NCBI GenBank assembly: GCA_025454395.1
Contig: JALOOM010000041.1
Coordinates: forward strand, 1-37,636
Source: Elainella sp. Prado103
GTDB taxonomy: Bacteria; Cyanobacteriota; Cyanobacteriia; Elainellales; Elainellaceae
Length of the DNA stretch: 37,636 nt
Direction: 5' to 3'
Below are positions 1-37,636 of this stretch, piece after piece. The notes beneath the pieces were generated by a model that had not been told where the DNA came from, ran no database searches, and saw only the letters and a program-made list of their open reading frames with translations. Position 1 is the first letter of the stretch. Every line of letters begins with the position of its first letter. A program made the translations under genes and the position numbers.

Positions 1-190
1 AATATATTAATTGGAAAAGTAGCGATCCATCAGCGATTGTAGTCGATCTACATCACCAAGACACAATCTTAACGGGGTCTCCGTTAGTCCCCATTAGAAG
101 AAATTATTACGTCGAATATTAGGTCAGAATTATCCCCACCTCCATACCCCGTATCATATCCCATACTATATCCCTACCATATCAGATACC

Positions 191-688
191 ATGTCGAATA
201 CTACCCCTCCCCCTAGCCTCACTCACCTCGATCACCAAGGGCAAGCCCAGATGGTGGATGTATCTGAAAAAGCGATCACTGCCCGATCGGCCATCGCAGT
301 GGGTCAAGTGCGCATGTCATTACAAACACTAGAGGCGATCGAATCGGGCAATGCTCCCAAAGGTGATGTGATCGGCACGGCACGGATCGCGGGCATCATG
401 GCGGCAAAGCAAACTGCTCTCTTGATCCCGCTTTGTCACCCGCTTCCCCTCCGCAAAGTGGAAGTGCAGATTACGCCTGATCCCGCTTTACCGGGCTATC
501 AGATCCAGGCAGAAGTGAAAATCAAAGCTGAAACCGGAGTTGAAATGGAAGCCCTCACCGCCGTCTCTGTCGCAGCTCTGACGCTATACGACATGGCGAA
601 GGCCTTAGAGAAATCGATGGTGATCGAGAATATTCATCTGGTTTCAAAAATAGGCGGCAAGTCGGGTGAATATCGAAAAGATGCGTGA
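191..688 (+). CDS. moaC: MoaC, cyclic pyranopterin monophosphate synthase
   Basis: MoaC acts with the radical-SAM protein MoaA to turn GTP into cyclic pyranopterin monophosphate, the first committed step of molybdenum cofactor synthesis in the cytosol. The 165-residue length is normal for the family. Visible family motifs are MVDVSEKA near residue 21, the LIPLCHPL block near 78-85, [11 protein letters not shown] near 117-127 and YDMAKA near 133-138, followed by the KSGEY tail that carries conserved active-site residues. The ATG start gives a standard N-terminus. No other moa gene is visible, so it looks like a stand-alone gene; its upstream neighbour lies outside the window. It faces clpB convergently across about 120 bp. 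Confidence 0.95.
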
Positions 689-693
689 CGATT

Positions 694-731
694 CACAAAA
701 AACGATCGCTCCCTGAGTCAGAGAACGATCG
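694..731 (-). terminator. Probable intrinsic terminator of clpB
   Basis: Read on the minus strand, an imperfect hairpin (outer stem CGATCG at 703-708 pairing with 726-731, then inner pairs interrupted by two C/A mismatches, loop of three) is followed directly by a run of six T (complement of 697-702). It lies about 80 bp past the clpB stop. The stem is not perfect, so efficiency is uncertain. Confidence 0.45.
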
Positions 732-807
732 GGCAATTCGGTATACCTCAATAATCTGGCGGTAATCTGGCGATGATCTAGCGGTGATTTCGCTATTGCT
801 GCCCAAA

Positions 808-3429
808 CTACAGGGTGACTAATTCAGCCGGTAGACGTTTAAAGGCAAGGCGTTCGTTTTCCACATCGACAAAGATCGTGTCACCGTTATGAAACTCGCT
901 GCGCAGGATCGCTTTCGCAATTTGGGTTTCAAGCTCCCGCTGGATCGCCCGCTTGAGGGGACGAGCACCGTAAACTGGATCGTAGCCCACTTCCGCTAGG
1001 AAATCGAGTGCGGCATCGGCAAGGCGAAGCGCCATTTTGCGATCGGCCAACCGGGTAGCTAAGCGGTTGACTTGCAACTGCACAATCTGGCGTAGTTCAG
1101 CCTTCTGCAAGCCGTGGAAGATAATCACTTCGTCGATCCGATTGAGAAACTCTGGCCGGAAGTTGGAGCGCATCGCTTCCATAACTCGATTGCGCATCTC
1201 ATCATAACGCTGATCGTCGCCTGCAATATCCAGGATATATTGCGATCCAATATTACTGGTCATAATAATCACGGTATTTTTGAAATCCACCGTGCGACCT
1301 TGAGAATCAGTCACTCGACCGTCATCCAGGATTTGCAGCATAATGTTGAAGACATCGGGATGGGCTTTCTCGATTTCGTCAAACAGAATTACCGCATAGG
1401 GCCGTCGCCGAATGGCTTCGGTTAACTGTCCGCCTTCTTCATAGCCAACATAGCCCGGCGGGGCCCCAATCAGCCGCGAAACGGCGTGCTTCTCCATATA
1501 TTCCGACATATCGATCCGCACCATCGCTTCTTCAGTGTCAAACAGATAGGCAGCCAGGGCTTTGGCTAGCTCGGTTTTACCCACTCCCGTCGGGCCAAGG
1601 AAGATAAAGCTGGCGATCGGGCGATTGGGATCGGCCAGACCGGCTCTGGATCGTTGGATCGCGTCAGCAACGGCAGTGACGGCTTCATCCTGACCGATCA
1701 CCCGGCGGTGTAGTTCGTCTTCCAGGTGCAACAGCTTCTGCATTTCCGATTCCACCAGCTTGCTGACCGGAATGCCCGTCCACTTCGAGATGATTTCGGC
1801 GATGTCGGACTCGGTGACCTCTTCCCGCAGCAATGACTTACCGCTGGTTTGGGTTTGGGTCAGTTTGGCCTCGGCTTCTTGAACTTGGCGCTGCAAGTCG
1901 GTAAGGGTGCCATATTTCAGTTCTGCCGCCTTATTCAGGTCGTAATCGCGCTCGGCCTGCTGGATTTCCAGGTTAACCCGATCGATCGCCTCCTTCAGCT
2001 TCTGGACTTCGCCGATCACATCTTTCTCCGCCTGCCACTGAGCATTGAGGCTGCTCTGAATTTCCTTCAGATCCGCCAGCTCTTTTTCCAGGCGCTCCAG
2101 CCGTTCCCGCGAACCAATGTCACTTTCCTTTTGCAGAGAAAGCCGCTCCATTTCTAGCTGCAAGATCTTGCGATCGACCTCATCTAGCTCTTCTGGCTTG
2201 GAGGTAATTTCCATCTTCAGTTTGGCGGCTGCTTCATCCACCAGATCGATCGCCTTATCGGGCAGAAATCGATCGCTGATGTAACGGTTTGAGAGGGTAG
2301 CCGCCGCCACCAGGGAGCTATCAGAAATATTCACCCCATGGTGAACTTCATAGCGTTCTTTCAGCCCCCGCAAGATCGAGATCGTATCCTCCACCGTTGG
2401 CTGATCGACATAGACTTGCTGGAAGCGACGTTCCAGTGCAGCATCCTTCTCGATATATTTACGGTATTCATCTAGTGTCGTTGCCCCAATACAGCGAAGT
2501 TCACCCCGCGCCAGCATCGGCTTCAGCAGGTTGCCCGCATCCATTGCACCTTGAGTTGCGCCTGCCCCCACCACGGTATGGATTTCATCAATGAACAGGA
2601 TAATCTGCCCTTTTGAGTCGGTGACTTCCTTCAACACCGCTTTCAGCCGCTCTTCAAATTCGCCGCGATACTTGGCTCCGGCGATCAAGGCTCCCATATC
2701 CAGGGCGATCAGCTTGCGATCCTGCAACGACTGCGGCACATCGCCGCTGAGAATGCGTTGGGCCAAGCCTTCTGCGATCGCCGTTTTACCCACCCCCGGT
2801 TCGCCAATCAAGACCGGGTTGTTTTTGGTGCGACGAGACAAAATTTGGATCGTGCGCCGGATTTCGTCATCCCGGCCGATCACCGGATCGAGCTTGCCTT
2901 GTCGCGCCGATTCCGTTAGATCGCGCCCGTATTTTTCCAGCGCTTCATACTTATTTTCAGGATTTTGATCCGTAACCTTCTGATTGCCTCTAACTTGTTC
3001 CACAGCAGTTTTCAGTTGTTTTTCGGTGAGTTTGAATTCTTGAAACAGGGCTTTGCCAAAGCGATCGTCTCTAGGATAGCCCAGCAGCAAATGCTCTACA
3101 GAAATAAAATCGTCTCCCAGTTCCTGCCTTGCTGCCTCGGCCCGATCCAGCAGCGTATCGAGGGAGCGCCCCAGGTAAACCGAACTGCCTGCCCCTGAAA
3201 CTTTAGGCTGGCGCTGGATCGCCGCCTCGGTATACTCCCGGACGCGCTGCACCGGGGTGCCCAGCTTGTTAAAAATGCTGACCGCCAGCCCCTCGGGTTG
3301 CTCCAACAGCGCCAACATCAGGTGTTCGGGCTCAATTTGCTGATGCTGCGCCTGTTTGGCAATATCCGGGGTACGGGCGATCGCTTCCCAGGCTTTTTCG
3401 GTAAATTGGTTAGGGTTTGTTGGCTGCAT
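808..3429 (-). CDS. clpB: ClpB, Hsp100 protein disaggregase
   Basis: ClpB is a hexameric AAA+ chaperone that threads aggregated proteins through its pore in cooperation with DnaK. The 873-residue protein has the full order: N-terminal substrate domain (about 1-145), first ATPase domain with Walker A GEPGVGKT near 209-216, a long charged coiled-coil middle domain (about 400-540) and second ATPase domain with GPTGVGKT near 615, ending in the C-terminal oligomerisation domain ([12 protein letters not shown]). An upstream GTG would add three residues, but the ATG giving MQPTNPNQF is preferred: it matches the usual cyanobacterial ClpB1 start and has a GAGGTGGAG ribosome site. It is divergent from uvrB across about 290 bp; I saw no CIRCE or other recognisable heat-shock operator there. 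Confidence 0.96.
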
Positions 3430-3722
3430 AAGCTCCACCTCGTCGGGGATCGTCAGTTAAAAACGGTTAAAAATAGAAATTTCCAGCTAAATCTAAATTG
3501 ACTGGGTCTGACCGAATGCATCCATTCTATGAACAGCAGGGCAATTTCCTAGATCGGTGTTCCCCCCTAACCTGATACGCTTCCCCGAATCGACGGACAA
3601 TCTGTGGCATGGGTTCACGATTGGAAACATCAGTTTGTCGCCCCCAATCCCCCCGACTCTCAATCCGATCCGTCATCATAGAAAAGGCATAGAAAAGGCG
3701 CGAACTTTGCAAAGGGACGATC

Positions 3723-5783
3723 ATGGGAGACTTCAACATTCAGGCTCCGTTTGAACCAAAGGGCGATCAGCCAAAGGCGATTCAGCAGCTCACCCAGTTG
3801 GTGAAAAAAGGCGAACGATTCCAGACCCTACTGGGCGCGACGGGTACCGGCAAAACCCATTCGATCGCCCGCGTCATCCAGAATGTGGGCAAGCCGACCC
3901 TGGTGCTGGCCCATAACAAAACCTTGGCGGCGCAGTTGTGCAATGAGCTGCGGGAGTTTTTTCCCGACAACGCGGTGGAATACTTCATCAGCTATTACGA
4001 TTATTACCAGCCAGAAGCCTATATCCCGGTAACAGATACCTACATCGCCAAAACCGCCTCGATTAACGATGAAATCGACATGCTGCGTCACTCGGCCACC
4101 CGATCGCTATTTGAACGGCAGGATGTGATCGTGGTGGCTTCAATTAGCTGCATTTACGGCTTGGGGATTCCGTCGGAATATCTCAAAGCTTCGATCCCAT
4201 TTAAGGTAGGCATGGAGGTCGATCAGCGGCAAATCCTCCGCGATCTGGCGGCGGTACAGTACGAACGCAACGATCTGGATATGGGGCGGGGTAAGTTTCG
4301 GGTTAAGGGGGATGTGCTGGAAATCGGCCCGGCCTATGAGGATCGGCTGATTCGGATCGAGTTTTTTGGCGATGAAATTGACGCGATCCGTTACATCGAT
4401 CCCATTACGGGTGAAACGCTGCAAAGTATGGATGCTCTGAATGTCTACCCAGCCCGCCACTTTGTCACGCCGGATGAGCGGTTGGAGGAAGCCTGCAACG
4501 ACATCGAGCAGGAGTTGAAACTGCGGCTGGTGGAATTAGAGGGCGAGAATAAACTGCTGGAGGCGCAACGGTTGGAACAGCGCACCCGCTATGACCTGGA
4601 AATGTTGCGGGAAGTCGGCTACTGCAATGGGGTGGAAAACTATGCCCGTCATTTAGCCGGTCGGCAAGCTGGCTCGCCGCCAGAATGTTTAGTAGACTAT
4701 TTTCCCAAGGATTGGCTGCTGGTAATCGATGAATCTCACGTTACGATCCCACAACTGCGCGGCATGTATAACGGTGATCGCTCTCGCAAGATGACCTTGA
4801 TCGATCATGGCTTCCGGCTGCCCAGCGCGGCAGATAACCGACCGCTCAAGTCCGAAGAGTTTTGGGAAAAGGTGCAGCAGTGCATTTTTGTCTCGGCGAC
4901 CCCAGGCGAATGGGAATTGGGACAGTCGGGCGGCAAGTTTGAGGTGGAGAATCAGGAAAAAGGCGAAAAGCGGCTCTACATTCCGGGAACGGGGCGCGTC
5001 GTAGAGCAGGTGATCCGTCCAACGGGTGTGCTCGATCCAGAGATTTTTGTCCGCCCCACGGAGGGTCAAATTGATGATCTACTACATGAAATTCAGGAAC
5101 GAGTCAAGCTAAATGAACGAACATTAGTGACAACGTTGACCAAGCGTATGGCAGAAGATTTAACTGAATATCTTCAGGAACGTGCCATCCGAGTCCGCTA
5201 TCTGCATTCTGAGATTAATTCGATCGAGCGGATCGAGATCCTGCAAGATCTGCGGCAGGGAGACTTTGATGTGCTGATCGGGGTGAACCTGCTGCGGGAA
5301 GGCTTAGACCTGCCAGAGGTGTCGCTGGTGGCGATCCTGGATGCTGACAAAGAAGGCTTCCTGCGGGCAGAGCGTTCCTTGATCCAGACGATCGGGCGGG
5401 CAGCGCGTCACATTCGAGGTCAGGCGCTCCTCTATGCGGACAACATGACCGACAGCATGGCGCGGGCGATCAGCGAAACGGAGCGTCGTCGCAAAATCCA
5501 GATGGCATACAACGAGAAGCATGGGATTACGCCACAGCCGATTATTAAGCGATCGAACAATGCCATCCTTCAGTTTCTGGAGGTGTCGCGCCGCCTGACG
5601 GCTCAAGAGCTGGATCAGGCGTTTGAACAGGCGGATGATCTACCGCTGGATACAATCCCGGATTTGATCGTGAAGCTGGAGGCGGAAATGAAGGAAGCCG
5701 CGAAGAAGCTGGAGTTTGAGGAAGCTGCCAAGTTGCGCGATCGGATCAAGCATTTACGCGATCGAATGTTGGGGAAACATTAA
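3723..5783 (+). CDS. uvrB: UvrB, excinuclease ABC subunit B
   Basis: UvrB is the damage-verifying helicase-like subunit of nucleotide excision repair; it receives DNA from UvrA and recruits UvrC. The 686 residues are full length. Visible are Walker A GATGTGKT (38-45), the damage-probing beta-hairpin with [12 protein letters not shown] (91-102), the DEAD-like VIDESH box, the ATPGEWEL and [14 protein letters not shown] segments, IGRAARH (motif VI), and a C-terminal UVR domain (about 640-675) that binds UvrC. The ATG start gives the normal [19 protein letters not shown] opening. I found no clear cyanobacterial LexA box upstream. It stands alone; the next 230 bp carry no recognisable gene. Confidence 0.97.
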
Positions 5784-6017
5784 TTCTGGGTTTAATTTAT
5801 CTTCTGCAAGTCTTTCTGAAGATATGCATAACCTCGTAAAAAGAGACAGCTATGGTATATTCAGCTATGTTAACAGGATTGATCATACTATCGTTAAGAT
5901 GTAAGATAAGTCGCAGTTAGTTTAGGGGATCGTAGAGAAATTGAGCATGAGGTTTGCTATAGTGAAGGGAATCTCGAATTTCTGCCTATTATCCATCCTG
6001 ATCTGGTGCTAACGGCA

Positions 6018-6605
6018 ATGACAGCGCTGACCTTGCCCCTAACAGTTGATTTCAGGCATGTCCATCTCACGGACGAGCAGTTTTACCAGCTCTGTATCAG
6101 TAATCCTGATCTGAATATTGAACGTAGTGCTGTAGGAGCTTTGATTTTTATGTCACCCGTGGGTGGTGATAGCGGTAACCGGGAAGCAGACTACATTATC
6201 GATCTAGGGAACTGGAACCGGAAAACCAAACTGGGAAAAGTCTTTAGCTCCTCTACAATGTTCAACTTGCCCAACGGTGGCAATCGATCGCCTGATGCAG
6301 CCTGGATCGAGCTATCTCGCTGGCAAGCCCTCACCCCAGAGCAACGGCAAAAATTTCCACCGATCGCCCCAGATTTTGTGATTGAACTGCGCTCTCGCAC
6401 CGATCACCTAGCCACCCTGCAAGAAAAAATGCAGGAATATCTGGATAGCGGCGTTCAGCTCGCCTGGCTGTTCAACCCCCAGGATCAGCAGGTAGAGATC
6501 TATCGGCAGGGGCAAGTTAAAGAGATGCGTGCATTGCCGACGCAGCTTTCTGGCGAAGCCGTGCTACCAGGTTTTGAATTGCAGGTTGAGCAATTTACAG
6601 ACTGA
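6018..6605 (+). CDS. Uma2-family putative restriction endonuclease-like protein
   Basis: This belongs to the Uma2 (DUF820) family, very abundant in cyanobacteria, with a PD-(D/E)XK nuclease fold but mostly unknown biological role. Supporting residues are an early acidic position (READYIIDL), SPDAAWI, PDFVIELRS (the D...E-x-R core) and the family signature LQEKMQEYLDSGVQLAWLFNP, then a C-terminal strand region. The preferred ATG start gives 195 residues; a GTG at 6006 would add four. The frame stays open upstream to about 5910 with readable but unrecognised codons, possibly a remnant. It stands alone between uvrB and an Ada-like gene. Confidence 0.85.
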   Translation: MTALTLPLTVDFRHVHLTDEQFYQLCISNPDLNIERSAVGALIFMSPVGGDSGNREADYIIDLGNWNRKTKLGKVFSSSTMFNLPNGGNRSPDAAWIELSRWQALTPEQRQKFPPIAPDFVIELRSRTDHLATLQEKMQEYLDSGVQLAWLFNPQDQQVEIYRQGQVKEMRALPTQLSGEAVLPGFELQVEQFTD

Positions 6606-6706
6606 TAGGTTGATTAGAGTCCATTGCTGTTGAAGCTCTCCGCCTTGGAGCTAACACAATGGCGATCGGGATAGCAAGCAGCAACAGTTCTGCAATCTCT
6701 AAACTT

Positions 6707-7585
6707 TCATGTCAACTCCTGCCCAATGGCTTGCATTTGACTCGCTTCCCAACCCAGCAGAACCGTTTTGCGATCCAAGCCCCATCGGAAACCGCCCAAC
6801 TCACCCGATCCTCGAATCACCCGATGACAGGGAATTAAGTACCCAATCGGATTACGACCTAAAGCATTGCCAATGGCTCTTGCCGCAGTCGGACGACCCA
6901 TCGCTTCCGCCAGACCCTGGTAGGTTGTGATCCCGCCAAACGGAACGTTCAACAGCGCCCGCCAAACTTGAATTTGAAAATTGGTTCCTTTGACCACCAG
7001 AATCAAAGGTTTGTTGGTAGCGGCAACAGGTGTGAAGATACGATCGCAGATTGCTTGAGTTGCTTGCTGATCCGGGATAATGTCAGCATTTGACCATTCC
7101 AGGCGAAGGAGATCCGCAGCATTTTGACTGGTTGTATCCAGGAAGTGAAGATTGCAGATCCCACGGCAAGTCGTTGCAATCAAGCATTGACCAAAAGGGG
7201 TTGGATGGATTCCATACCCAATTTGCAGTCCTCTTCCCCCCGCCTTAAACTCACCCGGCGACATAGCTTCCAACTTCACAAACAGATCGTGTAAACGCCC
7301 CGGACTCGATAAACCAGTATCTACAGTCAGATCTAACAGGTTCGCAGTCTCAGCGATTTTTGATTTTGCATATTCTACGGTTAGATATTGCAAGAACCGT
7401 TTGGGGCTGATGCCGGCCCATCGGGTGAAGAGGCGCTGAAAGTGATATTCACTCAGATGCACAGACTGCGCGATCGTCGCAAGGTCAGGCTGACTCAAAT
7501 GATTTTGACGCATAAACGTGATCGCTTTGGCAATCCGCTCATAAGTTTCACTGTCATAAATGCTATTTTCTACCAAGAGATTCAT
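6707..7585 (-). CDS. AraC-type HTH / methylated-DNA-protein cysteine methyltransferase (Ada-like)
   Basis: This is a two-part protein: an AraC-type DNA-binding domain (about residues 10-115, with ATIAQSVHLSEYHFQRLFTRW and a degenerate second helix-turn-helix) followed by an O6-alkylguanine-DNA alkyltransferase domain ending in the suicide motif IPCHRV (acceptor Cys near 253) and GxLGGFRWGLDRK. It should repair O6-methylguanine by irreversible self-methylation and may also regulate transcription. The N-terminal zinc/phosphotriester domain of E. coli Ada is absent, so the classical switch is not present. The ATG chosen has AGTAGGTGAT just upstream; ATGs further upstream would add up to 14 residues. 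292 residues. Confidence 0.9.
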   Translation of the reverse strand: MNLLVENSIYDSETYERIAKAITFMRQNHLSQPDLATIAQSVHLSEYHFQRLFTRWAGISPKRFLQYLTVEYAKSKIAETANLLDLTVDTGLSSPGRLHDLFVKLEAMSPGEFKAGGRGLQIGYGIHPTPFGQCLIATTCRGICNLHFLDTTSQNAADLLRLEWSNADIIPDQQATQAICDRIFTPVAATNKPLILVVKGTNFQIQVWRALLNVPFGGITTYQGLAEAMGRPTAARAIGNALGRNPIGYLIPCHRVIRGSGELGGFRWGLDRKTVLLGWEASQMQAIGQELT

Positions 7586-7664
7586 ATCACCTACTGGCTT
7601 CATCATCCGTCCATCTGTAATCCTCAATTTATCGATCGCAGAAGTTCAATGCCACCCGTTTCTT

Positions 7665-7700
7665 GCTGTCTATTTTGCTGTCTATGTCGCTGTCTATGTT
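7665..7700. repeat. 12-bp tandem repeat, three copies
   Basis: Three adjacent copies of a 12-bp unit related to gctgtctatgtt lie in the gap between the aldolase and the Ada-like gene. The copies differ only at the last few positions. No coding role is evident. Confidence 0.8.
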
Positions 7701-7773
7701 GCAAGACTCACCCTGCCAAACTCCTGCAAGTTAAGCTGGATCCCATCGTAGAGGCTCAGATCGAGCAATTCTA

Positions 7774-8700
7774 CTAGAATCCAATCAGCTTCGATCGCTG
7801 TTGGCTTTGCCGATCCGTCAACATCTGAGCGTAAGGGGTCTGGTGCAGGTGGGCTTGTCGGGCTGATCCAAACAACTGCATTTTTTCCATCACAATTGCC
7901 TGCATTGCCTCCACCACCGTTTCCATACAGGGAACTAGATCGGACTGATCTGCCACGCAATCTTCCAAGCGTAGCGTTTTCATATAAGCCTGTCGCACCT
8001 CAGTGTTGACATTAAATTTACAAACACCCAATTCGATCGATTTACTGATCAGGGTTGCAGGTAAACCAGAGGCCCCATGCAGCACCAGTAACACATCTTC
8101 CCCTACTCGTTGACGAATTTTGATCAGGCGATCGAAATCAAGCCGAGGTTCAGTTTTATATTCGCCGTGAACGTTACCGATTGTCACTGCTAAAGCATCA
8201 ACTTTAGTGATCCGAACAAATTCACCAGCCTGGATGGGATCGGTCATTTTCGCTTCTTTCTCTGCAACTGATAAACCATCCTCTGTGCCACTAATTCGCC
8301 CAATTTCTGCCTCCACCACCGCCCCATAGCGATGAGCTAATTCGGTCATTTGGCGGGTAAATTGCATGTTGCCGTCGTAGGGTAAATGGGAGCCATCTGC
8401 CATAACCGAATTCATGCCCGCATCTAACGCAAACTGGATCGCTGCGGCAGATGTACTGTGATCCAAATGCACTGACATCGGTACTTTAGCCGCATTCGCC
8501 GCTTCTAAACAGAGAGAAACCAGGGGCGATCCACCATATTTCAGTGAACTGGGATGAATTTGTAGTATCGCTGGACTTTGATAGGCTTCTGCGGCTTGTA
8601 CAACGGCTCGTACTCCCTCCAAGTTATAGATATTGAAGGCTCCGATGGCATAAATATTGCGGCGGGCAGTTTCCAGCAGTTCGCGAGTGGAGGTGAGCAT
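7774..8700 (-). CDS. Class II fructose/tagatose-bisphosphate aldolase family protein
   Basis: A zinc-dependent class II aldolase of the FbaA/GatY/KbaY group, cleaving or condensing a ketose 1,6-bisphosphate with dihydroxyacetone phosphate. The zinc and active-site residues are visible: HLDH (78-81), the acidic EAEIGRISG segment near 130-138, GNVHGEY (His178) and LHGASG (His208). At 308 residues it is shorter than the roughly 360-residue cyanobacterial Calvin-cycle enzyme, and its tail (QRSKLIGF) is unlike it. It is therefore more likely a paralogue with a different sugar substrate than the main FBP aldolase. Substrate cannot be set from sequence alone. No pathway partner is adjacent. Confidence 0.88.
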   Translation of the reverse strand: MLTSTRELLETARRNIYAIGAFNIYNLEGVRAVVQAAEAYQSPAILQIHPSSLKYGGSPLVSLCLEAANAAKVPMSVHLDHSTSAAAIQFALDAGMNSVMADGSHLPYDGNMQFTRQMTELAHRYGAVVEAEIGRISGTEDGLSVAEKEAKMTDPIQAGEFVRITKVDALAVTIGNVHGEYKTEPRLDFDRLIKIRQRVGEDVLLVLHGASGLPATLISKSIELGVCKFNVNTEVRQAYMKTLRLEDCVADQSDLVPCMETVVEAMQAIVMEKMQLFGSARQAHLHQTPYAQMLTDRQSQQRSKLIGF

Positions 8701-8887
8701 AATTTTGGAGGCGTAGATGACTGAACCAGGTGAGAATCAGGTGAATCGATCGGTGAGACTATGAGATGGGACTATGAGATTGGATCGAGCTGCCTCTCCT
8801 AGTTTCGCTCAAATCAGCCACATTTGTCTCAAGTCGGGAAAAGGGAGTCGGCCAATCCAGTCAAACGGGGGAAAGTCGTAGGCTAGA

Positions 8888-9316
8888 ATGGGTGAACGCA
8901 TCCCCAGCATAGTCCAATCTCTACCCATGCAGACCTCGCTTTTAGACCTCTTGCAGCAGCATCAACCCTGGGACGATCGGGAAGCTCAGCACCAAGCCAA
9001 TATCCTCACCTTACTGACGACTGCTCCAACCCCATTTCATCGTCAGCATTATCAACCGGGACATATTACTGGGAGTGCTTGGGTCGTCAGTGCAGATACG
9101 CAACAAGTGGCATTGATCTATCACCGGAAGTTCGATCGCTGGTTGCAACCGGGTGGTCATGCTGAACCAGGCGAAATAGATGGCAGAACCACCGCGATCC
9201 GTGAAGTTCAAGAAGAGTCCGGTTTAACCTTACGACCGAGTCAAGCGACTTTGTTTGACCTGGATGTTCATCTAATTCCAGAAATGGATTGTTGGAGATC
9301 TCAGCGGCAAGCCTAG
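8888..9316 (+). pseudogene. NUDIX hydrolase, C-terminally truncated
   Basis: The protein opens with a family-typical N-terminus (QTSLLDLLQQHQPWDDREAQ), GHITGSAWVV and a NUDIX box, GGHAEPGE..TAIREVQEESGL, in the common cyanobacterial variant with one extra residue between the Glu and the REx2EE core. After FDLDVHLIP the normal continuation (a histidine-rich strand and the rest of the fold, about 40 or more residues) is missing; the frame runs into an unrelated short tail (EMDCWRSQRQA) and stops. I therefore call it a probable pseudogene, though the catalytic box is intact and a short active protein cannot be excluded. Translation could also start at the ATG at 8927. Confidence 0.7.
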
Positions 9317-9445
9317 AGCATCCATCTTATTATAGCGATTTGGCAATCCTGACCATGGTGACGGAAGCAGGAGGAGGACAAACTTAGGTCTTAGCGATAG
9401 TATTGAGGATGAACAGTTAACTTGTTACATGTCCTCTCGATTTCC

Positions 9446-9646
9446 ATGAGTAGTTTACAAGACATTGAAAGTGCTATCAGTAAGCTATCCGCAGATGAGC
9501 TTGCTGCTTTCCGAGCCTGGTTCGCAGAGTTTGATGCTGAGGTATGGGATCGGCAGTTTGAGGAAGATGTTGCCGCAGGTCGGCTTAATAAGTTGGCAGA
9601 GCGAGCACTGCAACATTTACGAGAAGGGCGTTGCACTGATCTGTGA
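9446..9646 (+). CDS. Putative antitoxin of a RelE/ParE-type module
   Basis: A 66-residue acidic protein (SLQDIESAISKLSADELAAFRAWFAEFDAEVWDRQFEEDVAAGRLNKLAERAL). The ELAAFRxWFxEFDAExWDRQFExDxxAGRLxxLAEEAL-type pattern is a recurrent partner of RelE/ParE toxins in cyanobacteria. No DNA-binding fold can be made out, so autoregulation is not evident. The ATG at 9446 is preferred over an in-frame TTG 24 bp upstream. Its stop overlaps the GTG start of the next gene in a GTGA arrangement, so the two are translationally coupled. Confidence 0.8.
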   Translation: MSSLQDIESAISKLSADELAAFRAWFAEFDAEVWDRQFEEDVAAGRLNKLAERALQHLREGRCTDL

Positions 9647-9903
9647 GATATCGCGCAACTCCTGATTTCTGGTATCACTATCGACAGTTACCAGATGACA
9701 TTCAAGACCTCGCCGATCGATGTTATGAGTTGCTCAAGCAGGATTCTCGATATCCATCGCTGCACTTCAAAAAGGTAGGGCAATTTTGGTCAGTACGAAT
9801 AGGCGTTCATTACCGTGCTTTAGCAGTAGAGGAAAACAACGATATTGCGTGGTTTTGGATTGGAACACATGCGGAATATGATCAGTTGTTGCGAGGTGGA
9901 TAG
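9643..9903 (+). CDS. RelE/ParE-family toxin
   Basis: An 86-residue basic/aromatic protein with a RelE/ParE-like pattern: short N-terminal strand (RYRATPDFWYHYRQLP), helical segment DIQDLADRCYELLKQD, then strands HFKKVGQFWSVRIGVHYRALAV and the end motif AWFWIGTHAEYDQLL. Such toxins usually act as ribosome-dependent mRNases or, in the ParE branch, on gyrase; I cannot tell which here. GTG start, overlapping the antitoxin stop by four bases. Both genes are intact. Confidence 0.83.
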   Translation: MRYRATPDFWYHYRQLPDDIQDLADRCYELLKQDSRYPSLHFKKVGQFWSVRIGVHYRALAVEENNDIAWFWIGTHAEYDQLLRGG

Positions 9904-10070
9904 CACCAGCTAGCATAGTCCCTCAGGTAGACAGCGTCAATAGAGAATTAAAGAGAGTGTGATATTCGGTTGAATCCAGTCACAGGTACATTCCCTGCCC
10001 CTTGAGGCATTAGTGCGATCAAAAAAGGTTGGGAGGCTCGATACCCCGCTGCTTACGGTGGGGCGATTTG

Positions 10071-12392
10071 TTAATCGATCGGATCAATCATCGGCTTAAT
10101 GGCAGTGGAATCGGGAAAGCTCACTGTGCAAGTAGTACCGACACCAACCTGGCTATGGATCTGAATCTTGCCTTGATGGAGTTCCACACATTTTTTGACC
10201 ACGACCAATCCTAAGCCTGTTCCTGGAATAGTGCGAATATTTTTGCCCCGATGAAATGGCTCAAATAGCCGCTTGTGGTCTGCTGGCAAAATGCCAATTC
10301 CTTGGTCTTGTACCCTGATCTGAACGCGATCGACCTGAAAGGATAACGTGAGGGTCACCTGTCCGCCATTGGGAGAATACTTGACCGCATTGGAGAGCAA
10401 ATTCGACAAAATTGATCGCATTAATTTCTCATCCAGATCGATCGGACGAGGAATGCCCTGGCAAGTGAACGAGAGTAGATGCTGGGAACCGGCACTCAAC
10501 TGCATTTCCTCAATAAAATGATGGCAGTATTGTTCCAGATTCAAGGGTTTGGGATGAAAAGCCAGGTTTCCTGTTTCAGCGCGATTGATGGTTAAAATAT
10601 CATCCAGTAACTGCACCATATGTTTAACAGAATCCTGAATGCGGTAGAGATTACGCAGGCGTTTTTCGGTATTGTCCCACTCGTTTGGGGAGTTTTCTAA
10701 AACTTGCGCCGCCGCTAAGGCCGTACTTAGAGGGGTGCGAAACTCATGGGATGCCATCGAGAAGAAGCGGGTTTTAAGGGCGCTCAGTTCTTTTTCTCGT
10801 TCTAGAGCAAGGCGAATTTCATCGCTCCGTTTACGGGCAGTCGTATCGCGTTGAACGGCGATCCAGTGGGTATACCATCCCTGAGCATTAGCAACCGGCA
10901 CCAGACTCAATTCATTCCAAAACTCAGAGCCATCTTTACGATAGTTGATTACTTCAACGGTTACAGGCTCCCAACTGGCTAAAGCCGATCGAATTTTTTG
11001 GAGCTCAGCTCGATCGGTTTTAGCACCTTGTAAAATGCGGGGGGTTTTGCCCAAAACTTCCTCCGGTTGATAACCCGTAATGCGGGTGAAAGCTTCGTTG
11101 ACATAAAGGATCCGTGGGCCAGGTGAGTCAATGGGTTCGGCTTCTGTAATAATCACTGCATCGTTCGTATTCACGACTACAGATTGCAGTAAGCGGAGTT
11201 GTTCAGCCCGTTGCTTTTGCTCAGTAATATCTGTGATCACGGCAACAATGCCACGAATTTGATTGTTTGTATCCAGTAAGGGAGCGGCTGAGAAAATAAT
11301 ATCGATCGCTGTACCATCTTTTCTATGACGACGTAACTCGATCCGAGTATGGGTTTCGCCTTGCAGCACACTACTTTGCAGCGTTGTTTGATCTGCCAAC
11401 TGATCATCTAATCGAATGGGGCTAGGGCGATTGATCACTTCTGATTCAGCCCAACCAAACATACGCTCAGCAGCAGGATTCCAGATTTGAATTTTGCCTT
11501 CTAGATCCAACATCAAGATGGCTCTGGGCGAAGCAGTGACCAATGCTTGTAAGGTTTCGTTGCTGTGTCGTAGAGCGATCTCAGTGCGCTGCCGTTCGGC
11601 AATTTCCGCTCGCAAAGAAGCATTGACAGTCGCCAATTCGGTGGTTCGCTGTTGCACCCGTTGTTCGAGCTGGGTATTCAGTTGCTGAAGTTGGTTATAC
11701 AGCTCAGATTGTTGAATTGCGATCGCCACTTGAGTAGACAATTGCTTCATCAATTCCACTTCCCAGGTTTCCCACTGACGCGGGCGACTGCATTGATGGG
11801 CGATCAAGAGCCCCCAAAGGTACGGCCGACAATGGGGATGGCAGGAATACTCACAGGAATACTCGGCTGTCTGGGCTCCCTTTGCTTGGATAATCGGTAC
11901 AACTAATTTAGCCCGCACTCCAAACTGGGTGACAAATTCTGCCAGACAAGCTTCCACATCGGACTGCTCAAGATCAGTAATTGTGCGCGTTTTCCCCCCA
12001 GAATAGGCTTGATGATATGGGCGAGGAAAAACTTCGGCTGGAAAGGTTTGCCCTAAAATACTGGGATAAGGAGGTAAGACGGTTTCATGGATCGCCGAAC
12101 CAGTACCATCATCCCATAGGCGATAGATTAAAACGCGATCGGCTTTCAAAAAACGCTGCACCTCCTCAACCGTGGTAGACATGACTTCGTCTAAGTTGAG
12201 TGATTGGCGAATTTGCTGAGCAATCTGAGTTACCAATCGTTCCCGATCGGTCTGTTGTCTCAATAACATTTCAGCTTGCCGCCGCCGGGATATTTCCTGG
12301 TTGAAATATCCGTACATTGCTGCCAATAATAAACTACAGAAAGCCACCCCGATCGAAATAGCATCAGGGAGGCTGGTTAGGGAGGGGGGCAT
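10071..12392 (-). CDS. ccaS: CcaS, green/red cyanobacteriochrome histidine kinase
   Basis: Membrane-bound hybrid of photosensor and kinase, 773 residues, with the CcaS order: N-terminal membrane helix (about 12-30), bilin-binding GAF (about 50-230), two PAS domains (about 277-395 and 398-520), and a histidine kinase with SHEFRTPL (phospho-acceptor His549), N-box NLLSNAVKYSP, DQGIGI and GTGLGL. The chromophore Cys is 149, followed by Leu150 instead of the usual His. Glu120 and Lys162 complete a candidate Glu/Leu/Lys protochromic triad as described for RcaE and CcaS, where green light favours kinase activity and red light reverses it. Residues 168-191 hold an unusual Cys/His-rich insertion. It follows cpcL on the same strand after 102 bp, so read-through may give feedback. 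The cognate regulator ccaR lies beyond cpcL, divergent. Confidence 0.92.
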   Translation of the reverse strand: MPPSLTSLPDAISIGVAFCSLLLAAMYGYFNQEISRRRQAEMLLRQQTDRERLVTQIAQQIRQSLNLDEVMSTTVEEVQRFLKADRVLIYRLWDDGTGSAIHETVLPPYPSILGQTFPAEVFPRPYHQAYSGGKTRTITDLEQSDVEACLAEFVTQFGVRAKLVVPIIQAKGAQTAEYSCEYSCHPHCRPYLWGLLIAHQCSRPRQWETWEVELMKQLSTQVAIAIQQSELYNQLQQLNTQLEQRVQQRTTELATVNASLRAEIAERQRTEIALRHSNETLQALVTASPRAILMLDLEGKIQIWNPAAERMFGWAESEVINRPSPIRLDDQLADQTTLQSSVLQGETHTRIELRRHRKDGTAIDIIFSAAPLLDTNNQIRGIVAVITDITEQKQRAEQLRLLQSVVVNTNDAVIITEAEPIDSPGPRILYVNEAFTRITGYQPEEVLGKTPRILQGAKTDRAELQKIRSALASWEPVTVEVINYRKDGSEFWNELSLVPVANAQGWYTHWIAVQRDTTARKRSDEIRLALEREKELSALKTRFFSMASHEFRTPLSTALAAAQVLENSPNEWDNTEKRLRNLYRIQDSVKHMVQLLDDILTINRAETGNLAFHPKPLNLEQYCHHFIEEMQLSAGSQHLLSFTCQGIPRPIDLDEKLMRSILSNLLSNAVKYSPNGGQVTLTLSFQVDRVQIRVQDQGIGILPADHKRLFEPFHRGKNIRTIPGTGLGLVVVKKCVELHQGKIQIHSQVGVGTTCTVSFPDSTAIKPMIDPID
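11841..11864. repeat. 12-bp tandem duplication inside ccaS
   Basis: Two adjacent copies, gcaggaatactc and acaggaatactc, encode the doubled EYSC of the GAF insertion (residues 177-184). They differ at one base, which is silent. Confidence 0.85.
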
Positions 12393-12494
12393 AGCGCATC
12401 GATCGCGGGATTACGTTAGATGGATTGCGTTCGGTGAACCAATGGGTGGAATTCAATCTTAAAACCTAGAATGGCTATTTTGCAGCTCATCCTA

Positions 12495-13247
12495 TTAGTT
12501 TGCCAATGCTACCGCGAACATACCAATCATCACGATCGAGAGTGGTAATAAAACGGCTGCTACCATTGGCCAATTGGCTCGATCGATAAAGGTTTTGAGG
12601 TCAAATTTCTCACCTTGAGTAAACAACCCATCCGCATGAGAAGGAGTCAGCCAACTACGAGATAGACCAGGTTTCGGCAATTTGTTGCGGTAATCACTAC
12701 CATAACGAGCAGTATGGGCAAAGGTTACTTCTCCCTGGATCCGTTTGGGCAAAATGCGACGGCGTTGATAGGGAACAGTGTGAGCGCCAAAATTTTGTTG
12801 GTATTCTTCACTGTTCAACAAAGCATCCACAAATCCCCGTAAGCCTTCAGTGGCTAACACAATTGACCAGGATAACCGTTCTCGATCGCTGTAGCTGTTG
12901 CGTCCCAGAATTCTTTGAACACAAATTTCTACAAAACGATAGTTGTTATTGCAATCATAAACCAGTCGTCGGAAAGAATCCGCTAAAACCAATCCACGAA
13001 TGAAATCTTTAACGGTGATTTGTCCGGCTCGGAGCTGAGATTCTAACAGCGGTTGACGGTGACTCAAAAGCATTTGTTGCTCGTTAAAGATCTGGCGATA
13101 GGCGGCTTTAATCAGCAGATCCATTTCTGTATTTGAAAGCAGCCCATCCGTATTATAAATGCGAGGTTGTTCATCACCAGGCACTTCAAACCCTTTCACG
13201 CGCTGATTTTGGGATCGGGGTGCATATTCTAACAGAGGCAGGGACAT
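12495..13247 (-). CDS. cpcL: CpcL (CpcG2), membrane-anchored phycobilisome rod linker
   Basis: A 250-residue rod-core-type linker. The PBS linker domain (about 20-150) is clear: LLSNTEMDLLIKAAYRQIFNEQQML, LRAGQITVKDFIRGLVLADSFRRLVYDCNNNYRFVEICVQRILGR, LNSEEYQQNFGAHTVPYQRRR. The tail ends in a hydrophobic helix (about 227-249, PMVAAVLLPLSIVMIGMFAVALA), the hallmark that separates CpcL from core-binding CpcG1. CpcL builds core-less phycocyanin rods anchored in the thylakoid membrane that pass energy mainly to photosystem I. The ATG has GGAG at a good distance. The tandem CcaR-type site about 240 bp upstream implies induction by green light. No phycocyanin genes are adjacent. Confidence 0.93.
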   Translation of the reverse strand: MSLPLLEYAPRSQNQRVKGFEVPGDEQPRIYNTDGLLSNTEMDLLIKAAYRQIFNEQQMLLSHRQPLLESQLRAGQITVKDFIRGLVLADSFRRLVYDCNNNYRFVEICVQRILGRNSYSDRERLSWSIVLATEGLRGFVDALLNSEEYQQNFGAHTVPYQRRRILPKRIQGEVTFAHTARYGSDYRNKLPKPGLSRSWLTPSHADGLFTQGEKFDLKTFIDRANWPMVAAVLLPLSIVMIGMFAVALAN

Positions 13248-13459
13248 TCAAGTTCTCCAAAAAATGTATTGAGGTTATGAATGGAGGAGCGATACGCTTG
13301 AGGATCGCTTTAGCTTCTGAGCCAGTTGACTGGGAGCAGAAGCAGGGGAATGCTCAAAAGGAATAATGATCACAGATTGCTGAGAGCAGATTCAATGATT
13401 AATATCAACCGGCTTTATGGTGTGATTTGCCACCGTAAACAACTCTGAAATTTAAGCAT

Positions 13460-13466
13460 CTCATAT
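13460..13466 (-). promoter_or_regulatory. Candidate -10 of the cpcL promoter
   Basis: On the minus strand ATATGAG lies about 23 bp downstream of the tandem G-box, so the activator would sit over the -35 region of a promoter that lacks a good -35 hexamer. This predicts a leader of about 200 nt. Inferred from spacing only. Confidence 0.3.
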
Positions 13467-13489
13467 CAAAAGTAAAGAAACTTGTTAGA

Positions 13490-13511
13490 AAACGGTAAAG
13501 AAAGCGGAAAG
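13490..13511 (-). promoter_or_regulatory. Tandem G-box-like CcaR binding site
   Basis: Read towards cpcL, two abutting 11-mers, CTTTCCGCTTT (13511-13501) and CTTTACCGTTT (13500-13490), fit the published CcaR G-box CTTTNCNATTT at every fixed position except the A at position 8. The direct-repeat layout with 11-bp period suits two OmpR/PhoB-type subunits on one face of the helix. A weaker partial copy (CTTTACTTTTG, 13477-13467) lies 23 bp further towards the gene. Confidence 0.75.
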
Positions 13512-13551
13512 AAATCAAAAAGTAATAAATCTTGACAATTTATTGAATTTA

Positions 13552-13573
13552 TTTAGACAGTGTTTTAGACAGT
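13552..13573 (+). promoter_or_regulatory. Direct repeat TTTAGACAGT, 12-bp period
   Basis: Two perfect copies of tttagacagt at 13552-13561 and 13564-13573 lie between the G-box and ccaR. A TTGACA hexamer (13532-13537) stands just upstream on the plus strand and could belong to a ccaR promoter. The binding protein is unknown. Confidence 0.4.
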
Positions 13574-13810
13574 ATTAATGTGATCTATGGCAGATGAGAT
13601 TGCTTAACGCTCGGCAAGACTGATTCGGAACCGATCTAGAACTTGCTTGGAATCGGTCTGATACCAATTTGATATGAGCTTGCATAGAATCAATTCTTGC
13701 TAGGCAAGGGGCTTAAGTTCCGGGTTCTACTTCGCTTCACAAAGAATCGGACTGAGACGCGATCAAGAATAAAATTGCGGCACAGAGTCCTGTAGAATTG
13801 GAACAACTCT

Positions 13811-13849
13811 GAATAGTAATTTTTCTATTCCGAATAGTTGTTTTTCTAT
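13811..13849 (+). promoter_or_regulatory. Imperfect 18-bp direct repeat just upstream of ccaR
   Basis: The segments gaatagtaatttttctat (13811-13828) and gaatagttgtttttctat (13832-13849) differ at two positions and are spaced 21 bp apart, i.e. two helical turns. The second ends 28 bp before the ccaR ATG, so the pair may overlap the promoter or the early leader. It does not look like the G-box. Confidence 0.5.
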
Positions 13850-13877
13850 ATAGTTGCTTTTTCCTTCCCCTCCAGCG

Positions 13878-14555
13878 ATGAGGATTCTCCTAGTTGAAGA
13901 TGATATTCGTCTTGCAGAAACATTGGCAGAAGCGTTAACCGATCAGCGGTATGTGGTCGATGTTGCGATCGATGGAGAAACCGGCTGGCATCAAGCCCAA
14001 TCGCTGGATTATGACTTACTGGTGTTGGATGTCATGCTCCCTGAGTTAGATGGCATTAGTTTATGTCATCGATTGCGATCCCATGGATACAATTTGCCAA
14101 TTCTGATGCTCACCGCTTGTGACACACTGGACGACGAAATCAATGGGCTCGATCGGGGAGCCGATGACTATGTGGTTAAACCCGTTGATTTACAAAAATT
14201 ATTTGCCCGAATTCGGGCTTTGCTGCGTCGCGGAACCGCCAGTGCTGCTCCCATTCTGAGATGGGGCGATCTCCATCTAAACCCCAGCACTTGCGAAGTC
14301 GGCTACGGACAGACTCCGATCCATCTGACTCCTAAAGAGTATGCTCTCCTCGAATTGCTCCTCCGGAATGGTCGTCGTGTCTTAAGCCGCAGTGTGATGA
14401 TCGAGCATGTTTGGTCATTAGAATCTCCTCCTGAGGAACATACAGTCAAGGTTCACATTCGTGGATTACGTCAGAAACTTAAAGCGGCTGGCGCTTCTGA
14501 CGATCTGATCGAGACCGTTCACAGTATGGGTTACCGGATGAATCAGCTCAGTTAG
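13878..14555 (+). CDS. ccaR: CcaR, OmpR/PhoB-type response regulator
   Basis: A 225-residue response regulator that, when phosphorylated by CcaS, activates cpcL. The receiver (1-118) has the acidic pair ED at 7-8, phospho-acceptor Asp51 (LLVLDVMLPELDGI) and Lys101 (YVVKPVDLQKLFARIRALLRRG). The winged-helix domain (about 128-223) contains LTPKEYALLELLLRNGRRVLSRS, LESPPEEHTVKVHIRGLRQKLK and ETVHSMGYRM. These segments are close to what I remember of Synechocystis CcaR, including the diagnostic LESPPEE-TVKVH stretch. An in-frame TTG at 13854 would add eight residues, but the MRILLVEDD start fits the family. It is divergent from cpcL across about 630 bp. Confidence 0.93.
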   Translation: MRILLVEDDIRLAETLAEALTDQRYVVDVAIDGETGWHQAQSLDYDLLVLDVMLPELDGISLCHRLRSHGYNLPILMLTACDTLDDEINGLDRGADDYVVKPVDLQKLFARIRALLRRGTASAAPILRWGDLHLNPSTCEVGYGQTPIHLTPKEYALLELLLRNGRRVLSRSVMIEHVWSLESPPEEHTVKVHIRGLRQKLKAAGASDDLIETVHSMGYRMNQLS

Positions 14556-14595
14556 CAGCTTTGCCTCTGTCTAGATTGCCTGATGACCGGACTGC

Positions 14596-14625
14596 CTGTA
14601 GGGCTCTGTAGGGCTCTGTAGGGCT
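14596..14625. repeat. 10-bp tandem repeat, three copies
   Basis: Three perfect copies of ctgtagggct, 41 bp after the ccaR stop. Confidence 0.85.
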
Positions 14626-14687
14626 GGATTGCTTGCCTGATCCTGATGGCGAGAGCAGCGATCGAGGTCTGTTGAGCGCAGGCTAGT

Positions 14688-14732
14688 CCAATGGAAACCT
14701 CTCCAATGGAAACCTCTCCAATGGAAACCTTT
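14688..14732. repeat. 15-bp tandem repeat, three copies
   Basis: Two perfect copies and one near-perfect copy of ccaatggaaacctct in the gap between ccaR and the DUF1800 gene. No hairpin or promoter function is evident. Confidence 0.85.
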
Positions 14733-14835
14733 AATGAAAAGGTTTGGTAAAGATCCCGTCTGAATGCCTCGATCGATGAATTCCTTTGCTTAGGATCGAC
14801 AACAGCCGTTGCCCCCTATCTTGTGTGTTCAGTTT

Positions 14836-16395
14836 ATGTGGCAAACAATTTGGCAAAAAACTTGGCAAAAAACTTGGCAAAAAATTTGGCAAAAAATTTG
14901 GCAAAAAACTTGGCGGAAGACATTGGTTGTCTGCTTGACCGGCTGCTGCTGGCTCTGTTGGAATCAGCCTAGCCTGGCCGCAACTTTATCCAACGAGGCA
15001 AAGGTGTTCCATGTTCTCAATCGCTTAGGGTTTGGAGCCAGCCCCAGCAGTTTAGAGCAAGTTCGATCGATCGGGGTTGAGGCTTATATTCAAGCCCAAC
15101 TTCATCCCAGTTCCATTCCCGAATCTGCGATCTTGATCGATCGACTGCAACAATTCGAGACCCTGCAACTGAGCCCAACCGAGCTATTGCAGCAATATCG
15201 GGTCTTGCCGACTGAGGTAGTTGAATCGAATGCCAACTTCAAGGGGTTAACGCCTCTGGATCAAGCCACGCAAGCCAAATTGCTACGAGCGATTAGCAGT
15301 CCGCGCCAGCTTGAAGAAGTGATGGTGGACTTTTGGTATAACCACTTCAATGTTGCCTCTGACAAAGGATTAGCGCGCTATTGGGTGGGTGTTTACGAGC
15401 GGGATGCCATTCGCCCCTATGTCTTTGGCAAATTTCGGGATCTACTGGGAGCCACAGCCAAACATCCGGCCATGCTATTCTACCTGGATAATTGGGTAAA
15501 TGGAATTTCCCCTAGGGCAGCTCGACGGGGAGAATTAGATGAGGTAAACGAAAATTATGCTCGCGAAGTCATGGAATTACATACTATGGGAGTGGGGAGT
15601 GGATACACTGAGCAGGATGTAATTACTCTGGCTCGGATCTTTACGGGCTGGGGCTTTTGCCAACCGCGACAATTTGAAGATCCTAACTTTTGCTTTAATC
15701 CCAAACGTCATGATCCCAGCAATAAGATTTTCTTGGGAACCTCTATTCCAGGCGGAGGGATGGAAGAAGGAGAACGAGCACTCGATATTCTAGCCCGTCA
15801 TCCTGCCACTGCCCGCTATATTAGCGATCGTCTCGCCCAATATTTTGTCGCCGATCGCCCGCCGGAATCTTTAGTAAACCGGATGGCACAAACCTTCCAA
15901 GACACGAATGGAGAAATCCGCGCCGTTTTAAACACCCTGTTTGATAGCCCCGAATTTTGGGATCCCCAAGTCGTTGGACACAAATTCAAATCTCCTTATC
16001 AATTTATGGTTGCAGCCGTGCGATCCAGCGGCATGGATGTGAAAAATGCGCGACCGATCGGCAGCATTCTACAACAGTTGGGTATGCGGCTGTATGGCTG
16101 TCCGTCCCCCGATGGTTACAAAAATACGCAGGATGTTTGGTTGAGTCCCTACGCGATCACTCGCCGCTTAGATTGGGTTGCCGTCTTGGCAACAGGTCGC
16201 TTACCCTTGACTGTGGATCCGCCGCCTCTCGGTGAACGAGCCACCCGCATTGAACGAACTCCGCTGGCTTACCAGCCCTTACTGGATCTATTAGGCAGTA
16301 CGCTCTCGACAGAAACACAACAATTGATTGAAGCATCTCCCCCCCGACTCCGAGCAGCGGCTGTGCTGGGAAGCCCTGAGTTGATGTATCGCTGA
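14836..16395 (+). CDS. DUF1800-family exported protein
   Basis: A protein of unknown function from the DUF1800 family, 519 residues from the ATG. Family motifs include FHVLNRLGFGASP near the N-terminus, EVMVDFWYNHFNV, NENYAREVMELHTMGV and DVITLARIFTGWGF. The N-terminus is odd: seven WQK(T/I)-like tetrapeptides precede a hydrophobic stretch (LVVCLTGCCWLCW) and SLAA, which could be a signal peptide cut after SLA or a lipobox (LTGC). The tetrapeptides come from a 12-bp tandem array. A TTG 27 bp upstream is a less likely start. It is followed at 29 bp by a DUF1501 gene, a pairing widely seen in bacteria. Confidence 0.88.
   Translation: MWQTIWQKTWQKTWQKIWQKIWQKTWRKTLVVCLTGCCWLCWNQPSLAATLSNEAKVFHVLNRLGFGASPSSLEQVRSIGVEAYIQAQLHPSSIPESAILIDRLQQFETLQLSPTELLQQYRVLPTEVVESNANFKGLTPLDQATQAKLLRAISSPRQLEEVMVDFWYNHFNVASDKGLARYWVGVYERDAIRPYVFGKFRDLLGATAKHPAMLFYLDNWVNGISPRAARRGELDEVNENYAREVMELHTMGVGSGYTEQDVITLARIFTGWGFCQPRQFEDPNFCFNPKRHDPSNKIFLGTSIPGGGMEEGERALDILARHPATARYISDRLAQYFVADRPPESLVNRMAQTFQDTNGEIRAVLNTLFDSPEFWDPQVVGHKFKSPYQFMVAAVRSSGMDVKNARPIGSILQQLGMRLYGCPSPDGYKNTQDVWLSPYAITRRLDWVAVLATGRLPLTVDPPPLGERATRIERTPLAYQPLLDLLGSTLSTETQQLIEASPPRLRAAAVLGSPELMYR
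14839..14910. repeat. In-frame 12-bp tandem repeat, six copies
   Basis: Six copies of tggcaaaaaactt-type 12-mers (tggcaaaaaact or ..att) open the DUF1800 reading frame, with a seventh decayed copy. They encode WQTI, WQKT, WQKT, WQKI, WQKI, WQKT. Copy-number change would keep the reading frame. Confidence 0.92.
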
Positions 16396-16424
16396 TCGGA
16401 TCCAACAAGGAGGAATCATCAATC

Positions 16425-17675
16425 ATGAAGCGTCGTCATTTCTTGCATCTTGCCCTCACTGCTACCACTTCGGCTTGTGCAGCCCAATGGGTGAATGCTC
16501 GCCCAACCGGATCATCTCGTCAAAACCCAGCCAATTCTAGCTCCCAACGTTTGATTGTGATTATGTTGCGGGGTGCAGTTGATGGTTTAAATGTGGTGGT
16601 GCCCTACCAAGAAGCCGCATACTACCAACTGCGAGAAACAATCGCAATCCCCAAACCAGGTCAACCCGATGGTGCGATCGACCTTGATGGCTTTTTCGGT
16701 CTACATCCTGCGCTGGCTCCATTACAACCTTTATGGCAACAGCAGAGCTTAGCATTTGTGCATGCTTGTGGCTCTCCTTTCTTCACCCGATCGCACTTTG
16801 ATGCCCAAACCTATCTCGAAAATGGGACACCAGGAGACAAATCTACTCCAGCGGGTTGGATGAATCGCCTGCTGGCGGTATTACCCAATTCCAGTCCGGT
16901 AGCCGCAATCAGTGTTGAGCCCACCCTCCCGCGCATTCTACAAGGCTCCATTCCGGTGATCAATTTGCCTGCGAATGGCACTCTCTTACAGCCGTTACCG
17001 TTGGATACCCCGGCCTATCGTGATCTGTTCAATCAACTTTACCAGGATGCTCCCCAACTCCATCCCATTTACCAGGAGGGGCGGGAGGCACGCCAAATTT
17101 TGCGTCGGCTCATCAGTGCAGCCGATCCAGAAAACCCTATCCTGACTGCAAATGAGATCGGTCGCCCCACCTTTGCCAACAATGCACGTCAGTTAGCGGC
17201 TCTCATGGTGCAAGAACCCCAAATTCAACTGGCCTTTATGTCGATCGATGGTGGCTGGGATACCCATGTTGCTCAAGGTGGCAGCACGGGCGCGTTAGCC
17301 AATCAATTGCGCCAGTTGGCAGAAGGGCTAAAGGTGTTGGTGGATGGGTTAGGTTCAATCTATGCCGAAACCACGATCGTTGTATTTTCAGAATTTGGTC
17401 GCACTGTGCAGGAAAATCTCAATCGGGGTACCGATCACGGCTATGGCAATGTCCTGTGGCTGCTGGGGGGAAAAATTCGGGGCGGTCAGGTTTATGGCGA
17501 TTGGCGAGGGTTGGCAACCAATGAGCTGCATCAAGGGCGTTTTCTCCCCATCACAACTGACTTTCGGGATCCCCTCAGCACTCTCCTGCAAACTCACCTG
17601 CACCTCGATCGATCGCGCTTGAGCCAGGTTTTTCCTGACTTTACACCGCAGAGTCAGTTAGACTTTTTGAGTTGA
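16425..17675 (+). CDS. DUF1501-family exported protein
   Basis: A 416-residue member of the DUF1501 family, related to the sulfatase/alkaline phosphatase-like superfamily and of unknown substrate. The start MKRRHFLHLALTATTSACA is a twin-arginine-type signal (RRHFL), implying export in folded form. Recognisable blocks are RLIVIMLRGAVDGLNVVVPY, FFGLHPALAPLQPLW, RSHFDAQTYLENGTPG, DGGWDTHVAQGG and VVFSEFGRTVQENLNRGTDHGYGNVLWLLGG, with the His/Asp residues that would bind metal in this fold. A strong AAGGAGG ribosome site lies 10 bp before the ATG. It forms an operon with the DUF1800 gene upstream. Its stop codon lies in the left flanking repeat of a MITE-like insertion. Confidence 0.9.
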   Translation: MKRRHFLHLALTATTSACAAQWVNARPTGSSRQNPANSSSQRLIVIMLRGAVDGLNVVVPYQEAAYYQLRETIAIPKPGQPDGAIDLDGFFGLHPALAPLQPLWQQQSLAFVHACGSPFFTRSHFDAQTYLENGTPGDKSTPAGWMNRLLAVLPNSSPVAAISVEPTLPRILQGSIPVINLPANGTLLQPLPLDTPAYRDLFNQLYQDAPQLHPIYQEGREARQILRRLISAADPENPILTANEIGRPTFANNARQLAALMVQEPQIQLAFMSIDGGWDTHVAQGGSTGALANQLRQLAEGLKVLVDGLGSIYAETTIVVFSEFGRTVQENLNRGTDHGYGNVLWLLGGKIRGGQVYGDWRGLATNELHQGRFLPITTDFRDPLSTLLQTHLHLDRSRLSQVFPDFTPQSQLDFLS

Positions 17676-17858
17676 TTGACTGACCAATCTTTTCCCCTCA
17701 TCCCTAAATCCCTTCTCCCACTAGGGGCAAAGGGACTTGCAATCCAATCCTGGTTCGAAAGCCCCTCGCCCGCTCTGGGAAAGGGGTTGGGGTGTCGCTT
17801 GCTTCTGCGTAGCAGTGGGTAGTTTGAGTTTTGTCAGTCAATCAGCTTTTTGAGTTGA
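17663..17858. mobile_element. MITE-like insertion with flanking direct repeats
   Basis: A perfect 13-bp direct repeat (ctttttgagttga) occurs at 17663-17675 and 17846-17858. Immediately inside are perfect 12-bp inverted repeats, tgattgactgac (17673-17684) and its complement (17833-17844). The interior (17694-17794) carries a second, imperfect inverted pair of the CCCTAAATCCCTTCTCCCA type commonly dispersed in cyanobacterial genomes. There is no coding capacity. The left direct repeat contains the DUF1501 stop. Confidence 0.65.
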
Positions 17859-17878
17859 AGCCCTCATGAGCTGGAGCC

Positions 17879-18694
17879 CTAATTAGAGGGAGCTTTCTGC
17901 CTCAGTTGGAGTTGTTCCACCTGAAGTTGATGCTGAGCATTCAGGAGAACCCGAAAGGCGATCAGAACAATGCTCATCGTTGACAGCGCTGTTCCAGCGG
18001 CGATCGTAAAAAGAATCACAATCTGATAACGCACCGCATCGGTTGGGAGGGCTCCTGCCAAAATCTGCCCTGTCATCATTCCTGGTAAACTGACAATCCC
18101 CATCACCATCATTTGATTGATCGTTGGGGTCATGCCCGTGCGGATTGCCACCTGGATGAGCCCTTGAGTAGCTTCCCAGCGAGTCGCTCCTAATGCCAAC
18201 AGAGATTCAACCTGTTCTCTGCGGTTAATCAAATCATCGGTGAATCGCTCCAATGCCAGTGAAGTGCCTGTGAGGGCATTTCCCAATACCATTCCTAACA
18301 TTGGAATTACATATTGGGGATTATACCAGGGATGAACCTGAATAATTCCTTCTACCGTCAAACCAGTAGCAAAAATAGATGAAATTAGAATAGATAGAAA
18401 ACAACTCCCATATATATTGACGAAACGGCGATTAACTCGATCGGTAGCCGCCTGTCCAGCAATCAAACTCATCAACAGGGCGACCAGTAAAACTAATCCA
18501 GGTTGTTGTAAAGTGAATACCCATTTAAGAACATAACCAACTAACAAAAGCTGAGCAGTCATTCGGAATGCAGCGATCCCAAGCTGTTTGGCTAATCCCA
18601 ATTGCAACACGAAGGATAACCCGATATTGATCAAGATCAGGGCAGATGCTAGAGCCAACTGCCAATAGGTGATGGGGATATAGCTGGTTGTCAT
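17879..18694 (-). CDS. fetB: FetB-type ABC transporter permease
   Basis: An integral membrane protein of the FetB/UPF0014 family, the permease of an ABC system linked to iron export and oxidative-stress resistance in E. coli. Several hydrophobic spans are evident, with family blocks AFRMTAQLLLVGYVLKWVF, IPMLGMVLGNALTGTSLALERF, ESLLALGATRWEA and IRTGMTPTINQMMVMGIVSLPGMMTGQILAG. From the ATG it has 271 residues; a GTG three codons upstream is possible. It lies downstream of fetA on the same strand after about 115 bp. The metal transported in cyanobacteria has not, to my knowledge, been fixed. Confidence 0.88.
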   Translation of the reverse strand: MTTSYIPITYWQLALASALILINIGLSFVLQLGLAKQLGIAAFRMTAQLLLVGYVLKWVFTLQQPGLVLLVALLMSLIAGQAATDRVNRRFVNIYGSCFLSILISSIFATGLTVEGIIQVHPWYNPQYVIPMLGMVLGNALTGTSLALERFTDDLINRREQVESLLALGATRWEATQGLIQVAIRTGMTPTINQMMVMGIVSLPGMMTGQILAGALPTDAVRYQIVILFTIAAGTALSTMSIVLIAFRVLLNAQHQLQVEQLQLRQKAPSN

Positions 18695-18764
18695 CGGAGC
18701 CACCAGAAGACGAAACTACCAGAGAAATCACTCTATAATCTCATGTCTATGATTTGATCTCATG

Positions 18765-18806
18765 TTGATGATTTCAAGTTGATGATTTCAAGTTGATGAT
18801 CTGGCG
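18765..18806. repeat. 14-bp tandem repeat between fetA and fetB
   Basis: Two perfect copies of ttgatgatttcaag and a third decayed copy fill part of the gap between the two ABC genes. Confidence 0.8.
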
Positions 18807-18810
18807 TTTC

Positions 18811-19494
18811 TCAAGCTTCTGGTTTAACCGTCGATTCATCGGGCGAAAGGGCAAATTGCCGATCGCTGATTCGCTGCACTTGGTCTGGGTTATGGCTTGT
18901 CCAAATGTAGGCTCGCTGCGGGTCTTCAGTGTGCCAACACCGCACTAAGGCTTCAAACTGCTCGACGGCTTCTCGATCTAATGCGGCAGTCGGTTCATCC
19001 AGCAAAAACACCTGCGGATTCAATTGGAGAGCCCGCAGAAACCCCACAATTTGAGCTTCACCGCCAGATAAACTCAGACTGGGCCGATCGAGGAACTGCG
19101 TTGGACGATTCAACAATGCCAAATATTGGGCAATCCGATCGCGATCGAAGGTTTTGGGGTGATGCACGGCAAATTGGTAGACCGATCGCAGGTTATCCTC
19201 CACTGTGCCTTCAAATAGGGCTGGGCGTTGCTGCACATAGGTGACTTGGGCGCGGTAATGGGGCATTAACCAATCAGATAACGGCTGATCTCTAAAGCAG
19301 ATCTTGCCAGTTTGAGCTGGATCTAACCCCGCTAAGGATCGCAACAGCAAACTTTTGCCTGCCCCTGAGGAGCCAATCAGAGCCAGTCGCTCTCCGGGCT
19401 GAAGCTCGAAACTAATATTTCGCCAAATCCAGCGATTTTGAATCTGTCGTCCCAGGGCTTCAACTTTCAGCAAGCTGCCATTCGCGATCGTCAT
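18811..19494 (-). CDS. fetA: FetA-type ABC transporter ATP-binding protein
   Basis: A 227-residue ABC ATPase: Walker A GSSGAGKS near 40-47, Q-loop in VTYVQQRPALFEGTVEDNL, signature LSGGEAQ, Walker B VFLLDEPTAALD and the H-loop WTSHN. It would energise the FetB permease directly downstream. The ATG start is close to the divergent promoter region shared with the P-type ATPase (about 130 bp), suggesting that the two cation transport systems may be co-regulated. Confidence 0.9.
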   Translation of the reverse strand: MTIANGSLLKVEALGRQIQNRWIWRNISFELQPGERLALIGSSGAGKSLLLRSLAGLDPAQTGKICFRDQPLSDWLMPHYRAQVTYVQQRPALFEGTVEDNLRSVYQFAVHHPKTFDRDRIAQYLALLNRPTQFLDRPSLSLSGGEAQIVGFLRALQLNPQVFLLDEPTAALDREAVEQFEALVRCWHTEDPQRAYIWTSHNPDQVQRISDRQFALSPDESTVKPEA

Positions 19495-19626
19495 AGGGGT
19501 GATGGTATCGAGTCAGGGGGTGATTCCCCATTCTGATCAAATTTGGGTTGAATTGCCATGATTGATTCTGTTCTGGAAACATGCGACAACATGAGGTAAT
19601 CCCACGCGAATCCGGAGTCGGTGAAC

Positions 19627-22599
19627 ATGTCTTCCATTCATCAACCGGTATGGGCTTTACCGATCGAAGGGATTTACGAATCGCTGGTAACCCATCCTGC
19701 AGGCTTATCAGATGACGAAGCAGCACAACGGCTTCAGCAATTTGGGGCGAATGAACTGCCCGAACCGATCCATCGACCCCTCTGGCTCCGGTTTACCGAT
19801 CAACTAAGTCATTTCATGGCGCTATTGCTGTGGGTGGCAGGCACTTTAGCGTTCATTTCCGGAACTCCCCAGTTAGGGTGGGCGATCTGGGCTGTCATCT
19901 GGATCAATGCAATCTTCAGTTTTTGGCAAGAGTTTCAGGCGGAACAAGCGTTAGCTGCCTTAAAGCACGTCTTGCCGATGCAGGTTAAAGTCTATCGCAA
20001 TGGGGAACTTAAACCAATTCCAGCCCGCGAACTGGTGCGAGGGGATGTCATCCAACTGGAGGAAGGGGATCGCGTTTCTGCCGATGCGCGTCTGATCGCT
20101 GCTGAGAGCCTGTATCTAGATGTGTCTGTGCTGACAGGGGAATCCCTACCTGTTGCCCGCAATGCTCATGCCGTCAGTATCCGGGAGGCGGCTTCAATTC
20201 GAGGCGGGAAGGCCATCCCAGCCGGAGAACACCCTTTACAAGAATCCGTCAACCTGGCTGAAATTGCCAATTTGGTGCTGGCGGGGTCTACGATTTCGGC
20301 GGGGCGAGGCGTTGCAGTGGTCTACGCAACTGGGGCTCAAACCGAATTTGGTCATGTCGCGCACTTGACCACCGTCGTGAAACGAGAACCCAGTACGCTA
20401 GAAGTGCAAGTGGCCCATATTGTCCGGGTAATTACGGCGATCGCTCTCAGTATGGGGGTCATCGTGTTTTTGCTAACTTCTTTGCTGGTGGGCATGGAGG
20501 TCAAAGAGAGTTTTATTTTTGCGATCGGCATTATTGTGGCGTTAGTGCCAGAAGGGTTACTACCAACCGTCACGCTATCCTTGGCGATCGGAGTGCGGCG
20601 AATGGTGCGGCAGAATGCTCTGGTGCGTCGCCTTTCAGCCGTTGAAACTCTAAGTGCTACCACGGTGATTTGTACGGATAAAACCGGCACACTAACCAAA
20701 AATGAAATGACCGTCCGTTTCCTCTGGATTCCCTGGCAACCCGCCCCACCATCCCTTCCTGATTCTGGGGAACTGCCCCCCCGATCGCTAATCCCGAATG
20801 GGCACCTACCTAAGCTTCAGCCAACTATAACTCCTACGCTGATTGAGGTCACTGGGGCAGGCTATGATCCTACCGCAGGCGAAGTCAAGATTCCCCTTAC
20901 CTTTGCAGCCGCTTGGAAAATCAATTTACTGTTGACGGGAGCCGCCCTATGTTCCAATGCTCGCCTGATTCACCTGACGACCCCCAGCCGTTGGCAAGAG
21001 ATTGGCGATCCCACTGAGGCGGCACTGTTGGTTGCGGCAGCCAAGGCCGGATTGAATTTAGCCACTTTGCAGCAACAGCAACCCCGCCTGCGTGAAGTTC
21101 CGTTTGATTCCCGTCGCCGCATGATGACGGTGGTGTTGGATTGGCGATCGTCCTCGCTCTGGAATCATGATTATGAACAGCCCAATTTAGCCTTCACGAA
21201 AGGGGCTCCGTTAGAAGTTTTGCGGCATTGCACCACCATCTTACGAAATGGTACGATCGCCCCCCTACTCCAGCTTGACTGGGAGGAAATTGTGGGGGCC
21301 AACGATGGCTTAGCCCAACGAGGATTCCGGGTGTTAGGCGTAGCAGCCCGGCGGGGAGGCAGTGAAATGCTTCAGCTTCGCTCCCAGGATTTAGAACAAA
21401 ATTTAACGTTTCTCGGCTTACTGGCCTTGTTTGATCCTCCCCGTCCAGAAGTACAGGCGGCCATCGCCCAATGTCACCAGGCCGGCATTAAGGTCACCAT
21501 GGTGACCGGAGATTATGGCCTGACCGCAGAAGCGATCGCCCGGCAAATTGGCTTAGTGGCTCATTCGGTACGGGTGGTGACGGGCGAAGGCATGGGGCAT
21601 TTATCAGATGCGCAACTGCGACAAATTGTGAAATATCGATCGGGATTGGTTTTTGCCCGCATGTCTCCTGAGCACAAACTGCGCTTGGTACAGGCCTACA
21701 AAGATATTGGTGATGTTGTGGCAGTGACGGGAGATGGGGTCAATGATGCCCCTGCCTTAAGAGCCGCCCATATTGGGGTGGCCATGGGTCTGAATGGGAC
21801 TGATGTGGCCCGAGAGGCGGCGGATATTGTCCTCACAGATGACAACTTTGCGACCATTGTTGCTGCGATCGAGCAGGGGAGAACGGTATACCAAAATATT
21901 CGTAAATTTATTACCTATATCCTTGCTTCAAATGTAGCAGAACTGGTTCCATTTCTATTCATGGTGTTGCTCAAGATCCCGCCCGCTCTGGTCATTATGC
22001 AAATTCTGGCGATCGATTTAGGCACCGATCTGCTCCCTGCTTTGGCCTTAGGAGCGGAGCAGGCAGAAGCTGGAACAATGCAACAACCGCCCCGTGCCAA
22101 ATCCAAATCCTTGCTCGATCGCGCTTTGTTGATGCGAGCCTACTGTTTTTTAGGATTATTAGAAGCAGTTTTGGGCATGGCTGCGTTCTTTCTGGTTTGG
22201 TGGAGTCATGGTTATAACCTGACCGAGCTGCAAGCAACCACTCCGATCATCCTATCTCACTCGGCAGATGCCGCGACTCTGGCAATCTATATCCAAGCCA
22301 CGACGATGACCCTAGCCACGATCGTCGCCTGTCAAGATGGCAACGTATTTGCTTGCCGATCCGAACGAACCTCTATTTTACAACTGGGATTTTTTTCGAA
22401 TCCTTTGATTTGGGTGGGCATCGCAATGGAATGGGTCTTAGTCTTGCTGATTACTCACCATCTCTTCCTGCGCAACATTTTTTCGACTGCTCCGCTGGCT
22501 CCATGGCAATGGTTGGTACTGCTCATCTGTCCTCCCATGATCTTGGGGGCAGATGAGTTGCGCAAAATCTGGGTGAATCATCATCCAACCCAGCAATAA
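19627..22599 (+). CDS. P2-type cation-transporting ATPase, Na+,K+-ATPase alpha-like
   Basis: A 990-residue P-type ATPase with TGES, phosphorylation motif [10 protein letters not shown] (Asp351), KGAP, MVTGD and GDGVNDAP, and about ten membrane spans. Membrane motifs resemble the P2C (Na+,K+/H+,K+) branch more than [19 protein letters not shown] in M4 (Glu309), [12 protein letters not shown] in M5 (Ser768, Asn769, Glu772), [19 protein letters not shown] in M6 (Asp797, Asp801). The M8 segment [14 protein letters not shown] aligns with the VQWADLVICKTRR region of Na+,K+-ATPase with Gln kept and the third-site Asp replaced by Asn906. No beta-subunit gene is nearby. The ATG (GGAG nine bases upstream) is preferred over a GTG six bases earlier. 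Ions moved: monovalent cations or Ca2+. Confidence 0.87.
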
Positions 22600-22623
22600 T
22601 CCATAGAGTCGAGATTGGCGTAA

Positions 22624-22697
22624 TCGGGATGACTGGATTCGAACCAGCGGCCCCTTCGTCCCGAACGAAGTGCGCTACCAAGCTGCGCTACATCCCG
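22624..22697 (-). tRNA. tRNA-Pro (CGG)
   Basis: The 74-nt minus-strand sequence folds as a cloverleaf: acceptor CGGGATG / CATCCCG with discriminator A, D-arm GCGC..GCGC, anticodon stem CTTCG / CGAAG with loop TTCGGGA (anticodon CGG), and T-arm CTGG TTCGAAT CCAG. The 3' CCA is not encoded. It lies 24 bp past the convergent ATPase gene. Confidence 0.96.
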
Positions 22698-22922
22698 CGA
22701 TCATGTCCTGGCTTACTCCGTCCCTCCGACTTCATCATTTGAACGGTTCAGCCAATGGTTTACCTGAATCGCCTACTGACATCTCAGCTAAACCGTGATT
22801 CATCATAACAAGTTTATGGCAAACCTGCAAAGGCAATCTTGCTGAAAGGGTGATCCCGCAAATCCGGGAACGGTTGGGTCGATCGCCTCTGCTGATCCCT
22901 TGCTGTGATGGGTTCTGATTCC

Positions 22923-23036
22923 TTATTGTTTCTGATTCATCGCCGAAACCCCACTCAACAGCATCACTAGACCACCGATCAAAATTACTGCCGCCAGTCC
23001 ACCGGCGAGCCAATCCATCCAAACAGGAGTTTCCAT
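22923..23036 (-). CDS. Small single-span membrane protein, 37 residues
   Basis: A short reading frame, METPVWMDWLAGGLAAVI then LIGGLVMLLSGVSAMNQKQ, with an ATG preceded by GAGG at nine bases and a TAA stop. It is essentially one membrane helix (about 10-30) with a short polar tail. That size and shape resemble the small subunits of photosystems, cytochrome b6f and NDH-1, but I do not recognise it as any of them. It stands between tRNA-Pro and the WD40 gene. It could also be chance; conservation would settle it. Confidence 0.55.
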   Translation of the reverse strand: METPVWMDWLAGGLAAVILIGGLVMLLSGVSAMNQKQ

Positions 23037-23074
23037 CAAGTTTTGCCTCAAGTCGAGTGCTCTGATCTTATCGT

Positions 23075-23122
23075 ACTGACCGAGTCCCGGACTGACCGAG
23101 CCCCGGACTGACCGAGCCCCAG
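23075..23122. repeat. 16-bp tandem repeat, three copies
   Basis: Three near-identical copies of actgaccgagccccgg, followed by a partial copy, lie between the small membrane protein and the end of the WD40 gene. Confidence 0.85.
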
Positions 23123-23168
23123 ACTGCTCGTTGCCTGCAATCCTTTTCCCGACGGTCTATCCCTAGGG

Positions 23169-24260
23169 CTAACCAAACCCCTGACCCCGTGAAGTTTGCT
23201 TCCAGACGATCAATTCACCCCGTTGTCCGCCTGCGGCAAACTGTTGGGCTTTGGGGTGCCAGGCTAACTGGGAAAACCCGCCCGGTGCACCTTGCAACAT
23301 TTGCCCGATCCGGTTGAGCTTCTGCCACAGCACCACCCAACCATCTGCCCCAGCAGTCGCTAGTAGCGAAGTACCGGGTTGAAACTGCATCGCCTCCACC
23401 GTATCGTCATGCTGACCTAACACCTTGCCTTCCCAACCGATCGTCTCATCGGGATGCCTCTCCCAGACGACAATGCTTTGGGAGCTGGAAGTCGCCAGCA
23501 GGGGGGCTCCCTGTTTTAAGGCCGTATCTGACCAGGACACCTGACGAATCTTGCCAGAGAAGCCTTGCATCACCCAAGGTAGACCTGGATTTTCCCACTC
23601 AATCACCGAAATGGTGCGATCGATATTACCGGACGCAATGTATTTGCCATCCGGAGACCAGGCGATTAACTGACTGGCAGAAGGAATCTCGACCCAGGTT
23701 GGATCAGCATCCCAATCGGCGATCGACCAGACTTTAATGCCCTGATACCCGGAAACAGCCAACCGATCACCCGCCGGATCCCAGGTGATATCCAGCACCG
23801 TGGAATTTTCAAAATGGAGGGTTGCTACCACCTGATTGGTATCGGCATCCCAGACCTGCACATACCGTCCCAGACTGAAGGCCAATAGATTCTGAGCCGG
23901 GTGCCAGACGAGGCGATCGACCCAGGCCGGTGCATTCTCAAGGGTGGCAATCAGTTCTGGTTGAGCTTGCAACCGCCAGATTTTCACCTCGCCACTCTGC
24001 CCTCCGGCTGCCACAAATTGCCCTGTGTGGGCAAGCGCCAGAGCATCGATCGACGCATCCGTTGGAGCCTGTAGCTCGATCGGGTGGACTTGGGAACCTT
24101 CAGCCGCAAAAACGGTGATTTCCCCAGCGGCGGAGGCCGCAAGCAGGCTATGGTTTGGGAAAGGTGAATCAGCCGGGAGCCAAACGATCGCGGTCACATA
24201 GTCAGAGAGTTGCTGCTGCCATAAAGCCGTAAAGGTTTCCGATGCTTTCACGCGAGGCAC
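23169..24260 (-). CDS. WD40-repeat beta-propeller protein
   Basis: A 363-residue protein made of about seven WD40-like blades, with typical strand ends GEVKIWRL, RYVQVWDAD, GIKVWSIADWD, SIVVWERH, GWVVLWQKL and GELIVWKQ. There is no signal peptide or membrane span, so it is probably a cytosolic scaffold. It overlaps the upstream COG0523 GTPase: the given GTG overlaps by 13 bases, while a second in-frame GTG at 24251 would give the classical four-base GTGA overlap and may be the true start. The tight coupling suggests the propeller works with the metallochaperone. No enzyme activity is expected. Confidence 0.88.
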   Translation of the reverse strand: MPRVKASETFTALWQQQLSDYVTAIVWLPADSPFPNHSLLAASAAGEITVFAAEGSQVHPIELQAPTDASIDALALAHTGQFVAAGGQSGEVKIWRLQAQPELIATLENAPAWVDRLVWHPAQNLLAFSLGRYVQVWDADTNQVVATLHFENSTVLDITWDPAGDRLAVSGYQGIKVWSIADWDADPTWVEIPSASQLIAWSPDGKYIASGNIDRTISVIEWENPGLPWVMQGFSGKIRQVSWSDTALKQGAPLLATSSSQSIVVWERHPDETIGWEGKVLGQHDDTVEAMQFQPGTSLLATAGADGWVVLWQKLNRIGQMLQGAPGGFSQLAWHPKAQQFAAGGQRGELIVWKQTSRGQGFG

Positions 24261-25255
24261 GCTCGAAACTCCTCCTTGAGTTGGTCTTCATTTAAATTCC
24301 GCCCAATAAAGACCAGTTCGTTGCGGCGCGTTTCATCAGCCTTCCAGGGACGATCGGGGCGGCCATCAAACAGCATGTGAACCCCTTGGAACACGAAGCG
24401 CTGCTCTTCCCCCGCCATGTGTAAAATGCCTTTCATCCGAAAAATATCCGGCCCTTGAGTTTGCAAAAGCTGACTCATCCACTGGTTGAGCTTTGCCCCA
24501 TCGACTGCCCCCGGCTCAACGATCGCCACTGATTTAACCGTTTCATCATGCTCATGTTCGTGATGATGGCCATGCTGGCTATCTTCTAGAAAATGGGGAT
24601 CCAGCTCTAACGCCCGATTTAGATCAAAAGCGCTCACCCCTAGCAGAGCAGCCATTTCCACTTGGGCATCACGGGTGCGATAAATCTTCGCCAACACATT
24701 CATGCTGCGGATCCGTTGTTCCAACTCGTCCAGTTGAGCTGCTTCGACCAGATCAGTTTTATTCAGCAAGATCACATCAGCAAAGGCGATCTGCTCCTGC
24801 GCCTCATCCGAATCCCAGTGCTGCCAAATATGTTTGGAATCCACAACGGTGACTACCGCATCCAGAGCGGTTTTGGACTGCATGTCATCATCCATAAAAA
24901 AAGTTTGGATCACGGGGGCTGGATCGGCCAATCCCGTTGTTTCGATCACCAAATGGTCAAACTTATCGCGTCGCCGCATCAGTTTGCCGATAATACGAAT
25001 CAGATCGCCACGCACAGTGCAACAGATGCAGCCGTTATTCATCTCAAAGATTTCTTCATCGGTATCCACCACCAATTGGTTGTCAATGCCGATTTCGCCA
25101 AACTCATTGACGATTACTGCTACTTTCTTGCCATGCTCGTGGGTCAAAATCCGGTTTAACAGAGTGGTTTTTCCTGCACCCAAGTAGCCAGTTAGGACTG
25201 TTACCGGAACCACATCTTGGTCGGACATCCGATCGTTCAGCTCTGTCGTCACCAT
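24248..25255 (-). CDS. COG0523 (CobW/ZNG1-family) metal chaperone GTPase
   Basis: A 335-residue G3E-family GTPase thought to load metal ions into target proteins. Visible are Walker A GYLGAGKT (23-30), the metal-binding CICC motif (76-79), ETTGLADPAP, NKTD (165-168), and a histidine-rich stretch HGHHHEHEHDE (228-238) before the C-terminal CobW domain. ATG start with GGAGGTG nine bases upstream. A near-palindromic Zur/Fur-like box lies about 20 bp before the start, so the gene is probably induced by zinc (or iron) shortage. It is transcribed with the overlapping WD40 gene. The client protein is unknown; no cobalamin gene is adjacent. Confidence 0.93.
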   Translation of the reverse strand: MVTTELNDRMSDQDVVPVTVLTGYLGAGKTTLLNRILTHEHGKKVAVIVNEFGEIGIDNQLVVDTDEEIFEMNNGCICCTVRGDLIRIIGKLMRRRDKFDHLVIETTGLADPAPVIQTFFMDDDMQSKTALDAVVTVVDSKHIWQHWDSDEAQEQIAFADVILLNKTDLVEAAQLDELEQRIRSMNVLAKIYRTRDAQVEMAALLGVSAFDLNRALELDPHFLEDSQHGHHHEHEHDETVKSVAIVEPGAVDGAKLNQWMSQLLQTQGPDIFRMKGILHMAGEEQRFVFQGVHMLFDGRPDRPWKADETRRNELVFIGRNLNEDQLKEEFRACLA

Positions 25256-25274
25256 CGGCCACGCACCTCCCGCA

Positions 25275-25289
25275 TAAAAATGATTCTCA
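25275..25289 (-). promoter_or_regulatory. Zur/Fur-like operator upstream of the COG0523 gene
   Basis: Read on the minus strand, TGAGAATCATTTTTA matches the 7-1-7 palindrome TGATAATNATTATCA, used by cyanobacterial Zur and close to Fur boxes, at 11 of 14 fixed positions. It ends 20 bp before the start codon, a position suited to repression. The histidine-rich product favours Zur over Fur. Confidence 0.6.
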
Positions 25290-25399
25290 TTCTAATCCCC
25301 AGAATACCGCGCTTCCGCATCTTTGCATCCTAGGGAAACACGCTCAGCCTCAAGCTCAATAGTAGCGAAATTCCCCCAGCCAGACTCATTACTCTGGCC

Positions 25400-25447
25400 C
25401 AAGTCTCAACCACCTCAAGTCTCAACCAGCTCAAGTCTCAACCACTC
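25400..25447. repeat. 16-bp tandem repeat reaching into the ftsY stop
   Basis: Three copies of caagtctcaaccacct-type 16-mers. The copy nearest ftsY contains the ftsY stop codon and last codons (25438-25447), so the array appears to have grown from the gene's 3' end. Confidence 0.8.
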
Positions 25448-27213
25448 AGCAGTGCTTCCACAAACTCATAGCTTGAGAAGGGGCGTAAATCTTCGATTCC
25501 TTCGCCGGCCCCAATAAATCGGATCGGGAGCCCCAACTGTTGCACCACGGCCAGGGCGATCCCCCCCTTGGCCGTGCCATCGAGCTTGGTTAGCACAACC
25601 CCACTCAGTTTGGCAGCTTGGGAGAAGACTTCCGCCTGTCGTAACCCGTTCTGCCCCAAGGTTGAATCCAGCACCAATAACGACTCAATTTGGGCATCGG
25701 GCGCTTTCTTGTCGATAATGCGCCGAATTTTACTCAGTTCTTCCATCAGGTTCTTTTTGTTCTGTAAGCGACCAGCCGTATCCACCAACAACAGCTCAGT
25801 CTGGCGCGATTGGGCGGCGGCGATCGCATCAAACACGACAGCGGCTGGATCGGTATTTTGCCCCGGATTGGCAATCACTTCGACGGCACTTCGCTCTCCC
25901 CAAACTTTGACTTGCTGCACCGCAGCGGCTCGGAAAGTGTCAGCGGCTGCAATTAAACAGCGATAGCCTGATTTCTGAGCAATATGGGCCAGCTTGCCGA
26001 TCGTCGTGGTTTTTCCTGCCCCATTCACGCCGGTAATCAACCAAATATTCAGCTTGTCTTTTTCCGGGACAAACGACAGGCTATGGGAATCCTCCAAGGG
26101 ACGATCTAGCATTTCCCGCAGCAGGCTCTTGAGGTAGGCGATCGCTTCCTGAGGCGGTAGCGCTTCCTGTTTCAGCTTGTTTTGTAATGAGTCAATAATG
26201 TAATCCGTCGCTTCGATCCCGACATCGGCTTGCAGCAGGAGAGATTCGATCTCCATCACCGCATCCTGGTTGAGCGGCCCCTGTCCCACGATCGATCGCA
26301 ACTGATTGACCAGACTGCGCCGAGTTTTGTCGAGGCCTTGTCGCAACCGTTTCAGCCAGGTAATCTCCTCCAGGGAAACCTGATCGGGGCGACGACCTTG
26401 AGCCGCCAACACTTCAGCCGACCACAAGAAAGCTTCATCCAAAACAAAATCCGGAATGGCTTCGATCAGCTCGGCCTCTGAAACCGTAGCAGTCGCCTGA
26501 CGGGTCTGAGCCGCTTCAGCCGCCAAAACTGCCTGTCGTTCTGCTTCAGCTTCCTGCTCGGCTTCCAGTTTTAACCGTTCCAAGCGCTCTAACCGTTCCG
26601 CTTCGGCTTGGGCCCAAAAAGGTAAGGCGGCAGGTGGGGAGGTGGGTATAGCTTCGATCGCAGCCGGTTCGAGGGCAGGCGCTTCAGGGGCGATCGGTTC
26701 TGGTTCAGGTTCTGCGGTCGCCACTGGCGGCATTTCTGCTGATTCTGTCGGCGGCTCGACTGGAGTTTCCAGCCTAGCTTCGGGCGGAGTTTCTATTGGG
26801 GACTCTGGGGATTTAACTGTCGATGCGGTCGCTGGTTCGATCGCCGGTTCGATCGCCTCAGAGATCTCAGTTTCCGGTTCAGCAAATTCAGTTTGGAGGG
26901 GTTCGGACTGGAGGGGTTCGGGCTGGAGGGGTTCAGCCTGTGCCGCTGCGGGTCGATCGGTCTCCCCATCCTCTGGCTCAACCCCATCTTCTTCGACCTG
27001 CCGTTTCCGGATGTTGGCATAGGCCGCCTTTGCCCAAGTTAAGTAGTCTTGGTTGACCGCTGGAGTCGTTGCAGTCGATGGGCTGGCAGGTTCCTCTGCA
27101 AGGGGTTGTTCCGTCGCAGGAGGCTGATCGGTTTCGCTGGCGGCATCCCCTTCTGGCGGATCAGTCTTCGGCTTATCGTTATATTGACGGTTAAACCAAT
27201 TGAAAGAACCCAT
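25438..27213 (-). CDS. ftsY: FtsY, signal recognition particle receptor
   Basis: FtsY is the membrane-associated SRP receptor GTPase that delivers ribosome-nascent chains to the translocon. The 591-residue protein has a long acidic, Pro/Glu/Ala-rich N-terminal region (about 1-240) for membrane and translocon contact, then the NG domain: helical N domain (about 270-370), G1 GVNGAGKTTTIGKLA, DTFRAAAVQQ, DTAGR, TKLDGTAKGG and the closing GEGIEDLRPF. The A region contains a 15-bp tandem repeat giving PLQ(P/S/T)E. It lies upstream of nothing obvious on its strand, with nusB about 120 bp behind it in the same orientation, a common cyanobacterial order. Confidence 0.96.
   Translation of the reverse strand: MGSFNWFNRQYNDKPKTDPPEGDAASETDQPPATEQPLAEEPASPSTATTPAVNQDYLTWAKAAYANIRKRQVEEDGVEPEDGETDRPAAAQAEPLQPEPLQSEPLQTEFAEPETEISEAIEPAIEPATASTVKSPESPIETPPEARLETPVEPPTESAEMPPVATAEPEPEPIAPEAPALEPAAIEAIPTSPPAALPFWAQAEAERLERLERLKLEAEQEAEAERQAVLAAEAAQTRQATATVSEAELIEAIPDFVLDEAFLWSAEVLAAQGRRPDQVSLEEITWLKRLRQGLDKTRRSLVNQLRSIVGQGPLNQDAVMEIESLLLQADVGIEATDYIIDSLQNKLKQEALPPQEAIAYLKSLLREMLDRPLEDSHSLSFVPEKDKLNIWLITGVNGAGKTTTIGKLAHIAQKSGYRCLIAAADTFRAAAVQQVKVWGERSAVEVIANPGQNTDPAAVVFDAIAAAQSRQTELLLVDTAGRLQNKKNLMEELSKIRRIIDKKAPDAQIESLLVLDSTLGQNGLRQAEVFSQAAKLSGVVLTKLDGTAKGGIALAVVQQLGLPIRFIGAGEGIEDLRPFSSYEFVEALLSG
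26893..26937. repeat. 15-bp in-frame tandem repeat in ftsY
   Basis: Three copies of ctggaggggttcggg-type 15-mers encode the repeating EPLQPEPLQSEPLQ stretch of the acidic FtsY N-terminus. The unit length is a multiple of three. Confidence 0.85.
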
Positions 27214-27335
27214 AGCGCCTGCCGTCCTGATTTGACTCTGCTAATTTCACGGTCTAATGATTTCACTCTAGGAAAAAATGGGTCGCTTCGGCTAGTGATC
27301 TCGTCTCACCTGTGATCAAAACCTTGCCGAAACCC

Positions 27336-27980
27336 TCAAGTCGAGGGGGCTTCCAAGCCAGATTTTTCTCTATTGAACTGCTCACTGACTCGGCGCAGCA
27401 CTCCATTTAAAAAGCGATGGCCATCTTCGCCACTGTAGCGTTTAGCCAACTCAACCGCCTCGTTGATCGCCACCTGATGGGGCACCCCTAAAAAACAAAT
27501 TTCTGTCACCGCCAACCGTAAAATATCTTGATCGATCCGAGCTAGCCGATGCATCTGCCAATCCACCATCGATCGATTGATCAGGGCATCGACTTCATCA
27601 CGATGCGCTTGGGTTTGGGTCAGCAGCTCCATCACATAGGAACGCACCTCTTTTTGATTGGCGAGCTGGATAAATTCCGGCAGTTCTAAGGCAGCACCGA
27701 CTCGGTTAATCGCCGTTTGGGTGAGTTCGATCGCCTCGGTCACCATCGTTCTAGAGGTGTTAATGCTGCCTGCTCTGGTTTCACTGGACAGTAAGCGCTC
27801 ACTACTGCGGTTGAGTTCAGCCGCAGCCGTTTCCAGCGTGTCTTGGACTTCCACCGTCAGGGTTCGGATCGCAGCCAGCAGGACATCCTGAAGCGTTTGA
27901 GCCTGAAGTTGCTCTGGTTTATTGGGGAGTTGAGCGATACTGAGCAGGGCTAATTCACGGGAAATTCGACGGGCTTGCAT
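27336..27980 (-). CDS. nusB: NusB, transcription antitermination factor
   Basis: NusB binds boxA RNA with NusE/S10 and supports antitermination of rRNA operons. The 214 residues begin MQARRISRELALLSIAQLP, and the C-terminal half carries the family blocks INRSMVDWQMHRLARIDQDILRLAVTEICFLGVPHQVAINEAVELAKRYSGEDGHRFLNGVLRRV. Cyanobacterial NusB is longer than the roughly 140-residue E. coli protein because of an insertion after the first helix, as seen here. It is transcribed in the same direction as ftsY, upstream of it. Confidence 0.95.
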   Translation of the reverse strand: MQARRISRELALLSIAQLPNKPEQLQAQTLQDVLLAAIRTLTVEVQDTLETAAAELNRSSERLLSSETRAGSINTSRTMVTEAIELTQTAINRVGAALELPEFIQLANQKEVRSYVMELLTQTQAHRDEVDALINRSMVDWQMHRLARIDQDILRLAVTEICFLGVPHQVAINEAVELAKRYSGEDGHRFLNGVLRRVSEQFNREKSGLEAPST

Positions 27981-28083
27981 GGGGATTCAGTTGACCAGGT
28001 TCTATGCCTGAGCCATTGTAACAAGGTTTGATTCGGGGTGGAGTAGCCGTCTAACCCAGGGGGATGGACTGAGCTGCCTGGGG

Positions 28084-29919
28084 CTAATTGGGATTGCTTG
28101 AGGGGGCAGACGGAGACTTTCTCCGGGGCTGTACCGTCATACGTCCTAACCGATGCACTCCGGCTGCCGCGATCGTTTCGTACTGATCGGGTTGGATACC
28201 TGCTTCTCGGAGTTTCACCGGGCGACCCAGAATCAGCAGCGATCGAACTGGGGAGCGAGGCCGCGAGAGGCGACGAGTCAGCTTCTGCATTTGTTCTGGC
28301 ACATCCCCAGGAGCAGCAATATATAGAATCGGACGATGGGTATAAAACACTAAACTAGGTTTACGGTAGCCAATCATCACGATCGGCTCATTAGGTTGAT
28401 GGACTTGCTCGATCGTCGCTGCCAACTGGCGCAGCGGTAACTGCCTTTGGGTATCAAGGATTGTCATAGCGGGCAGGAGCGTCATCAGCAAAAAGCCAAC
28501 AAAGCCCAGCAGCCGCACGCTCCAAATCCATTGCCCTTGTCGTCGCAGCAGCAACACCAGCTCGCATCCTGCCACCAAGAGCCACAGGGCTGCCCCCCAG
28601 TGGATAATGCCAGATTGTTGAATCACTTCGGCTAATTGAGGCATCTCTGGTTCGTTACCCAACCAGCGAGGGCTGAGCCAGAGCGCCCCTGCAAGCAGCA
28701 CCGCTAAGCCGATACTGGCGGCATGACTCCATCTCACCGCTCCCGACTGGACAGGATATCGGAGTTGATCGCTCCAAAATAGCCCCACCAAAATCCCGGC
28801 GGCTGGCAACAACGGAATCGTGTAGCTGGGCAGTTTAGTCGCGGCGATCGTAAAAAATCCGAAAATGACCGCAAACCAGATCAGGGCAAACAATCCCAGA
28901 TGGGTCGATCGGGCTTGATTGCGCCAACGCTGGGGTTGCCAGAACCGCAATCGGCTGATCGCGATCGGTAAATAGGCTGTCCAGGGAAAAAATGAAATCG
29001 GCACGATCGCAAAATAAAACCAGATCGGAGCCCAATGGTTGTTGACCACTCGGGTAAATCGTTCCACATTGTGGTAACCGAAAAACGACTCGATGTAGGC
29101 TTCTCCATTGGCGATAATCACCAGAATATGCCAGGGTAAGATGATTGCCAAAAATAGCAGGATTCCAGAGAGCCAGGGCATTTCCTGCAACAAACTGCGC
29201 CAATTGCCCAGATATAGCCCAAATGCCGCAATAATTAGCCCTGGCAGCACAATTCCCACTGGCCCTTTAGCCAGGACTGCCAAGCCGCATAATCCCCAAA
29301 ATGCCAGATACCAGAGCTTTTGCCTATTTTGACGGGTTACAGAAGGCTCTAAATCGCCTGCCGCATATCCCCAGAAGAAAGCCAATAATGCGCCTCCCAA
29401 GCAACCACTCAGCAGCATGTCAGAGACCCCAATCCGCCCCCAAGCGATCGTTTGCAGGTTCAGGACGATCAGGGCACTGCCGATCCAAGCCGATAACCGC
29501 AACTGAGCCGGAGTAGCGGCATCGATCGGTCGCGTCACACCAAACTGCCGCAGGGTTAAAAAGCCAGCGATCGTCAAGCCTGTAGCTGCTAAGGCTGAGG
29601 GAAATCGCACTGCCCACTCGTTCACGCCCATCACCTGATAAGCGATCACCATGATCCAATACACGAGGGGCGGCTTATCAAACCGGGTGGCTTCATTAAA
29701 GTAGGGAGTTACCCAGTCGCCGCGCACCAACATCTGGCGAGCTGCTTCAGCGAAGAGGGGTTCAGTTTCGTCTACCAAGCCCGTACTGCCTAAATGCAGC
29801 CAGAGGCTAATCCCCGTTAATGTGGTCAACCAGAGCACTGCCCCCACCCACAGCCATGGCACTCGCTTGTTCAGATACCGATTCAGGTGAGCAGATAGCC
29901 GATCGAAATTTGAGTTCAT
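28084..29919 (-). CDS. ArnT/PMT-like family 39 glycosyltransferase
   Basis: A polytopic membrane enzyme of the GT-C class (about 12 spans) that transfers sugar from a polyprenyl-phosphate donor. The first periplasmic loop holds the acidic catalytic signature LVDETEPLFAEAARQML..GDWVTPYFNEATRFDKPPLVYWI. Later segments include VLAKGPVGIVLPGLI and FFTIAATKLPSYTIPLLPAAGIL, typical of ArnT-like proteins. From the ATG with an AAGG site there are 611 residues; another ATG five codons upstream is possible. The acceptor (lipid, protein or polysaccharide) cannot be told. A Pro-rich membrane protein gene lies upstream on the same strand. Confidence 0.88.
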   Translation of the reverse strand: MNSNFDRLSAHLNRYLNKRVPWLWVGAVLWLTTLTGISLWLHLGSTGLVDETEPLFAEAARQMLVRGDWVTPYFNEATRFDKPPLVYWIMVIAYQVMGVNEWAVRFPSALAATGLTIAGFLTLRQFGVTRPIDAATPAQLRLSAWIGSALIVLNLQTIAWGRIGVSDMLLSGCLGGALLAFFWGYAAGDLEPSVTRQNRQKLWYLAFWGLCGLAVLAKGPVGIVLPGLIIAAFGLYLGNWRSLLQEMPWLSGILLFLAIILPWHILVIIANGEAYIESFFGYHNVERFTRVVNNHWAPIWFYFAIVPISFFPWTAYLPIAISRLRFWQPQRWRNQARSTHLGLFALIWFAVIFGFFTIAATKLPSYTIPLLPAAGILVGLFWSDQLRYPVQSGAVRWSHAASIGLAVLLAGALWLSPRWLGNEPEMPQLAEVIQQSGIIHWGAALWLLVAGCELVLLLRRQGQWIWSVRLLGFVGFLLMTLLPAMTILDTQRQLPLRQLAATIEQVHQPNEPIVMIGYRKPSLVFYTHRPILYIAAPGDVPEQMQKLTRRLSRPRSPVRSLLILGRPVKLREAGIQPDQYETIAAAGVHRLGRMTVQPRRKSPSAPSSNPN

Positions 29920-30009
29920 GCCGCCTTTTGTCATCAGTCAACTCGTCATTTTGTCATCAGCCAACCCTGGGAATCCTGACAGGATGAACCCTTAGTCTTA
30001 TCACTGTAT

Positions 30010-30092
30010 GGCAAAACGGCAAAGGCAAAACGGCAAAGGCAGAACCGTGGAGGATATCGCCTGAAAGCAGCCTGAAAGCAACCTAAAAGTAG
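30010..30092. repeat. Two short tandem arrays (14 bp and 11 bp)
   Basis: A 14-bp unit ggcaaaacggcaaa occurs twice plus a partial copy (30010 to about 30045), and an 11-bp unit cctgaaagcag occurs three times plus a partial copy (from 30060). Both are in the gap upstream of the glycosyltransferase. Confidence 0.8.
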
Positions 30093-30144
30093 CCTGAAAG
30101 CTGAAGCAGGAAAATCGAACTTAAAAAATCGAACTAAAGTAGAA

Positions 30145-30798
30145 CTAAGGTTGCAAAATTAACCACCATTCCTTCTGTTCAGCCCTCCAATTGGGAAGCA
30201 AAGTTTGACCCACAACATAAGGGCCCCAATAGCGTCGCGAGCCATCTTGGGCGAAAGCCACTAAAACATCTCCTGCCTGTAGGCTCAGGGTGCGATCGGG
30301 CAAAGAGAGAATTAATCCTTTGGTTTTACCTTCTTCTGGAGCAAAATCCCAATGCACAGGCTGGCGGTAGGTCGTTGTCACTTCATCCTGAACTTGAGGC
30401 AGCAATGCGAGTCGAATGGGAAAAGGGGTTTGATTGCTCACCCGCAGACCACCCTGCAAGTTTCCAAGCTCTGAATTAGCGATCGGGCTGGGCACCACTG
30501 CGGCTGGAGGAATCGGACTGGCAGTTGGAGTTTCAGCGATCGGTTCGGGCTGGCTAGGAGGCGGAATTTCAGGGGCAGGCGGTACTTCTGGCTCAGCGGG
30601 TAATGGTAACACTGGCTCAGGAGCATTACTCGCGATCTGAATCTGAATCCGCGAGAGCAACAGCGCCACCAAACTTAACCCCAGTATGGCAATGATGGCG
30701 GGATAAATTTTTAGCTTCAGATCGTTTGTCAAATCACCCTGTATCCCTATCAGCCTTTTCTCTACTGTAGACAGTGATTGGGGTGTTTGGGGTAGCAT
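30145..30798 (-). CDS. Hypothetical protein with membrane anchor and Pro-rich linker
   Basis: I do not recognise a family. The 217 residues comprise a short cytosolic N-terminus, one membrane span (about 33-50, AIIAILGLSLVALLLSRI), a Pro/Glu/Ala-rich linker (about 58-105), and a compact C-terminal domain (about 110-217) with TPFPIRLALLPQ, PVHWDFAPEEG and RYWGPYVVG. The topology suggests an anchored periplasmic or lumenal domain. It lies about 225 bp upstream of the glycosyltransferase on the same strand and is divergent from the ycf20 gene. Confidence 0.7.
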   Translation of the reverse strand: MLPQTPQSLSTVEKRLIGIQGDLTNDLKLKIYPAIIAILGLSLVALLLSRIQIQIASNAPEPVLPLPAEPEVPPAPEIPPPSQPEPIAETPTASPIPPAAVVPSPIANSELGNLQGGLRVSNQTPFPIRLALLPQVQDEVTTTYRQPVHWDFAPEEGKTKGLILSLPDRTLSLQAGDVLVAFAQDGSRRYWGPYVVGQTLLPNWRAEQKEWWLILQP

Positions 30799-30851
30799 TC
30801 TAGAGGAGATTTATTTAAGATTTTGGGATCGCTGGGGATCGGGTGATTGTT

Positions 30852-31199
30852 ATGCAGAATACACGCCTCAGTCGTTTGGTAGATCGATCGCTCAGTCGGT
30901 TTGGCACTTTTTTGCGGAACCCTTGGCGGCGGCTCTCTGTGCTGATTATCAGCCTATTAGTGGGTAATTTTTTTGCGACTCTCACCTCCACGGTGGCGGG
31001 TCAAAATGCCGATCTAGATGTCGTTGTTTCCATGGTGTTGGTGCTGATTGCTGAAGTGATCAGTTGGGTGGTGTATCGTAGCGATCGACGACGGCTCGAT
31101 CCGTTCGTGCAGCGAGTATTATTGCTAGAAATGCTGAACGGGTTCAAACTGGGAACGATGTACGGATTATTCGTAGAAGCGTTCAAGTTAGGCAGTTAA
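30852..31199 (+). CDS. ycf20: Ycf20-like DUF565 membrane protein
   Basis: A 115-residue membrane protein of the DUF565/Ycf20 family found in cyanobacteria and plastids. Family features are NPWRRLSVLIISLLVGNFFATLTSTVAGQNADLDVVVSMVLVL and EVISWVVYR, with two to three hydrophobic spans. Plant and algal relatives affect thermal dissipation of excess light energy; the molecular role is unknown. The ATG at 30852 is preferred to a GTG nine bases earlier. The glycerate kinase gene starts three bases after its stop, so the two are probably co-transcribed. Confidence 0.85.
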   Translation: MQNTRLSRLVDRSLSRFGTFLRNPWRRLSVLIISLLVGNFFATLTSTVAGQNADLDVVVSMVLVLIAEVISWVVYRSDRRRLDPFVQRVLLLEMLNGFKLGTMYGLFVEAFKLGS

Positions 31200-31202
31200 G
31201 GC

Positions 31203-32282
31203 GTGGATAACCAGTCTCGAAGCTTAGAAATGCTGCGGCAGTGGCTGGAGATGGGTCGCTTAGATGGCTCCGCTCGGCAGCAGTTGGCGGCGGAAATTAG
31301 GTTCGGTCTACAGGTTTGCCCCAAGGATCTCCCAAAGGAGCCTCCTAGTGATTGCTCCAACGATCGCCTGGAGCAGAGACTCACCCAATTTCGGCAGCTC
31401 TACTCACGGCTTCAACCTTGCTGTCAACAGCAATTCGGTTGGCAAGATTGCCCGATCGATCTGCTCTGGTATCTGTGGATCCCGTTAGCTGAACAACTGA
31501 TTCAGTGGCGTTCTGCATTCGATCGACCTTTGATCCAGGGCATTTTAGGGATGCAGGGCATCGGCAAAACCACCCTGACCCAAATCTTGACCGAAATTTT
31601 GCGCCACTGGGGCTACCAAGTCTGTCATTTTTCGATCGATGATCTCTACCTTGCCTATCGCGAGCGGCAACAGTTACAACAGGTCGATCCTCGCTTTCGC
31701 TGGCGTGGGCCACCGGGCACCCATGATGTGCAGTTAGGGTTACAACTTCTCCAACAGTTCCGGCAGTCTCATTTCCCTGTCGCCTTACCCCAGTTTGACA
31801 AGGCACTGCATCAAGGAGCGGGCGATCGGATTGCACCCGTGATGACTACTGCGGCTGATATTGTCTTATTTGAAGGCTGGTTCGTTGGAGTCCGCCCGAT
31901 TGCGATGGCAACAACTCAGCTTCCTCCACTGATTGCCACGGCTGCTGATCGCGACTTTGCACTTGAAATCAACCGACGATTGCACGACTACTTACCCCTG
32001 TGGGATCAACTGGATCGGCTGATTGCCCTCATTCCTACCGATTATCATCTCAGTCAACAATGGCGGCTAGAAGCAGAGCAGCGGCTCGTCAATACGCATC
32101 AGTCGGGTATGAGTGCCACTGAGGTGCGATCGTTTGTGGAGTATTTCTGGAAAGCCCTTCATCCAGAGCTATTTCTCCCGCCGCTATTGCAGGCAGAGGA
32201 TCGCGTCGATTGGGTAATTCAGATTAATGCGGATCATCGCCTAGAGAAGATTACGGTCAGGCCATCCAGAACTCCAGGCTGA
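31203..32282 (+). CDS. glyK: D-glycerate 3-kinase (plant/cyanobacterial GLYK type)
   Basis: GLYK phosphorylates D-glycerate to 3-phosphoglycerate, the last step of the photorespiratory cycle. The 359-residue protein has a P-loop GMQGIGKT (116-123), FSIDDLYLAYRER (metal and substrate region), RGPPGTHDVQLG, LPQFDKALHQGAGDR and VLFEGWFVGVRP, a motif set typical of this class rather than the bacterial GlxK or GckA types. The GTG start is only three bases after the ycf20 stop. Its 3' end is one base from the convergent eda stop, leaving no room for separate terminators. Confidence 0.9.
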   Translation: MDNQSRSLEMLRQWLEMGRLDGSARQQLAAEIRFGLQVCPKDLPKEPPSDCSNDRLEQRLTQFRQLYSRLQPCCQQQFGWQDCPIDLLWYLWIPLAEQLIQWRSAFDRPLIQGILGMQGIGKTTLTQILTEILRHWGYQVCHFSIDDLYLAYRERQQLQQVDPRFRWRGPPGTHDVQLGLQLLQQFRQSHFPVALPQFDKALHQGAGDRIAPVMTTAADIVLFEGWFVGVRPIAMATTQLPPLIATAADRDFALEINRRLHDYLPLWDQLDRLIALIPTDYHLSQQWRLEAEQRLVNTHQSGMSATEVRSFVEYFWKALHPELFLPPLLQAEDRVDWVIQINADHRLEKITVRPSRTPG

Positions 32283-32283
32283 T

Positions 32284-32928
32284 TTAAGGCTGAGCCTGGG
32301 TTAATTGCTGCATCAACTGAGCTGCTCGATCGCGAATGATCTGCCAATCACCCGACCGGATTGCCTGCTGGGGAAATAGTTGCCCAGATAAACCAACGGC
32401 CACCGCTCCAGCTTGAATAAACTGGCTGGCATTTTCGAGCGTGACTCCGCCGGTCGGAATCAGAGGAATTTGACCCAGCGGGCCCTGTAAGTGGCGAATA
32501 TAAGCAGCCCCTCCCACTGCATCGATCGGAAAAACCTTGACACAAGTTGCACCCGCCTGCCACGCTGTCACAATTTCGGTAGGAGAAAGAGCCCCTGGAA
32601 TCACGGGCACCCGTTGCCGCACCGCCCCCTCAATCATGGCTCGATCCAAATGGGGAGAAAACAGAAACTCCGCTCCCGCATCGATCGCGGCTTGAAACTC
32701 TGGCAAGGTTAATAGGGTTCCTGCTCCGATCGAACAGTGGGGCAAGGCTTGGTGCAAATGGTGGATTAGCTTGGCGGGATCGGGGCTATTCCAGGTCACC
32801 TCAATCAAACGCATCCCACCTGCGGCCACCGCTTGAGCCATTTTGACCCCCACCTCAATCTGGGATGCCCGAATCACGGCAATTCCTTTTTGTTGCTGAA
32901 GTAAAGTTAGCCAAGAACCTGGTGTCAT
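32284..32928 (-). CDS. eda: KDPG/KHG aldolase (Eda)
   Basis: A class I (Schiff-base) aldolase that splits 2-keto-3-deoxy-6-phosphogluconate into pyruvate and glyceraldehyde 3-phosphate (Entner-Doudoroff route), and possibly 4-hydroxy-2-oxoglutarate. Catalytic features are IEVTWNSP (Glu near 43), GAGTLLTLPEFQAA, FLFSPHLD, VIPGALSPTEI and CVKVFPID (Schiff-base Lys near 131), then IPTGGVTLEN. The ATG with GAAGG just upstream gives 214 residues; a TTG 18 bases earlier is less likely. An edd gene is not in the window. Confidence 0.92.
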   Translation of the reverse strand: MTPGSWLTLLQQQKGIAVIRASQIEVGVKMAQAVAAGGMRLIEVTWNSPDPAKLIHHLHQALPHCSIGAGTLLTLPEFQAAIDAGAEFLFSPHLDRAMIEGAVRQRVPVIPGALSPTEIVTAWQAGATCVKVFPIDAVGGAAYIRHLQGPLGQIPLIPTGGVTLENASQFIQAGAVAVGLSGQLFPQQAIRSGDWQIIRDRAAQLMQQLTQAQP

Positions 32929-32978
32929 TATCCTTCTCGATCGCAAACACAGGTCTTGATCTTGCCACTCAAGACGGC

Positions 32979-33083
32979 ATTCGACATCAATTCGACATCA
33001 ATTTGCCATCAATTTGCCATCGATCGTTGCATCAAATCTCGGTCTAGTTTTGGTCTAATTTTGGTCTAATTTTGGTTGAATTT
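32979..33083. repeat. Two neighbouring 11-bp tandem arrays
   Basis: Four copies of attcgacatca/atttgccatca (32979-33022) and, after 18 bp, four copies of ggtctaatttt-like units (33041-33083). Both have an 11-bp period, near one helical turn. They lie upstream of eda and next to the end of the following minus-strand gene. Confidence 0.82.
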
Positions 33084-33088
33084 CTCGG

Positions 33089-33562
33089 TTAAAACTTATG
33101 GCTCCATTCCTTATCCCAGCAGTTGTCATCCTTCCACTCTCGCCCTGTCTGTTCACAGGATTGCTGATCTTGCAACCAGGGGATCGCGGTGGGATGGATT
33201 TCTGCCTGCTGGCTTTGAGCACTGAGCGCCATTATCCCAAGTACCGAGGGCACGGTCACTGCGGCCAGAAATCCAAATGCGACCAGCAAGCCGATCAGAG
33301 CCGTATAAACGTAATGGGGATTCTCCGCTCGCAGTCGTTCGATCGAGCGGCGCTCTCGCCCTGCAAAGATCACAAAGTAAAAGCCACGCTTGGGGAAAGG
33401 AATGGTTAAGCGGATGTCGATCGCATGTCTAGAGGACGAGTTGCGCATGACACGCTGCAATTCAACCAGTTGACTATCCGTAAAGGTCGCTGCGATTTCA
33501 GGTGACATCCGCCGCAGGACTTGATCAAAGGGGGAGTGATTATGCTTGGTATGGTGGGCCAT
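33089..33562 (-). CDS. Hypothetical small membrane protein
   Basis: Not assigned to a family with certainty. The 157 residues show a helical N-terminal part (VLRRMSPEIAATFTDSQLVELQRVM), a conserved-looking RHAIDIRLTIPFPKRGFYFVIFAGRERRS block, one long hydrophobic region (about 84-113, one or two spans) and a short tail with two cysteines (QSCEQTGREWKDDNCW) that may form a disulfide outside the cytoplasm. The block before the membrane span looks like one I have seen in other cyanobacterial hypothetical proteins. A GTG nine bases upstream is an alternative start. Confidence 0.68.
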   Translation of the reverse strand: MAHHTKHNHSPFDQVLRRMSPEIAATFTDSQLVELQRVMRNSSSRHAIDIRLTIPFPKRGFYFVIFAGRERRSIERLRAENPHYVYTALIGLLVAFGFLAAVTVPSVLGIMALSAQSQQAEIHPTAIPWLQDQQSCEQTGREWKDDNCWDKEWSHKF

Positions 33563-34533
33563 GGGGATCACAGTGACAGATCATTTTCTAAAACCAGACG
33601 CGATGCCCTAGAGTGTGTCACAGTTCTGTATGACCAATTCAATCAATTAGACCAATTCGATCAACCAGATCAATTAATAGAAGGTCTTACCAAGACGACT
33701 TTGACACTACATCTTGACATTGATGTCTCTCAACTGGAGAGAGCAGACCGCCCCGTGATTTCATTTAAACCGCCAAATGACTGATCTTACTCCGATAAAC
33801 CACTGAACTTTTCAACCAGTTTTCCAAAATTCTTTAGATTATCGAGCCTGATTTTCTTCCACTGGGCAAAATGCTCACTCAGCCAAACCTTAATCTGGCA
33901 ATATGGCTGCTCAGGTTCAGCTTACCCACTTGATTAGGGTTACGATCAGCTATTCCATCGTCAAACTAACGAGCATACCATAGATATTCTTGCAAATATA
34001 TTTATAGAACATATTTGTTGATAAAGTTGGTCATTCCATTAGATGTCGTTTCAATGAAGATGATGAGATGACGAATTGGATCAGAACGACAACGAGAGGG
34101 CGAGTGAGAATAAATCTGCGGGATTTCGGAAGTAACAGAGGAGACAAGTCATAGAAGCCCTCATCCACTAGGGTAGACAATTTGAACGGCTATTCACTCG
34201 AAACACTTTGCAATAATTTTTCGGTTCTCTCGTTCAGCTCGATCGATTCGATCAGTAGAACTACTTAATCCGAACTGGTTTTTACTGAGATTCTTTAAAA
34301 AAGCGCAAGATCTAGAGCAATTCTTGGTTTCATAGATCTAACTGCTCAATGTGCATCCGAGAAGGGGCTACAGTTCCGCTAGCTCTCCGATCCAATCCTA
34401 CTCCGTCCAATCCTACTCTGTTGAAGAAGTGCAGGATCAAGCTGAGAATCAGGTGATGCAAAAGCCGATCACTGAAGCGATCGAGTAATTAATCCAGCCG
34501 AATTTGATCCATTGGCAAGGTTGGTTTGCGACG
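33563..34533. other. Long intergenic region without a convincing gene
   Basis: About 970 bp with no ORF I can support on either strand. It is AT-rich in parts (33990-34030) and includes a 15-bp pair tccaatcctactccg/tccaatcctactctg (34391-34420). The only long reading frame, at its left end, is low in complexity and overlaps the start of the previous gene. It could hold an unrecognised RNA or decayed sequence. Confidence 0.5.
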
Positions 34534-34629
34534 CAACTGACCATCAACTCACTATCAACTGGCGATTAACCCAACTGGCGATTAACCCAACTGGCGATTA
34601 ACCCAACTGACCATCAACTCACTATCAAC
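34534..34629. repeat. Nested repeats in front of hup
   Basis: A perfect 26-bp direct repeat (34534-34559 and 34604-34629, beginning caactgaccatcaactc) encloses three perfect copies of a 16-bp unit tggcgattaacccaac (34560-34607). The second 26-bp copy ends 17 bp before the hup ATG, so the array lies in the hup promoter or leader. Confidence 0.88.
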
Positions 34630-34646
34630 CGATTGAGGAAAGTGCC

Positions 34647-34922
34647 ATGAATAAAGGTGAATTAATCGATAAAGTATCGGAAAAAGCTAACATGACGAAA
34701 AAACAAGCCGATATGCTGCTGACTGCGGCGATCGATGCCATCATGGAGGCCGTCTCTGAAGGCGATAAAGTCACTTTGGTGGGTTTTGGCTCCTTTGAAC
34801 CCCGGGATCGCAAAGAGCGAGAGGGGCGCAATCCTAAAACCGGAGAGGTGATGCAGATTCCGGCCACGACAGTCCCTGCTTTTTCGGCGGGCAAGCTGTT
34901 TAAGGAAATGGTTTCCCAGTAA
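34647..34922 (+). CDS. hup: HU-family DNA-binding protein
   Basis: A 91-residue histone-like HU protein that bends and compacts DNA as a dimer. The sequence MNKGELIDKVSEKANMTKKQAD, the flank VTLVGFGSFEPRDRKEREGRNPKTGE, and the arm tip with IPA near residues 72-74 (the intercalating proline region), then PAFSAGKLFKEMV, are all canonical. GAGGAAAG precedes the ATG. The last four codons and stop form the first unit of a 15-bp tandem array. It stands alone; in filamentous cyanobacteria HU is also linked to differentiation. Confidence 0.96.
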   Translation: MNKGELIDKVSEKANMTKKQADMLLTAAIDAIMEAVSEGDKVTLVGFGSFEPRDRKEREGRNPKTGEVMQIPATTVPAFSAGKLFKEMVSQ

Positions 34923-34995
34923 ATGGTTTCCCAATCAATGGTTTCCCAGTAAATGGTTTCCCAGTAAATGGTTTCCCAATCAATGGTTTCTCGAT
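34906..34995. repeat. 15-bp tandem array grown from the hup 3' end
   Basis: Six 15-bp units (aaatggtttcccagt and variants) run from within the last codons of hup into the spacer. The variants follow an A-B-C, A-B-C order, so a 45-bp block was itself doubled. In the hup frame some units keep TAA and others read CAATCA, so the stop repeats itself. Confidence 0.9.
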
Positions 34996-35112
34996 CAGCC
35001 GTCTCAAGTAGAACACTGGTAGACACGCTCAATAGGAAACCCAATAGGAGACCCAGTAGAACACTCAGTCGGGTAACTCAGTCGGTATCCTAGTGAAGTA
35101 AACTGCTCGCCT

Positions 35113-36225
35113 TTGGATGCTGCTTTGAAACCGTCGTCCCTCTCTAGTGCTCCCGCCCGTCCATCCCATGGCGGAAATTTGGCTTGGGCCGCCGCATTGG
35201 CAGGCTGTTCTCCAACTGAAATTTTGGATTTTTCGGCCAGTATCAATCCTTTAGGAGCACCTGCCAGTGTTTGGCAAACTTTACAGGCGAGTTTGGCCGA
35301 TCTAAGACATTATCCTGATCCCAGCTATCTGACGCTTCGGCAGGCGTTAAGTCAATATCACGACTTGCCGATCGAATGGATTTTGCCAGGGAATGGTTCA
35401 GCCGAACTCTTAACCTGGGTCAGCCGAGAATTAGCCGCCCTTCCCCAGGTTTTCTTACCAACCCCTGCCTTTGGTGACTATTTTCGAGCCCTCAAGGCTT
35501 TTAATGCAACGATTGTGCCGCAATTGCTTCCCGATCTAGGCAAACCGATCCTCCCCCCTTTGGCTGCACCTGGATGCCAAAACTCGGCTAAGCCGCAGGC
35601 AGGCTGTTTGATTAACAATCCGCATAATCCTACGGGGTGTTTATTTCCGATCGACACCCTGCGACCGTTGCTCGATCGGTTTGCCCTCGTGGTAGTCGAT
35701 GAAGCCTTTATGGATTTCTTGTCACCCACCGATCAACAAAGTTTAGTGACAGCAGTAGTAGATTACCCCAATCTGGTGATTTTGCGTTCTCTCACTAAGT
35801 TTTACAGCCTACCCGGACTGCGCTTGGGCTATGCCATCGCCCATCCCGATCGGCTTCAGCGTTGGCAAAGTTGGCGGGATCCCTGGTCGGTCAACAGCCT
35901 TGCTGCCGCGGCTGCCATTGCTTGTATTCAAGATCATCGGTTTCAGCAAATCACCTGGAACTGGTTGCCACCTGCCCGATCGCAGTTATTCGATGGGATC
36001 GCAGGTTTTGAGCCCTTACAACCCTATGCAGGTCAGGCAAATTTTTTGTTAGTCCGATGTCAAACTGCGGTTTCCCAACTTCAACAGGATCTCCTCATGC
36101 GACACCGGGTGTTGATTCGCGATTGCCTCAGCTTTCCAGAACTGGGGGAAACCTATTTTCGCGTGGCCGTGCGCACCGAAACGGAGAATCAGCGCTTGTT
36201 AGACGGCTTAGCAGATGTATTCTGA
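35113..36225 (+). CDS. cobD: CobD-like threonine-phosphate decarboxylase (PLP enzyme)
   Basis: A fold-type I PLP enzyme, 370 residues, of the CobD/HisC-like group. The opening HGGNL and DFSASINPLG are typical of L-threonine-O-3-phosphate decarboxylase, which makes (R)-1-amino-2-propanol phosphate for the lower loop of cobalamin. Other landmarks are LPGNGSAELL, NNPHNPTG, VVVDEAFMDF and the PLP lysine in SLTKFYSLPGLRLGY (Lys229), plus a C-terminal Arg (FRVAVRT). The start is uncertain: a TTG is used, with no strong ribosome site and no in-frame ATG nearby. In a cyanobacterium making pseudocobalamin the enzyme may act differently or on another substrate. The pseudouridine synthase gene starts directly after its stop. 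Confidence 0.85.
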   Translation: MDAALKPSSLSSAPARPSHGGNLAWAAALAGCSPTEILDFSASINPLGAPASVWQTLQASLADLRHYPDPSYLTLRQALSQYHDLPIEWILPGNGSAELLTWVSRELAALPQVFLPTPAFGDYFRALKAFNATIVPQLLPDLGKPILPPLAAPGCQNSAKPQAGCLINNPHNPTGCLFPIDTLRPLLDRFALVVVDEAFMDFLSPTDQQSLVTAVVDYPNLVILRSLTKFYSLPGLRLGYAIAHPDRLQRWQSWRDPWSVNSLAAAAAIACIQDHRFQQITWNWLPPARSQLFDGIAGFEPLQPYAGQANFLLVRCQTAVSQLQQDLLMRHRVLIRDCLSFPELGETYFRVAVRTETENQRLLDGLADVF

Positions 36226-36825
36226 ATGAGACCCATGGGCGATCGTTTTTTACTGTTTTATAAACCCTACGATGTGCTGTCCCAATTTAGTGAAGCAGTC
36301 TTACCGGATGGACGGCAGCACCGAACCTTGAAAGCGTTTATTCCCATCCCCGATGTTTATCCGGTCGGTCGGCTCGATCGAGACAGTGAAGGATTAATGC
36401 TTTTAACCAACAATGGTTATTTGCAACATCGCCTCACCGATCCACGGTTCGAGCATCCCCGCACCTACTGGGTTCAGGTTGAACGGGTTCCCACGCCAGA
36501 ATCCCTACAGCAACTCCGCCAAGGGGTGGTGATTCAAAACTATCGCACTCGTCCGGCTCAGGTAAAACTTCTGGAATCAGCACCCGATTTGCCGCCCCGC
36601 GATCCACCGATCCGGTTTCGTAAGTCTGTCCCTACCGCCTGGTTGGAGATGACCCTGACAGAAGGCAAAAATCGCCAAGTGCGTCGGATGACGGCCGCGG
36701 TTGGGTTTCCGACGCTACGATTGATCCGAGTGGCGATCGGTCAATTGAGCTTAGCAGGATTATCACCAGGCGACTGGCGCGACCTTTCGGCTACCGAAGT
36801 CTCCTGGCTCGATCGCAACCAATAA
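36226..36825 (+). CDS. RluE/RsuA-family pseudouridine synthase
   Basis: A 199-residue RNA pseudouridine synthase of the RsuA/RluB/E/F group, modifying a uridine in rRNA (RluE in E. coli acts on 23S rRNA). Visible are [13 protein letters not shown], the catalytic [17 protein letters not shown] (Asp in RLD), [17 protein letters not shown] and [29 protein letters not shown]. The S4 RNA-binding domain of RsuA is missing, as in RluE. The ATG abuts the cobD stop (TGAATG); a second ATG three codons on is possible. The last 85 bases overlap the convergent gene. Confidence 0.92.
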
Positions 36826-37636
36826 GCAAATTCTGGTGCTGTAAAGGCAGCTTGGCTGGTGGGATGATCAGGTAACAATAGATTAGCCTGTTTGACCTGG
36901 GGCAGAAACTGCACTGCAAACAATTCCTGACAGCCGGTTGGAAATTCCAGCCGGCCAATTTGCTGCCCTGTCTGCAAATCCACAATTGCGATCCCACAAA
37001 TTAACCGATCGGATTGCGCCAAAATCGGTAAATCGGTGCCAGGGGTTACTCCAAACTGAGGGGTACGATCTCGAAACTGGGACAGGCCGATCACCGCATA
37101 GTTGCCGACCAGCCCCAATCCGCGTCCAAACCCTGGTAGCCGACAGACCACTTGATGTTCCCAGGTTTGCGGATCAAGACACCATAGCTCACCAGTTCCC
37201 GAATTCAATAACCACAGCTTATTTTGATGCCAGCGGGGTGAATGCGGCATAGATAAGCCTTGTTTGATAATTTGATCCGTTTCCACGTCAATGAGAACTC
37301 CGCCGGTGGATTTGCCCGATCGCCAACCATTCGGTTGATTGGTGGCACCAAGCGCAGTCACATATTTGGGTTGATGGTCTACCATCGCCAACCCATTCAG
37401 ATGGCACCGATCATCCGGAGCAATTTCCGAGATAAAAGCCGGATACCAGCGGGGTATAAAACTAAAATCCAGACTGAGATGAGCCAGACAACTAAATCGA
37501 GTGTTGACCACCCATAAGCCATCCTGGCCAAACCCCAGCTCATGCGTGTAGAGATCACCTGTCCAGTAGGTGGATCGGGGCAAATATAGCGAGTCATATT
37601 GGTTGAGCGCCACATCAGGCTGATGGGAAGCCAAGG
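36741..37636 (-). CDS. TIGR03032-family protein, cut at the window edge
   Basis: At least 297 residues of a TIGR03032-type protein; the true N-terminus lies beyond 37636 because the frame stays open. Characteristic segments are [82 protein letters not shown] and [12 protein letters not shown], which together suggest a beta-propeller. Function is not known; some members neighbour polysaccharide or tetratricopeptide genes. The last codons run antisense through the end of the pseudouridine synthase gene. Confidence 0.85.

Follow-up and report, generated by a model that had tools for sequence, protein, structure and literature searches.

An intact CcaS-CcaR-CpcL locus, probably of the CA1 kind, in Elainella sp. 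Prado103, in a genome that also encodes RcaE and phycoerythrin

Results

The window analysed here is a stretch of 37,636 nucleotides that makes up the entire contig C4 (JALOOM010000041.1) of the Elainella sp. Prado103 assembly. It carries ccaS (10071..12392, reverse strand), cpcL (12495..13247, reverse strand) and ccaR (13878..14555, forward strand). The initial annotation had described the three genes as intact and adjoining, with ccaS and cpcL on one strand and ccaR divergent, and this was confirmed, as all three frames are uninterrupted and lie in the stated orientations. CcaS has 773 amino acids and consists of an N-terminal hydrophobic segment, a GAF domain (residues 66-226), two PAS domains, HisKA (with His549) and HATPase_c. 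CpcL, the rod-membrane linker, has 250 amino acids with a C-terminal hydrophobic helix from about residue 228, and CcaR is an OmpR-type response regulator of 225 amino acids with a receiver and an OmpR-type DNA-binding domain. For ccaR, the list of open reading frames gives a TTG start at 13854; we use the ATG at 13878, which agrees with the family. The gap between ccaR and cpcL measures 630 bases and that between cpcL and ccaS 102 bases (12393..12494, reverse strand), and the latter has no terminator-like site on the strand that is transcribed. The earlier statement that no phycobiliprotein genes lie beside the locus holds for the whole contig: the genome has 15 PF00502 places, all of them outside C4, and 13 PF00427 places, of which C4 carries only cpcL, so that the CcaR operon contains neither the phycoerythrin linkers nor the phycoerythrocyanin genes that mark CA2 and CA7. 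Among the best 25 NCBIfam matches listed there was no model that bears the name of CcaS, CcaR or CpcL, and the top models stayed under their cut-offs (296.9 of 865, 237.2 of 420 and 216.4 of 250 bits). The names are assigned here from orthologues, layout and residues, and not from a curated equivalog.

A domain search returned the order GAF-PAS-PAS-HisKA-HATPase_c, which is that of CcaS-type proteins. Judged by hydropathy alone, the N-terminal membrane segment spans approximately residues 8-26 (hydropathy maximum 1.88). The best sequence matches in the PDB are RcaE GAF domains (8k9o, E 5e-49; 7ckv, E 4e-43), and RcaE also ranks first in a Foldseek search with the CcaS GAF domain. Alignment to RcaE places the expected bilin attachment site at Cys149 (11946..11948, reverse strand). 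Among 68 aligned rows this Cys is present in 66, the other two having gaps. Next to it stands Leu150, which belongs to the protochromic triad and is a Leu in 67 of the rows, with a gap in the remaining one. The other triad members are Glu120 (12033..12035, reverse strand), a Glu in 66 rows with gaps in two, and Lys162 (11907..11909, reverse strand), a Lys in 67 rows with one gap; we take them to be the equivalents of RcaE Glu217 and Lys261, respectively. In every aligned row with a residue at these positions, the bilin Cys and the Glu/Leu/Lys triad, known from green/red sensors, are thus retained. In green/red sensors, Leu replaces the His that follows the bilin Cys (PMC9415938). The GAF domain is 70-79% identical to those of CcaS proteins from six other genomes, compared to 48% for the RcaE protein of the same genome, and the protein groups with CcaS and not with RcaE in a tree that is rooted on a single RcaE row on a very long branch. 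By analogy with characterised relatives, from which the chromophore is adopted, CcaS is predicted to be a green/red cyanobacteriochrome kinase that binds phycocyanobilin.

The loop that joins two of the GAF strands of CcaS also carries a Cys-rich insert (residues 172-188; 11829..11879, reverse strand), with Cys180, Cys184 and Cys188, two His residues and a tandem duplication of EYSC that was spotted by eye. It resembles none of the other 67 aligned rows, and any Cys in this loop is rare (3 of 68 rows, the present protein included). One might speculate that the insert turns CcaS into a two-cysteine photoreceptor whose colour range is shifted, or that it provides a redox or metal input; both seem very unlikely indeed. 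In cyanobacteriochromes, the DXCF motif stands before the bilin Cys. The known insert Cys comes before this motif, as in the example with Cys713 and Tyr741 given in PMC5240096. The insert cysteines of CcaS, however, follow the bilin Cys by 31-39 residues, whereas a second cysteine of this type would precede it. Furthermore, the loop tolerates changes in length (8 to 44 across the aligned rows), and the insert has a pLDDT below 50 in the structural model, where it forms an unstructured turn between strands 122-130 and 152-161 and appears to sit at a hairpin end remote from the pocket residues. Due to the position of the cysteines, the variability of the loop and its disorder in the model, we regard a two-cysteine photocycle via the insert as unlikely. 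The insert could in principle alter the photocycle, but lying in a variable loop it is probably neutral.

CpcL matches PF00427 (E 1e-44) and carries the C-terminal hydrophobic helix typical of CpcL proteins. The mean hydropathy of this stretch is 2.54, a value attained in 2 of 2000 composition shuffles; the CpcG protein encoded on contig 40 lacks such a helix, and its peak of 0.81 is reached in 1630 of 2000 shuffles. The GC3 of cpcL is slightly low (40.6%). The OmpR-class regulator CcaR is encoded divergently from its putative target operon, and Asp51 is its likely phospho-acceptor. It is close to the CcaR proteins of relatives, with 84-87% identity in three of four ccaR-bearing loci of one comparison (68% in the fourth, L079) and in all six loci of a second comparison.

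A G-box-like CcaR site composed of three tandem 11-base units (13490..13522, reverse strand) precedes the start of cpcL by about 240 bases, and its two cpcL-proximal units match the tandem pattern CTTTNCNNTTT exactly. Scans were performed with this 11-base-period pattern, with the reversed pattern and shuffled sequences as controls, and none of 100 shuffles of the window gave a match. By eye, 19 of 22 bases agree with the sequence that PMC8256508 gives for PCC 6803. The interval between ccaR and the operon in 56 related loci contained an exact G-box in 27 cases, one mismatch in 20, two in 3, three in 5 and four in 1, while for the reversed pattern there were 0 exact sites, 7 with one mismatch, 18 with two and 31 with three or more. 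The eighth base of the window site is C, a position occupied by A in 22 and by T in 5 of the 27 exact sites from relatives. Judged by sequence, the locus has cpcL behind a CcaR G-box within a CcaSR cluster, as expected for CA1.

Exact G-box-like sites occur three times in the genome, in the window, at C15:58084 and at C116:34987. No phycobilisome gene was recognised at the latter two in the loci returned, and we claim neither as a second target in a wider CcaR regulon. The short locus around C15:58084 has an ORF resembling an ABC-type ATPase. C116:34987 lies amid ORFs without an identified phycobilisome gene. As sites with at most one mismatch number six, against two for the reversed pattern, chance sites are to be expected. 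The suggestion of the initial annotation that the output is limited to CpcL is thus in line with the window site being the sole exact G-box linked to a phycobilisome gene, but chance sites among the matches make this a weak indication. The proposed positive feedback by read-through from cpcL into ccaS is plausible, since the gap between them has no terminator-like site, and in 42 of 71 loci both genes share a strand with cpcL preceding ccaS. On the other hand, this gap overlaps with a promoter-like site that is weak (9 of 12) and stems from a scan whose total of 8 is no excess over the shuffle mean of 6.3.

Discussion

The intact genes, the domain order, the bilin Cys and its triad, the CpcL membrane helix and the conserved G-box are observed directly, and we conclude that the locus is very probably an intact, standard minimal CA1 module of the Synechocystis kind. 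Upon exposure to green light, membrane-bound CcaS would phosphorylate CcaR, which would bind the tandem G-box upstream of cpcL and switch this gene on, and transcription may read through into ccaS. CpcL would then substitute for the rod-core linker and tether phycobiliprotein rods to the thylakoid, mainly feeding photosystem I. The kinase/phosphatase switching and the target complex in this scheme are adopted from characterised relatives, as is the direction of the cpcL response to green light. The earlier claim that green light raises CpcL is well supported in so far as orthology, sensor residues, layout and a G-box, which the initial annotation had not mentioned, all point to it.

In Synechocystis CA1 loci, such as that of Synechocystis salina (L146), ccaR is likewise divergent and cpcL is followed by ccaS on one strand, with a G-box upstream of cpcL and a C-terminal helix in CpcL. 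The orientation in PCC 6803 is presumably the same. The minimal layout also occurs together with RcaE and phycoerythrin in Calothrix brevissima NIES-22 (L097), as it does here, although two CpcL proteins are listed for that strain (PMC9415938, Table 1) and one of 13 linker places is recognised as CpcL in the present genome. The CcaS proteins of the two are approximately 70% identical. CA2 and CA7 clusters, for example that of Leptolyngbya sp. PCC 6406 (L141), share the sensor, the regulator and the G-box principle, but the window operon has no phycobiliprotein or rod-linker gene other than cpcL. According to PMC12461855, the cpcL gene of PCC 6803 is part of the CcaSR cluster and its transcript stays high between 470 and 630 nm, with low levels in deep red and far-red light; switching is partial and broad and not strictly green. 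In the same paper, the cluster includes a small gene, sll1472, whereas the 102-base gap in the window has none, and PCC 6803 is without green-absorbing phycobiliproteins, whereas the present genome encodes phycoerythrin and RcaEFC-like proteins. The partial switching in PCC 6803 indicates that control of cpcL could be weak in the present locus as well. Taken to the extreme, CpcL might be produced constitutively, as in Anabaena sp. PCC 7120, in which CpcL is constant without a photoregulatory mechanism (PMC9415938); the leakiness of PCC 6803 switching (PMC12461855) would fit this, but as ccaS and ccaR are intact here and the tested sensor residues and the G-box are retained, we consider it improbable.

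Outside the window, the genome encodes a CA3 system, with RcaE, RcaF-like and RcaC-like proteins, phycoerythrin and two operons for phycocyanin, and green light is therefore expected to change more than CpcL. The phycoerythrin linkers, pcyA and the phycocyanin operons are likely targets of this system. G-box and L-box sites are split between the CcaSR and the RcaEFC-like sets of loci, with the scan using what we take to be the L-box letters.

Could the locus be a remnant of a CA2-type cluster that lost the phycoerythrin linkers between ccaR and cpcL after RcaE took over phycoerythrin, and that still works as CA1? We regard this as a serious possibility, at somewhat below even chances. The most similar CcaS (L082, 78% over 762 columns) comes from a locus in which cpeC- and cpeD-like genes separate ccaR from cpcL. 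Of the six genomes whose CcaS proteins are compared above, four carry linker or phycobiliprotein genes in this position; the fifth has linkers ahead of cpcL, with ccaR absent from that contig, and the contig of the sixth ends at ccaS. The present genome still has RcaE, along with three linkers of the PE type on contig 96. On the CcaS tree, 11 changes are required for the minimal form, of which 7 or more fall on starred branches, although such counts cannot separate gain from loss. Against this, the best rod-linker hit in the 630-base gap by tblastn had an E of 0.17 and is no credible remnant, and L088, a row with the minimal layout, is about as near on the tree as L082 (path 0.54 versus 0.51). 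In a check for horizontal transfer, no match of at least 70% was found in four congeners (completeness 99, 99, 91 and 77%), and none of 15 other window genes was detected beside ccaSR in L082, L087, L088, L091, L093 or L103 (tblastn, E up to 1e-8), some of these loci being short. In a search of the congeners for an empty site, the DUF1800 neighbour turned up in a single one (54%), next to DUF1501, and no further neighbour was shared.

Of 80 related loci that were fetched, 51 could be classed by layout, and 19 of these, including that of S. salina, have the minimal arrangement. With L095 omitted from the association counts, RcaE is present in 12 of 18 minimal and 5 of 32 non-minimal genomes (Fisher p 0.0005), or 5 of 21 when phycobiliprotein-type loci are left out (p 0.011). 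On the tree, this link gave only five independent pairs, of which an average of 1.9 favoured it, 0 opposed it and 3.1 showed no difference; this is not significant. 'RcaE or no cpeA' applies to 17 of 18 minimal (L133 is the sole exception) and 16 of 32 non-minimal genomes (p 0.002), or 5 of 21 without phycobiliprotein-type loci (p 1e-5), with 2.3 or 3.5 tree pairs for and 0 against (median p 0.5 or 0.125). Minimal loci therefore tend to occur in genomes with RcaE or without phycoerythrin, a tendency that is not significant in the tree-aware test.

Tentatively, and with more doubt than for the CA2 ancestry, we speculate that two green/red sensors with opposite outputs share one antenna. RcaE-RcaF-RcaC would act on phycoerythrin and inducible phycocyanin via L-boxes, and CcaS-CcaR on cpcL only via a single G-box, giving phycoerythrin-bearing CpcL rods for photosystem I in green light; more generally, CcaSR loci might shrink to cpcL where RcaE took over phycoerythrin or where phycoerythrin is absent. 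The coexistence of CcaS and RcaE is already published for three Calothrix.

Taken alone, the locus is one more example of CA1. Its genome, however, provides a natural test case in which CA1 and CA3 are present in one cell, each with its own contigs and its own DNA motifs, and in which it can be tested whether two green/red sensors divide the antenna between the photosystems and whether the content of CcaSR operons tracks control by RcaE.

The CcaS-CpcL-CcaR module and its G-box

The genes ccaS (12392 to 10071, minus strand), cpcL (13247 to 12495, minus strand) and ccaR (13878 to 14555, plus strand) are intact and lie where the initial annotation had placed them. Their products contain the Pfam domains GAF, PAS, PAS, HisKA and HATPase_c (CcaS), PBS_linker_poly (CpcL), and a receiver and Trans_reg_C (CcaR). 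As the top NCBIfam models score under their cut-offs for all three proteins, the names depend on tests of the sensor, the linker, the DNA site and the layout. CpcL is distinguished from CpcG by a C-terminal hydrophobic helix (PMC9415938). The C-terminal stretch of the window CpcL has a mean hydropathy of 2.54, which was equalled in 2/2000 composition shuffles, and the CpcG protein encoded on contig 40 of the same genome peaks at 0.81 (equalled in 1630/2000 shuffles).

A G-box-like site of three tandem 11-base units is located upstream of cpcL (13490-13522, minus strand). The two units closest to cpcL are an exact fit to the tandem pattern, and one mismatch is present in the outer pair; none of 100 window shuffles gave a match. 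Compared by eye, 19/22 bases are identical to the PCC 6803 G-box printed in PMC8256508. We also searched 56 related loci, some of them near-copies, over the stretch from ccaR to the operon including the initial 400 bases of the first ORF. Best matches had 0, 1, 2, 3 or 4 mismatches in 27, 20, 3, 5 and 1 of these loci, whereas the reversed pattern gave no exact match and 1, 2, 3, 4 or 5 mismatches in 7, 18, 15, 14 and 2. The G-box is the strongest new support for the proposal of a complete CcaS-CcaR-CpcL locus. A second G-box-like 11-base array, in which one tandem pair is exact and a second, overlapping pair has one mismatch, is found on another contig of the genome (G000:C15:58084-58116); its locus contains an ABC-type ATPase-like ORF, and no phycobilisome gene was seen there.

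Two further features flank the module. Directly downstream of ccaS, a small ORF (9643-9903) codes for a ParE-like toxin domain (PF24732, E 6e-8), and at 14836-14918 a tandem TTGGCAAAAAA-type repeat encodes WQKT/WQKI repeats at the N-terminus of a DUF1800 ORF; the start may be misassigned, or the tract may have arisen by slippage.

The sensor domain of CcaS

The solved structure nearest in sequence to the CcaS GAF domain is RcaE. Using an AlphaFold2 model built from 33 aligned GAFs (five models, mean pLDDT 82.2 for the best and 64.7 for the worst), Foldseek also returned an RcaE structure first, although the rmsd over that alignment was large (11.9); 7ckv, another RcaE structure, ranked ninth with an rmsd of 1.9. 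Among 60 genomes searched, including its own, GAFs with 70-79% identity to the window CcaS were found in six other genomes, followed by a next-ranked match at 48%, the same value as for the RcaE of its own genome. In an alignment of 68 rows (67 CcaS and the own-genome RcaE), the bilin Cys and the protochromic triad Glu, Leu and Lys are invariant wherever a row has a residue at the position (66, 66, 67 and 67 rows, respectively), and the kinase histidine is kept in 68/68.

The loop joining two GAF strands, which ranges in length from 8 to 44 in this alignment, contains three Cys in the window CcaS, one of only 3/68 rows with any Cys there. In known insert-Cys receptors, the second Cys precedes the DXCF motif (PMC5240096). 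The window insert carries an EYSC tandem duplication, noted by eye, and is unstructured in the AlphaFold2 model (pLDDT < 50). The DXCF motif, and thus the second Cys of insert-Cys receptors, precedes the bilin Cys, whereas the insert Cys of the window CcaS follow it. We take the Cys-rich insert to be neutral drift.

Locus layout and read-through

Relatives were gathered by scanning genome contigs with a seven-row GAF alignment. Among the best 80 of 81 loci, 9 lacked CcaS by threshold (L130 because its frame is split), 17 showed no upstream ccaR in divergent orientation within the locus, 3 were unclassed and 51 were classed. Between ccaR and ccaS, cpcL stands alone in 19 of the 51 (minimal loci), so the layout of the window is common; 21 have phycoerythrin-type linkers and 11 phycobiliprotein genes, with linkers labelled by their best BLAST match to own-genome linkers, those termed cpeC, cpeD and cpeE by position. 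In Symploca SIO2C1 (L131), ccaS and a G-box operon opening with cpeC-, cpeD- and cpcL-like genes lie on opposite sides of ccaR. Two ccaS loci on separate contigs are present in the MAGs Pleurocapsa MO_192.B19 (L129, L133) and Xenococcaceae MO_188.B19 (L145, L148).

The initial annotation had further noted that the gene order allows read-through from cpcL into ccaS. This order holds in 42/71 loci, in which cpcL lies upstream of ccaS on the same strand, often with a short gap (median 121 bases over 19 minimal loci), and the 102-base gap of the window is without a terminator-like site. One promoter-like site overlaps this gap, and as the window scans gave no excess over shuffles (promoters 8 versus 6.3, terminators 6 versus 4.8), promoter and terminator calls, including this one, weigh little. 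Read-through, and positive feedback by this route, are plausible.

A CA3 system in the same genome

The window is an entire contig (C4), and a CA3 system is encoded elsewhere in the genome. Contig 96 codes for RcaE (with GAF, PAS and kinase domains), the two phycoerythrin subunits, beta and alpha, and PcyA; the phycoerythrin subunits and PcyA pass NCBIfam cut-offs. It also encodes proteins of the CpeS and CpeT types and three PF00427 linkers. On contig 17, a cpcBA operon and its linkers adjoin regulators whose domains and position mark them as RcaF- and RcaC-like; another cpcBA operon, together with the divergent CpcG, is found on contig 40, and the beta subunits of both operons exceed the C-phycocyanin cut-off. 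The CA3 coordinates are L040 9367-13785 and L041 405-6543 (RcaE, PcyA, cpeBA and linkers of contig 96; RcaC-/RcaF-like regulators and cpcBA of contig 17). These genes place CA3 alongside CA1 in one cell.

An exact match to the L-box motif was found upstream of contig 17 cpcB, and L-boxes with one mismatch each lie upstream of pcyA, in the cpeC-rcaE interval and upstream of contig 40 cpcB; this makes 4 sites with up to one mismatch in four stretches versus 0 for the reversed pattern. As the contig 40 site (L039 5909, minus strand) lies about 380 bases upstream of cpcB, this operon may also be RcaC-controlled. No L-box with fewer than three mismatches was found in the window, and three of the L-box stretches lack a G-box even when one mismatch is allowed. 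This split agrees with control of cpc2 and pcyA by RcaC, described in PMC8256508, and of cpcL by CcaR.

Of the best 80 of 81 loci, 8 with low identity were set aside and 72 were taken to whole-genome searches, which covered their genomes except that of L095. RcaE, called at at least 64% identity to the own RcaE GAF (all other matches at most 59%), was present in 18/49 genomes of one search set and 2/20 of a second, and CcaS and RcaE therefore frequently coexist. Three Calothrix with both are already tabulated (PMC9415938, Table 1). RcaE accompanies 12/18 minimal versus 5/32 non-minimal loci (Fisher p 0.0005); RcaE is present or cpeA absent in 17/18 minimal versus 16/32 non-minimal loci, or 5/21 once phycobiliprotein-type loci are left out, absences being soft because several genomes are MAGs. 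The CcaS tree was built by a quick method with SH-aLRT as its sole support measure, and its RcaE root is a very long branch; it yields only 5 independent pairs, none against the trend, and the sign test is not significant. We did not meet this trend in the titles and abstract starts searched and make no claim that it is unpublished; the survey of CA types that Hirose and colleagues published in 2019 may already describe the CA1 and CA3 combination.

Taken together, the locus is, judged by its sequence, an ordinary, complete CA1 module. The module is of known type, and the genome adds a second green/red system.
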